Of a stretch of DNA of 64,000 nt, positions 1 through 64,000 are shown piece by piece. The stretch's first letter is position 1. Every line of letters begins with the position of its first letter. The notes beneath the pieces were generated by a model. It worked only from the letters and a program-made list of their open reading frames with translations. It did not search any database and had not been told where the DNA came from. This DNA comes from Candidatus Binatia bacterium (GTDB lineage: Bacteria; Desulfobacterota; Binatia; HRBIN30; BPIQ01): NCBI GenBank assembly GCA_026004195.1, contig BPIQ01000002.1:868585-932584 (forward strand), written 5' to 3'. The position numbers and the translations under genes were made by a program.

Positions 1-1499
1 TCCCCTTTCCCCTCGGGCTCTCCCCCTTTCGCCTCGGTCTCCAGGCCCTTTGCCTCCTCCTGCCCGCCGTTTTCGTCTTTCTCTTCCGTGTACACCCGCA
101 TGAAGCCGTCGAACTTCAGGATCTGCCCGCTCGCCCGGAACACGGTCCCGTCGGCTTCGATTTCGATGATCGTCTGGTCGAAGACCGCGGGCTTCATCTG
201 GCTCGCGACGAACCGGTTCCAGACGAGCGTGTACAGGGCCAGTTCCTCCTTGCTCAGGTAGGGAGCGACCCGCTCGGGAGTGTGCTCCATCGAAGTGGGC
301 CGAATCGCTTCGTGGGCGTCCTGCGTCCCCTTCTTGTTCTTGTAGGCGAGAGGCTGCTCGGGGAGGTAGTCGAGGCCGAATTTCTCCCGGATCCAGCCTC
401 GAACGGCCTCGAGCGCCTCGGGGGCCGTCCGCACCGAGTCGGTTCGAATGTACGTCACGAGCCCCACGGCACCCTCGGGACCGAGTTCGACCCCCTCGTA
501 GAGCCTCTGCGCGATCCGCATCGTACGGCTCGGCCGGAACCCGAGCTTGCGCGCGGCCTCCTGCTGGAGCCTCGGCGTCGTGAAGGGCGGAGCCGGGTTC
601 CTTTTCCGTTCCTTGCGTTCGACCTTCGTGACACGCCAGGTAGCCGAGCGGAGGCGGTCGACGAGCTCGCGAGCCGCTTCCTCGTTTTCGATCCGGAAAC
701 TCCGGGGGTCGAGCTTTCGGTCCCCGATCCGAACGAGCTTGGCCTCGAAGGGCGGCGGGACGGAACCTTCGAGTTTCGCGGTCAAGGACCAGTACTCGAC
801 CGGGACGAAGGCCCGGATCTCGCGCTCCCGCTCGCAGATGAGCCGGAGAGCCACGGACTGGACTCGCCCGGCGGAAAGCCCGCGGCGCACTTTTTTCCAG
901 AGGAGCGGCGAAACCTGGTAGCCCACGAGCCTGTCCAGGATCCGGCGCGTCTGCTGCGCCTCGTAAAGGCGACGGTCGAGATCTCGCGGGTTCTCGAGTG
1001 CCTGGAGAACCGCCCGCTTGGTGATCTCGTGGAAGAGAACCCGCCGGATCCGGGGGTCCTTGGGCTGTGCCGGTCCCGGCGAAGTTTCCACCCGCCGGGC
1101 CTCGGACTCGGCGGTGGGAGCGCCGTCGTCTTTTTTCGCTTTTTTTGTCCGCTTGCCGTTTCTTCCCTGCTTGCCGTCCTGGCTCTCGCCCTCTTCGTCC
1201 CGCGAGATCGTTTGCGCGATGTGCCAGGCGATGGCCTCGCCTTCGCGGTCCGGGTCGGGCCCCAGGTAGATGCGTTCCTTGTCCCTGGCTGCCTTGCGGA
1301 GCTCCTCGATGATTTTCCCCTTTCCCCGGATGACGTGGTATTCGGGCTGGAACCCCTTTTCGATGTCGACCCCGAGCTTCGTTTTCGGCAGGTCGAGAAT
1401 GTGCCCCACCGACGCCCTCACCTCGTAGTCGCGCCCGAGGTACTTCTTGAGGGTCTTGGCCTTGGCAGGGGATTCTACGATGACGAGATTTTTCGCCAC
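1..1499 (-). CDS. topA: DNA topoisomerase I (type IA), N-terminal 499 residues, cut by the window edge
   Basis: TopA relaxes negative supercoils by a transient 5'-phosphotyrosine strand break. The reading frame starts at a GTG (1497-1499) giving VAKNLVIVESPAKAKT, the hallmark Toprim start, followed by the Toprim acidic motif DPDREGEA. The active-site tyrosine lies in VTYIRTDS (Tyr350, codon 450-452). The C-terminal part, including any zinc ribbons, is beyond base 1. Two charged Gly/Glu/Lys-rich stretches stand out: about 30 residues inserted just after the Toprim motif (roughly residues 102-135), and a Glu/Gly/Lys-rich run at the window edge. Both look like surface insertions. The gene starts 9 bases downstream of the dprA stop, so the two are probably one transcript, an arrangement common in bacteria. 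Identification is firm. Only the start codon is debatable, since no ATG exists nearby. Confidence 0.97.
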   Translation of the reverse strand, partial: MAKNLVIVESPAKAKTLKKYLGRDYEVRASVGHILDLPKTKLGVDIEKGFQPEYHVIRGKGKIIEELRKAARDKERIYLGPDPDREGEAIAWHIAQTISRDEEGESQDGKQGRNGKRTKKAKKDDGAPTAESEARRVETSPGPAQPKDPRIRRVLFHEITKRAVLQALENPRDLDRRLYEAQQTRRILDRLVGYQVSPLLWKKVRRGLSAGRVQSVALRLICEREREIRAFVPVEYWSLTAKLEGSVPPPFEAKLVRIGDRKLDPRSFRIENEEAARELVDRLRSATWRVTKVERKERKRNPAPPFTTPRLQQEAARKLGFRPSRTMRIAQRLYEGVELGPEGAVGLVTYIRTDSVRTAPEALEAVRGWIREKFGLDYLPEQPLAYKNKKGTQDAHEAIRPTSMEHTPERVAPYLSKEELALYTLVWNRFVASQMKPAVFDQTIIEIEADGTVFRASGQILKFDGFMRVYTEEKDENGGQEEAKGLETEAKGGEPEGKG

Positions 1500-1508
1500 T
1501 TTTTCGCC

Positions 1509-2606
1509 CTAATCCGGTTCACTCCCCGAAAGTGCGAAGTACTTGCCGGGATATTGCACGACGGCTCCCTCGAGTTCGAGCCCGAGCAAGGCTTCCAAAA
1601 TCGTGCCTACCGGTGCACCCATTTTCGCGCAAAGCGCGTCTATATGGTGCGGCCCCCCTTGTAAACACCGGAGCAACCGGTCCTCGAACTCCGGGCGATC
1701 CCGTCGCCGCTCCTCCCGAGACGCGGTCCGGAGGCGGGAAGGAGCGATCTCCTCGAGGATGTCGGCCGCCGTCTCCGTCAGTTTGGCGCCCTGCCGAATC
1801 AAGCGGTGCGGCCCTCGCGAGAGAGGGCCGATCGGGCCCGGCACGGCGAACACCTCGCGCCCCTGGTCGGCTGCCCACCTTGCCGTGATCAGGGAGCCGC
1901 TGTGCTCCCCGGCTTCCACCACCACGGTCCCCACGGTCATCCCGGCGAGAAGCCGGTTCCGCCGCGGAAAGTGCCCCGCCTCCGGCCCGACACCCGGAAG
2001 AAGCTCGCTCAGAACGGCGCCGTTCTCCACGATCCGACGGAAGAGACGGGCGTGTTCGGGGGGATACACGACGTCGATGCCGCACCCGAGGACGGCCACC
2101 GTCCGGCCGCCGGCGTCGAGAGTCGCGCGGTGGGCTTCTCCGTCGATCCCCCGGGCCAGACCGCTCACCACGGTGACGCCCACCCGCGCGAGTTGCGTGC
2201 AAAGAGCCCGAGCGCGTCCACGGCCGTAAACCGAGGGGACCCGACTACCCACGACGGCCACGCAAAGCTCGTCCCCGTCCCCCGGGTCGCCCCGTACGAA
2301 GAGAAAAGGCGGGGCGTCGTGAACTTCTCGGAGCAGACGAGGGTAGCGCGAGTCGTTCCAGTGGAGCAGCGAACCACCGACTCGCCGCGCCCTCGAAACG
2401 TACCGCTCCGCCTCTTCCCAGCGGCGAAAGTTCACGATGGCGTCGGCCACCTCCGGATGAACGCCGGCCTCGAGGAGGGCCCGAGCACCTGCCACGAACA
2501 CCCCGTCGGGGTCCTGGAACCGCTCGAGAAGCCGCCGGTACGTCACGTTCCCGACGCCGCGCACGAGACTCAAAGCCACCCAGGCGGTTTCTCCGTCCTT
2601 GGACAC
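1509..2606 (-). CDS. dprA: DNA processing protein DprA (Smf), recombination mediator
   Basis: DprA loads RecA on incoming single-stranded DNA during transformation and also works in general recombination. The 365-residue product has an N-terminal helix-hairpin-helix-like segment (WVALSLVRGVGNVTYRRLLERF), the Rossmann-like DprA core with VVGSRVPSVYG, SGLARGIDGEAHRATL and LGCGIDVVYPPEH, the Ser/Arg-rich nucleotide-contact stretch SGSLITARWA, and a C-terminal winged-helix domain ending at Asp365. The open frame continues upstream to 2837, but that extension is low-complexity and overlaps the divergent deacetylase gene. GTG at 2604-2606 gives a normal family length; ATG at 2646-2648 is the alternative. 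It is co-oriented with topA directly downstream. Confidence 0.95.
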   Translation of the reverse strand: MSKDGETAWVALSLVRGVGNVTYRRLLERFQDPDGVFVAGARALLEAGVHPEVADAIVNFRRWEEAERYVSRARRVGGSLLHWNDSRYPRLLREVHDAPPFLFVRGDPGDGDELCVAVVGSRVPSVYGRGRARALCTQLARVGVTVVSGLARGIDGEAHRATLDAGGRTVAVLGCGIDVVYPPEHARLFRRIVENGAVLSELLPGVGPEAGHFPRRNRLLAGMTVGTVVVEAGEHSGSLITARWAADQGREVFAVPGPIGPLSRGPHRLIRQGAKLTETAADILEEIAPSRLRTASREERRRDRPEFEDRLLRCLQGGPHHIDALCAKMGAPVGTILEALLGLELEGAVVQYPGKYFALSGSEPD

Positions 2607-2763
2607 GGGCCGACCCCGATTCGAAAGACAATGCCGGAGCGGCCGCATCCTTGCAACGTGCGCCAAAAAGAGGAGCAGGAGCCGAAATGCTTGAAAGCAA
2701 AACCGGATTTCGGAAACAATGCGACGTGGCAAGGGAGGGCGCGCATGCGGGGAGGAGTCGGGA

Positions 2764-3639
2764 GTGGAAAAATTGATCGTTCTGGCTCTCGCGGCAATGC
2801 TCGCCCTGCCGGCCACACCGTCGCGGGCGCTCGACACGGATCTCGAGCCGGAAAAAGGTTACGTCAGCCGCAGGCTCCAGAGCCTCCCGCCGCTCGACGT
2901 CGAGACGCTCTACGGCCTCGGGTTCCGCGAGCCCACGGGCCAGGTCCGGGCAAGGGGAAAGCCTCGGGGGATCGTGGCGCTTACGTTCGACACCGAGATC
3001 CCGAACGGGCAAGAAGCTCACGAAACCCTCGCCTCCGTGCTCGATACCCTCCGCGAAGCCGGCGTACGCGCGACGTTTTTCGTCGTGGGCGCCTGGGCGA
3101 GGGCCAACCCCAGCTGGCTTCGCCAAATGGAGGCACAAGGCCACGAAATCGCCAATCACAGCTTCAGCCACCGGCCTTTTTCCGGTCGTTCCGAAGAAGA
3201 GATCACGCACGAACTCGGGTGGGTCGACGAAGCCGTTCGGAGCGCCACCGGGAGACTCCCGACTCGGCTCTTCCGGCCCCCGTACGGCTGCATCGACGAG
3301 GTCGCGTACGCCGTCGTCGCGGACCAGGGGTACGAGGTCGTGGGTTGGTCCGTCTCGGGAGAAGATGCGAGCCGTAAGACCGAAACTGCCGAAGAAGTCC
3401 TGGCTTCCCTCGGAAAAGTGAGGTCCGGCGACATCATTCTCCTCCACACCAACCGCCGGGTCACGGCGCAGGCACTGCCTCGGATTCTCGAGGAGCTCGC
3501 CAGTCGCGGGCTCGAAGCCGTGCGGGTGACCGAGCTTCTTGCGGCACGCGAGGGTGGCGTACCGGACCGGTCGAAAAAAGGGCTCCGACGCTGCGGAACG
3601 GGGGTTGCCGGCCTCGGGAGCAGCGGCCCCGGCTCCTGA
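2764..3639 (+). CDS. Exported polysaccharide deacetylase (NodB-homology domain)
   Basis: A carbohydrate esterase family 4-type deacetylase, expected to remove N- or O-acetyl groups from a cell-wall or surface glycan. GTG at 2764 is chosen because GGAGGAG (2751-2757) lies six bases upstream and translation then begins directly with a signal peptide (VEKLIVLALAAMLALPATPSRA). The NodB domain follows: motif 1 TFDTE (74-78), motif 2 HSFSH (His132, His136), motif 3 FRPPYG (170-175) and LLLH (His228 region). Motif 1 usually reads TFDD; here the second, metal-binding Asp is Thr followed by Glu, so metal coordination may differ. The C-terminal 25 residues are Gly/Ser-rich. It is divergent from dprA across 157 bases and followed 66 bases later by the LamG-type gene. 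Confidence 0.88.
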   Translation: MEKLIVLALAAMLALPATPSRALDTDLEPEKGYVSRRLQSLPPLDVETLYGLGFREPTGQVRARGKPRGIVALTFDTEIPNGQEAHETLASVLDTLREAGVRATFFVVGAWARANPSWLRQMEAQGHEIANHSFSHRPFSGRSEEEITHELGWVDEAVRSATGRLPTRLFRPPYGCIDEVAYAVVADQGYEVVGWSVSGEDASRKTETAEEVLASLGKVRSGDIILLHTNRRVTAQALPRILEELASRGLEAVRVTELLAAREGGVPDRSKKGLRRCGTGVAGLGSSGPGS

Positions 3640-3705
3640 AGAGGCAGGACCTGGCTTGACAGACTCCGAGGGCACCGACACGGTGAACGGTGAGGCGAGG
3701 TTTCG

Positions 3706-4764
3706 ATGTCGGAGTGGGGACCGAGAGTCGTTCTGGCGGCCGTCGGCGCGGCGGTCCTTCTCTCCGTCCTCGTTTTCCTGAGAGGCCGCGAGCGGGAAAG
3801 CGAAGTGCCGCCACCCGGCTCCGTTCGACCGAAGCAAGAGGCCAGGGCAGGTCGGGGCTTCGGGAGCGGCCGGGCAAGGGGGTTCGATTTCGGTAGCGAA
3901 GGGCGCGAGAGGTCCGGTTTCGGCAGGCCCCTTTCCCGCCCCGAAAAGAGCCGGACCGTCTCGCCTGCGGGCGCCGCCAAGCCGGAGAGCGAGCGCGAGG
4001 GGACGCGACTCGCCGTGCAACCGCTCCCGGAAGACGTGGCGCGAGCGTACTCCCGGGGCGGAAGCCCGCTCCTGCAAGGCCCGCCACCGGCAGCCGGATC
4101 GGAGCTTCCGGAAGGAACCAAGCTTGCCGTTTCCTTCGCGGGCTCGGGGGAGTCGTCGGACACGGGCGTCGTGCCGATCATCGAAGAGAACGTCGTCTAC
4201 GGCGTCGACGGCGGGGCTTTCTTCCCCCTCGACGCGAGGCTCGCTTACCCCGACCGCGGCGGCGTCCAGGACGAGTCCGGGACGATCGCGTTCTGGATCA
4301 AGCCGAGCTGGAACGGCGGTGACCCGACGGACAATTCCTTCATCCAGCTACGGACCCACGCCTGGGACAATCGCCTCCACGTGTTCAAGAACGGGGTGTT
4401 CCTGCGCTTTCTCGTCTCGGACGACAACGGGATCGAACACAACGTCGGCGCTTCCATCGCCGGATGGAAAGCCGACCAGTGGCACCACGTGGCGGTGACC
4501 TGGGGGGAGCCAGCGCCCGAAGAAGGGGTCGAAACGGTGACTTCCCTCTACGTCGACGGCGTCCTCGTGGAGCGAAACCCCCACAACGGGAAGTTCCGCA
4601 TTCCCGAGGGTACGCCGCTCTACGTGGGCTCCGACCGCGTGGGGGGCGCGCCGGGAGCCAACGCGGTGATCGCGAACCTGCGCGTCATCGAGTTCGCGCT
4701 CACGCCGGAGGAGATCCGGCAGCTCTACGTGGAGACGCGCCCGGCGGAAAACGGGACCCGCTGA
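3706..4764 (+). CDS. Membrane-anchored LamG/concanavalin-like domain protein
   Basis: A 352-residue protein with one N-terminal transmembrane segment (about residues 7-26, VVLAAVGAAVLLSVLVFL), an Arg/Gly/Phe/Pro-rich linker (about 27-130) and a C-terminal LamG-type jelly-roll (about 140-345). The jelly-roll motifs are GTIAFWIKPSW, WHHVAVTWGEP, LYVDGVLV and LYVGSDRVGG, typical of Laminin_G_3 domains that bind glycans or proteins. No catalytic site is evident, so a binding or structural role at the cell surface is inferred. It follows the deacetylase in the same direction, which hints at shared work on a surface polysaccharide. The product runs up to the convergent LolA-like gene, leaving only 28 bases between the stops. 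Confidence 0.75.
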   Translation: MSEWGPRVVLAAVGAAVLLSVLVFLRGRERESEVPPPGSVRPKQEARAGRGFGSGRARGFDFGSEGRERSGFGRPLSRPEKSRTVSPAGAAKPESEREGTRLAVQPLPEDVARAYSRGGSPLLQGPPPAAGSELPEGTKLAVSFAGSGESSDTGVVPIIEENVVYGVDGGAFFPLDARLAYPDRGGVQDESGTIAFWIKPSWNGGDPTDNSFIQLRTHAWDNRLHVFKNGVFLRFLVSDDNGIEHNVGASIAGWKADQWHHVAVTWGEPAPEEGVETVTSLYVDGVLVERNPHNGKFRIPEGTPLYVGSDRVGGAPGANAVIANLRVIEFALTPEEIRQLYVETRPAENGTR

Positions 4765-4792
4765 CCGCCCGGGGCCGGCTGCGGGCCGCAGG

Positions 4793-5566
4793 TCACCGCA
4801 GCAGGTACTGCGGGGTGAACACCGTGTCGTCGATCTCCACGTTGTAGCGCACGCTCTCGACGACGAGGGTGGACTCGGTCTTTTCCTGGACGTTCCGCAT
4901 ACGCTGCTCGAGCGGCGTCCAGATCCCGTCGATCTTCTCGAGCTTTTCGACCGTCCAGACCTTGAGCGGTTCGCCACTCTTGTCGAAGAAATTCCTCCGG
5001 AGGACGAGGCGCTCCTCGGGGGCGATCGCGAAGACGATCTTCCCGTAGAGAGCGTCGTGGCCGTCCTTGGGAAGGGCCTCCACGAGCACGCAATCGCGCC
5101 CGAGCAACTTCTCCTCGCCCTCGACGAAGCGGTAGTCGAACTCGTCGAGTCGGGGCTCCACCATGTCGGCCACGTAGAACGTGGAACCGAGGAAAGGCCT
5201 CCTCCGGACGTGGCTCGCGATCCGGACACTGGACCTGGCCCCGGTTACCTTCATGTACTGTTCGGCGGGCCGGTCGGGGTACTCGAGAAAGAGAAACCGG
5301 ATGCCGGCGATGTTCGTGGGAGCCACCACTTCGAGATAGCTGGCCCGTGCTCCGCCCACGACCTTGTGCCGGAGTTCGAGCTCTCTCGTCTCGCCGAGAT
5401 CCGTGGTGAGCCGCAGACGGGCGACGAAAGGAATGCGGGGCAGCGCTTCGAGCGTCCGGGCAAAAAGCTCGCGTGCGGCCGTCGCGTCTCCTTGCGCCGC
5501 GACCGACGCTCCCCAGAGGAGCGAGGTTGCGAGAACGAGTCCACCGAGCGAGCGTCGGGCTTTCAT
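4793..5566 (-). CDS. LolA-like outer-membrane lipoprotein-sorting family protein
   Basis: A secreted 257-residue protein: signal peptide (MKARRSLGGLVLATSLLWGASVAAQG) followed by a single beta-rich domain with the pattern of the family annotated as outer membrane lipoprotein-sorting protein (SYLEVVAPTNIAGIRFLFLEY, DCVLVEALPKD, YGKIVFAIAPEERLVLRRNFFD, VFTPQYLLR). Family members are periplasmic, probably hydrophobic-ligand carriers, often near RND-type exporters, but no exporter is next to it here. ATG at 5566 is preferred over ATG at 5575 because the AGGGGG purine block abuts the upstream codon and sits nine bases from the second. It shares direction and a 33-base gap with the heptosyltransferase gene upstream, so an envelope-biogenesis link is possible. 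Confidence 0.82.
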   Translation of the reverse strand: MKARRSLGGLVLATSLLWGASVAAQGDATAARELFARTLEALPRIPFVARLRLTTDLGETRELELRHKVVGGARASYLEVVAPTNIAGIRFLFLEYPDRPAEQYMKVTGARSSVRIASHVRRRPFLGSTFYVADMVEPRLDEFDYRFVEGEEKLLGRDCVLVEALPKDGHDALYGKIVFAIAPEERLVLRRNFFDKSGEPLKVWTVEKLEKIDGIWTPLEQRMRNVQEKTESTLVVESVRYNVEIDDTVFTPQYLLR

Positions 5567-5599
5567 AAGAGCCATCCCCCTGCCACGAGACCCGCATCC

Positions 5600-6718
5600 C
5601 TAACCCGAGCACGAAGGCGATTGCAAGCGGACCCCCTGGGCGGTCGCTCGCTGCCGCGGCTCGCCCCCGGCGAGCAGCTCCTCGGCAGCCTCGACCACCT
5701 CCCGGGGAGAGAGGGCACGCAGACACTCGTAGTGCCCGTACCGGCAGGTGCGGGCCAGACAGGGACTGCACGGTGGAGGCTCCCAGAGAAAGCGTGCGGA
5801 CGGTCCGAGAGGGGCCGTCCGGCGCGGATCGGTCGACCCGAAGAGCGTCAGCGTCGGGGTGCCGAGCGCGGCCGCGACGTGAGCGGCACCCGAGTCGTTC
5901 CCGACGAAAAGGTCGGCAAGCGAAAGCACGGCGAGAAGATCCGCGACGGTCGTCTCTCCCGCGAGGGAAACGCCGCCCGAACCTTCGGCAACGAACCGGC
6001 AAACCTCGGTGTCGCTCGGGCTACCGAGAACGAGGCAGAGCGCTCCCCGCCGCTCCGCGAACCGCCGACCGACGGAGGCGAAGCCGTCGGCCGGCCAGCG
6101 CTTCGAGGGCCCGTAGGCGGCACCCGGCGCGAGGCAGAGAAGGAAGCGCCCCTCCCGCCACCCCAGCGCGGAAAGCTTTCTCTCGACCCGCGCTCGGGCC
6201 TCGGAAGAGAGGTCCGGTGCGCCGTCGGCACGATTCCCGACGATTCCCAGGGCCTTCTCCAGAAGAAAGAGCGGCTCTTCCACGCGGTGGCTTCGTCGCA
6301 ACCCGGCAGTCCGGCGCACCGCGTGCGTCAGGAGCAACCTGCGCGCGTCGGCGGCGAAGCCGACACGCTCCGGAATCCCCGCCGCGAAGGCCCAGAGCGC
6401 GGACTCGAAGCTGTCCGTGAAGAGCACGGCCAGGTCGAAACGTTCCCGAGCCAGGCGCCGGACGACGGCCCATCGGTCTCGCCAGCCCGCCGAACCCGGG
6501 CGGATCCGGTAGGCGAGCCGCGAGTCGATCCATCGGGACCCCTCGAAAAAGCTCGCGAGCTCCTCCCGCACCAGAACGGCCAGGTGCGCCCGGGGCCAGG
6601 CACGACGAATCGCACGGAGCGCCGGCAAACTCAGGACGAGATCGCCGAGCCAGTTGGGCACCCGCACGAGGACCCGGGCGGGCTCGGGCGGGCGTTCTCG
6701 AAAAACCCTTCCGGTCAA
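5600..6718 (-). CDS. waaF: ADP-heptose:LPS heptosyltransferase-like glycosyltransferase (GT9)
   Basis: A GT-B-fold glycosyltransferase of family 9 that adds heptose to the inner core of lipopolysaccharide. Visible motifs are VRVPNWLGDLVLSLPALRA near the N terminus, APGAAYGPSKRWP at the start of the C-terminal Rossmann half, and FVGNDSGAAHVAAALGTPT / LFGSTDPRRTAPLG, the nucleotide-sugar signature typical of WaaF. A CxxC-x-C-type cluster (CSPCLARTC) follows. The start is a TTG (6716-6718) whose bases overlap the TGA of the preceding gene (TTGA), implying translational coupling; 372 residues is the normal family length. Presence of this enzyme supports a Gram-negative outer membrane. Whether it acts as heptosyltransferase I, II or III cannot be decided from sequence alone. 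Confidence 0.88.
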   Translation of the reverse strand: MTGRVFRERPPEPARVLVRVPNWLGDLVLSLPALRAIRRAWPRAHLAVLVREELASFFEGSRWIDSRLAYRIRPGSAGWRDRWAVVRRLARERFDLAVLFTDSFESALWAFAAGIPERVGFAADARRLLLTHAVRRTAGLRRSHRVEEPLFLLEKALGIVGNRADGAPDLSSEARARVERKLSALGWREGRFLLCLAPGAAYGPSKRWPADGFASVGRRFAERRGALCLVLGSPSDTEVCRFVAEGSGGVSLAGETTVADLLAVLSLADLFVGNDSGAAHVAAALGTPTLTLFGSTDPRRTAPLGPSARFLWEPPPCSPCLARTCRYGHYECLRALSPREVVEAAEELLAGGEPRQRATAQGVRLQSPSCSG

Positions 6719-7267
6719 GACTTCGACGCTTCGACGACCGCTTTTCCTGCGGGCTCGTCGAGGTCGACCTCGAGCGTCCGCAGGACGAGGGCGAGGCCGA
6801 AGTAAAACCCGGCCGTGAGGAGGAGCTCGACGAGTTCGCGGGGAGAGAGACGGGCCCGGACTTCCTCGAAAACCGGGTCCGAAACTCGCTGCTCTTCCAC
6901 CGCTTCCGACACGAACCGTAACACCGAGCGCGTGAAGGGGTCGAAACTCGCGTCGGAGAGGTCCCCCCGCTCGAGCGCACGAATTTCCTCCTCCCGGACA
7001 CCGAGTTCTCGGGCCACCCCGACGTGCTGCACCCACTCGTACTCGGCACCCGTGAGCCGGGAAACCTGCAGGATCGTGAGCTCGCGGAGCCGGGGGTCGA
7101 GCTTCTGCTTTCCGAGAATGGCCGTCCCGAAAGCGAGAAACGGACGGAAAAGCGTTTCCGCGTGAGCGAGCATCCGGAAGATGTTCGAGAGAAACGGGCA
7201 GCCGCTCGAGTGTCGCCCGGGCTTCTTCCGAGAGCCGGGCCGGGTCCGCGTAAGGGATTCTTGCCAT
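6715..7267 (-). CDS. Carboxymuconolactone decarboxylase family protein, interrupted by an apparent frameshift
   Basis: The family (AhpD/CMD fold) contains small all-helical enzymes, some of them gamma-carboxymuconolactone decarboxylases or peroxiredoxin-type reductases. The true start is ATG 7265-7267 with GGAGG just upstream, giving MARIPYADPARLSEEARATLERLP, the usual family N terminus. The rest (NIFRMLAHAETLFRPFLAFG...) is in another frame, so a one-base indel must lie at about 7185-7200. From MLAH at 7173 the frame is open for 152 residues. No CxxC pair is present, so an AhpD-type redox role is unlikely. The neighbouring VQHVGVARELGV segment matches the family helix carrying the usual His. 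Sequence error is more likely than real inactivation because the remainder is undamaged. It is coupled to the heptosyltransferase downstream. Confidence 0.85.
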
Positions 7268-7335
7268 CTGCACCCTCCCCGAGTCCTCGCTCTGGCCCCG
7301 CGAGGCTCGCCGCATTATGGTGCGGTCGTTCCGAA

Positions 7336-8544
7336 ATGGCCAACCCACCCGAAGAGAAAAGTTCTCGCGCCCCGACGGCCGCGGGCCCCACCCGGCGGCA
7401 CGAAGTCGCCATCGTCGGGGCGGGGATTGCCGGCGCGTCGCTCGCGTATTTTCTCGCGCGGGAGGGTCTCGGCGACGTCGTCGTCCTCGAGCGCGAAAGC
7501 CAGCCCGCGTACCACGCAAGCGGCCGGAGCGCCGCCACGCTCGTCGAGCTCGATCCGGTCCCGACCGTCCAGAAACTGAAGATCCTCGGAGCGCGCTTTT
7601 TGCGAGAACCCCCGCCGGGGTTTTCCCGAGGACCCGTCCTCGAGCGGCGAGGCGTGCTCGCGCTCTTCTGCGAGCCGGCCTGGTCGACCCTCGAGCGGGA
7701 AGCGCACCGGCTCGAAGACGAGGGACTTCGCTTCTCGCTGCTCGGCCCCGAGGAAGCCACGGCCCGCGTCGACGGCGTCCTCGACCCGGGGAAGTTCGAC
7801 GGTGCCGTCTGGCTTCCCGAGGACGGCTTCCTCGACGTCCACGAGCTGCTCACGGGTTACGTCCGCGGGGCACGCGCGGCGGGCGTGCGTTTCGAGCTCG
7901 GGTGCGAGGTGCGCGGGATCCTGCGCGAGGGCAGGCGGGCCGTCGGTGTCGAAACGAACCGGGGGCGAATCCTGGCGCGCTGGGTGGTGAACGCAGCGGG
8001 CGCCTGGGTGGGAGAGATCGCCCGCGAGGCAGGTGCCCTCCCGATCGAGTTCGTCCCCTACCGGCGCACCCTGGTCGTTTTTCGGCCGCCCCCGCCGTAC
8101 GACCCGCGCGCGTGGCCTCTTGTCTGGAGCGAGCCCCACCGGCTCTATTTCCGGCCGGAGACGACGGGAATTCTTTTCTGTCCCATGGACGAAACACCCG
8201 AGCGACCGTGCGACGCGAAGCCCGACGAGATGGCCCTCGCCGAAGGGCTCGAGCGGCTGCGTGAACTCGCCCCTTCCCTCGTCCCCTCGCACCTGGGCCG
8301 GCGATGGGCGGGGCTTCGAACCTTCGCCCCCGACCGCGTACCCGTAGTCGGGGAAGACCCGTGGCTCCACGGCTTTTTCTGGCTCGCGGGACAGGGAGGC
8401 TCGGGAATCGAGACGAGCGGGATTCTCGGCGCCGTGGCGGCCGACCTTCTCCTTCGGGGCAGCACGACGCGCTTCGACGCGGATCTCTTGAGCCCCGGGC
8501 GCTTTCTCGACTCCCGTCGGGGCCGCGGGGGCGCGCCATCGTGA
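7336..8544 (+). CDS. FAD-dependent amine/amino-acid oxidoreductase (DAO family)
   Basis: A 402-residue glycine/D-amino-acid-oxidase-type flavoenzyme that would oxidise a C-N bond of an amino acid or secondary amine. The FAD-binding Rossmann motif VAIVGAGIAGASLAYFLAREG lies at about residues 20-40, followed by VLERE and the second FAD contact SGRSAATLVE. The C-terminal FAD motif is DRVPVVGEDP ... FFWLAGQGGSGIETSGILG. ATG at 7336 begins the first codon after the intergenic region; the frame upstream overlaps the divergent gene and is rejected. Its stop overlaps the GTG of the penicillin-acylase gene by four bases, so the two products are made together. The inferred logic is that the amidase releases an amine or amino acid and this enzyme oxidises it. 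The exact substrate cannot be read. Confidence 0.87.
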   Translation: MANPPEEKSSRAPTAAGPTRRHEVAIVGAGIAGASLAYFLAREGLGDVVVLERESQPAYHASGRSAATLVELDPVPTVQKLKILGARFLREPPPGFSRGPVLERRGVLALFCEPAWSTLEREAHRLEDEGLRFSLLGPEEATARVDGVLDPGKFDGAVWLPEDGFLDVHELLTGYVRGARAAGVRFELGCEVRGILREGRRAVGVETNRGRILARWVVNAAGAWVGEIAREAGALPIEFVPYRRTLVVFRPPPPYDPRAWPLVWSEPHRLYFRPETTGILFCPMDETPERPCDAKPDEMALAEGLERLRELAPSLVPSHLGRRWAGLRTFAPDRVPVVGEDPWLHGFFWLAGQGGSGIETSGILGAVAADLLLRGSTTRFDADLLSPGRFLDSRRGRGGAPS

Positions 8545-11126
8545 AGAGGCGGCTCCGGCGCATCCTGGCCCTCGCGGCCCTGCTTCTTCTCGCGGTTTTC
8601 TTCTTGACACCGGCCCCGCTTCCCACTCTCCTCCGGTACTGGATTTTCCCCGACGCGCCCCGTTTTCGGGACGGAGAGGAAATCGTGCTTCCCGGGCTGC
8701 GGGAGCCCGTGGACGTGCACGAGTATGCCGACGGCCGCTACCGCATTTCGGCACGGAACGAGGAGGACCTCTACCGCGTCCACGGCTACCTCCAGGCGCG
8801 GGATCGACTTTTCCAGATGGACCTCTTCCGCCACATCGCACGCGGGCGGCTCGCCGAGATGGTGGGGGACCGGGCGTTCGGTCCGGGCCGAACCACCGAC
8901 GTCGACGTCCTGCATCGCTTCCTCGGTTTCGAGGAAACGGCGCGTGCGCTCTACGCGGCGATGCCCCCGGGGCTCCGCCATGGCTTCGAGGCCTACGCGC
9001 AGGGCGTGAACGCATGGATCGCGGAGGGGCGGCCCACCGTCGAACACAGGCTCCTCGGCCTCGAAGCTCGCCCGTGGGACGTCGTCGACACGCTCGCCGT
9101 CACGCAGTACCTTTCCTTCGGGCTTTCCCACAACTACACGAGAGAGCTCCGCAGGCTGCTGGTCGCGTGCGACGCGGGGCTCGAAGCCGCGGAGCGGATC
9201 TGGCCCTCGGAGATCGAGTTCGGCGTCTACTTCCTGCCGCCCGAGGACTTCCCGGCGGGCCGCCATCCCCTGCCTCCTGCCATCGCGCCGGAACTCGCCC
9301 GGGCGCTACCCGAGCTGTGTCCGCGGGCGGTCGGCGAAGAAACCGCGAGGGAATCCGAAGGATCGGCGTGGTTTCGGCTCGCGCTTTCTCCCGAACCGGG
9401 CCTTTTCCGTTTCGGACTCTCCTCGAGCAACAACTGGGTCCTTTCCGGGGAACGTTCGAAAAGCGGAAAGCCGCTCCTCGCCAACGATCCTCACCTCCCG
9501 CACATGAACCCGCCGGTCCTCTGGGGCGTCCACCACGTCCTTCCGGACAGGGAGGTCGTGGGCTTCACGATCCCGGGCCTCCACCTCGTTCTCTTCGGCC
9601 ACAACTTCCGTCTCGCCTGGGCCGCTACGACGAACAACCTCGACCTCCAGGACCTCTACGTCGAACGGGAAGCCGAAGGCGGCTACGTCTACGAAGGAGA
9701 GGTCGAACCCTTCGAGTGGAAGACGGAGGAGTTTCGTGTCCGCGACGGCGACGCATTTTCGCGCCGGGTCCGTTTCACCCGCCACGGCATCGTCCTCGAC
9801 GACGTGGAGGAGTTCCTGCGCGGCCGCATTCCGACCGTGTCGTTGCGCCGGGTCCTCCCCGAAACCGCCGGGGATGCACTCGCCATCGATCTCCTCGCGC
9901 GCGCCCGAACCGTCGAGGAAGCCCTCGAAGCACTCGAGCCCTTCGAGGCGACGTGCAGCAGTTGGCTCGTGGCCGACCGGGACGGGAACTTCGCCTTTTC
10001 GAGCCCCTGCCGCATTCCCGTTCGCCCGCACTGGCAGGGGACGTTTCCCGTCCCGGGCTGGCTCGCGCGTTACGAGTGGCAGGGTTTCGTCCCGAAGGAC
10101 GCACTTCCGACTTCCCGGAACCCGCGCCGCGGTTGGCTCGCCACGGCCAACAACCGTGCCTTTCCTCGCGACCGTTTTTTCACGGCCTACATCAACGATC
10201 CCTCGCCCCCGAACCGCTACGTCCGCATCGGCAGCACGCTCGAGAAAACCATGCTGGGAACGGTGGACGAAATGCGACGTCTTCAGACCGACACCGTCGC
10301 GGCCGAGTGGACGCACGTCCGCTCCCGGGTGCTGGCGACCCTCTGCCGAGCCGACCTCTCGGCACGCCCCTTCCACGCGCGGGCGCGGGACCTTCTCTGC
10401 CAGTGGGACGGCGACCTCTCGCCCGACTCGTCGGCCGCGACCCTCTACGTCCTTCTCACCCATGCTCTCCTCGACCGGACCTTCGCCGACGAGCTTACCG
10501 GTGGCCCGCGGGGCTCGCTCTGGAACTACCTGCAGTCCATCCCCCACGTCGAAACGAACGTGGAGTGGCTCTGGCGGCGCAGCGCGGACGATCCCGTCTG
10601 GGACGACGTGCGCACCGCGAAGGTGGAAACCCGGGACGAGACCGTGGCAGCCGCTTTCGCGGACGCCGTACAGGAAGGTCGCCGGCGCTGGGGCGACGAC
10701 CTCTCCCGCTGGGAATGGGGAAAAGCCCGGCCGTTCGAGCTGCGGCATCCGCTCGCCGGAGCTCACCCGGTTCTCCGGCGTCTCTTCGACCCGAAACCGC
10801 TTCCCGGGCGCGGCGCACCGGAGACCGTCTTCAAAAATCAGTTCCTGCGCGCCGATCGCGAATCCCTGCACGTGGCCGTCGGACCCGTCGCGCGGATCGT
10901 GGTCGACCTCGCCGCACCCGAGAGGGCGGGTTACTCGCTCGCAGGAGGCCAGAGCGGCTGGCCTCGGAGTCCGCACTACGCGGACCTGCTCCAGGACTGG
11001 ATGGAAAACCGACTTCGGCCCCTGACCCCGCGAGACGACGGGGGGCTCGACGTCCGCTTCCTTCCTCCGTCTAGTCTTCCGGCGGGTGAAGCGAGGGGTG
11101 GCCGCGAACGAGATGCGTCGCCATGA
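8541..11126 (+). CDS. Penicillin-acylase family N-terminal-nucleophile amidase
   Basis: An 861-residue exported Ntn-hydrolase precursor that self-cleaves into alpha and beta chains and hydrolyses amide bonds of acyl-amines (beta-lactam side chains, acyl-homoserine lactones, N-acyl amino acids). Translation starts at GTG 8541, overlapping the FAD gene stop (GTGA). A membrane-anchor/signal segment follows (ILALAALLLLAVFFLTPAPLP). The alpha chain contains GYLQARDRLFQMDLFRHIARG, typical of the family. The catalytic serine that becomes the beta-chain N terminus is Ser296 in SSNNWVLSG, followed by LLANDPHL. ATTNNLDLQDLY and the C-terminal GGQSGWPRSPHYADLLQDW are also family motifs. The 3' end overlaps the convergent membrane-protein gene by 56 bases. 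Substrate range is unknown; the oxidase partner suggests N-acyl amines. Confidence 0.9.
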   Translation: MKRRLRRILALAALLLLAVFFLTPAPLPTLLRYWIFPDAPRFRDGEEIVLPGLREPVDVHEYADGRYRISARNEEDLYRVHGYLQARDRLFQMDLFRHIARGRLAEMVGDRAFGPGRTTDVDVLHRFLGFEETARALYAAMPPGLRHGFEAYAQGVNAWIAEGRPTVEHRLLGLEARPWDVVDTLAVTQYLSFGLSHNYTRELRRLLVACDAGLEAAERIWPSEIEFGVYFLPPEDFPAGRHPLPPAIAPELARALPELCPRAVGEETARESEGSAWFRLALSPEPGLFRFGLSSSNNWVLSGERSKSGKPLLANDPHLPHMNPPVLWGVHHVLPDREVVGFTIPGLHLVLFGHNFRLAWAATTNNLDLQDLYVEREAEGGYVYEGEVEPFEWKTEEFRVRDGDAFSRRVRFTRHGIVLDDVEEFLRGRIPTVSLRRVLPETAGDALAIDLLARARTVEEALEALEPFEATCSSWLVADRDGNFAFSSPCRIPVRPHWQGTFPVPGWLARYEWQGFVPKDALPTSRNPRRGWLATANNRAFPRDRFFTAYINDPSPPNRYVRIGSTLEKTMLGTVDEMRRLQTDTVAAEWTHVRSRVLATLCRADLSARPFHARARDLLCQWDGDLSPDSSAATLYVLLTHALLDRTFADELTGGPRGSLWNYLQSIPHVETNVEWLWRRSADDPVWDDVRTAKVETRDETVAAAFADAVQEGRRRWGDDLSRWEWGKARPFELRHPLAGAHPVLRRLFDPKPLPGRGAPETVFKNQFLRADRESLHVAVGPVARIVVDLAAPERAGYSLAGGQSGWPRSPHYADLLQDWMENRLRPLTPRDDGGLDVRFLPPSSLPAGEARGGRERDASP

Positions 11127-11595
11127 GGGCCGCCGCGATGGCGTTCCCGAAAACGACGTCCGGCCACTCGAGCGCCTCCATCACGACGGCGGAGAACGTC
11201 ATGGCAAAAGCCGCAAAAGCGAGCTGAAGGACGACGAAGAAGAGAACGAGCGCGAGAAGCAGGTTGAACCGCCTCTTGAGCACGTCGACGAGCCTCGAGG
11301 CCGCGACCCCGATGACGAGGAACACGAAGCCGTGGACAGCCGTGAAAAGCAGCGTCATCGGCACCGACCCGCGGAGCTCGTCGAGCGAAGAGAGGGCTTC
11401 GCGTTCGCCCACGAGTGCGTACGCGAGTACGGTCGGAGTGTAGAGGGGCCGCCCCCGCGCCCAGTCGAGGTAGAGGAACCACACCGCAACCGCGGCCGCG
11501 CCGAGGATACCGCTGAGCACGCCGTGCCAGTACACGGCACCGAGGTCGGAGACTTTCGTTTCCGCACGCGGGAGCCTGGCGACTTCGCTTGCCAT
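11071..11595 (-). CDS. Small integral membrane protein of unknown function
   Basis: A 174-residue protein with four predicted membrane helices: YWHGVLSGILGAAAVAVWFLY, VPMTLLFTAVHGFVFLVIGVAA, FNLLLALVLFFVVLQLAFAAFA and a weaker last helix around VVFGNAIAAALMATHLV. A short charged N terminus (MASEVARLPRAETKVSD) precedes helix 1. I do not recognise a named family. Start ATG 11593-11595 is chosen because the longer open frame upstream overlaps the cytochrome gene and is compositionally unlike protein. It converges with and overlaps the acylase gene by 56 bases, an unusual amount. It lies downstream of the cytochrome/propeller gene in the same direction with a 107-base gap, so co-transcription is possible. 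Confidence 0.7.
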   Translation of the reverse strand: MASEVARLPRAETKVSDLGAVYWHGVLSGILGAAAVAVWFLYLDWARGRPLYTPTVLAYALVGEREALSSLDELRGSVPMTLLFTAVHGFVFLVIGVAASRLVDVLKRRFNLLLALVLFFVVLQLAFAAFAMTFSAVVMEALEWPDVVFGNAIAAALMATHLVRGHPSLHPPED

Positions 11596-11702
11596 GGAGT
11601 TTCGGCGACCCTCCGGTCGGGGTACGCGACCAGTATACTCCCACGGAGCGACTTTCCCAAAAGCCCGGGGGCGAGCCCCCGGAGGGGCGACGGGAGGAGC
11701 TG

Positions 11703-14700
11703 CTACCGACAGCGGATTCTCTTGCCGCTCGGCGAAGCGGAACAACTCGGCGGGGGCCCTCCGGACGCCGAAAAGGCGCGCGTCCCGCAAACTCCGAGGG
11801 CTCCTTCGTCGGGCCCACCCAGGATCACGGTGACCTCGAGCGGAAGAGCTGCCGGATCCACCCGGAAGTCGCCGCGCCGTCCCCGGACGCGGAAGCGGAA
11901 GGTGCCGGGGTTTTGCGAGGAAAGATCCCGCACGACGACGCGCCGGATCCCGTCCTCGAGGACGTCGCGCGGGTCGCGATAGACCCAGCGAGTCTTCTTC
12001 CGGTTCACCTTCCAGCCCGCGAGACCTCGCCCGGAAGGCCGGCCCCGGGGGATCACACGATGGAAGACAGGAACACCGTCTTTGTCGTCGACCCGGAACT
12101 CGAAGCCGTGGGCCAGGGGATCGATCGCGTCCTGCGTCGGCAGGACGAACTCGCCCGAAAGGACGAGCGACTCGTCGCCCGAAGGCTCTTGGTTGCGGGA
12201 AATCGTGAGCTTCGCCTCTTCGACGACGGCGCCTCCCGAACAGACGATGGCCGTACCCGGAACGCTCGTCGAGCTGCCGGGGTCCGTCCCGGCGGAAAGC
12301 TCGTCCCCGTCGAATACCGTGTCCCCGTCGCGGTCGACCCCGGCCCGCTCGGCCGACCCCGGAGGCCAGCAAGTGTACGTGAGTTCCTGGCCCGGCGTGT
12401 CGGCGAGAGCGCGGACCTGCGCGTCCGTGAGCAGCGGGTCCGATGCCCGGTCCGTCCGGAAAAGGCCGCCTGCCGTCAGGTAGGCTCCTCTCGGTTCGCC
12501 CGCGACGACCCCTTTGACGACCAGGTCGCACTCCCCGGCCTGCGCCCGTGCGATCAGGAGGTCGATCCTGCTGCCCGCGGCGGCGCCGTTCGTCGACGTG
12601 AGCGTGACCTGCTGCCCCACGATCGGTGCCAGGTTGCTGTCGAAAGCCAGGAGGAAGGCTTCCACGGCCCGGCGCGTCGCATCGTCGGGGAACTGGAAGA
12701 CGGGCGCGTGCAAGAACGTGAAGATCGTGTCGATCGACCCGTCGTGAAGAAAACCGAACCCCCGAATTTGCGGCCCCGTCCGCTGGAACATCCCGACCTT
12801 CTGGTAGAGGTTCCGGAGGTGCGGGACCTTGAAGAACTGCGACTCGCCTTCGAACGTCGAACGGCCGTCCGTCCCGAAAAACCCCTGACTCGGGTCGAGG
12901 ACGTGACAGCCGTTGCAGGGGAAGACCGTGTCCGAAACCACGTTGAAATAGAAGTCCCTGCCGGCCTGCTGCTCGGCGTCGAGGCTCCCGTCCAGCGCGC
13001 GAATGGGGTTCGGCGGGAGAACGACTTCCAGGATGAAGTCGGTGAACCGCTGCATTTCTTCGTCCGTGAGTTCCCTGGCGCGGCCGAGGAGCCCCTCGAA
13101 AGCCACGTTGAACTTCTTGAAAGCAGCCGCTTCGTCGAAAGACCCCTTGTCGGGCTGCTGGCTTATTTCGTCGTTCCCGCCCGTCCGGTCACCCCGCCAG
13201 TGCATGGGCCCGTGACCGGCGAGTCCCCGGAGCGTCTGCGTCGTCATGGGGCCTTTCATCGGGTGGAAATCCCGGTAGACGGCGGGGGGGTTGTTGAAGA
13301 CCGGGTTGCCGAACGGCGGGATGAAGGGGCCCGGGTTGGTGAGCAGCGAGTCGTCCGGATTTCCCAGATCCCAGGCGAGGCTGTCGAGGTCCGCGAAGAC
13401 GTGACAGGCCGAACACGACGCCTCGCCGTTGCTCGACGTGAAGGCCGCATCGTAGAGAAACGGCCTCCCGTCGACCACCCGGAAGGGCTCGGGGTTGTTG
13501 AGCGGGACGTGCTGCGTCTCCTTTCGCGTGCCGAGGTCGACGACGGAAATCGCGTTGTCGAAGCGCGTGAGCACGTAAAGCTTCCCGCGCGACTCGTCGA
13601 GAGCGAGACCGCTCGGACCGCCGCCGCTCACCGGGATATGGTCCCGGTGGTCCGGCACGAAGGTGTCGTTTTCGAGAGCCGCGGTGTCGAAGACGCCGAT
13701 CTTTCCCGAACCGAACGCGGCCACGTAGAGCGTCGACCCGTCGCTCGTGACGGCCATGCCGAGCGGCGTGGCGAGGCTTTTTTTTCGTACCGAGCGCGGG
13801 CTCGGGACGACCGAGTAGTCGATGTGCTTGTTGAGGTGTCGCGGCAGCACGTTCGAGCCGTCGATCACGGTGATTCTCGCCTCGTGGAGGTGCCCCCGGA
13901 CGGTCGAGCCCCCGAACTTCCCCGGCCCTTCGAATCGCACCTCGTTCCGGGCCTCGGTGTTGCTCACGTAGAGTTTCCCGTTCGCCGGGTTGACCACCAT
14001 GTCGAAAAGGATCGTTCCGACCCCGGCGAACGAGGCCGTCTCGACGGGCGGCGTCGCAAGAGCGTCGATGGCGAAAACGTCCAGGTCGGGCAGCGTGAAA
14101 AGAACGGCTGGCGTCCAGTCGCGACCGAGCGGGTCGAGCCACTTCCCCGTGGCCTGGTCGTACTTCACGATAAGGCCCGTCTCGGGCTGGACGAGACCGT
14201 CGACGTTCGTCCGGGGACCGGGTAGTCCGCCGGGCATGGTCCTGTTCTCCGTCGAACAGGACGGCGGATTCGCGTTGTCGCAGACCTGAACCTGGACCGT
14301 ACAGGGCGGCGCCGTCTCGCCGCCGTCGCACACCAGCCCCTCGGTCACGGCTGTCGTCCCGTTCCCCGAGTGGAAGACGGCAGCGTACACCGTGCTTCCG
14401 TCGGGGCTGGCTGCGAGCGCACGGGGAGTGTCGCCGAACAGCGTCAAAATCGCGATCGGCGTGCCGCCGGGTTCCGCGCCCGGATCGTCCGCATCGAACA
14501 CCCAGACGTCGGCTCTGCCGATTCCCGATTTCGTGAGGTCGGCGCGGATGGTGGCCGGGTCCGGGTGGTTCTGGCCGCGGTGCGCCGTCGTGACGAAGGC
14601 ACGCGAGTGCCCCGGACCGGCAAAGACGATATCGCGCGGTTCGTCGCCGACCCAGAGGGTGCGAACGACGCGCGGCGGGCTCGAGGCCACGTCCACGATG

Positions 14701-14994
14701 CTCACGCTGTCCGAAAGGTGGTTGACGACCCAGACCTCCGAATCCGAGCGAGCAGCCACCGCAATGGGCTCGAGTCCGACCGGCACGGAAGCCTCGCGGG
14801 AAAGCTCGCCGTCGGGGCCGATCGAGAAAATTTCCAGATGTCCGTCCGGAGTGTTCAGAGCGAAAAGACGGCTTCCGTCGGGAGAAAGAGCCAGGGGGCG
14901 CACCTGCCCCGTTTCGAACGTCGTGAAACTCGCTCCCGGCCGCGGCGGCGCACGCCCAGGCACAAACGACGAAAACCCCCAGGAATCGGCGCAT
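11703..14994 (-). CDS. Exported YVTN beta-propeller / di-haem cytochrome c peroxidase-like protein, frameshift near its signal peptide
   Basis: A roughly 1,100-residue periplasmic or surface protein. Order of parts: signal peptide (MRRFLGVFVVCAWACAAA, ATG 14992-14994 with GGAGGGG upstream), a YVTN-type propeller over about 500 residues (LALSPDGSRLF, LYVAAFGSGKIGVFD, LYVLTRFDNAISVVD), two c-type haem motifs CSACH (near residue 515) and CNGCH (near 683) in a MauG/CcpA-like region, a Ca-binding repeat (DRDGDTVFDGDELSAGTDP, near 880), and a C-terminal beta domain of about 160 residues. The signal peptide is in a different frame from the rest; the switch lies at about 14932-14952 in a GC-rich run. 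Propeller plus di-haem fusions are known, often tied to methylotrophic or peroxide chemistry. The substrate is unknown. No cytochrome maturation gene is adjacent. Confidence 0.85.
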
Positions 14995-15526
14995 GACCCC
15001 TCCGAAACGCGTCGTTGTTTCGTTCATTATCTCTCCTGAAGAGCGCGGTCTCAACCCGATTTCTCCCTCGCCCCACGGGCGGTCGGGCCACACGCGTCGA
15101 AAACGGCAGCTGACCGGTCGCCCGTGACGGGCATACGGGACCGGGTTGTTCTTCCCGGCTCGGTTCCAGGAGCGAGCCTCCCCTTCGATTCGGGCATGTG
15201 CTCTTCTTGGGACCTGCTTCGTTGGACCTGCTTCTCGGTGCGCGGCTCTCCGGCCCGATTGTCATTCCGGCCCATTCCGTCCCCGTCGCTTCCGAACACG
15301 CCCTCCGAGCTGCCGTCGGTTGCATCGCCAGCGGGGGGCCGCGCCACCCTGTACGGGCCGGCGAACCGTTCGGCCGCGAGGGCAGTGCCGGGAGCGGCGC
15401 TTTCCCCGAGTTCGGCAGCGGCGGCTAGCGGGAATCGGATTCCTCGTGTGCACCCTCCGCGTCGCACGGTCGACACCCCCGTGCACACGCGCGCGGTCAC
15501 CCGGCCTGCGCGCCGGTCCGCCTGCA
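14995..15526. other. Intergenic region, no gene supported
   Basis: About 530 bases between the divergent cytochrome and hypothetical genes. Open frames cross it, but their translations are Arg/Pro-rich and lack any family motif or ribosome-binding site. The 3' edge carries the promoter described separately. The cytochrome promoter must lie at the left end, near the AT-richer stretch at about 15010-15045. No hairpin-plus-T-tract or tRNA-like fold was found. Confidence 0.5.
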
Positions 15527-15555
15527 TTGACCCCTTTCCCTCGATTCTGTATCGG
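15527..15555 (+). promoter_or_regulatory. Candidate sigma70-type promoter for the 15575 gene
   Basis: TTGACC at 15527-15532, a 17-base spacer, and TATCGG at 15550-15555. Transcription would start around 15562, only about 13 bases before the ATG at 15575, and no purine-rich ribosome-binding site lies between. A very short leader is therefore implied. The -35 match is good and the -10 only fair. Confidence 0.4.
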
Positions 15556-15574
15556 ACAAAAAGCGTCCTCCCCT

Positions 15575-16120
15575 ATGGTGCGGGCGGTCGACAACCCCGG
15601 CCTTTACCGGTTTTTCCTCCGGCTCGTTCGACAAACCTTCGACACGCTCGGCGTCGGCGGACCTACGGCAGCCCGGTACGTGGCCGAAGTCTGCACTCGA
15701 TTCGCCCGCTCCGACCGGCTCTACGCCCTCTCGGATCCGGCGGGCCGGAGGATCGCCGATCTCGTGCGGATGAGCGAAGCGCTCGAGGCGCACGAGTACC
15801 GAGCCTCGACGCTCGACCGTTACGTGGGGGACTTCGCCCTTTTCATGAGCGGCCTTTTCCGGCGCTACGTGGCCGGCCGCGGCGTTCTCGGCCTCTACCA
15901 CGAAGTCGGGGCACGGTCGTACCTCCGGGCGTCGCTCGACGAGGGCTCCCCCTGGCCCCCGCCGAAACTCCTCGCCGAGCTCGGCAGGGAGTTCGAGCGC
16001 TACGCGGGGGCACTCGACTTTCTCCGGCAGGCGTACTTCGTCCCCGCGCCCGGCGAAGACCCCTTCCGCGGATTTCTCGCCCGGCTCGCCGAGCTCACGG
16101 GCGGCCCGGGACGGAACTGA
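15575..16120 (+). CDS. Conserved-looking hypothetical protein, mostly helical
   Basis: A 181-residue protein beginning MVRAVDNPGLYRFFLRLVRQ. It is predicted mainly alpha-helical, rich in Arg, Leu and aromatic residues, with no signal peptide or transmembrane segment. I do not recognise the family. The repeated amphipathic pattern (RFFLRLVRQTFDTLG, RRYVAGRGVLGLYHEVGARSYL, ELGREFERYAGALDFLRQAYF) looks like a compact cytoplasmic bundle. The longer frame back to 15146 is rejected because its extra 143 residues are Arg/Pro-rich and promoter-like DNA lies just before 15575. The alpha-mannosidase gene follows 43 bases downstream in the same direction, suggesting an operon, but no functional link can be read. 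Confidence 0.65.
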   Translation: MVRAVDNPGLYRFFLRLVRQTFDTLGVGGPTAARYVAEVCTRFARSDRLYALSDPAGRRIADLVRMSEALEAHEYRASTLDRYVGDFALFMSGLFRRYVAGRGVLGLYHEVGARSYLRASLDEGSPWPPPKLLAELGREFERYAGALDFLRQAYFVPAPGEDPFRGFLARLAELTGGPGRN

Positions 16121-16163
16121 CCCCGGCCTTGCTTCCCTCCGCCTCGCGTCGGAGGATCGGGCC

Positions 16164-18734
16164 ATGCCGTCCGAGGGCAGCGCCCTGGAGTGTTTCGTCG
16201 TCTCCCATACGCACTGGGACCGCGAATGGTACCGGACCTTCCAGAGCTTTCGCGCGCGACTCGTCGATACCGTGGACCGGGTTCTCGACCTCGTCCGGGA
16301 AGATCCCTCGTTCCGCTTTCTCCTCGACGGCCAGACGGTCGTCCTCGAGGACTACCTGGAAGTCCGTCCCGACCGCGAAGGAGAGCTCGCCCGAGCCTGT
16401 CGCGAAGGGAACCTCGCGATCGGCCCGTGGTACGTGCAGCCCGATTCCCTCCTACCCGGCGGCGAGACGCACGTCCGCAATCTGCTCGAGGGCCGGCGCG
16501 CGGGCGAGCGCTTCGGGGAGGTCTCCGGCGTCGCCTACGTACCGGATTCCTTCGGCCATCCCGCGCAGTTCCCGCAGCTCTTTGCGGGCTTCGGCCTGGG
16601 TCCCTTCGTTTTCTGGCGAGGCGCGGGCGACGAAGCGAGCGATCTCTCCTCGGAGTTCTCCTGGGAAGCTCCCGACGGAAGTCGCGTGGCGTGCCACCGA
16701 ATGGATTCGGGTTACTTTTCGGTAGCCGGTCTGCCCGACGATCCCGAAGAAGCGGCGCGGGCCCTGCGGGAAGCAGCCGAGGCACTGGCCAAAAAAACGA
16801 AAATCGGACGCGTCCTTCTCATGCACGGGATCGATCACGCCTACCCCGAGCCGCTCTCTCCGCGCGCCCTGGAGGCGGCAGAGGCCGCGACCGGCTGGAC
16901 TTTCCGGCGCGCCTCCCTCGAGGAGTTCGCACGCGGCTGGCCCCGGGACCTTCCCGTTTTTCGCGGAGAGCTTCTCGGGGCCCGTGTCGCGAACCTTCTG
17001 CCCGGCGTGTGGTCCGCGAGAATGCCGTTCAAACTCCGCAACCGCCGGGTCGAGACGGTGCTTCTCCGGTGGGCCGAGCCCTGGGCGGCTCTCGGGGAGC
17101 GGCTCGGTCTCGCGAGCGAACGAGCCGCCCTCCGGGAAGCATGGCGATTCTTCCTGCAGAACCAGGCCCACGACTCGATCTGCGGTTGCTCGATCGACCG
17201 GGTGCACGAGCAGACGAGCTTCCGCTACGACGCGGCGGAGGAACTCGGGCTCGAGACGGCGCGCAGGATCCTCGACCGCGTCGCGGGAGTCGGACCCGAG
17301 AGGCGAACGCCCTGGACGGATGAAATCGAGGTGGCCGTCTTCAACCCCTCGCCACGCCGCCGTACCGACGTCGTACGTTTTCCCCTCGAACCCGAACCCG
17401 CCTTCGAGGTGAGGGCGGGGAAGGGAATGCAACTTCACCCTCTTCTCCTCTCGGGGCTTCTCGCCCCGGGCTTTTCCGTCGAAGGGACGGAAGCCCGCGT
17501 CGTTCCCGACGTCGAAAACCGGATGCACCTCGGAGACGAGCATCCGCCCCGGAGCGTCGAGTTCGTGGCCCGGGACGTGCCGGCGTTCGGCTACCGCAAA
17601 TTCCGGTTGCGTCCCTCGCAAGTGCCGACGCCCGACGCCGTGGACCAGGGCCGCACGATCTCGAACGGGGAAATCACGGTAGCAGCCGACCCCGAGGGAA
17701 CGCTTTCCGTCTCGGCCGGAGGGCGGAGCTTTCCGGGCCTTGCCGCCGTCGAAGACGTGGGAGACCGCGGGGACACGTACGACTTCGACCCGGTCGAAGG
17801 CGGACGAGTCGAACCCGCGGAAGTTCGGGTGGAGCGGCGTCGGCACCCGAGCGGCATCGAAGAGCTCCACGTGACGCGCGTCTTCCATCTGCCGGCGGGC
17901 CTCGCGCCGGACCGCTCTCGACGAGCTCGAGAAACCGTCGAAGTCCTCCTCCGCACGTCGGCGCGGCTCGTGAGCGGCCTGCGTCGCGTGGACCTCGAGT
18001 TCGTCCTCGAAAACCGCGCCCGCGACCACAGGCTCCGACTCCTTTTTCCGACGGCCGAGCCCCGCGGGATCTGCCTGGCCGCCACGACCTTCGGCACGGT
18101 CGAACGTCGCTCGCAACGGGAAGCGCCGTCGGGTTGGGTTCACCCACCGCCGCGCACTTTCCCCCACCAGGGGTTCGTTGCCGCGGGGGGACTCGTCGTC
18201 GGCTGTCCCGGACTTCCCGAAGCGGAGCTCCTTCCCGGCGGGACGCTCGCGATCACGCTCCTCCGCTCGGTGGGCTGGCTCGCCCGCTTCGACCTGCGCT
18301 CGCGACCCGTTCCCGCCGGGCCTCAGTTGGCCACCCCCGGAGCGCAGTGTCTCGGCACGATCCGAGCCCGCTGTTTTCTCTTTTTCGATCTCGATTTCCA
18401 GGAAATCGCGGACGCGGAAGCGGGCTTTCTCGCCGTACCGGCGGGCCCGGCACCCGTGTGGCCTCCCGACCGCTCCCTCGTCGAGGTTCTCTCCACCGAT
18501 CGCGTCGTCCTGAGTTGCTTGAAACCCGCCGAGACGCGGCCGGGCACGGTGCTGCGCTTTCTCAACCCGGCCGAGAGAGCCGCCCGGGTGGAGTTGCGCG
18601 TGGGCTTTCCTTTCGCCGAGGTTCTTCCCGTGCGTCTCGACGAAACCCCGATCTCCTTCCCGCTCCGGCACGAGGGCGAGAGGGTGTCGTTCGAACTCCC
18701 TCCGTACGCCCTCCGCTCGCTCCTCTTTCGTTGA
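16164..18734 (+). CDS. Glycoside hydrolase family 38 alpha-mannosidase
   Basis: An 856-residue retaining alpha-mannosidase that removes alpha-linked mannose from glycans or mannosides. The N-terminal (beta/alpha)7 catalytic domain shows SHTHWDREW with zinc ligands His15, His17 and Asp19, and YVPDSFGHPAQFPQ with Asp128, which in this family is both zinc ligand and nucleophile. LMHGIDH is a third conserved site. QNQAHDSICGCSIDRVHEQ starts the helical middle domain, and beta-sandwich domains form the C-terminal 450 residues. No signal peptide is visible, so the enzyme is probably cytoplasmic, like the bacterial mannosylglycerate hydrolase/MngB-type members. GGAGG nine bases before ATG 16164 supports the start. 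No sugar transporter is adjacent, so the source of its substrate is unclear. Confidence 0.93.
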   Translation: MPSEGSALECFVVSHTHWDREWYRTFQSFRARLVDTVDRVLDLVREDPSFRFLLDGQTVVLEDYLEVRPDREGELARACREGNLAIGPWYVQPDSLLPGGETHVRNLLEGRRAGERFGEVSGVAYVPDSFGHPAQFPQLFAGFGLGPFVFWRGAGDEASDLSSEFSWEAPDGSRVACHRMDSGYFSVAGLPDDPEEAARALREAAEALAKKTKIGRVLLMHGIDHAYPEPLSPRALEAAEAATGWTFRRASLEEFARGWPRDLPVFRGELLGARVANLLPGVWSARMPFKLRNRRVETVLLRWAEPWAALGERLGLASERAALREAWRFFLQNQAHDSICGCSIDRVHEQTSFRYDAAEELGLETARRILDRVAGVGPERRTPWTDEIEVAVFNPSPRRRTDVVRFPLEPEPAFEVRAGKGMQLHPLLLSGLLAPGFSVEGTEARVVPDVENRMHLGDEHPPRSVEFVARDVPAFGYRKFRLRPSQVPTPDAVDQGRTISNGEITVAADPEGTLSVSAGGRSFPGLAAVEDVGDRGDTYDFDPVEGGRVEPAEVRVERRRHPSGIEELHVTRVFHLPAGLAPDRSRRARETVEVLLRTSARLVSGLRRVDLEFVLENRARDHRLRLLFPTAEPRGICLAATTFGTVERRSQREAPSGWVHPPPRTFPHQGFVAAGGLVVGCPGLPEAELLPGGTLAITLLRSVGWLARFDLRSRPVPAGPQLATPGAQCLGTIRARCFLFFDLDFQEIADAEAGFLAVPAGPAPVWPPDRSLVEVLSTDRVVLSCLKPAETRPGTVLRFLNPAERAARVELRVGFPFAEVLPVRLDETPISFPLRHEGERVSFELPPYALRSLLFR

Positions 18735-18822
18735 AACCGGCGCGGGATTTTCTCGCCGCCGGGCCGTCCTCCCCCGCAGGAGCGCACTCCGCCCCGAAAA
18801 ACGAGACTTCGGCCGAAAGCCC

Positions 18823-20133
18823 TCAGGGGTCGACCAGGTCGACCCACTTGGGCCCGTCCACGAGAAAGTCCGCCGTCCACTCGGCCACGGTGATGCCCTC
18901 GATCTCGAGCTCGTAGAACGCGGGCGAGAGGAGGACCGTGTGTGCCGAGCCGGCCTTCAGGAAGCGCTTGAAGCGGTCCGGATGGCGGTCGTGGATTTCG
19001 CCGCTGATCGAGCGCAAAAGCGATTCGAAGCCCCCGGCATCGATGGCGAGGAAAAAGCGCAGGACGGAATCCTGGAGGTAGTTGAAGAGCGCCGAACGCA
19101 ACGAAGGGTCGCGGTCGAGAGCCCAGTCCGCGAGGTAGGAAAACTGCTCCTGGCAGCGCTCGCAGCTTTCGGGGACGAAAGGCCCGAAGCCCCAGTTCTC
19201 GGCCCGCTCGCGTGCCGCTTCGACGTCGGCGGGATTCTGGAAGCCGGGGCCCGAGTCGTTGAAGACGAGGATTTTCGCCTCGGGGTAAGCGACACGGACG
19301 ACCCCGTAGGCCGTGAAAGTCCCGAAACCTCCGGCACTGCTACCCGCGACGACGATCGAAGAAGCGTCGGGAAATTCCGCGCGCATCCGCGTGACCGCAG
19401 CCGAGAGGTTCTGCAGGCCGTGGTGGTAGGTGCGGTTGCCCTGGTAGTCCACGGTGCGGACGCCCGCGAACACCGACCCGTCGCAGTAGGGCACGTAGAC
19501 GACGCTCCAGTCCCGGAACGGGTTCCGGGGATCGTCGGCGCGCAGGATGCCGGACTCGAGCGCCGAGCCGGCTTCCGCTTTCGCGAGTGGCGTTTGCCAG
19601 CAGGTGAGAAAGTTCCAACAAGCTCCGCCGCCCTCCAGGTAGAGAAGGACCGATTCCGGAGACCCCCGCCGTACGTCGACCTGGTAGCGGGTGCCGCGGA
19701 GGCAAATCGCCTCCTCGGCCGAGGGATCGTAAAAAAACTCCGTCCAGGCGCCGTTCTGCCTGGATTCCACGGGTTCGATTCCCAGATACCGCCCGACGCC
19801 GGTCGAGGCGAGCTCCTCGAGGATCGGCGGAGTCGCGGGACTCGGCGTCGCCGTCGGAGTGGGGCTCGGTGTCGCGCTCGCCGTGGTCGTGCCGCTGGGG
19901 GTAAACGTCGCGGTAGCGATCGCCCTGGAAGTAGGAGAGATCGTCGGAGACGGGACCGGCGGGGACTCGGTCGGGGGAGGAACGGGCGAGGGCGACACAT
20001 TCGACAAGGTAGGGGTCCGAGAAGGCGTGGGAGACGCAGCGTCCGACTCTTCGCCCGAGCCGTCGCAGCCGGCCGCCCCGACGAGCAGAACGAGCGCGAG
20101 CAGAAGCGGCCGGCTTCTCTTCACCGTGCGCAC
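18823..20133 (-). CDS. Pectin-acetylesterase/Notum-like lipoprotein with Thr/Pro/Ser-rich linker
   Basis: A 436-residue lipoprotein: signal peptide with lipobox LVGAAGC (Cys23), about 85 residues rich in Ser, Thr and Pro (TPTPSRTPTLS..., TPSPTPTATPSPATP), then an alpha/beta-hydrolase domain of the pectin acetylesterase/Notum family. Family marks are LLYLEGGGACWNFLTC (oxyanion loop), the nucleophile elbow AGSSAGGFG, FNDSGPGF and the C-terminal SAHTVL containing the catalytic His. Known members deacetylate pectin or remove lipid from Wnt; the bacterial substrate is unknown. The linker resembles those on the dockerin protein at 59350-60576, which suggests surface display. It starts only four bases after the acyl-CoA ligase stop, so the two are co-transcribed. 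Confidence 0.87.
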   Translation of the reverse strand: MRTVKRSRPLLLALVLLVGAAGCDGSGEESDAASPTPSRTPTLSNVSPSPVPPPTESPPVPSPTISPTSRAIATATFTPSGTTTASATPSPTPTATPSPATPPILEELASTGVGRYLGIEPVESRQNGAWTEFFYDPSAEEAICLRGTRYQVDVRRGSPESVLLYLEGGGACWNFLTCWQTPLAKAEAGSALESGILRADDPRNPFRDWSVVYVPYCDGSVFAGVRTVDYQGNRTYHHGLQNLSAAVTRMRAEFPDASSIVVAGSSAGGFGTFTAYGVVRVAYPEAKILVFNDSGPGFQNPADVEAARERAENWGFGPFVPESCERCQEQFSYLADWALDRDPSLRSALFNYLQDSVLRFFLAIDAGGFESLLRSISGEIHDRHPDRFKRFLKAGSAHTVLLSPAFYELEIEGITVAEWTADFLVDGPKWVDLVDP

Positions 20134-20136
20134 GGC

Positions 20137-21939
20137 TCAGGCATTCCCCTCGGCCGGGGCGTACATCCGCTCGATGAGGTCGGCGTACTTCTCGGCGATC
20201 GCCTTCCTTTTGAGCTTCATCGTGGGCGTGAGCTCGTCGCCGCCGGGAAGCCAGTCCCCCGGAACGATCGTGAACTTCTTGATCTGCTCGACCCGCGCGA
20301 GCTTCGCGTTGGCGCGCTCGATGGCGCGGGCCAACTCCGCCCGGAGTTCCTCGTCGGTGGCCAGCTCTTCGAGCGACTTCTCCCCCCGGCCGTGCTCCCG
20401 AGCCCACTGCCGCGCCGCGTCGGGGTCGAGGACGACGAGCGCCGTGTTGTAGGGCCGGCGGTCTCCGATCACGCAGACCTGACCGACGAGAGGGCTCGCT
20501 GCCTTGACCGTGCTTTCGATGTTGGCGGGCGACATGTTCTTTCCGGCCGCGTTGATGATGATTTCCTTTTTCCGGTCGACGATCCTGAGGTAGCCGTCCT
20601 CGTCGATCTCGCCCACGTCGCCCGTCGCGAGCCAGCCCCCCGGAAGGAGTGTTTCGGCCGTCTTTTCGGGCAGGTTTCTGTAACCCGCCATCACATTCTC
20701 TCCGCGCACGAGGATCTCGCCGTCGTCCGCGATCCGGATTTCGACGCCGGGCACCGGAAGACCCACGGTCCCGATCTTGATTCGCCCCGGCGGATTCACC
20801 GTGCCGATGGCGCAGGTTTCGGACATCCCCCAGCCTTCGGCGAGCGGGATCCCGAGCGCGTGGAAGAACTCCACGACCTCCCGGGGAGTCGGCGCGGCAC
20901 CGACGCTCACGATCCTCGCCCGGTCGAGGCCGAGCAGGGCGCGGATGCCCGAGAAGATCTCGCGGTCGGCCCGCTCGACTTCTTCGGCAAGCTCGGGAGG
21001 GACGGGCTTTTTCGCCTGCTCGAGCCGGACCTTCTCGAGCGAGCGGGCGAGCGCCCTCTCGATTTTCTCCCTCTGCTCGGGAGGCAGCGAGGCGAGCTGC
21101 GCTTCGAGCCCTGCCTTGATCTTCTCCCAGATTCGGGGGACCGCGAAGAAGTAGTCCGGCCTCACCTTGGGCAGCACTTCGATGATCTCCCGCGGGTTCG
21201 GGCACGTCGTGATCGTGGCACCGAGGAGGACCGGCAGGTAGTAGTCGAGCGCGCGCTCGGCAATGTGGGCCGTCGGAAGCCACGAGATGACACGGCCGCC
21301 CGTGGGATAGCGCGCGATGGCGTTGAGGCCGCGGACGACGGCCATGAGGTTCCGGTGGGTGATCTGCACGCCCTTCGGCGGCCCCGTGGTGCCGGAGGTG
21401 TAAATGAGCGTGAGAAGATCCTCGGGACGAATTTCGCGCAGAAGCTCCCTTCCCCGGAAGGCGGGGTTTTTCTCCTCGAGCTCGGAAAGCGCGATCGCAC
21501 CGGGGGCGTCGCCGTCCACCACGACCAGATGCTCGAGCGCGGGGAGGGACCGCTTCGCCTCGAGAAACCGGTCGAGGTACTTCGCCTCGACGATCGCGAC
21601 GCGCGCCGCCGCGTCGTCGACGACGTACCGGATCTGTTCGGGAGGAAGCGTCTGGTAGATGGAAAAGGGCACGGCGCCGAGCGTCACGGCGGCGAGGTCG
21701 CACAGGTGGAATTCGGGGCGGTTGTCGAGAAGAAGAGCCACCGTGTCGCCCTTCTTCACCCCGAGGGCCGCGAGCCCCCCTGCGAGCCGGTCCACTTTCC
21801 GCTCGAGCTCGCGCCAGGTGTAGCGGACGCTTCCGTCGGCGCTTTCGAGCGCCGGGCGGTCGCCGTACTTCGAGACGGCGAGCCGGAAACCCTCGGCGAA
21901 AGTCGGAGCCTCGATGAGGCCGTCGGTCTGCTCGGACAC
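20137..21939 (-). CDS. Long-chain fatty acyl-CoA ligase (AMP-forming, FadD15-like)
   Basis: A 600-residue ANL-superfamily enzyme that adenylates a fatty acid and transfers it to CoA. Motifs are the P-loop LIYTSGTTGPPKGVQITHRN, WLPTAHIAERALDYY, the A5-type GWGMSETCAIGTVNPPG, GWLATGDVGEIDEDGYLRIVDRKKEIIINAAGKNMSPANIE, and a C-terminal LTPTMKLKRKAIAEKY. The long helical insertion (residues about 230-320, AQLASLPPEQREKIERALARSLEKV) is typical of the long-chain FadD15/ACSBG type. No signal peptide is present, so it is cytoplasmic. The esterase-like lipoprotein is directly downstream. The promoter presumably lies in the 440-base region to the right, shared with the divergent AsmA-like gene. Confidence 0.94.
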   Translation of the reverse strand: MSEQTDGLIEAPTFAEGFRLAVSKYGDRPALESADGSVRYTWRELERKVDRLAGGLAALGVKKGDTVALLLDNRPEFHLCDLAAVTLGAVPFSIYQTLPPEQIRYVVDDAAARVAIVEAKYLDRFLEAKRSLPALEHLVVVDGDAPGAIALSELEEKNPAFRGRELLREIRPEDLLTLIYTSGTTGPPKGVQITHRNLMAVVRGLNAIARYPTGGRVISWLPTAHIAERALDYYLPVLLGATITTCPNPREIIEVLPKVRPDYFFAVPRIWEKIKAGLEAQLASLPPEQREKIERALARSLEKVRLEQAKKPVPPELAEEVERADREIFSGIRALLGLDRARIVSVGAAPTPREVVEFFHALGIPLAEGWGMSETCAIGTVNPPGRIKIGTVGLPVPGVEIRIADDGEILVRGENVMAGYRNLPEKTAETLLPGGWLATGDVGEIDEDGYLRIVDRKKEIIINAAGKNMSPANIESTVKAASPLVGQVCVIGDRRPYNTALVVLDPDAARQWAREHGRGEKSLEELATDEELRAELARAIERANAKLARVEQIKKFTIVPGDWLPGGDELTPTMKLKRKAIAEKYADLIERMYAPAEGNA

Positions 21940-22406
21940 AGGATTCTCCTTTCGGTTTTTTTCGGACGTTTCTCCAGGCGACCGGTAAAGTCCTTTTTTC
22001 GGAGGCGTAGCACAGTTACGGAGAGCCCGACAACACTGCTTTTCCCTCGATCGCCGCCCGTCGGACCGGCGAAGGCATGCAGGAGATCGGAGCTTTTGCC
22101 CGTGGGTGAGACATCCGCGCGGCGGATCGTGGGACTACCTCCGAGGAACGACCTCGGAAAGCACTGGCCCAGGAGGGAACCGCCAGGGCCGAAGCCCGAA
22201 GAGAGACCGCGAAGTCCCGAAGTGCGCTGCGTCTGACGGAAAAAACCGATCTCCCCGACCTTCGAACCAAGGAACACACGGACGCTCCGAGAGCGGGCAG
22301 GAGTTTTCTCCCTTGCCGATTCCCTGTAGAGTCCCCGTGTGTCCGGCCACCGAGGGGTGGCCTTCGCCCCCGGCGAGACATGGCCGGGCAACCGGGGAAC
22401 ACGTCG
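21940..22406. other. Divergent intergenic region, no gene supported
   Basis: About 460 bases between the acyl-CoA ligase (leftward) and the AsmA-like gene (rightward). Small open frames exist on both strands but their translations are Arg/Ser-rich and unlike any family. One short inverted repeat (CCGAGG ... CCTCGG, near 22140-22157) has no T-tract. It must contain promoters for both genes, but I could not identify convincing -35/-10 pairs. Confidence 0.45.
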
Positions 22407-24818
22407 ATGCGAAAATGGCTCTGGGCTTTCTTCCTCCTGATCGCTCTTCTCGGAGCCGCGCTTTTCTGGGCGGCTTCCAGGTTGGACAGCTACCTCGAAG
22501 AACATCGCGAGTGGCTCGCCGAGAAAGCGAGCGAATCCGTCGGGCGGCCCACGTCTTTTTCCGAAGTCGGGGTGGGTTTCCGGGGAGGCCTGAGTGTCCG
22601 CGTGAAAGATCTTCGTATCGGCGACGACCCGGCATTCTCCCGCGAGGAGTTCCTGCGGGTAGACGAAGCTTACGTCCGCCTCCGGCTCCTGCCGCTGCTC
22701 TTCGGCCGCTACGAGATCGCCCGCGTCGTCCTCGAACGCCCCGAAATCCATCTCGTCCGCACCTCCCGCGGGCTCAACGCCGCGACCCTGGGGCAGGGAA
22801 GAGAAGCCGGCCCACGGGCAGGCGAAGAAGCCCCGACCGAGGGAAAAAAGCCGGGCCCGCGTGCGGTCGAAGCTCTGCCGCTTCTCGTTTCCGACGTCGA
22901 AGTTCGCTCCGCGCGCGTCCGCTACGTCGACCGGACATCCGCGCCGCCGTCCGAAGTTCTTCTCGACGGCGTGGACCTGGCCGTTCGTGACCTGGGGCTC
23001 GACCGTCCCGTCTCCTTCCGGCTGGGCGCTTCCGTTCTCGACGCGAAAGAAAAGAACCTCGAGGTCTCGGGCAAGCTCGGCCCCCTCGACCTTGCCCGTC
23101 CCGTGAACACGCCGCTCGACATCCGGATCGAAGCAGGGCCCCTTTCCCTCGGAGCCGTGCCGCCGGCGTTCCGGTCTTTCCTGCCCCGGGAGCTCGAGGT
23201 CGGGGGGGCGCTCCGCGGGCGCGCGGAGGCGAAAGGGACGCTACCCTCCCTGGCGCTTTCGCTCGAACTGGAAGCCGACGATGCCGAGTTCGCGTACGGA
23301 AGGGTCTTCCGAAAACCGAAGGGCCTGCGCGCGTCACTCGAGGTCTCGGGACGGCGAGAAGGGGATGTCGTGGAAGCGGAAAAACTTTCCTTCGTCGCCG
23401 GCGACCTTTCGGTCGCCGGAAAAGCCAAGGCGCGACTCGGAAAACCCGTCCGCGTCGACTTCGAGCTTTCGCCACGAGAGACGAAGCTCCGGGGGCTCGA
23501 AGGCCTGCTTCCCGCACTCGCCCCGTACGACCTCGAGGGAACGGTCCTTCTCGATTTGAGGGGGCGGACGGATCTTCCGCCGAAAACGCCACCCGAGCTC
23601 TCGGGAACCGTGACGCTCCGGAAGACATCGGCACGCGTGCGGGAGGTACGACTTTCCTTGGAGAACGCCGCGTTGCGGCTCGACGGGGATCGCGCCGAGC
23701 TCCCGAAAACGACGGTGCGGGTGGGGGGCTCTCCCGTCGACGTGGAAGGGGCGGTCACGAGCCTGGCTTCCCGACGCGGTACGATCCGGGCTCGTTCGGA
23801 CCGTCTGGCCCTCGAAGACGTGGGTGCGGCGTCCCCGGATGCGCGGACGAAAGAGGAGCTGCGCGGGCTCGAGGTCGAAGCGAGCTTCACCGGCACTCGT
23901 GGCGAAGGCACCGTTCGGTCGGCGGACGGCGTAGTCCGGGATATCCCCTACGAAAAGCTCGAGCTGCCGCTACGCTACACGAACGGCACGCTTCGCATCG
24001 AGAACGGAACCGCGCTCGTCTTCGGCGGAAAGGCGAATCTCTCCGGCACGTACCGTCTCGGAGACGGCGGCCCACCGAACTTCGAACTGGTCGTGGACCT
24101 CCTCGGGATCGATGTTTCCGCGGCCGGACGAAGCTTTTCGGCCACGCTTGCCCGGCTCCTCGAGGGAAAAACCGACCTGCGGCTCGAGGTTCGGGGAAGC
24201 GGCCGGAAGTGGGAAGAAATCCAGACGACGCTCGACGGGGAAGGCGATGTCGAGGTGAAGGACGGCGGGATCCGGGATGTCAACGTTCCCGCATCCTTGC
24301 TCGGCGGTCTCCAGGGAATCCAGGGTCTTCCGAACCTTCTGGGCAGTCCGCTTCCTGGTCCTTACGGAGAGCTCCTGAAAGAGCGGCGGACGCGCTTCGA
24401 AGTCCTGCGCACGCGGCTTACCGTCCAAAAGGGCAACATCCTTCTCCGGAATCTCGTGGCCGACGCCAAGGGGTTCGAGGCACGCGCCGAAGGACAGGTA
24501 TCTCTCGGCAAAGAGCTTTCCCTGTCGGGCGTCCTGCGTCTTTCGCCCGAGTTTTCGCAAGAGCTCGTGGGGCGCGCCGCGATCCTGCGCGCCCTTGCCG
24601 ACCCCCGAGGACGGCTCGAGATTCCTTTTCGGGTCGAAGGTGTCCTTCCGAACGTGCGCCCTTCGCCCGACCGGGAAGCGCTCGCGCGGCTTCTCACACG
24701 CTCGCTCGTCGAGCGTGGGCTCGACGCCGTCCTTCCACGCGGGGCCGACAAGACCCCGTCGCCCGCCGGGCCCGAGGACCTGCTTCGGAAGGGGCTCGAA
24801 GAGCTTCTCGGGCGGTAG
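22407..24818 (+). CDS. AsmA-family inner-membrane-anchored protein
   Basis: An 803-residue protein of the AsmA/AsmA-like (VPS13-type bridge-like) group, implicated in outer-membrane lipid transport and assembly. A single N-terminal membrane helix (MRKWLWAFFLLIALLGAALFWAA) is followed by the typical entry SVGRPTSFSEVGVGFRGGLSVRVKDLRIGDDPAF and a long series of beta strands. The C-terminal AsmA_2-like part is LRLEVRGSGRKWEEIQTTLDGEGDVEVKDGGIRDVNVPASLL. The last 60 residues are variable and Arg/Leu-rich. ATG 22407 is preferred over ATG 22380 because it begins at the membrane helix with GGGGAA eight bases upstream. With the heptosyltransferase and LolA-like genes it supports a double-membrane cell. 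Confidence 0.88.
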   Translation: MRKWLWAFFLLIALLGAALFWAASRLDSYLEEHREWLAEKASESVGRPTSFSEVGVGFRGGLSVRVKDLRIGDDPAFSREEFLRVDEAYVRLRLLPLLFGRYEIARVVLERPEIHLVRTSRGLNAATLGQGREAGPRAGEEAPTEGKKPGPRAVEALPLLVSDVEVRSARVRYVDRTSAPPSEVLLDGVDLAVRDLGLDRPVSFRLGASVLDAKEKNLEVSGKLGPLDLARPVNTPLDIRIEAGPLSLGAVPPAFRSFLPRELEVGGALRGRAEAKGTLPSLALSLELEADDAEFAYGRVFRKPKGLRASLEVSGRREGDVVEAEKLSFVAGDLSVAGKAKARLGKPVRVDFELSPRETKLRGLEGLLPALAPYDLEGTVLLDLRGRTDLPPKTPPELSGTVTLRKTSARVREVRLSLENAALRLDGDRAELPKTTVRVGGSPVDVEGAVTSLASRRGTIRARSDRLALEDVGAASPDARTKEELRGLEVEASFTGTRGEGTVRSADGVVRDIPYEKLELPLRYTNGTLRIENGTALVFGGKANLSGTYRLGDGGPPNFELVVDLLGIDVSAAGRSFSATLARLLEGKTDLRLEVRGSGRKWEEIQTTLDGEGDVEVKDGGIRDVNVPASLLGGLQGIQGLPNLLGSPLPGPYGELLKERRTRFEVLRTRLTVQKGNILLRNLVADAKGFEARAEGQVSLGKELSLSGVLRLSPEFSQELVGRAAILRALADPRGRLEIPFRVEGVLPNVRPSPDREALARLLTRSLVERGLDAVLPRGADKTPSPAGPEDLLRKGLEELLGR

Positions 24819-24915
24819 CGACCGCGACCCTCGCAGGACGTTTTCGGTCGCGATCGTGCCGGCGGGAAGCGGCTCCGGGCCGCGAAGCCCCTCGACCCGG
24901 AACCCACCATTTACC

Positions 24916-24944
24916 TTGACCTCCTGGCCTGGTTTTTGTATGTA
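24916..24944 (+). promoter_or_regulatory. Sigma70-type promoter for the Cys-rich repeat gene
   Basis: TTGACC (24916-24921), 17-base spacer, TATGTA (24939-24944). It sits in the only clearly AT-rich stretch of the 216-base gap after the AsmA-like gene. Transcription would start near 24951, leaving an untranslated leader of about 85 bases before ATG 25035. It implies that the Cys-rich gene is transcribed separately from asmA-like. Confidence 0.55.
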
Positions 24945-25466
24945 CTACAGCGAGTTTCCTTTTCGGGCTCGGGCCGCACGCTGCCCCGAGGTTTTTCCAC
25001 GAAGGAGGACACACAACTCTGCGGGAGGGAGCACATGAGAGGCGAGAGGGCGTGGGTTTTTCGACGGGTGCGGGGCATTCTCGAAAGGGGAATTCCCGCC
25101 GCGATTCTGTTTTTCGTTCTGGGCGGTGTCTTCTGGCACGCGTCTGCCTGGGCAGTGGTATCCGACTGCACAGGGCAATCCGACGGCACCGACGTGCGAC
25201 GACGGAAACGAGTGTACGACTGGGGAAACCTGCCAGAGGCGGCGATGTACAGGGGGGACCGTCAACGTGGGGGCGCCGTGCACGGACGGAGATGGCTTCG
25301 CGTGCACAGTAGGCGAATGTGCCGTTAACGGGACCTGTTTTCCGTACCCGACGACACGCAGTGCGACGACGAGAACGAGTGCACCGTGGACACCTGTGAC
25401 CCCACGGACTCGAGCGCGGACCCGACGACGGGGTGTGTGATCACCGACCGACCCGCCGGCGCCCCC

Positions 25467-25726
25467 TGCGACGACGGCGTCTCCTGCACCCAGAACGACC
25501 AGTGCGACGGCTTTGGCAACTGCGGCGGTACCCCCAACGACGCGCTCTGCGAGGACGGCAACGAGTGCACCACCAACACCTGCGACGCCGAGCTCGACTG
25601 CCAGACCACGAACGTCGCCGCCGGCGCCACCTGCGACGATGAAGTCTCCTGCACCCAGAACGACCAGTGCGACGGCTTTGGCAACTGCGGCGGTACCCCC
25701 AACGACGCGCTCTGCGAGGACGGCAC
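25467..25726 (+). repeat. 165-base tandem repeat, first type (about 1.6 copies)
   Basis: Two adjacent copies, at 25467 and 25632, of a 165-base unit coding for 55 residues (CDDGVSCTQNDQCDGFGNCGG...). The second copy is nearly identical until about 25726, where the frame breaks. High DNA identity between copies indicates recent duplication or active homogenisation. Confidence 0.85.
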
Positions 25727-26012
25727 GGTGCACCACCAACACCCTGCGACGCCGAGCTCGACTGCCAGACCACGCGTCGCCTCCGCCCGACTGCGACGAC
25801 GGAGTCTCTGCACCGACGACAGTGCGACGGCTCGGCGTGCGCCGCACGCCCAACACGCCCCCTGCGACGACGGCGATGCCTGCACGACCAACGACACCTG
25901 CCAGGACGGCACTTGCGTCGGAGGCCCTCCGCCCGACTGCGACGACGAAACTCTGCACCGACGATAGCTGCGACCCGGCCTCGGGGTGCGTCCACACGAA
26001 CAACACGGCTCG

Positions 26013-26418
26013 TGCGACGACGGCGTCTCCTGCACCGAGAACGACCAGTGCGACGGCTCCGGTACGTGCGCCGGCACGCCCAACGACGCCCTCTGCGACG
26101 ACGGCAACCAGTGCACCGCCGACTCCTGCGACCCCTCCCTCGACTGCCAGAACACGAACGAACCCGCCGGCACCACCTGTGACGACGGCGTCTCCTGCAC
26201 CGAGAACGACCAGTGCGACGGCTCCGGTACGTGCGCCGGCACGCCCAACGACGCCCTCTGCGACGACGGCAACCAGTGCACCGCCGACTCCTGCGACCCC
26301 TCCCTCGACTGCCAGAACACGAACGAACCCGCCGGCACCACCTGTGACGACGGCGTCTCCTGCACCGAGAACGACCAGTGCGACGGCTCCGGTACGTGCG
26401 CCGGCACGCCCAACGACA
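26013..26418 (+). repeat. 165-base tandem repeat, second type (about 2.5 copies)
   Basis: Units start at 26013, 26178 and 26343, exactly 165 bases apart, each coding CDDGVSCTENDQCDGSGTC... The first two copies are complete and, as read, differ at a single base (TGC versus TGT). The third stops matching at about 26418, where one base is missing (AACGACACC instead of AACGACGCCC). It has the same period as the first-type array, so both derive from one ancestral module. Confidence 0.88.
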
Positions 26419-27572
26419 CCTCTGCGACGACGGCAACCAGTGCACCACCAACACGGTTCGCCTGCACGACCGACGATCAGTGCGACGGCTCGGGCAACTG
26501 CACCGGCACGCCCGACGACACGAACTGTGACGACACCGTGGCCTGCACGACGGACACCTGCGATCCCGACGATCCGAATGCGGACGGGCAGGGCTGCGTT
26601 TTCACCCCGGACGACACGAACTGCGACGATGGTGCGACCTGCACGCAAGACGTGTGCGACCCCGACGACCCGGGTGCCGATTCGGATGGCTGCGTGATCA
26701 CGCCCGACGACACCGTCTGCGAGGACGGCAACGTGTGCACCGACAACGCCTGCGACCCGGACGATCCAGGAGCCGACGGTACGACGGGCTGCGTCGACAC
26801 CTTCAACACGGACCCGTGCGACGACGGTATTCCCTGCACCACGGGCGATGTGTGCGACGGGGCCGGTAACTGCGCCGGGACGCCCGACGACGACCTCTGC
26901 GACGATTCGGACGAGTGTACCGTGGACGTGTGCGACCCCGAGACCGGTTGCAGCAACACGCTCGTCGATAGCGACAACGACGGCGTGTGCGACGCGGTCG
27001 AAGAGTCGTGCCTTTCGGGCTCGAGTACCGACAACAACCAGACGGCGCTGCCCACGGCCACGGGCGCGGGCTGTGTCATCGTCGAGTCCGACTGCACGCA
27101 CAGCGACGTCGAGGTGTTCCGCGAGTCCGATCTCGGAAAGGACCGATCTTTTCTCTACCTCTACGGTCTCGTGGGGTTCCGACTCACGGACTGTCCCGGC
27201 GCCGGTGCCAGCGTGAAGCTCACCTTCGACGCCGCGACGGACCTCTCCGACTTCGTCCTGCGGAAGTTCGGCCCGCTGCCGCCCGGGGGCGCGGCGAGCC
27301 AGTTCTACACGCTCGCGGAGGAGAACCCGAACGCCAACGTCCAGGTCGTGGGGAACATGGTGACCTTCCAGCTCCAGGACGGACAGCCGGGTGACGACAC
27401 CGGTCGTCGACGGCGTCATCGTCGACCAGGCAGGTCCCGGCCTCCAGGACGCCACGGCGCCCGTCTGGGACCGCTGGGCTTACGCCGCCGCGCTCGCGTT
27501 CCTGCTCGCCCTCGCCTTTTTCGCCTTCCGCCGCCACCTGCGAGGGAACGAGGCCTGACCGGACGGGAATTC

Positions 27573-27621
27573 GCCGACCCCGCTGCCTCCGGATACGCTT
27601 CCGGGGCGCCGCGGGGTCGGC
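27573..27621 (+). terminator. Strong inverted repeat downstream of the Cys-rich gene, possible terminator
   Basis: GCCGACCCCGC (27573-27583) pairs perfectly with GCGGGGTCGGC (27611-27621), with a smaller internal hairpin (CCTCCGG ... TTCCGGGG). The following bases are CTTTCC, so there is no proper T-tract. It lies 15 bases after the stop codon and 150 bases before the next gene, the expected place for transcription end. Confidence 0.5.
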
Positions 27622-27773
27622 TTTCCCCGGCCCCTGACCGGGCCGCGCCCTTGCGGGAGAGTAGCCGTGCGATCCGTTCCGGCCGGCTTTTTTCCCCTGG
27701 GGCCTTGCAACACCTGCTACCCCGTGATTGAGGGGCCGTCTCGGAACGACCTCTCGAAGCGGAGCGAACCGGC

Positions 27774-28866
27774 ATGAAGTTCGGCCTTTTCTACGAAATC
27801 CCCGTCCCGCGCCCCTGGGACCGGGAAAGCGAGCACCGGGCGTACAAGAACACGATCGAGCAGGCCGTCCTGGCCGAAGAAGTCGGCTTCCACAGTTTCT
27901 GGACGGTCGAGCACCACTTCCTCGAGGAGTTCTCCCATTGCTCGGCACCGGGCGTCCTCTACGGTGCCGTGGCGGCCCGCACCCGCCGGATCCGCATCGG
28001 ACACGGCGTGCGGCTCCTTCCCTTCCCCTACAACCACCCGATCCGCGCGGCCGAGGCCGCGGCCGTCCTCGACCTCGTGTCCGACGGGCGTCTCGAGTTC
28101 GGGACGGGGCGTTCCTCGACACGCGCCGAACTCGAGGGCTTCGGGATCCCGCCCGACCAGACGCGCTCCATGTGGGAGGAAGCCCTCCGGGTCATCGTCG
28201 GGGCCTGGACCGAAGACGTCTTTTCCTGGGAGGGGAAGCACTTCCGCGTGCCCCCGCGTCGCGTGATTCCCAGGCCCCTGCAAAAGCCCCACCCGCCGCT
28301 CTGGGTGGCCTCGACGAGCCCCGAGAGTCACGAAATCGCAGGGAAGAAAAGGCCTCGGCCTCCTCTCCTTCACGATCGGCGTCCCGCCCGAGGACCTGGG
28401 AGAGCGGATCCGGCTCTACCGGCGAGGGCTCGCGGAGGCGGAGCCCATCGGGAAGTTCGTGAACCCGACGGCCGCCACCTTCACGATGGTGCACTGTGCG
28501 GAAACCACGGCCGAAGCCAAGCGAGACGCCGCCGAGTCCTTCGAGTGGTACGCGCAGACGGGAGTCAAGCAAATCGCCACGCTCGGGCAGTGGCAGGCCG
28601 AGCTCCGGCGGGACTGGAACACCTACGAGTACACGAAGGCCATCGCCACGCTCGACACCTCGCACCTCACCTTCGACTACCTCGACTCGGTGGGCGCCTG
28701 CATCGTGGGGGACCCGGTCCGCTGCGTCGAGATCGCCAAACGGTACAAGGCCGCGGGCTGCGAGCTTCTCCTCTGCCTCGTGCAGCCTTACAAGATCCCA
28801 CCGGAGAAAGTCTTCCGCTCGATCGAGCTTCTCGGCCGTCACGTGATTCCCGAGCTCGAGAACTGA
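27774..28866 (+). CDS. LLM-class flavin-dependent oxidoreductase, one apparent frameshift
   Basis: A bacterial-luciferase-like TIM-barrel monooxygenase of about 363 residues (MKFGLFYEIPVPRPW, AEEVGFHSFWTVEHHFLEEFSHC, RRIRIGHGVRLLPFPYNHPIRAAEAAAVLDLVSDGRLEFGTGRS), which uses FMNH2 or F420H2. The N-terminal frame runs to about 28345. The C-terminal part (GLGLLSFTIGVPPEDLGERI ... FTMVHCAETTAEAKRDA ... FRSIELLGRHVIPELEN) is in the next frame and ends at 28866. The switch falls in GGGAAGAAAAGG (28341-28352); removing one A restores IAGKKGLGLL. A homopolymer error is therefore likely. A thioesterase and a P450 follow in the same direction, suggesting one catabolic or biosynthetic unit acting on a lipid or aromatic acid. 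Cofactor choice cannot be read from the sequence. Confidence 0.88.
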
Positions 28867-28923
28867 CGGGTCTTTCCTTTCGGCACGCGCTTTTTGTATG
28901 CTCCCCGCGGGGGAGAAAAGCGC

Positions 28924-29376
28924 GTGGCCGCAACGTTCGAGCACTTCGACCGAAAAGTCGCCGAGGCCATGATCGAGGCCAACGCCCGCGACGCGGGTCT
29001 GCCGCGCTACCTCGGCGTCCGCTTCGTCCGGTTCGAGCCGGGAAGGCTCGTCGCCGAAGCCCCTGTGCGCCCCGAGTTTCTCACGCCTTTCGGTACCATG
29101 CACGGCGGCATCATGGCGGCACTCGTGGACCACGTGCTCGGCTGCGTCCTCTACCCGCTCATGCAGCGCGGCCAGTGGGCGGCGACGACCGAGTTCAAGC
29201 TCAACTACCTGGCCCCCGTCCGCTCGGGCACGATCGTAGCGGAGTCGCAGGTGGTGGCTTTCACGCGTACGACCGCCGTCGTGCGCGTCGAGGTGACGAA
29301 CGAGGAGCGGCTCGTGGCCGTGGCTCTCGGCACGCTTCTCGTTCGCGATCCCAAGGGAAAGGAGCCGAGCTCGTGA
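28924..29376 (+). CDS. PaaI-type hotdog thioesterase
   Basis: A 150-residue hotdog-fold acyl-CoA thioesterase of the PaaI/DUF4442 group. The active-site region is FLTPFGTMHGGIMAALVDHVLGC, with the HGG motif and a following Asp as in phenylacetyl-CoA thioesterases; ATTEFKLNYLAPVRSGTIVAESQVV is the second conserved strand pair. GTG 28924 is chosen because GGGGGAG at 28909-28915 is correctly spaced; the upstream ATG at 28894 lacks a site. The stop overlaps the P450 start (GTGA), so the two are translationally coupled. It probably hydrolyses a CoA ester related to the P450/LLM substrate. Confidence 0.88.
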   Translation: MAATFEHFDRKVAEAMIEANARDAGLPRYLGVRFVRFEPGRLVAEAPVRPEFLTPFGTMHGGIMAALVDHVLGCVLYPLMQRGQWAATTEFKLNYLAPVRSGTIVAESQVVAFTRTTAVVRVEVTNEERLVAVALGTLLVRDPKGKEPSS

Positions 29377-30623
29377 CAGCAGCGACCGAACAGACGTTCG
29401 ACCTCGACACGATCGACATCGTCGACCCGGACCGCTACGCCCGCTTCGGCTACCCGCACGCCGAGTGGGCCTACCTGCGCCGGCATGCGCCCCTCTTCTG
29501 GTACGACCGCCCGAACGTGGACCCCTTCTGGGCCGTCACCAAGCGGGACGACATCGTCTGGATCTCGAAGCAGCCCTCGCTCTTCCGGAACGCCCCGCGA
29601 CTGGCCGTCTTCACGCACGAGTACGAGGCCCCGCCGGAGGACAACCTGCCCGTGCGGCACCTCCTCAACATGGATCCTCCCGAGCACGCGAAGTACCGGC
29701 ACCTGGTGAGCCGGCACTTCACCCCCCGAGCCGTACGGAGGCTCGCGCCGGAGGTGGAGCGCATCGCGCGCGAAGCGGTGGCGAGTCTCGAGGGGCGGAC
29801 CGAGTGCGATTTCGTCCAGGACGTCTCCGCCAAGGTCCCGCTCGCCGTCATCGCCGAGCTTCTCGGTGTGCCGCGCTCGGACTGGGAGCTTCTCTTCCGC
29901 TGGACGAACGAGGTCATCGGGTCGGCCGACCCCGAGTTCCAGCAGGGGAAGTCCACGATGGAGACCGTCGAGCGGGCGCGCATCGAGGTTTTCGAGTACT
30001 TCCAGAACATGGTCGAGGAGCGGCGGAAAAAACCGCGCGAGGACATCGTGAGCGTGCTCGCGAACGCGAGGCTCGACGGGGAGCCGCTTCCGGTTCTCGA
30101 GCTGCTCTCGTACTTTTTCCTCCTCGTCGTCGCGGGGAACGAGACCACGAGAAACGCGACCACGGGCGGCCTTCTCGCCTTTCTCGAGCACCCCGAGGAG
30201 TGGGAGAAGCTCCGGCGCGACCCCGCGCTCCTGCCGTCGGCCGTCGAGGAAATCGTGCGCTGGACCTCCCCGGTCATCCAGTTCTGCCGTACCGCCGTCG
30301 AGGACGTGGAAATCCGGGGCCGGAAGATCCGCCGCGGAGACTCCCTCTGCCTTTTCTACCCCTCGGCGGGACGTGACGAGGACTGGTTCGAGGACCCCGA
30401 CCGCTTCCGGATCGACCGGAACCCGAACCCCCACATCTCCTTCGGGGTGGGCGAGCACTTCTGCCTCGGGGCCCATCTCGCCCGGCTCGAGCTCGAGGCG
30501 GTCTTCCGCGAGCTCCTGCGCAGGCTGGGCGAAGCCGAGCTCGCGGGTCCCGTCGAGCGGCTCCGCTCGAGCTTCGTCGGGGGCATCAAGCACATGCCGA
30601 TCCGCTACGAGCTCGTGCGCTGA
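29373..30623 (+). CDS. Cytochrome P450 (bacterial class I type)
   Basis: A 416-residue soluble P450 monooxygenase. Key parts are HLLNMDPPEHAKYRHLVSRHFTP, the I-helix oxygen-activation motif VAGNETTRN, the ExxR motif in VEEIVRWTSPV, and the haem-binding loop FGVGEHFCLGAHLARLE with proximal ligand Cys364 (TGC 30462-30464). No membrane anchor is present. It starts at GTG 29373 inside the thioesterase stop. No ferredoxin or ferredoxin reductase is adjacent, so redox partners must come from elsewhere. Sequence style resembles the CYP125/142/CYP124-like steroid and lipid hydroxylases of actinobacteria, but that is only an impression. Its 3' end overlaps the convergent M20 gene by 19 bases. Confidence 0.93.
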   Translation: MTAATEQTFDLDTIDIVDPDRYARFGYPHAEWAYLRRHAPLFWYDRPNVDPFWAVTKRDDIVWISKQPSLFRNAPRLAVFTHEYEAPPEDNLPVRHLLNMDPPEHAKYRHLVSRHFTPRAVRRLAPEVERIAREAVASLEGRTECDFVQDVSAKVPLAVIAELLGVPRSDWELLFRWTNEVIGSADPEFQQGKSTMETVERARIEVFEYFQNMVEERRKKPREDIVSVLANARLDGEPLPVLELLSYFFLLVVAGNETTRNATTGGLLAFLEHPEEWEKLRRDPALLPSAVEEIVRWTSPVIQFCRTAVEDVEIRGRKIRRGDSLCLFYPSAGRDEDWFEDPDRFRIDRNPNPHISFGVGEHFCLGAHLARLELEAVFRELLRRLGEAELAGPVERLRSSFVGGIKHMPIRYELVR

Positions 30624-32107
30624 AGGTCCGAAGACGCGGCGTCGTGGAGGAGCTGGGCGTAGAAGCGGACGACGTCGGCGAACGCCCGGACCGATAGCCT
30701 CTCGTTCGTCCCGTGGAGACGGACCAGGTCCGCGGATCCGAGACGCATGGGCGTGAAGCCGTACACGTTGCGCGAGAGGCGGCGGAAGTGCCGGGCGTCG
30801 GTGCCCCCCGGGATCAGGTTCGGCGCCACGACGGCGTCGGGGAAGATCTTGCGGATCGCACGCTCGAGCAGCCCGAAGGCTTCGCTGTCGGTAGGCGAAA
30901 GCTCCGTGGGCTCGCGCGCCACCCAGGGACGGACGACGACCCTGGGGTCGCCGACCACCCGGCGCACGTGCTCGAGGACGTCCTCGGACGTCTCGCCCGG
31001 ATAGATCCGGAAGTTGACGACGGCGCTCGCCCGGGAAGGCAGCACGTTGTCCTTGACTCCTGCACGGAAGATCGTCGGCGCCGTCGTGGTCCTGAGCGCC
31101 GCGTTTCCCTGCGGCATCCCGAGGAGAATCCGCTCGACCGCGGGACCGAAGAGCCAGAGGTTCGAAAGAACGAGCCGGTAGGGCCACGCCGCGTACGGCG
31201 CCACGGCCTCGAGAAAAGCCCGCATCGGGCCGTCGAAGTGCGAGGGCATCTGCCGCTCTTCGAGTCTTCGGACGGCTCGCGCGAGAACCCCGATGGCCGT
31301 CTCGCGCGGCGGTGCCGAGGAGTGGCCGCCCTGCATCTCGACCTCGAGCTCGACGCTGAGGTACCCTTTCTCCCCGACGCCCACGGCCGCCACGGGGCGC
31401 TCGAGACCCGGGGCGAGCCCCTCGACCACGGCGCCGCCCTCGTCGAGAACGAAGGCGAGCTCGACCCCGCGCTCTTCGAGGAGTGCCGCAATCCCTCCCG
31501 CACCCTCGTCCCCGCCGAGCTCCTCGTCGTGACCGAAGGCGAGAAACACCCGCCGCCGAGGCGAAAAACCCCGCTCGAGCAGAAGCTCCACGGCTTCGAG
31601 AAGGCCGTACACGTTCACCTTGTCGTCGAGCGCCCCGCGTCCCCAGACGAACCCCCCCTCGATTTGCCCCGAGAACGGCGGCACCTGCCAGTCGTCTTCC
31701 GTGCCCGGCTCGACCGGGACGACGTCGAGGTGGCCCATGAGGAGAACCGGGAGCAGCGACGGGTCCGAACCTTCCCAGGTGTACAGCAGACTCGCACCGC
31801 CCACGACCTCGCGCCGGAGCACGGTGTGCGCCCGCCGGTAGGTCCGCTCGAGGTGCTCGTGCATCCCCCGGAACTCCTCGGTCGGGTCCGGGCTGTCCGG
31901 GCCCTTCTCGTAGGAAACCGTTCGGAACCGGATACCTTCCCCGAGACGCCTCGCGGCTTCTTCGGCCCGGACCGGAAGCTCGAGCGGCTTTCCGGGCTCC
32001 CGCAGCTCCGGGCGGAGGAGAACCGCGCGGCCGGCCACGACCGCGAGAAGAACCACCACGCCCACGAAAAGGCCGCGAAGAATCCGCCGCACCGTGCTCT
32101 TCGCCAC
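30605..32107 (-). CDS. Membrane-anchored M20 peptidase, PM20D1-like N-acyl-amino-acid hydrolase
   Basis: A 500-residue M20-family metallohydrolase with an N-terminal membrane segment (about residues 10-29, LRGLFVGVVVLLAVVAGRAV). Di-zinc site motifs are VLLMGHLDVVPVEPG, GRGALDDKVNVYGLLEAVE, GHDEELGGDEGA, and the dimerisation-loop histidine in MQGGHSSAPPRETAIGVLARA. IPGGTDARHFRRLSRNVYGFTP completes the C-terminal active site. Length, membrane anchor and these motifs match PM20D1/carboxypeptidase-S-like proteins, which make or hydrolyse N-fatty-acyl amino acids. A dipeptidase role is the alternative. It lies 25 bases after the PLP-dependent lyase-like gene in the same direction, so both are likely co-expressed. 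Confidence 0.88.
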   Translation of the reverse strand: MAKSTVRRILRGLFVGVVVLLAVVAGRAVLLRPELREPGKPLELPVRAEEAARRLGEGIRFRTVSYEKGPDSPDPTEEFRGMHEHLERTYRRAHTVLRREVVGGASLLYTWEGSDPSLLPVLLMGHLDVVPVEPGTEDDWQVPPFSGQIEGGFVWGRGALDDKVNVYGLLEAVELLLERGFSPRRRVFLAFGHDEELGGDEGAGGIAALLEERGVELAFVLDEGGAVVEGLAPGLERPVAAVGVGEKGYLSVELEVEMQGGHSSAPPRETAIGVLARAVRRLEERQMPSHFDGPMRAFLEAVAPYAAWPYRLVLSNLWLFGPAVERILLGMPQGNAALRTTTAPTIFRAGVKDNVLPSRASAVVNFRIYPGETSEDVLEHVRRVVGDPRVVVRPWVAREPTELSPTDSEAFGLLERAIRKIFPDAVVAPNLIPGGTDARHFRRLSRNVYGFTPMRLGSADLVRLHGTNERLSVRAFADVVRFYAQLLHDAASSDLQRTSS

Positions 32108-32132
32108 GCGCGCTCTCTCGCGTTCCTGCCGC

Positions 32133-33569
32133 TCAGCGCACCGGCCGGTAGAGGCGGTCGAGGAACTCGACGAGCAGCTCCTCTCGCTGAGCGGGCGAGA
32201 GCGCGTTCAGCACCTCGTTGATCTCGGCCATGCGGGAGGGAAGCTTCTCGCCTTCGATCCCGGCCGCGGCCGCGAGTGCGTCGAACGTGTTCTCGTCGAA
32301 GCTTCCGCCCGCAGGCAGATGCTCGCGAACCAGCGCCGCGAGCTTTCCCGGCGGCAGTTTCTTCGCGCTCTCGACGGCGTCCCGGAGGTCGCGGAGAAAA
32401 TCCTCGACCCAGCGAACGCTCGTCGGGTTGATCGAGAGGTGGATGTTTTCCTTCGACCCCGGGTAGGCGAGCTGGGGTTGCACGTACCAGGAGCGAGCCC
32501 GCATCTCGTCGACGATGTGGAACACGCTCGCCTCGTCCGACGTGAAGGCGACGAGGTTCATGTCCGGGCGTCCCAGGACGCGGAGGCCCGGGATGGCCTC
32601 GATCCCGCGGACGACCTTCTCCGTCGCCTCCTTCACGCGGCGGGCGATCTCGAGGTAGCCCTCGTCACCGAAAAAGTGGAGGACGGCCCAGGCGGCGGCG
32701 ACGGGCCCCGCCGACTTCGTGCTCTGCACGGTCGCGTTGATCACCGTGTAGCCGGGCCAGTTCGCGCAGGCGTACATCTGGCATTTCCGGTACTCGCGGC
32801 TCCGGTAGAGCACACTCGAGGCTCCCTTCGCCGCGAACGCGTACTTGTGGAAGTCCATCGAAATCGACGTGACCCCGTCCACCCGGAAATCGAAGTCCGG
32901 GAATTCGGCTCCGAGCCGCCGAAAGTAGGGGAGGAGAAAGCCTCCCATGCAGGCGTCCACGTGGAGCCAGATAGCGCGCTCCCGGGCGAGGGCGGCGATC
33001 TCCGGGATGGGGTCCACCACGCCGTGGGCGTAGGAGACGGCCGAGCCCACGAGAAGGATCGTGCGTGGCGTGATCGCGCGCCGGATCGCTTCGACGTCGG
33101 CGCGGAAGCTCACGGGATCGACCGGGACCAGGACGGGCTCCACCCCGAGGTAATGGCCCGCCTTCTGGAAAGCCGCGTGCGCCGTCACGGGCAGGACCAT
33201 CTCCGGCCGCTCGATCCCGGGCCGCGTCTTGCGGGCGTAGTCCCGCGCCGCCTTGACGGCGAGAAGGATGCTTTCCGTTCCGCCGCTCGTGAAGTTTCCG
33301 ACGACCTGGTCGTCGCCTCCGAGGTGCTCGGCCGCGATACCGATCACCTCGTTCTCGAGCCGCAGCGTGCTCGGAAACACGGTCGGGTCGAGAGCGTTTT
33401 CCGTGAGGTACATCGTGTAGGCCCGGTGGATCACCTCTTCGGCCTCCCGGCCGGGGTCGTAGATGTAGGCCCACGTCCTGCCCTCGCGCCACGGCATGTC
33501 GTCCGAGCGGTAGGTCTCGAGCCGCCGGAGGATCTCTTCGGGGGAAAGCCCTTTTTCGGGAAGCTTCAT
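32133..33569 (-). CDS. PLP-dependent group II decarboxylase family, sphingosine-1-phosphate-lyase-like
   Basis: A 478-residue fold-type-I PLP enzyme. GNFTSGGTESILLAVKAARD binds the phosphate, His131 in TAHAAFQKAGHYL stacks on PLP, Asp205 in WLHVDACMGGF pairs with the pyridine nitrogen, and Lys242 in SMDFHKYAFAAKG is the Schiff-base lysine. Spacing and the YRxxEYRKCQMYACANWPG segment fit sphingosine-1-phosphate lyase/tyrosine decarboxylase-like members better than glutamate decarboxylase. The N-terminal membrane anchor of eukaryotic lyases is absent, as in bacterial ones. The C-terminal 90 residues (PPGKLAALVREHLPAG ...) form an extra helical tail. If it is a lyase, the product would be a fatty aldehyde and phosphoethanolamine. 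No sphingolipid synthesis genes are in the window. Confidence 0.87.
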   Translation of the reverse strand: MKLPEKGLSPEEILRRLETYRSDDMPWREGRTWAYIYDPGREAEEVIHRAYTMYLTENALDPTVFPSTLRLENEVIGIAAEHLGGDDQVVGNFTSGGTESILLAVKAARDYARKTRPGIERPEMVLPVTAHAAFQKAGHYLGVEPVLVPVDPVSFRADVEAIRRAITPRTILLVGSAVSYAHGVVDPIPEIAALARERAIWLHVDACMGGFLLPYFRRLGAEFPDFDFRVDGVTSISMDFHKYAFAAKGASSVLYRSREYRKCQMYACANWPGYTVINATVQSTKSAGPVAAAWAVLHFFGDEGYLEIARRVKEATEKVVRGIEAIPGLRVLGRPDMNLVAFTSDEASVFHIVDEMRARSWYVQPQLAYPGSKENIHLSINPTSVRWVEDFLRDLRDAVESAKKLPPGKLAALVREHLPAGGSFDENTFDALAAAAGIEGEKLPSRMAEINEVLNALSPAQREELLVEFLDRLYRPVR

Positions 33570-33700
33570 GCGCCCTTGATAGTCGCGGGCCCCCGCCGGG
33601 GCAACCCGTTCGGCTTGACTCGCTCCCGGCGCTTTGAAACGCTCGGCAGCGTGATGCCACGGCGCTCGGCTTCGCCAACGGCCTGCAGAGGAGGTGGCTC

Positions 33701-34786
33701 GTGACTGCACCGGTCGCAAAAAGCGAAAAGGCAGAACTCGGCCGAGGTTCGCCCTTCCGACTCGGCACGCCTTACGGCGACCTTCCGCTCGTCTTCGAGC
33801 CCGCAGAAAGCCGACGGGTCGAGGAGCTGGCCGCGTGGCTCCGCGAGAACCGGGACTGGGTCGAGGAGCGGCTCGCCCGACACGGCGCTTTTCTTTTCCG
33901 CGGCTTCGACGTGAGGCGGGCCGAGGACTTCGAGAAAATCGCGCTCGCGATCGACGAAGAGCTCCAGACGGAGTATCTCGGCACCTCGCCGCGGCAGGCT
34001 CTCACGCCGCGTGTTTTCACGGCGAGCGAGCTGCCGGGCTACTACCCCATCCCCGAGCACTGCGAGATGAGCTTTCTCCCGAAACCTCCCCGACGGGTCT
34101 TTTTCTCCTGCCTCGAAGAACCCGAGGAAGGAAGCGGCGAGACCCCACTCTGCGACTTCCGCAAAGTGTGGAGGGATCTCGACCCGGCCGTGCGGCGCCG
34201 CTTCGAGGAGGGCGGCATCCGGATCGTCCGGAACTACAGCGGGCCCCGGAGCAAGGGCTTCGACTTCTGGAAGCTGAAACGCTGGGACGAAATGTTCCTC
34301 ACGACGGACAAGAGCGTCGTCGAGGCGAAGTGCCGCGAGCACGGCTTCGAAGTCACCTGGCTTCCGAACGACGGGCTCCGGCTCGTGCACACGCAGCCCG
34401 TCTTCCGCGACCATCCCAGGACCGGGGAGCGCGTGTGGCACAACCACACGCAGGTCTTCCACCTCTCCGCCGCCCCGGGCGAGTACGCCAGGATTTTCCG
34501 CCTGCGGCCCAGTGCCAGGATTTTTTTCCTCTGGCAGCTCTCGCGGGTTCTCGTGTGGGCGAAGCGCACGTTCACGTCGAGCGAAGCCCAGGCCATGCAC
34601 TGCACGTACGCGGACGGACGCGAAATTCCCGACGCCGACATGGAGCACGTGCGCGACGTCATCTGGCGGCACCTCGTCGTCTTCCCCTGGCGCCGGGGAG
34701 ACGTGCTTGCCATCGACAACCACTCCGTCGCGCACGGCCGGCTGCCCTACCGGGGCCGGAGACTCGTCGCCGTCGCCTGGGCCTGA
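33701..34786 (+). CDS. TauD/TfdA-family Fe(II)/2-oxoglutarate dioxygenase
   Basis: A 361-residue non-haem iron dioxygenase. The iron-binding facial triad is His120 and Glu122 in PEHCEMSF and His345 in HSVAHGR, with a nearby C-terminal Arg for 2-oxoglutarate. The HxE rather than HxD pattern, with EMSF, is typical of the SyrP/clavaminate-synthase-like branch rather than true taurine dioxygenase. GTG 33701 is preceded by GAGGAGG. The C-terminal half contains HTQPVFRDHPRTGERVWHNHTQVFHL. It is followed 14 bases later by both subunits of an ADP-forming acyl-CoA synthetase, so hydroxylation or cleavage of a substrate whose acid product is then activated is a reasonable inference. The substrate is unknown. 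Confidence 0.87.
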   Translation: MTAPVAKSEKAELGRGSPFRLGTPYGDLPLVFEPAESRRVEELAAWLRENRDWVEERLARHGAFLFRGFDVRRAEDFEKIALAIDEELQTEYLGTSPRQALTPRVFTASELPGYYPIPEHCEMSFLPKPPRRVFFSCLEEPEEGSGETPLCDFRKVWRDLDPAVRRRFEEGGIRIVRNYSGPRSKGFDFWKLKRWDEMFLTTDKSVVEAKCREHGFEVTWLPNDGLRLVHTQPVFRDHPRTGERVWHNHTQVFHLSAAPGEYARIFRLRPSARIFFLWQLSRVLVWAKRTFTSSEAQAMHCTYADGREIPDADMEHVRDVIWRHLVVFPWRRGDVLAIDNHSVAHGRLPYRGRRLVAVAWA

Positions 34787-34800
34787 GCCGCTTTCCTCCC

Positions 34801-35451
34801 TTGCGCAGGACACTTTCCGAATTCGAATCGAAACGGCGCCTCGCCCCCTTCGGCATCCCCTTTCCCCGGGAAGAGCTCGCCCGGAGCCCGGAGGAGGCGG
34901 CGCGAACGGCCGCGTCGGTGGGTTTTCCCGTGGCGCTCAAAGCCTGCGGCGAGGGTCTCGCCCACAAGACCGAACGCGGTCTCGTCGTCCTCGACCTGCG
35001 CGACGGCCCGAGCGTCGAGCGGGCGGCGCGCGAGATTCTGGGCCGTATCGGGCCCGAGGACGGCGAGGTCGAGCTTCTCGTCTCCCGCATGGTTCCCGGG
35101 CGGCGCGAGCTCATCGCGGGCTGCACCCGAGACGAGACCTTCGGCCCCTGCATTCTGCTCGGACTCGGGGGCATTTTCGCCGAGGTGCTGCGGCGGGTTA
35201 CCTTCCGCCTTCTTCCGATCGAGCGGGTGGATGCCGAGGAAATGCTCGAGGAGCTCGAAGACACGGGCTTTTTCGGGGAGTTCCGTGGCGAGCCCCCGGC
35301 CGACCGCGAAGCCCTCGTTTCGCTTCTTCTGGGCCTCGCCGGCTTCGCGTCGTCGGACCCCTCGGTCCTTGCCGTCGATCTCAACCCGGTCGTCCTTTCC
35401 GAGGGAAGGCCCGTCGCCGTCGACGCGCTGGTCGAGGTGGGCGAGTCGTGA
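34801..35451 (+). CDS. ADP-forming acyl-CoA synthetase, beta (ATP-grasp) subunit
   Basis: A 216-residue ATP-grasp protein matching the beta subunit of acetate/acyl-CoA ligase (ADP-forming): SEFESKRRLAPFGIPFPREEL at the N terminus, VGFPVALKACGEGLAHKTERGLV (ATP-binding beta strands), VELLVSRMVPGRRELIAGCTRDETFGPCILLGLGGIFAEVLRRV, and AVDLNPVVLSEG. The only usable start is TTG 34801 (LRRTLSEFE); there is no obvious ribosome-binding site, so translation may depend on coupling to the dioxygenase 15 bases upstream. Its stop overlaps the alpha-subunit GTG by four bases. The enzyme interconverts acyl-CoA plus ADP and Pi with the acid plus ATP. The subunit order is beta then alpha, with the subunits unfused. 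Confidence 0.88.
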   Translation: MRRTLSEFESKRRLAPFGIPFPREELARSPEEAARTAASVGFPVALKACGEGLAHKTERGLVVLDLRDGPSVERAAREILGRIGPEDGEVELLVSRMVPGRRELIAGCTRDETFGPCILLGLGGIFAEVLRRVTFRLLPIERVDAEEMLEELEDTGFFGEFRGEPPADREALVSLLLGLAGFASSDPSVLAVDLNPVVLSEGRPVAVDALVEVGES

Positions 35452-36992
35452 GCACGGTCCTCGAACGGTTCCGGCCGCTTTTCGAACCCCGCGGGATCGT
35501 CGTCGCGGGCGTCTCGACGCACGCCGGCAAGTTCGGCTTCGTGGCCGCGCACAACATCCTGAGCCTCGGCTACCGGGGCGAGCTTTTTCTCGTCCACCGG
35601 GAAGGGGCGGAAGTCCTGGGACGCAAGACCCTCCGTTCGGTCGAGGAAGTGCCCTACGGAGCCGCGGATCTGGTTTTCGTGTGCACGCCGCCGGAAACCG
35701 TCCCCGAGCTTCTTCGCGCCTGCGCCCGGCGCGGGATTCGGGCCGCGTTCGTGGCGTCGGGCGGCTACGGGGAGACGGGAGCCGAGGGAAAGCGGGCCGA
35801 GCAGGAACTCGCGGCGCTCGCAAAAGAGCTCGGGCTTCTCCTCGCGGGACCGAACGGGCAGGGCATCGTCTCGACGCCCGTCTCGCTCTGCGCCCAGATC
35901 GTAGCGCCCTACCCTCCCCGGGGGCACATTGCCGTCGCGAGCCAGTCGGGCGGCTTCGTGCAGGCGTTTTCCAACTACGCGCGCTCGACGGGCGTGGGAC
36001 TGAGCCGCGCCATTTCGGCCGGGAACTGTGCCGCGCTCTCTCTCGAAGACTACCTGGAGTACTTCGCCGAGGACCCGGAAACGCGCGCCGTTTTCGTCTA
36101 CCTCGAAGGTCTCCGGGACGGGCGGGCGTTCTTCGAGCGCGCGCGTTCGGTGACGCGCCGAAAACCGTTCGTCGTCCTGCGCGGAGGAGTCACAGAAGGA
36201 GGGCAGCGTGCCGCCGCCTCCCACACGGGGGCGCTCGCCAGCGACGAGCGCATTTTCGAGGGACTCTGCCGTCAGGCGGGAATCTCGCGGGTTCGCACGG
36301 TCGCCGAGGGGTTCTACACGTGCGCCGCGTTCGCGACGCTACCGCTTCCGGAGGGCCCGCGGGTCTTCGTTCTCACGACCGCCGGGGGCTGGGGCGTGCT
36401 CGCCGCGGATCGTGTCTCGTCCTCTTCCGTCCTCCGCCTCCTGCCGCTTCCCTCGGACCTGCGTGCCGCGTTCGACTCGAGACTGCCCCCACGGTGGAGC
36501 CGGAACAACCCCGCCGATCTCGCGGGGAGCGAAACGCGGGATACCGTGCCCGAGTGTCTCGAGCTCGTCGCGGCCCATCCCGAGGTCGACGCCGTCCTTT
36601 TTCTGGGCCTCGGCATCCAGTCGAACCTGGGTGAGCTCGAAAGAGAAAGCCCTTTCTACCCGGGCTACGGGCTCGAGCGCGTCGTGGCCTACCACGAGCG
36701 ACAGGACCGCCGCTACGCCCGCACGGCCGTGGAGCTCTCGCGGAGGTACGGAAAGCCCGTCCTCGTCTCGACCGAACTCGCGGAAACCCGACCCGGGAAC
36801 CCGGGCGTCGAAGAGATGCGAAGTCTCCGCACCGTGGCGTTCCCGTCCGTCGAGCGGGCGCTCACGGCGCTCGAACACATGGTGCGTTACTCGCGCTATC
36901 TCTCGCGTCGGGGCCTCGCGAGGCCCGGGACCGAGAACCCGGCCGCTCAGGAAAGGGCCCAGTCGACACCGAACCGCTCGCGGGCCCGCTGA
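35448..36992 (+). CDS. ADP-forming acyl-CoA synthetase, alpha (CoA-binding/ligase) subunit
   Basis: A 514-residue alpha subunit. The N-terminal CoA-binding Rossmann domain is EPRGIVVAGVSTHAGKFGFVAAHNIL, followed by the succinyl-CoA-synthetase-like ligase domains with GPNGQGIVSTP, VASQSGGFVQAFSNYA and the phosphorylated histidine His259 in AASHTGALASDERIF. GTG 35448 overlaps the beta-subunit stop (GTGA). The C-terminal third (FVLTTAGGWGVLAAD, NNPADLAGSETRDTVPECL) completes the family pattern. The last 20 residues are Arg/Pro-rich, and the gene overlaps the convergent sulfotransferase by 46 bases. It probably forms a heterotetramer with the upstream subunit. The acid substrate is unknown; arylacetate or short-chain acids are typical. 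Confidence 0.9.
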   Translation: MSTVLERFRPLFEPRGIVVAGVSTHAGKFGFVAAHNILSLGYRGELFLVHREGAEVLGRKTLRSVEEVPYGAADLVFVCTPPETVPELLRACARRGIRAAFVASGGYGETGAEGKRAEQELAALAKELGLLLAGPNGQGIVSTPVSLCAQIVAPYPPRGHIAVASQSGGFVQAFSNYARSTGVGLSRAISAGNCAALSLEDYLEYFAEDPETRAVFVYLEGLRDGRAFFERARSVTRRKPFVVLRGGVTEGGQRAAASHTGALASDERIFEGLCRQAGISRVRTVAEGFYTCAAFATLPLPEGPRVFVLTTAGGWGVLAADRVSSSSVLRLLPLPSDLRAAFDSRLPPRWSRNNPADLAGSETRDTVPECLELVAAHPEVDAVLFLGLGIQSNLGELERESPFYPGYGLERVVAYHERQDRRYARTAVELSRRYGKPVLVSTELAETRPGNPGVEEMRSLRTVAFPSVERALTALEHMVRYSRYLSRRGLARPGTENPAAQERAQSTPNRSRAR

Positions 36993-37810
36993 ATCTCGTC
37001 GCGGAAAAGCTCCGAAAGAAAAGCTCGGTGCTCGGCGGGAACTTCGGAGCGGTGCGTCGGGTTCACGACCCGCCTTACGCTCCTCGGCACGAAGCGCGGC
37101 TCGGCCCTCGCTCCGAGAAACCGCAGGACGTCGAGGAGAAGCCCCTCGGGGCGCGTGGCGATGTCTTCGAAGCGGCCCACGAAAACGTTCTCCGGGCCGA
37201 ACACACCCGCCCAGGTCTCGTAGAGCTCCGCGTACCTGCCGCAACGGAGCTGGTAGGGGTCGAGGAAAAACGCTTTCCACTCTTCCGGCGGTACGTCCTC
37301 GAGCCGCCGCCCGCGGTTGCGTGCCAGGTCTTTTTTGGCGTGGGACCAGGCCCGGTCGACGGGATGCCGGATCGTGAGCACGACCTTGAGGCGGGGGTTG
37401 AGCGCGTGGATTTCCTCGATCAGGTCGCGCTCCATGGCCGCGTAGCTGGCCGTCGCCTCGCCTCGCACCCGGGGCCGGTAGAACTCGCCGTACCGCGCGA
37501 GCGTCAGGAGATTCTTCCCGAGCCACCGCCACCACGGGTCGGAAAAAAACGAGAGGTACCACTCGAGTTCGTTCGAGCGGAATCTGGGATGCGAAGGGTC
37601 CTTGAGCCGGTTGAAAAAGAAAAGCTCCTTGGGCTCGGCGAGAAAAACGTCGGGATGGAAGCGGAGATGCGCGTGGAGCCAGGTCGTGCCGGTCCTCTGC
37701 GGGCCGACGACGAGGAAGTCGGGAAATCGCGAGAGATCGACGGGGCCCTGCCGGACGCGCACGTAGCGCAGCCGCTCGCGGGCCCGGTCGTCGAGGACAC
37801 GGTGCTCCAC
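36947..37810 (-). CDS. PAPS-dependent sulfotransferase family protein
   Basis: A 287-residue cytoplasmic sulfotransferase. The 5'-phosphosulfate-binding loop is FLVVGPQRTGTTWLHAHLRFHP near residues 30-50, and the 3'-phosphate-binding segment is LKVVLTIRHPVDRAWSHAKKD with Arg and Ser. GRFEDIATRPEGLLLDVLRFLG is the typical helical end. It would transfer a sulfo group from PAPS to a hydroxyl of a lipid, glycan or small molecule. GTG 37808-37810 is the likely start, 14 bases after the stop of the phosphotriesterase-like gene. With the P450 and phosphotriesterase-like gene upstream it forms a three-gene cassette: a P450-made hydroxyl could be sulfated here. That is inference only. Confidence 0.9.
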   Translation of the reverse strand: MEHRVLDDRARERLRYVRVRQGPVDLSRFPDFLVVGPQRTGTTWLHAHLRFHPDVFLAEPKELFFFNRLKDPSHPRFRSNELEWYLSFFSDPWWRWLGKNLLTLARYGEFYRPRVRGEATASYAAMERDLIEEIHALNPRLKVVLTIRHPVDRAWSHAKKDLARNRGRRLEDVPPEEWKAFFLDPYQLRCGRYAELYETWAGVFGPENVFVGRFEDIATRPEGLLLDVLRFLGARAEPRFVPRSVRRVVNPTHRSEVPAEHRAFLSELFRDEIQRARERFGVDWALS

Positions 37811-37824
37811 GGAGGCCCGGAGCG

Positions 37825-38772
37825 TCAGTACGCCCCCTGCTGCTCGAAAATTTTCCGGGGATTGTCCACGGTCATCGTCCGGATGTCTTCTTCCGAAACC
37901 CCCTCCTTCCGGAGCGCGGGCAGGACGTCGTCGGGAATGTGGCGGAAATTCCACCGCGGGACGGCCGCCTCGAGAAGCCCCGGCGGTGCCCAGTCGATGT
38001 GGCAGCACGCGTCGTGCGAGAGCACGATCTGCCCGGCCCACCCTCGTCGGCAGAGCTCGGCGACGACGCTCACGCGCTTTTCGGTCGGCAGGATCATGTC
38101 GAGACCGAAGCGGTCCATGCCGACGAAGCTCCCGCGCCGCAGGATCCGCTCGAGGAGATCGAGGTCTTCGGTGTCTCCGCAGTGACCGATCACGACGCGT
38201 CGCAGGTCCACCCCTTCTTCCTCGAACACGTCCTGCTGCGCGAGGCCGGTGAGGCTCTGGACGTGGGTGTGCGTGGAAATCGGGACGCCGGTCGCGCGGT
38301 GGAGCCGGGCCGCCACCTGGAGAAGCTTGCGGTTCGTCGGCGTGACGCCCGGTTCGTCGGTCGCGCACTTGATGATCCCGGCTTTCGCGTCCGTGCCCTG
38401 GATCCCGTGCGTGATGTCACGGACGAGGATTTCCACGAGCCGGTCCGCGTCCCAGCCCAGAAAGAAGGGCTCTTCGGTCCAGTAGAATCCCGTGGCCGCG
38501 ATGATCTGCATCTCGGCTTTCTCGGCCACCTCCCGGATCACGTGGATGTCACGCCCGAGGTTGATGGGCGTGAGGTCGACGATCGTCCTCACGCCGCGTT
38601 CTTTGGCGCTCCGAACCTCCCGGACCGCCCGTTCGACGTGAGCTTCGCGGTCGATCCAGTCCGGGAAGGCCATCCGCATGGACCAGTTCGCTACCAGGAC
38701 GTGCTCGTGCATGAGCGTGAAGCCGAGATCCGCCGTGTCGATCGGCCCGAGGACGCCGTTCACTTTCGCCAT
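37825..38772 (-). CDS. Phosphotriesterase-like amidohydrolase
   Basis: A 315-residue TIM-barrel metal hydrolase of the phosphotriesterase family, whose natural activities are mostly lactonase and esterase. FTLMHEHVLVANW is the HxH metal motif, AKAGIIKCATDEPGVT carries the carboxylated bridging lysine, ISTHTHVQS and VVIGHCGDTEDL provide two further histidines, and VLSHDACCHIDW the final Asp. A start at ATG 38772 with GGAAGGAG upstream gives normal length; the longer frame to 38826 is not needed. C-terminal VDNPRKIFEQQGAY matches family members. It is co-oriented with the P450 upstream (63-base gap) and the sulfotransferase downstream. Lactone hydrolysis of a P450 product is one plausible role. 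Confidence 0.9.
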   Translation of the reverse strand: MAKVNGVLGPIDTADLGFTLMHEHVLVANWSMRMAFPDWIDREAHVERAVREVRSAKERGVRTIVDLTPINLGRDIHVIREVAEKAEMQIIAATGFYWTEEPFFLGWDADRLVEILVRDITHGIQGTDAKAGIIKCATDEPGVTPTNRKLLQVAARLHRATGVPISTHTHVQSLTGLAQQDVFEEEGVDLRRVVIGHCGDTEDLDLLERILRRGSFVGMDRFGLDMILPTEKRVSVVAELCRRGWAGQIVLSHDACCHIDWAPPGLLEAAVPRWNFRHIPDDVLPALRKEGVSEEDIRTMTVDNPRKIFEQQGAY

Positions 38773-38835
38773 GACCCGCTCCTTCCGAGGGCTTCTCTGC
38801 ATACTCGGAAGGACGCGACCGCGCAACGCGACGGC

Positions 38836-40066
38836 TCAGGCGGGCACGAGGCGCAGCGGTAGGCTCGTGACGCCGCGGAAGACGATGCTCGGGTGGAGCG
38901 GCAGGGGATCCGACCCGACCCGCTCGAAGGAGCGAGTCCGCTCGAGAAGGACTCGCAGCGCCACCTGCGTCTCGAGCCGCGCCAGATTGGCCCCGAGGCA
39001 GTAGTGGACGCCGAAGCCGAAGGCCAGGTGGCGGTTGTCCTCGCGCCCGATGTCGAACCGCTCGGGGTCGGGGAAGACCTCCTCGTCGTGGTTGGCCGAA
39101 CCGATCCAGCAGACCACGACCTGGTCCTTGCGGATCCGGTGCCCGCGAACTTCGACGTCGCGGGTCGCCCGGCGCGGGTCGAGCTGGACCGGCGACGAGA
39201 AACGGAGGATCTCTTCGACGGCGGAGGGCAGAAGGCCCGGGTCCGAACGCAGGCGAGCGAGTTCCGCCGGATGGTCGAGAAGCTCCAGGATGGCGTTGCC
39301 GAGAAGAGTCGTCGTGGTCTCGTTCCCCGCGACCAGAAGCAGCGTGAGCATCCGCACGAGCTCGTCGTGCGTGAGTTTCGAACCTTCCACCTCGGCATGG
39401 ACGAGACCGGTCAGCAGGTCTTCCTGCGGGTTGCGGAGCCGCTCGCGCGCAAGGGCGGAGAAGTAGGCACCCATTTCCCCGAGAAGCTCGCGGACGCGGG
39501 CGAGGCGTTCGCGCGACGGTAGAACGAAAAGGCCCGTCCCGAGATCTTCCACCGCGCGGTCGGACCATGTCTTGAAGCGCTCGCGGTCCTCGGGAGGAAC
39601 CCCGATGAGTTCGGCGATGACGATGACCGGCAGCGGGTAAGCCAGGGCTTTCACGAAGTCGATCTCGCGCTCGTCGAGAGCCCGGTCGAGAAGCTCCCGC
39701 GCCGTCCGCTCGATCCGGGGCTCGAGGTGGCGCAACACCCTGGGCGTGAAGGCCTGGTTCACGAGGCTCCGCAGCCGATCGTGCTCGGGTGGATCGAGGC
39801 CGAGCATGCTCGGTTTCGGGAGCTCCTCGGGGTCGAAACCGGGTGGAGGAGGAAACTCGTTCGACCACGTCTTCCAATCGCGCAGGATGGCCTGGACGTC
39901 GGCGTACCGGAAGACGGAAACGGTCGGGAAAGTCCGGGTGCGGATAGACCGGAAACTCGCGACGAGCTCGGGCGTAGAGAGGGAAGGGATTCCGGCGAGT
40001 CTCGGGGTCGAAGGGATCGAAGCGGAAGTCGGAAGCTCCTTCTGCCGACGGAAGCGTGCTTGGCAT
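38836..40066 (-). CDS. Cytochrome P450, split by one apparent frameshift
   Basis: A soluble P450 of about 410 residues. The N terminus (ATG 40064-40066, MPSTLPSAEGASDFRFDPFD, ending around YPHPDF) is in one frame. The remainder (TVSVFRYADVQAILRDWKTW ... MLGLDPPEHDRLRSLVNQAFTP ...) is in another, so one base is gained or lost at about 39916-39932, next to a CCC run. The I-helix VAGNETTTTLL, ExxR in VEEILRFSSPV, and haem loop FGFGVHYCLGANLARLE are intact. Because all catalytic motifs survive, a sequencing error is more likely than loss of function. It heads the P450-phosphotriesterase-sulfotransferase cassette. Its upstream region is the hairpin repeat array. Confidence 0.88.
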
Positions 40067-40178
40067 CGTGCGGCTTCTAGTCGTGGGGGGTCGTCGTGTC
40101 AACGACACGGCACCGGACGTGGGATTATCGCCGGCACAACGGGCCCGTTCGCCCGCCCCCGCGCCCCCGGGACGCGAT

Positions 40179-40791
40179 CGGAGGGCCACGCTCTGTCGTG
40201 GCCGTGTTCGTGCGTGACGCGTCCGCCCCCCCCCCGGACGCGACGGAGCGCGTCCCTCCGCGTGGCCGTGTTCGCGTATGCAACAACCCCCCCCGGACGC
40301 GACGGAGCGCGTCCCTCCGCATCGGGTTCGTCGCGGCCATGGGAACGCCGCGCCGTTGCGAACGCGATGGACACGTTCATACCGCCACCGCCTCCCCGGA
40401 TGCGATCGGAGGGCCACGCTCTGTCGTGGCCGTGTGTCGTGCGTGACGCGACGACCGCCCGCCGCTCCGGACGCGACGGAGCGCGTCCCCTCCGCGTGGC
40501 CGTGTTCGCGTATGCAACACCCGCCCCCCGGACGCGACGGAGCGCGTCCCTCCGACCGGGTTCGTCGCGGCCATGGAACGCCGCGCCGTTGCGAACGCGA
40601 TGGACACGTTCATACCGCCACCGCCTCCCCGGACGCGATCGGAGGGCCACGCTCTGTCGTGGCCGTGTTCGTGCGTGACGCGTTCGCCCCCGCCGCCCGG
40701 ACGCGACGGAGCGCGTCCCTCCGCGTGGCCGTGTTCGCGTATGCAACGGAACCGGCCGTCCGTTGCCGACGCGACGGAGCGCGTCCCTCCG
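40179..40791. repeat. REP/BIME-like array: nine hairpin repeats in three tandem composite units
   Basis: A 25-base element, GG-stem/CGACRGAGCG/stem-CC followed by CTCCG, occurs nine times. Six copies read rightward (GGACGCG-ACGGAG-CGCGTCC; at 40236, 40295, 40469, 40530, 40699, 40767) and three leftward (seen as GGCCACG-CTCTGT-CGTGGCC; at 40179, 40407, 40640). Each has a 7-bp perfect or near-perfect stem and a 6-base loop. Order is always leftward, rightward, rightward, giving three units of about 230 bases; other segments between them (GCGAACGCGATGGACACG, CGTGTTCGCGTATGCAAC) also repeat. The inverted pair with CGGAGGG...CCCTCCG ends is the classic BIME/REPIN arrangement. No RAYT transposase gene is in the window. 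The array fills the divergent gap of 835 bases and no real gene is supported there. Confidence 0.85.
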
Positions 40792-40901
40792 CATCGGGGT
40801 GGTCGCCGATCGCAACGTCCCGTCATTCCGGACGATGCGCGTCTTGACGGCACGGCGAAAAGGAACACCAATTCCGGACACCGTTCTCCGGAACCGCGAC
40901 G

Positions 40902-42474
40902 ATGTCACGGGGCCCTCGCCGTTTCGCCGACAGGCTACTACGCACGCCGCCCCTCTCGCCGGCGTCACGCGACACGAGGCTCGTCCGCCGCACGTTTCTC
41001 TCGGCCCTCGCGGCGGTCTACCTCGTGGCCTTCGTCTCGCTCTGGGTTCAGGTGGAAGGACTCGTGGGGCCCGAGGGCATCCTTCCCGCGCGCGAGTATC
41101 TCGAGCGGGTCGAGAAAAATCTGGGACCCGAACGCTTCTGGCGAGTCCCCACGGTCTCGTGGATCGTAGGAGCGGAAAGCCCGAGCCTTCACGCCCTCTG
41201 CGCGGCGGGTTGCGCCGCGGCCTTGGCCCTCTTTTTCGGTTTCGTCCCGACCGCGGCGGCCGTGCTTCTCTGGGTCCTTTACCTTTCGCTTTTCACGCTC
41301 TCGCGGACCTTTCTCGCCTTCCAGTGGGACATCCTGCTTCTCGAGACGGGATTTCTCGCCGTTTTCTGGACGCCGCTTCGCGCCGTCTCCCCGTGGTCGG
41401 CCGCCTGGGCCGAGCGACCCTCACCCGTCGTCGGCTGGCTTCTCCGGCTCCTTCTCTTCAAGCTCATGTTCCTCTCCGGTGCCGTCAAGCTCGCGAGCGG
41501 CGACCCCACCTGGCGGAACGGCACGGCGCTCGCCTACCACTACGAAACGACCTGCCTTCCGACCTGGACGGGGTGGTACATGCACCAGGCCCCGCTCTGG
41601 TTCCACAGGCTGTCGGTGGCCTTCGTCTTTTTCGTCGAGCTCGTCGTGCCGTTTTTCGCGCTGGGGCCGCGGGCTCTCCGGCTTTTCGCGCGCCGCGACG
41701 TTCACGGTTTTCATGGCACTCATTGCCGGCACGGGAAACTACGGTTTTTTCAACCTGCTCACGGTCGTGCTGTGCCTTCCGCTTCTCGACGACGGGCACC
41801 TCGGACCGCTCGTGCGGCGCCTGCCGCCGCTGCCCGAACTTCGACGGCCGCCGGGGGCAAAAAGCATCGTCTCCCAGGTTCCGTTCGCCGTGCTCGCCGT
41901 GTTTCTTCTGGTTCTGAACGTCGTCCCTTTCGCCCACGGGCTCCGATTCCGACCCCTTTGGCCCGGACCGCTGCTCGGACTCTACCGCGCGACGGAGCCT
42001 TTCCACCTCGCGAACCCCTACGGCCTTTTCGCCCGCATGACCACTTCGCGGCCGGAGATCGTTCTCGAGGGAAGCAACGACGCAAAGACCTGGCAGGAGT
42101 ACGAGTTCCGGTGGAAGCCCGGCGACCCGCGCCGCGCCCCCGCCTTCGTCCAGCCCCACATGCCGAGGCTCGACTGGCGAATGTGGTTTGCCGCCCTCGG
42201 AAATCTACGGACGGACCCCTGGTTTCTCTCTTTCTGTCTTCGGGTGCTCCAGGGCTCGCGCCCTGTCCTCGGGTTGCTCGCCGAAAATCCCTTTCCCGAT
42301 CGGCCTCCGCGCTACCTCCGTGCCACGCTTTACGACTATCGATTCACCACCTGGGACGAACGGCGACGAACGGGAGCCTGGTGGCACCGAAAGAGGCTCC
42401 GCGCCTACACGCCCGTCCTCGCCCTCGACCCCGAAGACCCGAACCGCCTCCTGGCCGTTCGCACACGGCCCTGA
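40902..42474 (+). CDS. Lipase maturation factor family membrane protein, one apparent frameshift
   Basis: A polytopic protein of about 524 residues similar to LMF1/LMF2-type proteins (HTTM-like superfamily). Helices include TFLSALAAVYLVAFVSLWVQV and LLWVLYLSLFTLSRTFLAFQWDILLLETGFLAVF. Family residues include FKLMFLSGAVKLASGDPTWRNGTALAYHYETTCLPTWTGWYMHQAP, then in a second frame VFMALIAGTGNYGFFNLLTVVLCLPLLDD, and the C-terminal soluble part with WQEYEFRWKPGDPRRAPAFVQPHMPRLDWRMWFAA. The frame switch is at about 41685-41700 in GCGCGCCGCG. The role of bacterial members is not established; vertebrate LMF1 acts in lipase folding. A lipase partner is not in the window. ATG 40902 is the first start after the repeat array, without a clear ribosome-binding site. 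Confidence 0.85.
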
Positions 42475-42501
42475 GGCCCCCGGCAACCGCGCTTGCGCCA
42501 C

Positions 42502-43896
42502 TCAACGTCGCGCCCGCACGCGCAGCCGGTAGCGAAGCGTCTTCGTCTTTCCCGCGGGAACCTTCACGGGAAAGCGAATCGTCCGAGCATCCACGACCTC
42601 GTGGGGGTGCGTGGACGAGACGACTTCCCAGTCGTGCGAGACCTCCTCGAATACCTCGACGAGGACCTCTTTTTTCTTCTCGTTGCGGATCGCGACCTCC
42701 CACTCCGTCTCCCAGGAGTCGCGGCCCAGGACCTTGTAATCGCTCTGCCTCCGCGTGGCGACGACGTCGAAGGCCTTGCCCGGACGGACCGAGAAAAGCC
42801 CTCCCCGCGCCGTCGCTCGCACCGTGTCTTCGCCGGCGAAACGGAGCGTTCCACCGGAGTCGGTGTACACACGAACCTTCCCCGCCGGAAGCGCCAATCC
42901 CAGGCCCGCACGCTCCGTGTTCTCGATCTCGACCGCGTAGTCGACTCCCTCCTCTCTGGGTGACACCGGGCTTTCGCCCACGGCGAAGCGTCCGGACCGC
43001 TCCAGGTAGTACCGCACGCGCAGGGGAACTTTCCTGGATTCGAGCAAGGGAAGGCGCACCGCGTCCGCCGCCGGGAGGTCGACGGGCTCCGGAAAGGCGT
43101 AGAGGTAGAACTCCCCGGCCGGCGTCTCCCGCGGACTCGCCGCACCGCCGGAAACCTCGGCCATGCGGGCCCCGAAGGCCCGAATCCGAGGTTCGCGGCC
43201 GCGGCGGATCTCTCCGGCCACCAGCTCGAGGCGAGCCGCCGGATAGGAGAGTTCCGTCCCGTTTCGTATCGTCGCCTGGACCGCAAGCTCGCCCTCCTCG
43301 TCACGCGCGAGGAGAGAGTAGTCCGCCTGCCAGGCAATGCCCTCGACCAGGTACGAGAGGTCGAGCCGTTCCACACCTGCTCGGCTCGCCTCGACGTCGA
43401 CGAAAACCGTGGGCTCGACGACCAGGTCGGGAAGCGGCGGCAGGACGAGGCGCGCGGGAAGGCCCAGATGGATTTCCTCGCCGATCCGGTAGACGGGCTC
43501 CGGTGACGCTTGCAAGAGAACGGCCTCGAGGACCCTGTCTTCGCCCGTGGCGGGATTCCGATCGACGATCTCGAGCGATTTTCCGACGTACCGGGAGAGA
43601 AGCTTTTCCCGCTCCCCCAGATCGTAGGCGAAACGCTCTCGGCGGACGACGACGTTTCCGTCCGGGTCCCTGACGAGAAGACTCTCGGGGACGAGGCTCG
43701 AAGGAACTTCACGAAAGGCAAGAAGCTCGCGCCCCCTCGCCAGCCGGACTTCCCTTCGGTCGAGGACGAACGCGACGTTCTCGTGGTAGACCGTGAGTGC
43801 GAGCTCCCCGCGCTCGGAGGAAATCTGCGTGGCCCGCACTTCTCCGAAAGCGACTGCGAGAAAAAGGCCTGCAAAACCCAAGACCGGCCCGAGCAT
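42502..43896 (-). CDS. Exported DUF4139-domain protein
   Basis: A 464-residue protein with a signal peptide (MLGPVLGFAGLFLAVAFGEVRA) and all-beta character. The N-terminal part has LALTVYHENVAFVLDRREVRLARGRELLAF (DUF4140-like). The C-terminal part has the DUF4139 pattern YLVEGIAWQADYSLLARDE, ATIRNGTELSYPAARLELVAGEI, VRYYLERSGRFAVGESPVS and a last FPVKVPAGKTKTLRYRLRVRARR. Members of this family occur as outer-surface or periplasmic mucoidy-like proteins of unknown activity. It is transcribed away from the amidohydrolase and its stop lies 27 bases from the convergent lipase-maturation gene. No partner gene is in the same direction. Confidence 0.8.
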   Translation of the reverse strand: MLGPVLGFAGLFLAVAFGEVRATQISSERGELALTVYHENVAFVLDRREVRLARGRELLAFREVPSSLVPESLLVRDPDGNVVVRRERFAYDLGEREKLLSRYVGKSLEIVDRNPATGEDRVLEAVLLQASPEPVYRIGEEIHLGLPARLVLPPLPDLVVEPTVFVDVEASRAGVERLDLSYLVEGIAWQADYSLLARDEEGELAVQATIRNGTELSYPAARLELVAGEIRRGREPRIRAFGARMAEVSGGAASPRETPAGEFYLYAFPEPVDLPAADAVRLPLLESRKVPLRVRYYLERSGRFAVGESPVSPREEGVDYAVEIENTERAGLGLALPAGKVRVYTDSGGTLRFAGEDTVRATARGGLFSVRPGKAFDVVATRRQSDYKVLGRDSWETEWEVAIRNEKKKEVLVEVFEEVSHDWEVVSSTHPHEVVDARTIRFPVKVPAGKTKTLRYRLRVRARR

Positions 43897-44001
43897 GCCG
43901 AGAGGGTAGCCGAAGCCGGCCCCCTCGTCGAACGCCTCTTGCGGGGTTGCGCGGCCGTCGTACCCGGTGTTCTAATTTCGGCCGAAGGGCGGAGAGGAAC
44001 G

Positions 44002-45165
44002 ATGAAGGAACTGCCGCGCTTGCCCTACGACGGTGCCGTGGATGCGGACGGCCACGTGCTCGAGCCACCCGACCTCTGGGACCGGTACCTCGAGCCCAGG
44101 TACCGAGACCGCGCCCTCCACATCCGCAAGGACGAACGCGGCCTCGAATACCTCGAGATCGACGGAAGGCCGTCGAAGCTCGTTCGCAACGGCATGCCCG
44201 CCGCCCTCGGGGCCATGGACCGGCTGGGCGGCATCGAGTACCCGCGGGAGGCGAAAACCGGACTCGGCTACGTCGACCTGGCACCGCTCGGCGCCATGGA
44301 CCCGAAAGAACGGCTCCGGAGGCTCGACCTCGAGCACATCGAGCGCGCTTTTCTCTACCCCACGCTCGGCGTCCTCTGGGTGGCGGAGTGCGACGACGAA
44401 GAAATCACCCAGGCCTACCTTCGAGCCTACAACCGCTGGATCGTGGACTTCTGCTCGGATTCCGGCGGCCGGCTGGTTCCGATCGCACAGATCTCGCTCG
44501 GCGACCCCGAAGCCGCGGAGGCCGAGGTGCGGCGGGCTGCGAAGGACGGTGTCAAGGGAATCTGGTCTCCTCCCTTTTGCTGGACGCGGAAGCCGATCGG
44601 ACACCCCGACCACCACCGCGTCTTCGCGGCGGCCGAGGAGCTGGGTCTCCCCTTCGCCATCCATCCGAGCTTCGAGCCCAAGTGGGCGGCCCCCGGCAGG
44701 TTCGGGGAAATGACGAGCTTTCGGTATTCGTTTTTCCTGAACGTGACGGCCCCGGACGCCGTCCGGCACGCCTTCACGTCCCTTTTCCAGTTCGGCGTCT
44801 TCGACCTCTTCCCCGAACTCCGGGTCGTGGTTCTCGAGTCCGGAGCGAGCTGGATCGCGTACTGGCTCGACCGCATGGACACGGTGTACGCCTCGCCGCA
44901 GGGGCGTACGGTGCCGCTTCGGGAAAAACCGAGCTTCTACTTCCGGCGGCAATGCTGGATCGCGGGCGATCCCGACGAGAGCGCCCTCCCCGCCATCGTG
45001 CCGCTCGTCGGCGAGGACCGGTTTTTCTGGGCCTCGGACTTCCCGCACCCCGACCACCCGCCGGAGTACGTACCGCACCTCACGAAACTCGTCGAAGCGC
45101 TGCCCGAAAGCGCCCGGGAACGACTCCTCGGGCGGAACGTGCTCGAGGCTTACCGCCTCGTCTGA
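44002..45165 (+). CDS. Amidohydrolase-2 (ACMSD-like) metal-dependent hydrolase
   Basis: A 387-residue TIM-barrel enzyme of the amidohydrolase-related family that includes aminocarboxymuconate-semialdehyde decarboxylase. It opens with VDADGHVLEPPDLWDRYLEPRY, where the usual D-x-D/H-x-H metal motif reads DADGHVLEP, so only one His of the HxH pair is present, as often in this subgroup. FAIHPSFEPKW supplies a barrel His, and FFWASDFPHPDHPPEY carries the catalytic Asp. GGAGAGG before ATG 44002 supports this start rather than the far upstream one. It likely decarboxylates or hydrolyses an aromatic-derived acid. Its stop is four bases from the stop of the convergent LLM-class gene. Confidence 0.88.
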   Translation: MKELPRLPYDGAVDADGHVLEPPDLWDRYLEPRYRDRALHIRKDERGLEYLEIDGRPSKLVRNGMPAALGAMDRLGGIEYPREAKTGLGYVDLAPLGAMDPKERLRRLDLEHIERAFLYPTLGVLWVAECDDEEITQAYLRAYNRWIVDFCSDSGGRLVPIAQISLGDPEAAEAEVRRAAKDGVKGIWSPPFCWTRKPIGHPDHHRVFAAAEELGLPFAIHPSFEPKWAAPGRFGEMTSFRYSFFLNVTAPDAVRHAFTSLFQFGVFDLFPELRVVVLESGASWIAYWLDRMDTVYASPQGRTVPLREKPSFYFRRQCWIAGDPDESALPAIVPLVGEDRFFWASDFPHPDHPPEYVPHLTKLVEALPESARERLLGRNVLEAYRLV

Positions 45166-45169
45166 CCCG

Positions 45170-46048
45170 TCACCAGTCGCGCGCTTTTGCCACGTAAGAC
45201 TCGGCGAGCTGGTCGAGAACCCGGGGCACGTCCTCGGCGTCCCGCGCGAGGAAAAGGAAAATCACCTGCTCGACACCGAGGTCCCGGTAGTGTTCCACGG
45301 TTTCGAGAGTGCAGGGCAACAGGTAGGGACAGACCGAGATCCGGATCTCGCTCCGCCTCCGGCCGTTGCGCGCGAGATACTCCTCGAGCTTCCGGAGCCT
45401 CTCCGCGAGTCCCTCGGGACCGAGCGAGAACGGATACCACCCTTGCCCCAGGTCGGCCACGCGCCGCAGGGCCGCGTCGCTTTCCCCGCCGAAAAAAATC
45501 GGGGGGTGCGGCTTCTGGACGGGTTTCGGGTACTGGCGGCACGGTGGAAGCGAGTAGAACTCCCCCTCGTAGCTCGAGACCGGATCGCACCAGAGCCGCT
45601 TCATGACCTCGAGATACGCGCGACACCGTGCACCCCGCCTTTCGAAGGGAACCCCGAGCGCGCGGAATTCCTCGGCGAGCCACCCCACGCCCACGCCGAA
45701 GTCGAACCGGCCGCCCGAAAGCCAGTCGAGCGTCGCCACTTCCTTCGCCGTGTAGACGGGGTTTCGCTGGGGCACGAGACAGATGCCGGTCCCGAGGCGA
45801 AGCCGCTGTGTGACGCCGGCCACGAACGAGAGGACCCCGAAGGGGTCGAGGATGCCGTTTTCCGGGCCGGCGGGGATCCTGCCGTCGGCGGAGTAGGGGT
45901 ACCTGGAGGCGTACTCGTCGAAGAGCACGACGTGCTCGGCCATCCAGAGAGAGTGGAAGCCCCTTTCCTCCGCCCCTCGCGCGAGGGCAGCGAGATACTC
46001 CGGCGTGGCGAAAGGGTTGCTGGCGGGAGCGAAAAGGCCGAACTTCAT
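45170..46048 (-). CDS. LLM-class (F420 or FMN) oxidoreductase
   Basis: A 292-residue luciferase-like barrel: MKFGLFAPASNPFATPEYLAALA, AEERGFHSLWMAEHVVLFDEYASRYPYSADG, LRLGTGICLVPQRNPVYTAKEVATLDWLSGGRFDFGVGVGWLAEEFRALG, PHPPIFFGGESDAALRRVADLGQGWYP. The pattern matches the probable F420-dependent oxidoreductase group (TIGR03619-like) rather than classical two-subunit luciferase. The start ATG overlaps the PhyH stop (ATGA), so both are made together. Its distant relative at 27774 lies in a different cluster. The substrate is unknown. Confidence 0.9.
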   Translation of the reverse strand: MKFGLFAPASNPFATPEYLAALARGAEERGFHSLWMAEHVVLFDEYASRYPYSADGRIPAGPENGILDPFGVLSFVAGVTQRLRLGTGICLVPQRNPVYTAKEVATLDWLSGGRFDFGVGVGWLAEEFRALGVPFERRGARCRAYLEVMKRLWCDPVSSYEGEFYSLPPCRQYPKPVQKPHPPIFFGGESDAALRRVADLGQGWYPFSLGPEGLAERLRKLEEYLARNGRRRSEIRISVCPYLLPCTLETVEHYRDLGVEQVIFLFLARDAEDVPRVLDQLAESYVAKARDW

Positions 46049-46905
46049 GCTTCCTCCTCGTTGCCGTAGGTGAGATCCACCTCGCTCGCGGGGCGCGGGT
46101 CGCGGTCCCAGATCATCCCGTGGCCGTCCTGCGAGCCCAGAAGGCTCCGGGGACTCCGCTTGTCGATGTGGCCGATGAGCCCGTTGTAGACACCGTATCC
46201 CACGAGCTCCTGCAGCCTCGGCGAAAAGCGGGCCACGATTTCGCGAGGGATGCCGAGCTGCTGGTTCTCCTGCTGGCGGATGAAGCCCGCGCAGTAGTTC
46301 ATGGCGATGCCGATCCGGCGTTCTCTGGTCCGGTTCGCGCCGCCGCCGTGCCAGAGACTTCCGTGCCAGACGAGGACGCTCCCCTTTTTCATGACGGCAG
46401 GGATGCTGTCGTACGGATGGCCGTAGATCGGCGAGTGGTCGAAAAGGTGCGAGCCCGGAACCACGCGCGTGGCCCCGTTTTCCTCGGTGAAGTCCGTGAG
46501 CGCCCACATCGTGTTGCACACGAGCGCCACGTGAGGCTTCGGGATGGGGATGAGCTGGTCGTCGGCATGGATCGGCTGCGCCGTCTCGCCCGGCAGGATG
46601 TCGATCGAGGAAAGGGACGAAACGAGACAACCCCGGTCGAGCACTCCCTCGACGATGGGGAGCACGTTCTCGTGCACCGGGATTCGCTCCCAGAGCTTCC
46701 CGTAAACGAGCAGGTTGTAAATGCGCAACGTCCGGACTCCCTCGAAGGAGTTGGCGGCGGGCTTCACGTCGAGCGCGCGCTCGAGCCGCAGGAGATCTTC
46801 GCGAAGTGCCTCCACGAGCTCGGGCTCGATGGCGTTCTCGACGATCGTGTACCCGTCGCGTGCGATCCGCTCGAGGTGAGCCTGGACTTCCGCTTCTGTG
46901 AGCAT
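46045..46905 (-). CDS. Phytanoyl-CoA dioxygenase (PhyH) family protein
   Basis: A 286-residue Fe(II)/2-oxoglutarate oxygenase. Metal ligands are His113 and Asp115 in QPIHADDQLI and His186 in LWHGGGANRT, with Arg/Thr just after for 2-oxoglutarate. ENGATRVVPGSHLFD is the typical family strand. Members hydroxylate acyl-CoA or many small molecules. ATG 46905 follows the start of the intergenic region; no strong purine site is visible. It is translationally coupled to the LLM-class enzyme downstream, suggesting two sequential oxidations of one substrate, but which one is unknown. Confidence 0.9.
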   Translation of the reverse strand: MLTEAEVQAHLERIARDGYTIVENAIEPELVEALREDLLRLERALDVKPAANSFEGVRTLRIYNLLVYGKLWERIPVHENVLPIVEGVLDRGCLVSSLSSIDILPGETAQPIHADDQLIPIPKPHVALVCNTMWALTDFTEENGATRVVPGSHLFDHSPIYGHPYDSIPAVMKKGSVLVWHGSLWHGGGANRTRERRIGIAMNYCAGFIRQQENQQLGIPREIVARFSPRLQELVGYGVYNGLIGHIDKRSPRSLLGSQDGHGMIWDRDPRPASEVDLTYGNEEEA

Positions 46906-47149
46906 CGTTTTCCCTCCCCGGGCCGCGGCGATCATAGAACAGGCGCCAGGGCTCTTCCAAGAAGAGTCGGCGACGACGGTCGGGCGAGGGCTCCTTCGAC
47001 CCGGGGGGAAGCTTACACAGGCCTGCGAGTCGTCGGATACGCAGAGACTTCTACGGCGCCAGGGAATCCTGCCGGCACCCCGCAGAGCCCCTGCGGGTCT
47101 TCCGCCAACGAGAATCTTTGCGCCTTTTGACCCGGGCGACCTGATTTTC

Positions 47150-47992
47150 TCATGCCATGGCCAGCGGCACGGGTCTCGGCGGCACCGGGAAGACGCGATC
47201 GATCTCGCGGATGTCTTCCTCGGTGAGATCGAAGTCCGAAGCCCCGGCATTCTCGCGGACGTGCTCGAGCTTTGCCGCCTTGGGGATCGCGAAAAGTCCC
47301 GGAAGGCGCGTGAGGAAACGGAGCACGACCTGCCGCGGCGTCTTGCCGTGACGGCGGGCGATCCCTTCCAGGACCCGAAACCCTACTCCTCGGGTCGGAA
47401 AGCCGCCGAAGGGCGTGTAGCCCACGACCGCGATCTCGTGACGGCGGCAGAACGGGAGGAGGTCGAGTTCGATTCCCCGGTGGGTGAGATTGTAGAGAAC
47501 CTGGTTGCAGGCGATCCGCACGGGCGAACGCTCCACGGCTTCGCGAAGCTCCGTCACGTCGAAGTTGCTCACGCCCGCGAACCGGATCTTCCCCTGGCGG
47601 ACGAGTTCGGCCATCGCACCCATCGTTTCTTCGATCGGATAGCGCCCGGGCCAGTGAAGGAGGTAGAGGTCGAGGTAGTCCGTCCGGAGCCGCCGGAGAC
47701 TCGCCTCGGCGGCACGAATCGTCCCCTGGTAGGACGCGTGCTGGGGCAGGACCTTCGAGACCAGAAACACCTCCTTTCGCGGAAATCCCCGCATCGCCTC
47801 CGCGACGACTTCCTCCGCACCCCCCTGGCCGTAAAGCTCTGCCGTGTCGATGTGCACGAGCCCGAGCTCGAGGCCCAACCGGAGCGCCGCGACTTCTTCG
47901 TCTTTGCGACGGCGCGACTCCCCCATGTGCCAGGTCCCCTGGCCCACGAGAGGGACGGCGACGCCCGTCCAGCCGAAGGGAGCGGTTTTCAC
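47150..47992 (-). CDS. Aldo/keto reductase
   Basis: A 280-residue NADPH-dependent AKR. The catalytic tetrad is visible: Asp and Tyr in HIDTAELYG, Lys in LVSKVLPQ, His in LLHWPGRYP. GVSNFDVTEL and CNQVLYNLTHRGIE are the other family blocks, and IPKAAKLEHVRENAGASDFDL binds the cofactor phosphate. GTG 47992 has GGGGGAAG upstream. The start codon lies inside the last bases of a truncated VapC remnant, whose stop overlaps it (GTGA), so the AKR may be translated by re-initiation after the toxin fragment. The substrate is unknown. Confidence 0.9.
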   Translation of the reverse strand: MKTAPFGWTGVAVPLVGQGTWHMGESRRRKDEEVAALRLGLELGLVHIDTAELYGQGGAEEVVAEAMRGFPRKEVFLVSKVLPQHASYQGTIRAAEASLRRLRTDYLDLYLLHWPGRYPIEETMGAMAELVRQGKIRFAGVSNFDVTELREAVERSPVRIACNQVLYNLTHRGIELDLLPFCRRHEIAVVGYTPFGGFPTRGVGFRVLEGIARRHGKTPRQVVLRFLTRLPGLFAIPKAAKLEHVRENAGASDFDLTEEDIREIDRVFPVPPRPVPLAMA

Positions 47993-48129
47993 GGGGCTTC
48001 CCCCTGGCTCGCTCGGCTCCGCAAGCCCCCGGGACGGGAAGAAAATCGCGCTGCGAACGACTGGAGGAGGGACTCGAAGTCGGGTTCCCGGAAAAAGATT
48101 GCGACGATCGCCGACGTGTCGACGATCAT
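47989..48129 (-). pseudogene. vapC: VapC (PIN-domain toxin) remnant
   Basis: Only the N-terminal 22 or so residues are VapC: MIVDTSAIVAIFFREPDFESLL contains the first PIN-domain acidic residue in VDTSA. The frame then runs through 24 unrelated Ser/Arg/Gly-rich residues to a TGA at 47989-47991. A full PIN toxin is about 130 residues, so at least two further active-site acidic residues and the rest of the fold are lost. The ATG overlaps the VapB stop (ATGA), the normal vapBC layout. The most likely history is a deletion that joined vapC codon 22 or so to the region upstream of the aldo/keto reductase. Confidence 0.78.
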
Positions 48130-48398
48130 ACACCCTTCGGCCCGTAGCCAAGAATGTGGTTTTCTTCGGCGCGGCGGAATCGCTTTCCGAGGAGCCGTGG
48201 CGGAATTTCGGGCCAGATCTCGCGCTCGAGAAAGGCAACCAGTGCCGCTCTGCGGTCCCGGCGAACGACCCGCAGAGAAAGCCGCTGCCGCCGTTCCTCC
48301 GGCGCTTTTCGAATCGCCTGCGTCTTGCTCTCACCGGTAAGCGCAGCCACCTCGGCCGCCAATCGCTCGACGTCCCGGTTTTTGATGTTCAGCGCCAT
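48126..48398 (-). CDS. vapB: VapB-type antitoxin (Rv0623-like)
   Basis: A 90-residue antitoxin of the type II vapBC family: MALNIKNRDVERLAAEVAALTGESKTQAIRKAPEERRQRL is the N-terminal ribbon-helix-helix-like DNA-binding domain (Rv0623/PSK-type), and the Arg/Glu-rich C terminus (ERRQ ... FLEREIWPEIPPRLL) would wrap the toxin. One residue, Pro in RKAPEERR where Leu is usual, interrupts the helix. It is followed by a truncated vapC, so the pair can no longer work as an addiction module unless a second toxin is encoded elsewhere. It starts at ATG 48398. Confidence 0.85.
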   Translation of the reverse strand: MALNIKNRDVERLAAEVAALTGESKTQAIRKAPEERRQRLSLRVVRRDRRAALVAFLEREIWPEIPPRLLGKRFRRAEENHILGYGPKGV

Positions 48399-48509
48399 GA
48401 CCGAGGCGTAGCTTCCTTGGTTGATTTTCTCAACCGCCCCGCGGGCCCTTCGGCGCTTTCCCTTTACCCCCGTTCGGGCTAAGAACCCCGGGCGGATAGG
48501 AGAGCAGCC

Positions 48510-48950
48510 GTGAACGAACTCGTCGAACTCCCGGGTTTTTCGCTTTACGCCGCGTGCTCCGCCGTCCTCGTCCTCAAGATGATGGCGGTGGGCACGTACA
48601 CGAGCATCCTGCGGATCGGCCGCAAGCGCTTCGCCACGCCCGAGGACTACCAGATGCAGGGACTCGCCCCGACCACGACGCCCGACGAGGACATCGAGCG
48701 GGTGCGGCGTGCACACCGGAACGACCTCGAGAACATCCTGCCGTTTTTTCTCTCGGGCTTTCTCTACGTTCTCGCGGAACCGACGGTGCTCGGCACGCGC
48801 GTCTGCTTTCTCGGCTTCACCGCAGCACGGATCCTCCACAGCATCTTCTACATCCGGGCGATGCAGCCGCACCGGACGATCGCTTTCATGATCGGCTACG
48901 TCCTCCTTCTCTGGATGACGCTCGTCGTCCTCTTCCACTTCGGGTTCTGA
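48510..48950 (+). CDS. MAPEG-family membrane protein
   Basis: A 146-residue four-helix membrane protein of the MAPEG family (microsomal glutathione S-transferase/prostaglandin E synthase type). The diagnostic stretch is ERVRRAHRNDLENILPFFLSG, where Glu/Arg/His/Asn are the glutathione-contact residues. Helices include LYAACSAVLVLKMMAVG, ILPFFLSGFLYVLAEP and IAFMIGYVLLLWMTLVVLFHF. It probably conjugates or isomerises a lipophilic electrophile with glutathione. It starts at GTG 48510. No neighbour suggests a substrate. Confidence 0.88.
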   Translation: MNELVELPGFSLYAACSAVLVLKMMAVGTYTSILRIGRKRFATPEDYQMQGLAPTTTPDEDIERVRRAHRNDLENILPFFLSGFLYVLAEPTVLGTRVCFLGFTAARILHSIFYIRAMQPHRTIAFMIGYVLLLWMTLVVLFHFGF

Positions 48951-49222
48951 GCTGCAGGGACTCGGTCCGGACGAGCTTCTGGAGGGGGCGACGGCGGAAG
49001 CGAAAGGAGGTCGCGATCCGCAAGCCCGATGCCATCACGAGTCCGTGCGATTGGGCGGCCACGGAGCGAGAGAACCGCGAGATGCCGCGACGGCGCCCGA
49101 GGGGTTTTGCGCACCCAGAGGGGCCGTGCGCACACAACGGAGCGAAAGGAAAAGCGGGAAAAGCCGTCTCGCACCGGGCCCGGCGCGGCGCCGAAGCTCT
49201 GCCGAGCCCCCGCGAGCGACGT

Positions 49223-50182
49223 TCAGGGAGTGGGAGTCGCCTCGGGCCCGGAAGAAGGCTCGACGACGACGGGCAAGTCCTCGTCGTCGAGACGGATGGG
49301 CACGTTGGCGAAGGTCTCCCGCCAGTAGGGCACCGGGGCCGAAGGGTTCCAGTGGGGGCCGACTTCGCCACGCGCCCTTCGGAGCGCTTCGAGGCAAGCG
49401 CGCCGAACGCCGTCGTCCGTCGCCTCGCCCGCAGCCTCGGCGAGAAACGCGGCGGATTCCTCCCCGCCGATCTCGCCGAGCGTGAACGCAATGCGCCGCT
49501 TGTGCGCTTCGTCGCTCTCGGGATATCGGGCGATCAGCTTCTCGCGGACTTTCTCGTCGGCAGGAGAAGAGCGGTCGAGCACCGTGAAGTCGAGCCGCAG
49601 CTCGGGCCACCCCTTGCCTCGTCCCTTCGCCTTGCGCCGGATGGTTCCCTCCTCGTTCCGCACGGGTCTCAGCGGCGCCACCTCGTACTCCTGCCTGGGC
49701 CAGTGCCGAAAATAGACGGGCACGACGCGGACCCCTTCGCCCTCCTTGCGGTAGGCCTTTCCGTAAACCCGCAAGAGATCACCCGGGAGCCACTCTTTTG
49801 CGGCATCGGGATACGTCGTTGCCGTCTCGAATCTGCCGCCGCCGAAGAGACTCACCGTGTGGATGGAGCTCGCGGAGGTCAGTCCGTACCGGAGGTTCTT
49901 GTCGTCGGCATAACGGTGATCGAGGACGATCCACGTGACCCCGCTTCGCAGGGGCTCGATTTCCACGATCACGCCGTACCAGCCGACCATCTCGCCGTCG
50001 AGAAAGGGCTCTTCCGGGGAGACCGGACCGAGAAGCGCTTGATAGAAGTAGGGCCGCTCGTCTTCGAGAGGTTCTTTTCTCGCCGAGTTCCCGTAGGGTC
50101 CCGGAGAACGGACGACCGAGCAGCCGAAGAACGAGCAGCCCAGGCAAAAGAGAAAAAGCAAGAACGCTCGCGCGCGCGGCAC
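49223..50182 (-). CDS. Lipoprotein of unknown function
   Basis: A 319-residue lipoprotein: signal peptide RAFLLFLFCLGCSFFGC with two candidate lipobox cysteines. A central beta-rich region follows (GWYGVIVEIEPLRSGVTWIVLDHRY, YGKAYRKEGEGVRVVPVYFRHW), resembling an OB-fold-like domain seen in Slp-type or similar lipoproteins. A short helical repeat with GEIGGEESAAFLAEAAGEATDDGVRRACLEALRRA resembles a HEAT repeat. I do not recognise a named family. GTG 50180-50182 with GGAGGTGG upstream shares one base with the stop of the acyl-CoA ligase gene (TAGTG), so the two are tightly coupled. Confidence 0.75.
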   Translation of the reverse strand: MPRARAFLLFLFCLGCSFFGCSVVRSPGPYGNSARKEPLEDERPYFYQALLGPVSPEEPFLDGEMVGWYGVIVEIEPLRSGVTWIVLDHRYADDKNLRYGLTSASSIHTVSLFGGGRFETATTYPDAAKEWLPGDLLRVYGKAYRKEGEGVRVVPVYFRHWPRQEYEVAPLRPVRNEEGTIRRKAKGRGKGWPELRLDFTVLDRSSPADEKVREKLIARYPESDEAHKRRIAFTLGEIGGEESAAFLAEAAGEATDDGVRRACLEALRRARGEVGPHWNPSAPVPYWRETFANVPIRLDDEDLPVVVEPSSGPEATPTP

Positions 50183-51711
50183 TACCCACCTCCGAAGCGG
50201 GCCGCAAGCTCGTGTCTGCGCACCTTGCCCTGCGGCTCGCGGGGCAACTCGTCGACGAAGACGACGCGGCTCGGACACTTGTACGAAGCGAGCTCCTGCC
50301 GCGCGTGGGCCACGATCTCTTCCTCCGTCGCGCTCTCGCCCGGTTTGAGTTCCACCACAGCAAGGACGGACTTCCCGAGTTCGGGATGGGGTACGCCCAC
50401 CACGGCGACGTCCGCGACTTTCGGGTGCCGCAGAAGCACCGCTTCGACCTCCGCCGGATACACGTTGGCTCCCCCGCGGAGGATCAGGTCCGCCCTCCGG
50501 TCCACGATGTAGAGATAGCCGTCCTCGTCGAGATAGCCCAGGTCGCCCGCGGTGAAAAAGCCGTCGCGGAACGCAGCCCGGGTTTTCTCCGCCGCGCCGC
50601 GGTAGGCGAAATCGTTGCGGGGCCCCCGGACGTACACGAGCCCCACTTCCCCGGGGCCGCACTCCCGGCCGTTCTCGTCGAGCACCCGGATCTCGTGCCC
50701 GGGCCACGGCTTCCCGACGCTCCCGGGCTTGCGCAGCCACTCTTCGGCCGTGATTTTCGTGAACCCGCTTTCCGAAGCCGCGTAGAACTCGGTCACGACG
50801 CCGGGCGGAAACACCTCCATGATCCCGCGCTTCACGTGCTCGGGGCACGGAGCAGCCGAGTGGAGGACGAGCCGCAAAGACGAAAGGTCGTACCGGCGGC
50901 GGACTTTCTCGTCGAGGAGGAGAATCCGCTGGAAGTGGGTGGGCACCATGAACGTGTTGGTGACCCGGTAGCGGTCGACGAGCCGCAGGGCTTCCTCGGC
51001 CTCGAAGCGCCGCATGAGTACCACGGTGCCGCCCACGAGGAGATGGAGCTGGCCGTAGCTCGCCGGGCCCGTGTGGTAGAGAGGGCCGGCCACGAGATGC
51101 ACGTCGTCTTCGTCCATGCCCCAGAGCCTCGCGACTCCGAGAAGCCCGAGGTGCGCCTCGCGGGGGTCGATCTTCCGCTCCACACCCTTCGGGCGTCCCG
51201 TCGTCCCCGACGTGTAGACGAGCGTGTTGAACCCCCCGACGAACGAGCCTTCGGGTTCCTCGCCGCTTTCTTCGGACAGCACGTCTTCGTAGGCGCGGCC
51301 ACGCCACCTCTCGCCCACCACCCACAGAGCCTCGTCGCCTCTCCCGAGCTCTTCGAGTGCCCGATCGATTTCTTCGCGGAGCTCCGAGGCGCCCAGGATC
51401 ACCTTCGCTCCGGAGTCCGCGACCATGTAGGCGATCTCCGGCCCTTTGGCACGGTAACCCACCGGGACGACCTGTGCCCCGATCTTCCCCGCAGCGCCGA
51501 GCGCCTCGAACCACTCGAAGCCATTCGGGAGGACGAGGGCGACGGTGTCACCGGGACCCACGCCCGCGCGCCGGAGTGCCCGGGCGAGGCGGTTCACCCG
51601 GCGGTCGAGCTCCCCGTACGTGAGCGTCTTCCCCTCGAAAACGATCGCGGGCTTCTCCGGGCGCCGGCGCGCGTGCGCCGCGATCCCCACGTCTCGCTCC
51701 CTCTCGTTCAT
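50182..51711 (-). CDS. AMP-dependent acyl-CoA ligase/synthetase
   Basis: A 509-residue ANL enzyme. P-loop LVYTSGTTGRPKGVERK, GPLYHTGPASYG, FYAASESGFTKI, FTAGDLGYLDEDGYLYIVDRRADLILRGGANVYPAEVE and a C-terminal PREPQGKVRRHELAARF with the conserved Lys. It lacks the long insertion of FadD15-like enzymes, so medium-chain or aromatic acids are likelier substrates. The ATG at 51711 gives MNERERDVGIAAHARRRPEKPA. It ends one base into the start of the downstream lipoprotein gene. No neighbour gives a clear pathway; with the other ligase and hydratase genes it adds to a lipid- or aromatic-acid-degrading profile. Confidence 0.92.
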   Translation of the reverse strand: MNERERDVGIAAHARRRPEKPAIVFEGKTLTYGELDRRVNRLARALRRAGVGPGDTVALVLPNGFEWFEALGAAGKIGAQVVPVGYRAKGPEIAYMVADSGAKVILGASELREEIDRALEELGRGDEALWVVGERWRGRAYEDVLSEESGEEPEGSFVGGFNTLVYTSGTTGRPKGVERKIDPREAHLGLLGVARLWGMDEDDVHLVAGPLYHTGPASYGQLHLLVGGTVVLMRRFEAEEALRLVDRYRVTNTFMVPTHFQRILLLDEKVRRRYDLSSLRLVLHSAAPCPEHVKRGIMEVFPPGVVTEFYAASESGFTKITAEEWLRKPGSVGKPWPGHEIRVLDENGRECGPGEVGLVYVRGPRNDFAYRGAAEKTRAAFRDGFFTAGDLGYLDEDGYLYIVDRRADLILRGGANVYPAEVEAVLLRHPKVADVAVVGVPHPELGKSVLAVVELKPGESATEEEIVAHARQELASYKCPSRVVFVDELPREPQGKVRRHELAARFGGG

Positions 51712-52064
51712 CTCGCCGCCGGGCCGTGACGCTTAACCGAGAAACCGGCCGACTTTCAACCCGTGCGCCTCGTCCTCCGTGGCACGCCGCGAAGCTGTGG
51801 GGTTCGACCCCGGCTATAAAAAAAGTAGAGCGCAACGGCCCTCGCATTCCTCTCAAAGCCCGGACGCAGTGCGTGCGGAGGTCCCGGAAACCGTCGCCCG
51901 AATCGTGCACGAAAAGCCGAGACCAGCGGCGATTCCCCACGGCCTCTGCGGCATCGCCGCGGAGGGGCGAGCCAAAGACCTCCAGGGACCCCTTTCGGCT
52001 CGGCCTATCTGCTGTCGTCCGCGCTTTGCTCTGCGAGCCCGCCCGACGCACCGCCGCGGCCGGG
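51712..52064. other. Intergenic region, no gene supported
   Basis: A 353-base region downstream of rpiA and upstream of the acyl-CoA ligase, both leftward. It contains GGGGTTCGACCCC followed by TATAAAAAAAG near 51801-51825. The hairpin has no T-tract after it on either strand, and the TATA-like run has no convincing -35. The ligase promoter should be here but is not certain. Open frames crossing it are not protein-like. Confidence 0.45.
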
Positions 52065-52739
52065 TCACGGATTCTCGCGCCTGCGCACCTCGAACGCGTC
52101 CCCCTCGCCCACGATCACGAGGTCCGCGAGCCCGACGAAGAGCCCCGTCGCCACGACGCCCGGAACGGCCCGGAACTCCGCGTCGACGCGTCCCGGCTCG
52201 GGGAGAGGACCGACCGAACAGTCGAGGATGCAGTTACCGTTGTCCGTCCGAAAGAGGTCCCCTGCCTCGAGCCGAGGCTCGCACGCGTAGCCCATCTGCG
52301 CGAACCTCCGACGGCAGTAGGGAAGGGCGAAGGGAACGACTTCGACGGGTAGCTTGCCTCTCTCGCCCAGGACCGAAACGAGCTTTTCGGGGCCGACGAG
52401 AATCACCACGCGCCGGGAGGCCGAAGCGACGACTTTCTCCCGCAAGAGAGCGCCGCCGTAACCCTTGATGAGGTCGAGCTTGGGGTCCACCTCGTCCGCG
52501 CCGTCGACCGTGAGGTCGATCGTTTCGGCGTCCGCGAGGTCGACGAGCGGGATTCCTACCTCGACTGCGAGCCTCGCCGTGGACTCGGACGTGGCGATCC
52601 CCCGGACGCGAAGACCTTCCCGTATCCGTTCCCCGAGCGCGCGGACGAACGCCGAGGCGGCCCGTCCGGTGCCGAGGCCGAGCGTCATGCCGTCACGGAC
52701 GAGATCGAGCGCCTGGGCGAGTGCACCCCCGGGACTCAT
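52065..52739 (-). CDS. rpiA: Ribose-5-phosphate isomerase A
   Basis: A 224-residue RpiA that interconverts ribose 5-phosphate and ribulose 5-phosphate in the pentose phosphate pathway. Recognised by MTLGLGTGRAASAFVRALGE (phosphate loop), RGIATSESTARLA, ETIDLTVDGADEVDPKLDLIKGYGGALLREKVVASAS with the catalytic Asp/Glu and Lys, and TDNGNCILDC. ATG 52739 overlaps the transaldolase stop (ATGA). It is the last gene of a three-gene operon with transaldolase and glucokinase. Confidence 0.96.
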   Translation of the reverse strand: MSPGGALAQALDLVRDGMTLGLGTGRAASAFVRALGERIREGLRVRGIATSESTARLAVEVGIPLVDLADAETIDLTVDGADEVDPKLDLIKGYGGALLREKVVASASRRVVILVGPEKLVSVLGERGKLPVEVVPFALPYCRRRFAQMGYACEPRLEAGDLFRTDNGNCILDCSVGPLPEPGRVDAEFRAVPGVVATGLFVGLADLVIVGEGDAFEVRRRENP

Positions 52740-53869
52740 TTCGCGCTTTTCGCGGCCCCCGGCCCGGAGAAGGCCGCAAGCTTCGCTTCCACCGTGGCGA
52801 GCAGCTCGTCGAACGAGCGGGCGAAGGCTTCGACACCTTCCACCTGCAGCCGTTCCATCACGGCGTCGAGATCGATGCCGAATTTCGGGAGCTCGTCGAG
52901 GAGCCACTTGGCCCCCTCGAGGTCGGTTTCGAGGCGGTTCGCCGCGACGCCGTGATCGCGGAACGCCTCGATGGTCGCCGGAGGCATCGTGTCGATCGTG
53001 TCCGGACCGATGAGCGCTTCGGCGTAGAGCACGTCGCTGTAACGGGGATTTTTCGTGCTCGTGCTGGCCCAGAGAGGACGTTGCACCCGCGCTCCCTTTT
53101 CTTCGAGCCGGCGGAAGCGCGGCCCGCGGAAAAGCTCCCGGAACTTTCCGTAGATGACCTTCGCGTTCGCGATCCCGGTCCTGCCGAGGAACTCCCTCGC
53201 CTCGGGCTTTTCCTCGAGCTCCTTGTCCACCGCCGTGTCGATGCGGCTCACGAAAACGCTGGCCACCGAGGCCACGCGGTCGAGCGGCTTTCCGGCCCGC
53301 GCTCTCCGCTCGATCCCTCGGAGGTACGCCTCGGCGACGGCGGTGTAGTGACGGAGGGAGAACATGAGCGTCACGTTGACCGGCACGTCCTCGGCCAGAA
53401 GCTCCTCGATCGCCGGGATGCCCTCGGGGGTGGCCGGTACCTTGATCATCACGTTCTCTCGGCCCACGGCCTGGTGGAGACGCCGCGCCTCGGCGATGGT
53501 TCCCTCGGTGTCGCGTGCCAGGTGGGGCGAGACCTCGAAGGAAACGTAGCCGTCCTTCCCGCCCGTCCGCTCGTAGACCTCGCGCAGGAGGTCCGCGGCG
53601 GCCCGGATGTCGTCGATGGCGAGCGCCTCGTAGGCTTCTTTCGGCGAGCGACCTTCGCGGGCGAGCCGTTCGAGGTCGCGGTCGTAGGTTTTTCCCGTCC
53701 GGATCGCCTTCTCGAAGATCGTGGGATTGGACGTCACGCCCGAAATCCCGTCTTCCTCGACGAGCCGCCGCAGCTCGCCCGACTCGAGAAGGTCGCGGCT
53801 GATGTTGTCGTACCAGACGGACTGGCCGAACGCCTGGATTTCTCGCAGCCGGTTCCTCTTCTCCGTCAT
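52736..53869 (-). CDS. tal: Transaldolase (TalB/actinobacterial-type, about 377 residues)
   Basis: Transaldolase moves a three-carbon dihydroxyacetone unit between sugar phosphates. The Schiff-base lysine is in ENVMIKVPATPEG, and SGVTSNPTIFEKAI and VNVTLMFSLRHYTAVAEAYLRG are typical strands. LWASTSTKNPRYSDVLYAEALIGPDTIDTMP is the phosphate-binding part. Length and the IQAFGQSVWYDNISRDLLESG start fit the longer type found in actinobacteria and cyanobacteria rather than E. coli TalB. GGAGG precedes ATG 53869. It overlaps rpiA downstream and lies 53 bases after glucokinase. Confidence 0.96.
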   Translation of the reverse strand: MTEKRNRLREIQAFGQSVWYDNISRDLLESGELRRLVEEDGISGVTSNPTIFEKAIRTGKTYDRDLERLAREGRSPKEAYEALAIDDIRAAADLLREVYERTGGKDGYVSFEVSPHLARDTEGTIAEARRLHQAVGRENVMIKVPATPEGIPAIEELLAEDVPVNVTLMFSLRHYTAVAEAYLRGIERRARAGKPLDRVASVASVFVSRIDTAVDKELEEKPEAREFLGRTGIANAKVIYGKFRELFRGPRFRRLEEKGARVQRPLWASTSTKNPRYSDVLYAEALIGPDTIDTMPPATIEAFRDHGVAANRLETDLEGAKWLLDELPKFGIDLDAVMERLQVEGVEAFARSFDELLATVEAKLAAFSGPGAAKSAK

Positions 53870-53922
53870 CGCGCCTCCTTTCCCCGCCCCTCCGTTCACT
53901 TTCCTCTTTCCGGACCGGTCTT

Positions 53923-54921
53923 TCAACCGGGCTCTCCGCCGAGAAGCCGGGCTGCGGCGTGCGCCGCACCGAGGCGCGCCACGTGGGGCTCGAGCACGAC
54001 GAAGACCGGAATCTCGGAGAGAAGCCACTCGAAGGGATCCTTCGCGCGGAAGGCCGCGACGAAGCCCCCTTCCCGGAGCTTCGGGAGAAGCTTCCCGGCG
54101 ATCCCGCCCGCCACGTAGACGCCGCCCAGGGCGAACGTCGCGAGCGCGAGGTTGCCCGCTTGAGAACCGTAGAGGGAAACGAAAAGGTCGACGGCCGCGG
54201 ACGAAGCCGGACACTCGCCACGCAAGGCACTCTCGCCGACGACGCGCGCCGGGTCTTCGTCTTCGAGTCGCGCCAAGACGGCCTGCGACGGCTCGATGCC
54301 CAGTTCCGAGACGACGAACCGGAAGATACGGTAGAGGCCCGGGCCCGAAAGCACGCGCTCGACGGAAGCCCGCCCCGTCTCCCTTCTCACGAAGGCGGCA
54401 AGGGCGCTCTCCCTTTCGTCCCGCGGAGCGAAATCGGCATGCCCGCCCTCGGTGGGGGACGGGTGGTAGGATCTACCGTCCCAGAAAAGAACGGCCTGAC
54501 CGAGGCCCGTCCCGGCTGCCAGAACGGCACGGTTTCCCTCGCGGGAGACTCCGCGCTGCAAGGGCTCGAGCTTCTCGGGAGGCAAGAAGAGAATCCCGAA
54601 TGCCGCCGCCTGGAGGTCGTTCCAGAGGCGGACCCGGGCACAACCGATGCTCTCGCAAAGACTCTGCGCATCGACCACCCACGGAAGATTCGTGATCCGG
54701 ACCGTAGTGCCCAGCACCGGTCCCGCGAGTCCGAAGGCCGCCGCCTCGACCTTGCCCTTCTGCCGGCCGAGGAAATCCCGGACGATTTCGTCGAGCGAGG
54801 CGAACTCCCGGCTCGGGTACGTGGCTTCTCGTTCGAGGGCCAGCTCTCCGGCCTCGGCCCGAAAAAGGCCCAGGCTCGTTTTGGTCCCGCCCACGTCGCC
54901 CGCGAGAACGAATGCGGCCAT
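53923..54921 (-). CDS. glk: Glucokinase (Glk family)
   Basis: A 332-residue ATP-dependent glucokinase of the Glk (not ROK) family. The phosphate loop is VLAGDVGGTKTSLGLF, the sugar site ITNLPWVVDAQSL with LWNDLQAAAFG, AAGTGLGQAVLFWDG, and the metal/glucose Glu in PTEGGHADFAPRDERE. YVAGGIAGKLLPKL is the second ATP contact. With tal and rpiA directly downstream the operon would feed glucose into glucose-6-phosphate and recycle pentose phosphates; zwf and gnd are not in this window. It is divergent from feoA across 300 bases. Confidence 0.95.
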   Translation of the reverse strand: MAAFVLAGDVGGTKTSLGLFRAEAGELALEREATYPSREFASLDEIVRDFLGRQKGKVEAAAFGLAGPVLGTTVRITNLPWVVDAQSLCESIGCARVRLWNDLQAAAFGILFLPPEKLEPLQRGVSREGNRAVLAAGTGLGQAVLFWDGRSYHPSPTEGGHADFAPRDERESALAAFVRRETGRASVERVLSGPGLYRIFRFVVSELGIEPSQAVLARLEDEDPARVVGESALRGECPASSAAVDLFVSLYGSQAGNLALATFALGGVYVAGGIAGKLLPKLREGGFVAAFRAKDPFEWLLSEIPVFVVLEPHVARLGAAHAAARLLGGEPG

Positions 54922-55185
54922 CGGAAAAACGGAGCCTATCCGCGTTGCGGCGAAGGCACGACTCGCCCGGCCATCCCTGCTCGACCGGAACGGACCGGAA
55001 CGTCGCCCCTGCGCGCACCCGCACCCTCACGACACGACTCGTCCCACCCGACCGAGTGGGGGTGGCCACGGAAAGAATCCGTGCCCTCTTCGGAGGCCAG
55101 CCGGTGGACATGTGCCCCGCGGGAAGTCGCGTGACGCCGTGATCCCGGGCGCTCGGTCCCGACCTCCCGGCCCCCGGGCAGGCTG

Positions 55186-55214
55186 TTGATTTTGAGAATC
55201 GTTTTCATCATTAT
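55186..55214 (+). promoter_or_regulatory. feoA promoter with overlapping Fur box
   Basis: TTGATT (55186-55191) and CATTAT (55209-55214) form a promoter with a 17-base spacer. Between them lies a Fur-type 7-1-7 inverted repeat, TGAGAAT-C-GTTTTCA (55193-55207), matching the consensus TGATAAT-N-ATTATCA well. Fur bound here would block RNA polymerase under iron-replete conditions. Transcription from this promoter should start at or within a base or so of ATG 55222, with no ribosome-binding site, so the message is probably leaderless. Confidence 0.72.
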
Positions 55215-55221
55215 CCGTCCC

Positions 55222-55452
55222 ATGGAGCGCACGCTCGCCGACCTCCGTCCCGACCAGGAAGCCCGCATCCGGGGCCTTCTCGGGTCGAACGGCATCACGC
55301 AGCGCCTCGCCGAGCTGGGCTTCACTCCGGGACAGAAAGTCCGCGTCGTTCGCTATGCCCCGCTCGGGGACCCGATGCAAGTGCGCTTGCGCGGTTTCGA
55401 CCTGGCCGTACGCCGGAACGAAGCGCGCCGTGTGCTCCTGGAGGCGGAGTGA
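55222..55452 (+). CDS. feoA: FeoA family ferrous iron transport protein
   Basis: A 76-residue SH3-like cytoplasmic partner of FeoB. MERTLADLRPDQEARIRGLLGSNGITQRLAELGFTPGQKVRVVRYAPLGDPMQVRLRGFDLAVRRNEARRVLLEAE-type pattern: KLGF-like ELGFTPGQ, PLGDPMxVRLRG and the A-x-R-RNEA end are all present. The longer frame from a TTG at 55186 is rejected because it runs through the promoter and Fur box. Its stop overlaps the feoB GTG (GTGA), fixing the operon order. Confidence 0.95.
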   Translation: MERTLADLRPDQEARIRGLLGSNGITQRLAELGFTPGQKVRVVRYAPLGDPMQVRLRGFDLAVRRNEARRVLLEAE

Positions 55453-57674
55453 ACGCACCCGTTCCCCTCTCCACGACGCCGGAGGCGACTCGGCCGGAAA
55501 AACCCGCCGCGCGCCGGGAAGAAGCGCGGCCGATTCGCGTCGCCGTCGTCGGAAACCCCAACACGGGAAAAACGACCCTTTTCAACGCGCTCACGGGTCT
55601 GCGGCACCGGACGGCCAACTACCCCGGGGTCACGATCGAAAGCGCCGTCGGCGAAACGGAAGTCGCGGGCCGAAAGCTCGTCCTGGTGGACCTGCCCGGG
55701 TCCTACTCCCTCGCGCCGCAGGCTCCGGACGAGCTCGTCGCGGTCGAAGTCCTTCTCGGGAAGGCTCCGGGGACGGAACCACCCGACGTCGTCCTCTGCG
55801 TGGTCGACGCGAGCAACCTCGAGCGGAACCTCTACCTGGTGAGCCAGGTGCTCGAGATCGGCCGGCCCGTCGTCGTCGCACTCACGATGACGGACGTGGC
55901 CCGGCGGCAAGGGGTGCAGATCGACGTCGCGAGACTCGCGGGCCGGCTCGGCGTGCCGGTCGTCCCCGTGCTCGCGCACCGCAGGATCGGAGTGGAACGG
56001 CTTCGAGCAGCGCTCCTCGAAGCTGCGACAGGAGGAAGCCCGGGCCGCAGGCACGTGATTCTGCCGGAACTTTTCGAGCGGAAAGTCGCCGAGCTCTCGC
56101 GGTCCCTCGCATCGAACGGCTCGGACGGGGTACCGCGTTTTCTCCTGGAGAGGCTTCTCCTCGACGTCGAAGGCTACGTCGAAAGGGAGCTCGGGCGAGC
56201 GTACGGGCCGGGTCTCACCGACCAGGTCCGCAGAATGCGCGAGGAACTCGCCCGAGCCGGCTTCCGCGTCCCGCACCTCGAGGTCGAAAGGCGCTACGAC
56301 TGGATCGCGTCGGTCGTCCGCGACGTCGTCCGCCGGTCCGAAGTGGGCGGCGAGACCTGGACCGATCGGATCGACCGGGTCGTCACACACAAGGTCTGGG
56401 GGGCTCTTCTCTTCCTCGGCTCCATGGCGCTCGTCTTCCAGGCCATCTTCTCCTGGGCCGTTCCTCTGATGGACCTCCTCGACGCGGCCTTCGGGCGGCT
56501 CGGGGCGGCCGTGGGAGCCGCCCTGCCCGAGGGGCCCGTCCGCAGCCTGCTCGTCGACGGCGTCATCGGCGGGGTGGGTGCCGTCGTCGTCTTCCTGCCG
56601 CAGATCGCCATCCTCTTCGGTCTCCTCACCGTCCTCGAAGACTCGGGCTACATGGCCCGGGCCGCCTTTCTCATGGACCGCATCATGGCGAGCTTCGGCC
56701 TCTCCGGGCGCAGTTTCCTGCCCCTTCTTTCCTCCTTCGCCTGCGCGGTGCCCGGGATCATGTCGACCCGAGCCATCGAAAACCGGCGCGACAGGCTCGC
56801 CACGATTCTGATCGCGCCGCTCATGAGCTGTAGCGCGCGGCTTCCGGTCTACGTCCTTTTCATCTCGGCCTTCGTGCCCGCGAAGACCGTCTGGGGGTTC
56901 GTGGGACTCCAGGGCCTCACGCTCTTCTCCCTCTACATGCTCGGCCTCGTCGTCGCGCCGCTCGTGGCCTACCTCCTCAAACGCACGCTTCTTCGCGGAC
57001 CGGCGGTCCCGTTCCTGCTCGAACTTCCCGCATACAAGCTGCCCTCGTGGCGCGTCGTCCTTTTCCGGATGTACGACCGGAGCTGGGCTTTTCTGCGCCG
57101 GGCGGGGACGATCATCCTCGCGTCGACGATCCTGGTGTGGGCCCTTTCCTACTATCCGGCGCACCGGGAAGTTCGCGAGGAGTTCGAGCTCTTGCGGAGC
57201 CGGGCGACACCCGAAGAGATCGCCCGACTGGAAGCGCTCGAAGCGGGCGAGCGACTCCGGCGGAGTTTTCTCGGCCGTGCAGGCCATCTGATCGAACCCG
57301 TCGTCGCTCCGCTGGGTTGGGACTGGAAAATCGGGATGGCGACGATCGCGAGCTTCCCGGCCCGCGAAGTGGTCATCGCTGCCCTCGGTACCATCTACAA
57401 CGTCGGAAGTCGGAACGGCGAAGACGCCATGGCACTCCGGGACGCGCTGCGTGCGGAGCGGAGACCGGACGGCCGGCCGGTTTTCACGACGGCCGTCGCA
57501 CTCTCGATCATGGTGTTCTTCGCTCTCTGCTGCCAGTGCGTGGCCACGCTCGCCACGATCCGGCGCGAGACGAACTCGTGGACGTATCCCGCGTTCACGT
57601 TCGCGTACATGACGACCCTGGCCTACCTGGGTGCGTTCCTCGCCTACCGGGTGGGGACGGCTCTCGGGCTTTGA
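55449..57674 (+). CDS. feoB: FeoB ferrous iron transporter
   Basis: A 741-residue Fe(II) uptake protein of the inner membrane: N-terminal G domain (G1 GNPNTGKTT residues 36-44, G2 region TANYPGVTIES, G3 DLPG 81-84), a helical GDI-like domain, then two Gate domains (FLPLLSSFACAVPGIMSTRAIENRRDRLATILIAPLMSCSARLPVY and a C-terminal copy with ARE). The G4 motif that normally reads NxxD is ALTMTD here, with Thr in place of Asn, which could change guanine-nucleotide specificity. GTG 55449 overlaps feoA. A small Cys-rich protein gene follows after 11 bases, completing a typical feo operon. Confidence 0.96.
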   Translation: MNAPVPLSTTPEATRPEKPAARREEARPIRVAVVGNPNTGKTTLFNALTGLRHRTANYPGVTIESAVGETEVAGRKLVLVDLPGSYSLAPQAPDELVAVEVLLGKAPGTEPPDVVLCVVDASNLERNLYLVSQVLEIGRPVVVALTMTDVARRQGVQIDVARLAGRLGVPVVPVLAHRRIGVERLRAALLEAATGGSPGRRHVILPELFERKVAELSRSLASNGSDGVPRFLLERLLLDVEGYVERELGRAYGPGLTDQVRRMREELARAGFRVPHLEVERRYDWIASVVRDVVRRSEVGGETWTDRIDRVVTHKVWGALLFLGSMALVFQAIFSWAVPLMDLLDAAFGRLGAAVGAALPEGPVRSLLVDGVIGGVGAVVVFLPQIAILFGLLTVLEDSGYMARAAFLMDRIMASFGLSGRSFLPLLSSFACAVPGIMSTRAIENRRDRLATILIAPLMSCSARLPVYVLFISAFVPAKTVWGFVGLQGLTLFSLYMLGLVVAPLVAYLLKRTLLRGPAVPFLLELPAYKLPSWRVVLFRMYDRSWAFLRRAGTIILASTILVWALSYYPAHREVREEFELLRSRATPEEIARLEALEAGERLRRSFLGRAGHLIEPVVAPLGWDWKIGMATIASFPAREVVIAALGTIYNVGSRNGEDAMALRDALRAERRPDGRPVFTTAVALSIMVFFALCCQCVATLATIRRETNSWTYPAFTFAYMTTLAYLGAFLAYRVGTALGL

Positions 57675-57685
57675 GGACACGCGCC

Positions 57686-57826
57686 GTGGACACGCAAACC
57701 CTCCTCCTCCTTCCGATCGTCGTCGCGGCCGGCGCCTACGTGGCCTACTCCCTTCTGGGCCGCCGGCGCCGAGGAGGCTGCGAGAGCTGCCCCGGGAACC
57801 CCGCGCGCAAGGACGACTACGTGTGA
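57686..57826 (+). CDS. FeoB-associated Cys-rich small membrane protein
   Basis: A 46-residue protein starting at GTG 57686: one hydrophobic helix (LLLLPIVVAAGAYVAYSLL), a basic stretch GRRRRGG, then CESCPGNP with two Cys, and KDDYV at the end. This matches the FeoB-associated Cys-rich membrane protein family (FeoC-like in position, different in fold). GAGG is about nine bases upstream. Position 11 bases after feoB and before a terminator shows that it belongs to the operon. Likely role: iron sensing or FeoB complex stabilisation, unproven. Confidence 0.85.
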   Translation: MDTQTLLLLPIVVAAGAYVAYSLLGRRRRGGCESCPGNPARKDDYV

Positions 57827-57911
57827 ACTCCGGCGCCGACGGTCCCGGCCGAGTTCCCCACCGCCGCCGATCTCGAGCAGGCTTGCCCGAAAAAGGTTCC
57901 GAACTGGGGAG

Positions 57912-57932
57912 ACACCCACGCCGGGGTGTTTT
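57912..57932 (+). terminator. Intrinsic terminator of the feo operon
   Basis: ACACCC (57912-57917), six-base loop ACGCCG, GGGTGT (57924-57929) followed by TTT. It lies 85 bases after the small Feo gene and before the convergent SGNH gene. The stem is short but perfect. Confidence 0.6.
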
Positions 57933-57970
57933 CCGGGAACTTCGCCTCGCTTTTCCTCCGGCACGGGAGC

Positions 57971-57996
57971 GCGGGCCGGCAGGTCGACCGGCCCGC
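57971..57996 (-). terminator. Perfect inverted repeat just downstream of the SGNH-like gene
   Basis: GCGGGCCGG (57971-57979) and CCGGCCCGC (57988-57996) form a 9-bp stem with an eight-base loop. It ends four bases beyond the SGNH gene stop. It lacks a T-tract in either direction, so it may stabilise the 3' end rather than terminate by itself. Confidence 0.4.
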
Positions 57997-57999
57997 GGA

Positions 58000-59169
58000 C
58001 TACTTCTTCGGTGCCGAAGCGTGCAGGTGCTCGAAGATTTTCCGTGCGACGATCGCGTTCCCCTCGGGCGAGACATGGCAGAAGTCGATGTAGAAAGGAC
58101 GGTCGCCGTCGAAAGTTCCGGTGAGGTCGAGGACGGACGAACGGATCGGGTGGGAAGCGAGACGCTCTCGGATTTTCTCGTAGACGAGGCGGAAGGTCGG
58201 CCGGATCCCGAAGGGCTTTTCCAGGCGAGAGCCCAGGTGCTTCGTATAAGGGCGGCCTTCGAAAGCCACGGGCTGCAATACCGGCAGGAAACGCCCGCCG
58301 TGAGCCTCGACCAGAATCTTCGCCATCTGCCAGTTCGCCAGAAGGTTCTGGGCGATCAGGTCGGTCTTTTTCTCGTCGCAGGGGCAGTCGAAGGTGGAAC
58401 ACTCCCCGCGCGCTTTGCGGAAAAATTCCAGCTTCTGGATCTCCGCAGAAAGTGCGATCAGGTGCTCCAGGAAAAGAGCCCGGAGGGCTCGAAGCAGTCC
58501 CACGGATCTCCCGTGCTTTGCCGCCTCCCGCAGGTAGTTCACCCTGGCATGGCCCGGCACCACGTCCGTGAGCCGGGTGCATTGATGGTAGACGTCGTTC
58601 GCGCCGTCGTAGAAGACCACGACGTCCGGCCGGTGTCCGAGTGCGTAGAGTGTCACGAGCTGATCCAGCCCCTGGCGGCTGTTCCAGGCCGTCTCCGCGT
58701 AGTTCTCCACCGCATAGCGAGGTTCGAGACGGGCGAAGAGTGAGGGAATCGTGTGGGCGTCGTCGGAGCCTGTCCCCCACATGGCGGAGCCGCCGAAAAA
58801 GTACACGCTCCCGACTTTGGGACGCGACGGATCCGGGTCCACCGTCCGTCGCCGACCTTGTGTGTCGATTCGAAGCGTCACTCCCTCGAAGGGATCGCGT
58901 CGCCAGCCCACGAAGGGCCGGTAGCTCACGGTGGTGCTACGGAACTCCTCGAAAACGACCCTGGCGTACTCTCGATTCCCCTCGTAAACGGGAAGTTTCC
59001 AGCGATTGTCGCCCGCGAGGCCTCCGGGACGTTCGACCCACGCCAAGACGGCCCCGGTGATCGTATTGACGGAAAAAAGCAGGGCCAGAGTGACGAGGAG
59101 ATTCAGCCAGACCCACCGCGCCACTGTTTTCGCACGCGCTGGATCGAAGCGGCGAAAAGGGTCCGGCAT
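58000..59169 (-). CDS. SGNH/GDSL-type hydrolase-like membrane-anchored protein
   Basis: A 389-residue protein with an N-terminal membrane helix (VWLNLLVTLALLFSVNTITGAVLAWV) and a large soluble domain. VYFFGGSAMWGTGSDDAHTIPSLFARLE resembles SGNH block I (GGSxxxG), VVVFYDGANDVYH is block III (GxND), and FYIDFCHVSPEGNAIVA carries the DxxH of block V, so the catalytic Ser, Asn, Asp and His are all plausible. Such proteins are linked to O-acetyl or lipid esterase activity on envelope glycans. ATG 59169 follows GCAGG; longer starts exist. No glycosyltransferase cluster is adjacent. Confidence 0.78.
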   Translation of the reverse strand: MPDPFRRFDPARAKTVARWVWLNLLVTLALLFSVNTITGAVLAWVERPGGLAGDNRWKLPVYEGNREYARVVFEEFRSTTVSYRPFVGWRRDPFEGVTLRIDTQGRRRTVDPDPSRPKVGSVYFFGGSAMWGTGSDDAHTIPSLFARLEPRYAVENYAETAWNSRQGLDQLVTLYALGHRPDVVVFYDGANDVYHQCTRLTDVVPGHARVNYLREAAKHGRSVGLLRALRALFLEHLIALSAEIQKLEFFRKARGECSTFDCPCDEKKTDLIAQNLLANWQMAKILVEAHGGRFLPVLQPVAFEGRPYTKHLGSRLEKPFGIRPTFRLVYEKIRERLASHPIRSSVLDLTGTFDGDRPFYIDFCHVSPEGNAIVARKIFEHLHASAPKK

Positions 59170-59349
59170 CCTGCATCGAGACAAAATCCGCGAACGAAAA
59201 AGTTGCACCACCGTTTCGCCTCCCGCAATGCCCCGTGGGCGGCTCCCCCGAAATATCGACCGCGTCGAGTCGCCGGGGTACGCGACCCGCAACGATCAAG
59301 ATTAGCCCCGCGCACGCGAAACGTCGACGACAACGCGACACACTCTCGG

Positions 59350-60576
59350 CTACCCCACACCTAGGGCGTGGACGAACCCGACGAGGTCCGCGGCGTCCAC
59401 CGAGCCGTCTTCGTTGACGTCGGCTCCCGTGCAAACCGGGAAAATCCCGGCGCAGAAAGCCGTCGCTTCGTCTCCGTCGAAGATCTCGGCGAGGAGAAGT
59501 TCGAGGTCCGAGGATTCGAGAAAGCCGTCTCCGTCCACGTCGCCCGCCGAGGAAGGACAACAGCGGGCGGGCTCCGGGGTCGGGGAGGCCGGCACGGGCG
59601 TGGGTGTCGGAAGCCGAGGAGTCGGCGTGGCCGACGGAGTGGGGGTGGGGCTCGCCGTAGCCGCTCCCGGGGAGGTCGGGGTCGGAGTGGGACGAGGCGA
59701 AGAAGTGGGGGTCGAGCTCGGACCTAGCGGCGGCGTCGGATAGGCAGTCGGCGTAGGCGCTTCGGGCCAGGGGCAAGAATGGATGGCCACGACGGCGTCG
59801 AGGTCGAAGCCGGCCGTTCCCGGGCCGGGCAGCCGATTGCCGGGATCCTCGACCAGGTCACCCGCATCCAGGATCCGCACGAATGCGGCCCACTCGAGCC
59901 CCACGGCGGCGAGATCGAAAGAATCTCCGCCGGAAATCCGCGGATCGGTGGGATCGATCCCGTTCGACGTGTTCGAAAGGACCGGCGTGCGACCGGCCAA
60001 CCCTTCCCAGCTCACGGGGTCGAAGGGAAAGGTGCGGAAGTCCTTCCCGTCGCGACTTGCCGCCACGATGCCGAGCTCCGCGAACACGCCCGTGCCGAAA
60101 CGAAAAGGGTTCTCGAAGACGGTGAAGTCCGGGCCGGGGCCGTCGCAGATCACCTCGTCGAGAAAACCGAGGACGATCTCCCCGCCGTGGCCGAGCGAGA
60201 GAACGTCGAGGGAACCCTGGCTCTCCCCGCCTCCCTCCGGCGGGCCCAGCACCACCTGCGGGAACCGGTCTTGCCCGTAGCCGGCACCGGGCCCGGGGTG
60301 GAAAGCAACGACGGAATCCGCGAAGGGATCGGCGAAAGACGGGGCGGCGAAAGAAAGCAAGGCGGCAAAGGCAAGACTCGGAAAGAAACGAGCGCGGACG
60401 AAAGAAAGAAAAGCGGCCAGACCGCGACCCGAGAGCGAGAAGGCGGGAGCAAGTCTTCGGTTCCGCCCCGTCCAACGAGCGCCCCTCGAAGGCCGGGGAG
60501 GCCGGCTCCCGGCCCGGCGACCGGAAGCCGGCCGATCCCCTTCAGGAACTCGGGAGACAGACGAGCCGCAAGGCAT
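59350..60576 (-). CDS. Secreted surface protein with Thr/Pro linker and C-terminal dockerin-like domain
   Basis: Signal peptide core (FFPSLAFAALLSFAAPSFA) near residues 64-82, then a globular domain of about 175 residues with DSVVAFHPGPGAGYGQDRFPQVVLGPPEGGG, DVLSLGHGGEIVLGFLD, DGPGPDFTVFENPF and WAAFVRILD. A Thr/Pro/Ser linker of about 80 residues follows, then two Ca-binding dockerin-type repeats, DVDGDGFLESSDLELLLAEIF and DVNEDGSVDAADLVGFVHAL. The globular part resembles proteins annotated as cell surface protein that accompany cobalamin-uptake genes in other phyla (recalled, unverified). The start codon is uncertain: ATG 60576 overlaps the upstream gene by 35 bases and leaves a long charged region before the signal core. 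It is second in the riboswitch-controlled operon. Confidence 0.78.
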   Translation of the reverse strand: MPCGSSVSRVPEGDRPASGRRAGSRPPRPSRGARWTGRNRRLAPAFSLSGRGLAAFLSFVRARFFPSLAFAALLSFAAPSFADPFADSVVAFHPGPGAGYGQDRFPQVVLGPPEGGGESQGSLDVLSLGHGGEIVLGFLDEVICDGPGPDFTVFENPFRFGTGVFAELGIVAASRDGKDFRTFPFDPVSWEGLAGRTPVLSNTSNGIDPTDPRISGGDSFDLAAVGLEWAAFVRILDAGDLVEDPGNRLPGPGTAGFDLDAVVAIHSCPWPEAPTPTAYPTPPLGPSSTPTSSPRPTPTPTSPGAATASPTPTPSATPTPRLPTPTPVPASPTPEPARCCPSSAGDVDGDGFLESSDLELLLAEIFDGDEATAFCAGIFPVCTGADVNEDGSVDAADLVGFVHALGVG

Positions 60577-61996
60577 CGCGGTCCCGGCGACCGTCGGCAG
60601 CGCGTACGGCGACCCGCACCTTCCCGCCTCCCGGCTTTTTCTCGCCGCTCTTTTTCACGCGCACCGGTACCTCGATGCCGTCCGTGAAAAAGCACCGCGA
60701 GGCCGAGAGAGGTAAAGCCGCCGAGACCCGCTCGCTCGTCGCCCGCGCGGTGGGCAAGTTCGGCGAGACCCGAAGAGCCACGTCTTCGACGGCGGTCGAG
60801 ACGCTGCACTCCGGAAGCGCGGGGTCGTCGACCAGGAGGCAAAAGCCCAGGGGAAAGAGGCACCTGTCGTCGGCCTTCCCGTCCGCATCGCACAGGTCCC
60901 CGTCCGTGCATACCGCGTGCTTCGGGGGCTTTCCGGGTGCGAGCGGAGCGAGGGCGACCCCGTAGAATTCGTGGAGGCAGTCCGAGCTTTTCCGGCCCCC
61001 GCCCCGGACGAGCCGGCTCACCGGAACGAAACGGTGCACCGTTCGGTCCTCGTCCGTTCCGCTGAAGCTCGAAAGGATCGACACCCGCCCCGTGAAGGGA
61101 TCGACGGAGACACCCGTCGCGAACGTGAGGCCACCGACGAAGGGTTGGGACGTCCCGGAAAGCTCGAAAGCCACGACGTCGCCGCCGAAAGCGCCGGTTG
61201 CGAGGAGCCGCCCGTCCAGGTCGAAGGCGAGGTCGAACGACCCGAAGCCGAAACTCGGCCCCGCGAACGGCACGGGCGGCACGGGGGAACCCGAAGAGTC
61301 GAACCGGGTGATCTGCGACTCGAAGGTGCCGAGCGCTTCGGCCACGAACACGTCGGAAGTCGGCGGATGCACGGCGAGGCCGCCCGTGAAATCGAACCCA
61401 CCCGCGAACGTCGTGACGGCCGCGGTCACGGGATCGATCGAGAGCACTTCTCCCGCGCCGCCTCCGGCGGCGTTGCCGACCAGCACACTTCCGTCGGGAG
61501 CCACGGTGACGCTTGCCGCGAAAGGAACGCTTCCCCCGGGAACGAGTTCGAGTCCCGAGGCCGAAAGGGCGCTCGCCGCCGACGCATCGGGAACACGGAA
61601 CACCGTGTCGCCACCGAGCGCTCCCGGAAGTTCGGCCGGAGAGGCGTTGTCCGTCACGTAGAGCGCGTCGGTCGCCCGGTCGTACGCGCAGTCGCCGATC
61701 GAGTTGAAACCGAAGGCCACGAGCCGGGCCTCTCCGGACTCCTTGACGAAGACCACGGCTTGCGCGTTGGCCGTGAATCCGGGCCCCACACCGACGAAGG
61801 TGCCGCCCGGGCCCGCCGCGACGCAGCTCTGCGTCGGGCTCCCGAGGACGAGCGGGTCGAACACGTAGCCCGGTGGCGTGGAGACGACGGCACCGGCCGG
61901 AATCGGCCACGCGAAAAACCCGACCAACGCGAAAGTCCCGACCAAAAGGAGCTTGGAAAGACTCCTCGCGATTCGTTCGCACGCTGTTCGCTTCAT
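60542..61996 (-). CDS. Secreted beta-propeller protein under a cobalamin riboswitch (BtuG-like candidate)
   Basis: A 484-residue exported protein. Signal peptide (LSKLLLVGTFALVGFFAWPIPAGA) is followed by about 320 residues of NHL/SMP-30/YncE-like propeller strands (GGTFVGVGPGF, ATDALYVTDNAS, SVTVAPDGSVLVGNAAGGG, GLAVHPPTSDVFVAEALG, DLAFDLDGRLLATGAFGG, GVSVDPFTGRVSILSSFSG). A C-terminal domain of about 120 residues with several Cys (CLHEFYG, AVCTDGDLCDADGKADDRC) ends at 60542. ATG 61996 has GGAGGGAG upstream. In Bacteroidetes the propeller BtuG captures cobalamin for BtuB. The riboswitch upstream makes a similar cobalamin-linked role plausible, though no BtuB is present and no direct homology to BtuG can be shown here. 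Confidence 0.82.
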   Translation of the reverse strand: MKRTACERIARSLSKLLLVGTFALVGFFAWPIPAGAVVSTPPGYVFDPLVLGSPTQSCVAAGPGGTFVGVGPGFTANAQAVVFVKESGEARLVAFGFNSIGDCAYDRATDALYVTDNASPAELPGALGGDTVFRVPDASAASALSASGLELVPGGSVPFAASVTVAPDGSVLVGNAAGGGAGEVLSIDPVTAAVTTFAGGFDFTGGLAVHPPTSDVFVAEALGTFESQITRFDSSGSPVPPVPFAGPSFGFGSFDLAFDLDGRLLATGAFGGDVVAFELSGTSQPFVGGLTFATGVSVDPFTGRVSILSSFSGTDEDRTVHRFVPVSRLVRGGGRKSSDCLHEFYGVALAPLAPGKPPKHAVCTDGDLCDADGKADDRCLFPLGFCLLVDDPALPECSVSTAVEDVALRVSPNLPTARATSERVSAALPLSASRCFFTDGIEVPVRVKKSGEKKPGGGKVRVAVRAADGRRDRDALRLVCLPSS

Positions 61997-62150
61997 TTCT
62001 CCCTCCCTCTCTCTTTGTGTTTCCGCCCGCCGCGCGCCGCCGCGCGGCGAGCAGGATGCAATTTCGGATCGACCGTGCTCGTCCTTTTCGCGGGCGAGGG
62101 CGGTGGCTCCCGCGCACGGCCGGGTCTTTCCCGGCGCCGGCAGCGCCGAC

Positions 62151-62183
62151 AAAAAACCCGGCGACGCTCGTTTGCGCCCCGGG
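62151..62183 (-). terminator. Intrinsic terminator in the cobalamin riboswitch leader
   Basis: On the minus strand CCCGGGGCGC (62183 to 62174) pairs with GCGTCGCCGGG (62167 to 62157) around loop AAACGA, with one bulged G, followed by six T (62156 to 62151). It sits 65 bases after the aptamer and 155 bases before the start codon, as expected for a riboswitch that ends transcription when B12 is bound. Confidence 0.82.
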
Positions 62184-62248
62184 TTCGGGAGGGAGAATTC
62201 TTTTGCGGCATTCTCGTCCCCGCACCCCGGAGGACTTCGAACTCCGCT

Positions 62249-62402
62249 GCTGGGCCAGGTCTCCTGACTCCCGGCGACCTACTCGCGGCGCCTTCCCATC
62301 CCGGAGGACAGTGGCGTTCTGCCGCTTTCGTTCCGGTTACAGTGGCGGGGGCCGTGCCGGCTTCTCACCGGCTTCCCTTGACCCACCAGCTATGTTCTGG
62401 TC
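62249..62402 (-). ncRNA. Cobalamin (B12) riboswitch aptamer
   Basis: Read on the minus strand: GCTGG (5' side of P1) ... AAGGGAAGCCGGTGAGAAGC, then GGCCCCCGCCACTGTAA (the conserved core that includes the B12-box-like GCCACTG), a variable P7-P9 region with the second CCACTGTCC, and AGTCAGGAGACCTGGCC closing with CCAGC pairing to the first GCTGG. These are the diagnostic elements of the AdoCbl/MeCbl-type cobalamin riboswitch. Direction and position point to the propeller gene at 61996 and the dockerin-tailed gene behind it. With the terminator downstream, it should switch transcription off when cobalamin is plentiful. Confidence 0.94.
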
Positions 62403-62409
62403 GGCGGGC

Positions 62410-62439
62410 TAGCTAGCCGAACGGGTTCGGGCCTGTCAA
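62410..62439 (-). promoter_or_regulatory. Sigma70 promoter of the cobalamin riboswitch operon
   Basis: On the minus strand TTGACA (62439 to 62434), an 18-base spacer, and TAGCTA (62415 to 62410). The -35 is a perfect consensus. Transcription would start at about 62403, just before the aptamer, so the whole leader of about 400 bases is explained. Confidence 0.7.
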
Positions 62440-62514
62440 GAACCCTTGCGAAAACCTCGCGCCTCGAGCCGGAGAAAAACTCCCGACGTCGGATCCCGGT
62501 GCCCCCCGCGAGAA

Positions 62515-63333
62515 CTAGGAGCCGAACCCTCGCTTTTCGACCTCGCGTGTCTGCCCGCCGGCCGCGAGAAACGCTTCCATCCGGCGCCGGGCTTCCGGAA
62601 AGACGAGACACTCGTCGAAAAGCTGCGCCTCGAGCGCGAGGTGCGACGTCAGGTCGCCCTCGGCGGCGAGAACGGCGCGCTTTGCGCGTGCCACGGCCTC
62701 CGGCGGGAAAGAAGCGATACGGGATGCGAGCCTCTCGACGAAGGGGCCGAGTTCTTCGGGCGGCAAGGCCCGATTCACGTAGCCGTACCGTTCGGCGAGC
62801 TCGGCGGAGAAGTCTTCCGCCCCGAGCACGATTTCGAGTGCCCGGCTGCGGCCGACCAGGCGCGGAAGCCGCACCGTGCCGCTGCCGCCGGGGAGGATGC
62901 CCACCGCCACCTCCGGCTGTCCCAGCACGGCGCGGCCGAGTGCCGCAAAGCGCATGTCGCAGGAGAGAACGAGCTCGCTGCCACCGCCCCGGCAAATCCC
63001 CTCGATCTTGGCGATCGTGACTTTCGGCATCGTGCGGAAGCGGTCCACCATCTTCTGGAAAAAGCTCGGCTCGCGGGCGGGTTCGTCTTCGGGTTTCCGG
63101 CCCGGAAGTTCGAGAATGAGCGAAACGTCGGCGTGGGCCACGAAAAAATCGGGGTCGGCGCTCTCGAGAACCACGACGCGCACCTCGGGGTCCTCGGCCA
63201 GAGATGCGCCGAGCCGGTCGAGCTCCAGGATGAACGGAAGGTCGAGAAGGTTGATCGGTGGATGGTCGAGGACGACCCGAGCGACGCCTCGGGCGACTTC
63301 GACTCGAAGACATCGAAAATCCTGGTACGCCAT
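62515..63333 (-). CDS. Enoyl-CoA hydratase/isomerase family protein
   Basis: A 272-residue crotonase-fold enzyme. VARVVLDHPPINLLD is the N-terminal strand, VAHADVSLILE the first oxyanion-hole region (A-x-A-D), and KIEGICRGGGSELVLSCDMRFAALGRAVLGQPEVAVGILPGGSGTVRLPRLVG the second oxyanion loop. The Glu pair of classical hydratases is only partly kept (GGGSEL present, second Glu in QPEVAVG), so hydratase, isomerase or other crotonase chemistry is possible. ATG 63333 with GAGGAGG upstream is chosen. It lies about 75 bases upstream of the riboswitch promoter and is not part of that operon. Confidence 0.88.
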   Translation of the reverse strand: MAYQDFRCLRVEVARGVARVVLDHPPINLLDLPFILELDRLGASLAEDPEVRVVVLESADPDFFVAHADVSLILELPGRKPEDEPAREPSFFQKMVDRFRTMPKVTIAKIEGICRGGGSELVLSCDMRFAALGRAVLGQPEVAVGILPGGSGTVRLPRLVGRSRALEIVLGAEDFSAELAERYGYVNRALPPEELGPFVERLASRIASFPPEAVARAKRAVLAAEGDLTSHLALEAQLFDECLVFPEARRRMEAFLAAGGQTREVEKRGFGS

Positions 63334-63435
63334 CGATACGGTCCTCCTCGCCGGCGCTCTAGCACGATCGGAGGGTTCGGGAACAGGGTTTCGGGCGTTG
63401 CGAACCACGTGGCCCTCTGGTAACCGGCATCCGCC

Positions 63436-64000
63436 GTGCGACGGAGAGACTTTCTCAAGCTGGTAGGAGGCGCCGCTGCCGCCCTCGCTCTAGGAAGCTG
63501 CGGAGACGAGGAAGGCGAGCTCCCTCCCGAGCCCGAACTTCCGAGCGAAGAGAGCGTCGCGCACCTTCTGCCGACGGCGAGTCACGACCGGATTCTGGTG
63601 AAGGTCTCCTTCACGGAGGCACAGACGGAATCCCCCGACCTCTGGGTCGACGGCCGCCGAGTCGCGGGGGTTCGCACCGACAGCGCGGGACTCTTCTGGG
63701 CCTTCGACGCGCAGAAGCTCGAGCCTTCGCGGCGTTACACGCTCGAGCTCCGCCGCGGCCGCCGGCGGCTCACCGAGCCCTGGGAGCTTTCCACGCTTCC
63801 CCATCCCGAAAGCCGGCCGGAAAGGTTCCGGCTCCTCGCGTACACGTGCGCCGGAGGTCACGACCTTTTCCCGATCTACAATCCCGTCCCCGTGCGGCGC
63901 CGTCTCTTGCAGAGGGCGCTCTCGTTCGAGCCCGACGTCGTCCTCGCCAACGGCGACCACGTCTACTGGGATCTCCGCGCGGGCATTTCGGCCATCCTTC
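63436..64000 (+). CDS. PhoD-like alkaline phosphatase/metallophosphatase, N-terminal part, cut by the window edge
   Basis: At least 188 residues. GTG 63436 starts VRRRDFLKLVGGAAAALALGSC, a twin-arginine (Tat) signal with RRRDFLK and a possible lipobox Cys. An N-terminal beta domain (about residues 50-120; HDRILVKVSFTEAQTESPDLWVDGRRVAGVRTDSAGLFWAFDAQ) and the start of the calcineurin-like/PhoD metal domain follow, with FRLLAYTCAGGHDLF and VVLANGDHVYWDL; Asp and His in NGDHVYWD are metal ligands. Known PhoD enzymes are Tat-exported Fe/Ca phosphodiesterases or monoesterases. The C-terminal two thirds are not in the window. Confidence 0.82.
   Translation, partial: MRRRDFLKLVGGAAAALALGSCGDEEGELPPEPELPSEESVAHLLPTASHDRILVKVSFTEAQTESPDLWVDGRRVAGVRTDSAGLFWAFDAQKLEPSRRYTLELRRGRRRLTEPWELSTLPHPESRPERFRLLAYTCAGGHDLFPIYNPVPVRRRLLQRALSFEPDVVLANGDHVYWDLRAGISAIL

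Follow-up and report, generated by a model that had tools for sequence, protein, structure and literature searches.

A two-gene unit led by a cobalamin riboswitch was analysed in a 64,000-nucleotide stretch of DNA from a Candidatus Binatia bacterium (contig BPIQ01000002.1; the whole stretch is called the window below). With a probability of roughly 0.78, we read this unit as a B12-repressed extracellular cobamide-capture module that serves a BtuB-BtuG receptor encoded elsewhere in the genome. The riboswitch is followed by the genes of an exported beta-propeller (P0001) and of a second exported protein (P0002), the core of which is, judging by profiles and a structural model, a compact homologue of BtuH, a domain that binds B12 on the surface of Bacteroides. 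How B12 is captured at the cell surface before it reaches BtuB is understood from work on gut Bacteroides, and B12 catchers had not previously been described in the bacterial group to which the Binatia belong. Environmental bacteria from several phyla, many apparently dependent on B12, are now found to carry homologues of BtuG and BtuH, together with an unrelated propeller family, in B12-riboswitch loci, suggesting that surface B12 capture may be a general strategy. BtuG has been reported from Bacteroidetes only (PMC6143338), and BtuH, described from gut Bacteroidetes, was presented as a domain to which no structural homologues were known (PMC8941943).

Rfam has a single match in the window, the cobalamin riboswitch; it spans the full length of the RF00174 model and its score lies well above the gathering score of 31.5 bits, in agreement with a first-pass annotation of this DNA, which had read a promoter, aptamer, terminator, ribosome-binding site and two exported proteins in order. 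The terminator, situated 3' of the aptamer, is likewise present as a bulged hairpin that was revealed by folding and was not picked up by the terminator scan. A similar stem occurs in six of the seven genomes of the order with leaders checked (the window genome counted) and is absent from most other families. Both the ribosome-binding site, immediately 5' of the ATG at 61996, and the two exported proteins were found as claimed, while the promoter held up in part: the -35-like hexamer is perfect, no consensus -10 follows it, and a sigma-70 scan returned no full promoter (Table 1). The SGNH hydrolase gene downstream (58000-59292), examined as a possible third member of the operon, was rejected, since relatives carry btuB or unrelated genes in that place; no terminator was found between it and the P0002 gene.

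Table 1. Features of the riboswitch-led unit, with positions given in the window.
Feature	Position	Strand	Basis or remarks
-35-like hexamer TTGACA, perfect	62434..62439	(-)	sequence
Cobalamin riboswitch aptamer	62236..62401	(-)	RF00174, 97 bits, E 6e-23, model 1-189
Intrinsic terminator (expression platform)	62151..62185	(-)	hairpin AACCCGGGGCGCAAACGAGCGTCGCCGGG then T6, about -20 kcal/mol
Ribosome-binding site GGGAGGGAGAA	61997..62007	(-)	sequence; abuts ATG 61996 of P0001
P0001, exported protein, 484 aa	60542..61996	(-)	Sec signal, propeller, C-terminal module
P0002, exported protein, 408 aa	59350..60576	(-)	signal, BtuH-like core, linker, dockerin-like tail
BtuH-like core stretch, residues 76-275 as aligned and modelled, with invariant GPDFTVFEN motif	59752..60351	(-)	alignment A1, structure, profiles

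P0002 comprises a signal peptide (about residues 60-82), the BtuH-like core (about 82-268), a Thr/Pro-rich linker and a dockerin-like tail (about 344-404); its start is uncertain, because the first ATG overlaps the P0001 stop and lacks a clear Shine-Dalgarno sequence. The core, singled out in the first-pass annotation as a "DGPGPDF" domain, turned out to supply the actual tie to known B12-binding proteins. Single-sequence PDB searches with P0001, P0002 and P0003 (see below) returned nothing useful and profiles were required; likewise, L045, a divergent representative of the P0002-type domain, gave no BtuH match on its own. The profile of the core family retrieved BtuH2 of Bacteroides thetaiotaomicron (BT1956, PDB 7BIZ) at E 0.006, and profile-profile comparison with BtuH gave 96.8 % at E 2.6e-10. 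In the structure comparison, 7BIZ (Z 13.9) and the H-domain of BtuG1 from the same organism (PDB 8BLW, chain B; Z 13.2) clearly led all other matches (Z ≤9.3). Both domains occur in B12-riboswitch transport loci and in fusions to BtuG-like propellers (for the P0002 type, in loci L009 and L019), and P0002 keeps equivalents of Asn399 and Phe401, the only B12-contact residues of BtuH2 for which a counterpart could be placed. In contrast to BtuH, the P0002 domain measures only about 190 rather than about 280 residues, Gln333 is replaced by Ala, the region expected to carry His476, Tyr510 and Trp511 is apparently lacking, and the placement of Trp577 is uncertain. P0002 further differs from BtuH in occurring outside the Bacteroidetes, in having no lipobox (no Cys follows the signal peptide) and in its tail, which contains two DxDxDG-like loops and matches type I dockerin (PF00404) marginally, at 23.8 bits against a cut-off of 22.9. 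P0002 probably binds a cobamide.

P0001 consists of a Sec signal (about residues 1-36), a propeller (about 39-327) and a Cys-rich C-terminal module (about 327-484). The model displays six blades, and Pizza6 and NHL domains, which are also six-bladed, match the propeller over its whole length (Z 27-29). The earlier hint that this propeller might correspond to BtuG had to be abandoned: BtuG2 (PDB 3DSM) is a YncE-type seven-bladed lipoprotein, whereas P0001 has six blades, no lipobox and belongs to a separate family. A PDB search with P0001 yielded neither a BtuG match nor a sequence relation to any known B12 binder, and the match to a BtuG-like profile is partial and repeat-like (122 columns only). 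Moreover, unlike BtuG, P0001 is not encoded next to btuB in this genome. There are, nevertheless, likenesses to BtuG, as P0001 is an exported acidic propeller (28 D+E versus 9 K+R) and occupies the operon slot in which some relatives (G002 and G009) carry a BtuG-like propeller; BtuG2 carries negative charge on the face that binds B12 (PMC10404256). Whether the P0001 propeller itself binds a cobamide may be regarded as an even bet.

A receptor was indeed found when the genome was searched for btuB: a second cobalamin riboswitch heads a separate operon, btuB-btuG-btuF-btuC-btuD. The description of the unit as lacking BtuB is thus correct for the operon in the window and wrong for the genome. The BtuB protein, far under the TIGR01779 cut-off, is identified by this operon context and by its PDB matches, E. 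coli BtuB among them. P0003, encoded directly after btuB, has an LAAC lipobox, and its family profile matches 8blw_B (E 2.5e-36) and 3dsm (E 2.2e-16); by these profile matches, it is the genome's real BtuG homologue. MetH was found in the window genome and searches for MetE and CbiC detected neither, so that the genome should depend on salvaged B12 and the bacterium appears to be unable to make the vitamin. CbiC is also missing in 12 of 13 other carriers.

The association of pair and riboswitch is consistently conserved. In all 21 Binatia loci checked, a riboswitch lies 87-290 bp upstream of the P0001 homologue on the same strand, with only one to four cobalamin riboswitches per genome. The regulator is that of canonical btuBFCD units, and the pair precedes btuB within one riboswitch-led operon in many Binatia relatives; elsewhere in the order and class, families have the pair ahead of BtuB, BtuG and frequently BtuF-BtuC in a single operon. 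The window genome departs from this arrangement in having a separate receptor operon with its own riboswitch, and the pair is split from btuB in at least three other families, too (the same split is seen in G044, G052 and G057). Beyond these relatives, the P0002-type domain occurs in B12-uptake loci of several phyla, outside its own phylum without P0001: a riboswitch upstream or a BtuB nearby accompanies it in 33 of 41 distant loci (the riboswitch link being kept in 25), and the remaining eight, some of which end at contig ends, have neither.

Taken together, the riboswitch, the conserved pairing, the btuB operon under the second riboswitch and the predicted B12 dependence lend good support to the proposal, already raised from the sequence, of a surface-based B12-capture module with its receptor elsewhere. 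When cobamides are scarce, the riboswitch would remain empty, the terminator would be avoided and P0001 and P0002 would be made. The BtuH-type domain of P0002 would then most likely bind the cobamide outside the outer membrane, where the dockerin-like tail perhaps holds the protein, and the acidic propeller of P0001 would most likely assist in binding this cobamide or in its transfer, after which the ligand would pass to the BtuB-BtuG receptor and from there to the BtuFCD importer. We infer the repression by B12 and the transfer to BtuB-BtuG, as well as the surface location, against which it counts that neither protein carries a lipobox.

A tentative extension, to which we give slightly less than an even chance, is that P0001 founds a new class of six-bladed cobamide-binding surface propellers replacing BtuG, and that it forms with the compact BtuH-type domain a B12 trap, secreted or tethered by the dockerin, that acts at a distance from the receptor, in Binatia and, for the BtuH part, across half a dozen phyla. 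Somewhat less probable still is the view that P0002 alone captures the cobamide, with P0001 in a structural or anchoring role or merely co-regulated as a propeller with another function. The missing sequence relation between P0001 and known B12 binders would fit such a division of labour, as would the P0002-type domains that exist without P0001 in other phyla; on the other hand, a P0001 homologue with a riboswitch of its own also occurs where P0002 is lacking (G025:C43), and both the acidity of the propeller, reminiscent of the BtuG2 face, and its replacement by BtuG-like propellers speak for a part in binding.

Explanations outside B12 uptake fare considerably worse. CBM32 and discoidin domains come next among the structural matches to the P0002 core (Z about 8-9) and dockerins are common among glycan-binding proteins, so the core might belong to the carbohydrate-binding (CBM32/discoidin-like) modules, with the pair acting as an adhesion or matrix factor that merely tracks B12 status. 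This is unlikely, as BtuH2 and the BtuG1 H-domain lie 4 Z units above these modules and the domain is linked with B12 loci in different phyla; furthermore, BtuH2 itself modestly resembles the alginate lyase AlyQ, a likeness its authors judged unrelated to B12 binding (PMC8941943). Marginally less probable is that the pair, under B12 control, serves to import a metal (zinc, manganese or cobalt) instead of a cobamide. Cobalt importers are known under B12 riboswitches and provide a precedent, and two families (f7 and f13) have a zinc/manganese-type ABC transporter and its ZnuA/AztC-like binding protein next to the pair, the ZnuA-like reading frame of L105 even sharing 4 bp with the end of P0002. 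Elsewhere, however, the neighbours are BtuB, BtuG, BtuF and BtuC, the ABC genes of L116 lie on the opposite strand and point towards the pair, and cobalt for B12 synthesis would be useless to most carriers, which lack CbiC. A chance neighbourhood, in which the riboswitch regulates a pair without any role in B12 uptake, would be in keeping with the absence of classical B12 genes from the window operon; given so few riboswitches per genome, the link retained in every Binatia locus checked and in most distant ones contradicts it, and we consider it very improbable.

Two further protein families were compared with P0002. BtuJ/DUF4465 proteins (PDB 9FCT, 9I2L) resemble P0002 as exported beta-sandwich proteins of B12 loci with lineage-specific tails, and are present in many phyla, linked to TonB receptors and propellers (PMC12751083, PMC13398666). 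Assignment of P0002 to this group was nonetheless rejected: its core has no Pfam match, neither to DUF4465 nor to other families, none of the 41 family members matches DUF4465 in Pfam, and DUF4465 is absent among the structural matches listed. The LIC_13355 model of Leptospira lipoproteins (NF033170), in contrast, matches 40 of the 41 family members (best E 5.9e-18), with P0002 itself at 36 bits, far under the 120-bit cut-off. The Leptospira proteins are lipid-anchored and have been studied for binding of host components rather than B12 (PMC11891782); the present comparison offers a new reading of them and a testable function for an unnamed domain without a Pfam entry.

The cobalamin riboswitch proposed ahead of two genes, which encode the exported propeller protein P0001 and the exported GPDF-domain protein P0002, was confirmed. 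Of the ordered leader elements described in the first-pass annotation, the aptamer, the hairpin with its T-tract, and the ribosome-binding site could be retraced, whereas the promoter is only half supported: a sigma-70 scan of the leader found none, and no consensus −10 follows the TTGACA hexamer. Leaders were checked in seven genomes of the order, and six of them (the window genome G000, G003, G006, G007, G010, and G013, not G005) have a comparable terminator with a CCCGGG-CG stem and six T. This terminator is absent from the leaders of most other families, which may employ a different mode of regulation. Directly 3′ of P0002, on the same strand, lies a gene for an SGNH/GDSL-like hydrolase; no terminator was found between the two, and co-transcription with the pair is possible, an arrangement to which relatives lend no support.

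Features of the P0001–P0002 operon and its surroundings (window positions)
Feature	Position	Strand	Basis
TTGACA hexamer	62439-62434	minus	sequence
Cobalamin riboswitch, full length	62401-62236	minus	RF00174, 97 bits vs gathering score 31.5
GC-rich hairpin, then six T	62185-62151	minus	terminator
Strong ribosome-binding site	between hairpin and P0001	minus	sequence
P0001, 484 aa	61996-60542	minus	ORF
Cys-rich module of P0001, residues 327-484	60542-61018	minus	
P0002, 408 aa	60576-59350	minus	ORF
SGNH/GDSL-like hydrolase gene	58000-59292	minus	

P0001 and P0002 form a conserved unit within B12 loci. At all 21 Binatia loci examined, including that of the window genome, the P0001 homologue is preceded, at a distance of 87-290 bp and in the same orientation, by an RF00174 riboswitch; each of these genomes contains only one to four cobalamin riboswitches. 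Families f4 and f10 as well as two f3 genomes show the order riboswitch, P0001, P0002, BtuB, BtuG, with BtuF and BtuC behind BtuG in f4 and divergent nearby in f3. The window genome and families f7, f9, f13, and f15 carry the pair without BtuB; in G044, G052, and G057, btuB and btuG adjoin a second riboswitch, which means that other families, too, show the separation found in the window genome. P0001 is replaced by a BtuG-like propeller in G002 and G009.

The window genome (3.63 Mb, completeness 98.9 %) contains two cobalamin riboswitches. Behind the other one, a TonB-dependent receptor with E. coli BtuB among its PDB matches is followed by the lipoprotein propeller P0003 and BtuF-, BtuC-, and BtuD-like genes. 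Because the P0003 family profile matches BtuG1 (8blw_B, E 2.5e-36) and BtuG2 (3dsm, E 2.2e-16) in the PDB, this unit reads as a btuB-btuG-btuF-btuC-btuD operon. The lack of BtuB noted previously hence applies to the window operon and not to the genome, and the alternative of a receptor elsewhere is well supported. The genome encodes the B12-dependent methionine synthase MetH, and searches of it found neither MetE nor CbiC/CobH, a gene content from which the organism is predicted to need external cobamide. CbiC is likewise absent in 12 of 13 other carriers.

No Pfam family was found for the P0002 core (residues 76-275). Its AlphaFold2 model (pLDDT 91) matches BtuH2 (7BIZ; PMC8941943) with Z 13.9 (rmsd 2.8, 152 residues, 21 % identity) and the BtuG1 H-domain (8BLW_B) with Z 13.2 (rmsd 2.8, 155 residues, 26 %), followed by CBM32 and discoidin domains at Z ≤ 9.3; 7BIZ was also the sole PDB match of the family profile (E 0.006). 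In Bacteroidota genomes, the same profile gave weaker matches to proteins directly behind btuB and btuG or fused to BtuG, that is, in the placement and fusion of known BtuH and BtuG1, and profile–profile comparison with four such proteins reached a probability of 96.8 % (E 2.6e-10). The BtuH2 B12 contacts Gln333 and Asn399 were identified in the profile alignment by their 66-residue spacing; Asn399 corresponds to the invariant Asn of GPDFTVFEN (P0002 Asn156) and Phe401, two positions further, to a nearly invariant Phe (Phe158). Compared with Bacteroides BtuH2, the P0002 domain is compact; the equivalents of Asn399 and Phe401 are kept. Since Gln333 is replaced by Ala98 (Gln in some other family members) and the compact domain appears to lack the region expected to hold His476, Tyr510, and Trp511, the core is termed BtuH-like and homologous, not BtuH proper.

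Homologues of this core were found at 41 distant loci, recorded under Binatia, KSB1, Sumerlaeota, Fermentibacteria, Verrucomicrobiales, Myxococcales, Deltaproteobacteria, Kapabacteria, Ignavibacteria, Melioribacteraceae, Chlorobiota, and Bacteroidetes. A riboswitch lies upstream on the same strand at 25 of the 41, BtuB is present at 24 and a propeller at 28; 33 have riboswitch or BtuB, and several of the remainder are cut by contig ends. Fusion of the domain with a BtuG-like propeller, as in Bacteroides BtuG1 (PMC10404256), occurs at L009 and L019. In the alignment of these 41 loci (A1), 40 members match NCBIfam NF033170, the model of the Leptospira lipoprotein LIC_13355 (best E 5.9e-18). Work on LIC_13355 has so far concerned host-component binding only (PMC11891782); it may be a candidate B12-capture lipoprotein. 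The dockerin-like tail of P0002 is marginal by Pfam, and further proteins of the window genome carry similar tails. By eye, the tails of Binatia homologues are dockerin-like, Cna-B-like, or other, and those of KSB1 and Bacteroidota relatives resemble type IX secretion sorting domains. Which tail delivers the domain thus appears to vary with the lineage, as likewise described for DUF4465 proteins (PMC12751083).

The likening of P0001 to BtuG had to be abandoned: its predicted model (pLDDT 81) has six blades as compared to seven in BtuG2, the whole propeller aligns with Pizza6 and NHL domains (Z 27-29), and the protein has no lipobox. Its sole NCBIfam match, ScyD/ScyE, falls below the cut-off (43.7 vs 80 bits). 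The propeller is acidic (28 D+E, 9 K+R), a charge that could help to draw in a cationic corrinoid, as has been put forward for BtuG2; the analogy is only suggestive. The Cys-rich module, with 8 Cys among its 159 residues, also forms the C-terminus of dozens of Binatia proteins that are otherwise dissimilar, and is possibly a sorting or anchoring domain.

Under the BlastP criteria of one study, BtuG was reported from Bacteroidetes only (PMC6143338); BtuH was described in gut Bacteroidetes, without known structural homologues (PMC8941943). In the literature searched, which takes in few subscription journals, we found neither the six-bladed propeller nor BtuH-type domains described for phyla other than Bacteroidetes. 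The notion of a surface B12-capture module in another phylum is supported by riboswitch linkage, BtuH homology, and the receptor elsewhere, though not with the propeller as BtuG.

With riboswitch, terminator, linkage, homology, separate receptor, and the absence of MetE and CbiC shown computationally, a scheme can be outlined in which B12 would repress the operon, P0002 would bind cobamide (probability roughly 0.75), P0001 would bind or relay it, for which the chances appear even, and the cobamide would be handed on to BtuB–BtuG. Next to the pair in f7 and f13 lie genes for a ZnuA/AztC-like metal-binding protein and a metal-type ABC transporter (L105:7361-12044; L116:8127-10980); in L105 the ZnuA/AztC-like ORF overlaps the end of P0002 by 4 bp. 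By eye, the ZnuA/AztC-like protein appears to have the usual metal-ligand histidines, so a metal role is possible in these two families.

Unusual riboswitch arrangements were also seen. At L125 (G025:C43:165214-166739), a P0001-type propeller directly follows its own cobalamin riboswitch, and no P0002, BtuB, or BtuG was found nearby. L122 (G021:C9:107000-125000) bears tandem copies of genes of the BtuG-like, P0002-like, and P0001-like types and, within 18 kb, three cobalamin riboswitches; a fourth in that genome, at C9:170797, leads BtuB. On a Fermentibacteria contig (L015:7467-7884), two opposite-strand cobalamin riboswitches stand back to back, 28 bp apart, one of them facing a P0002-like gene.
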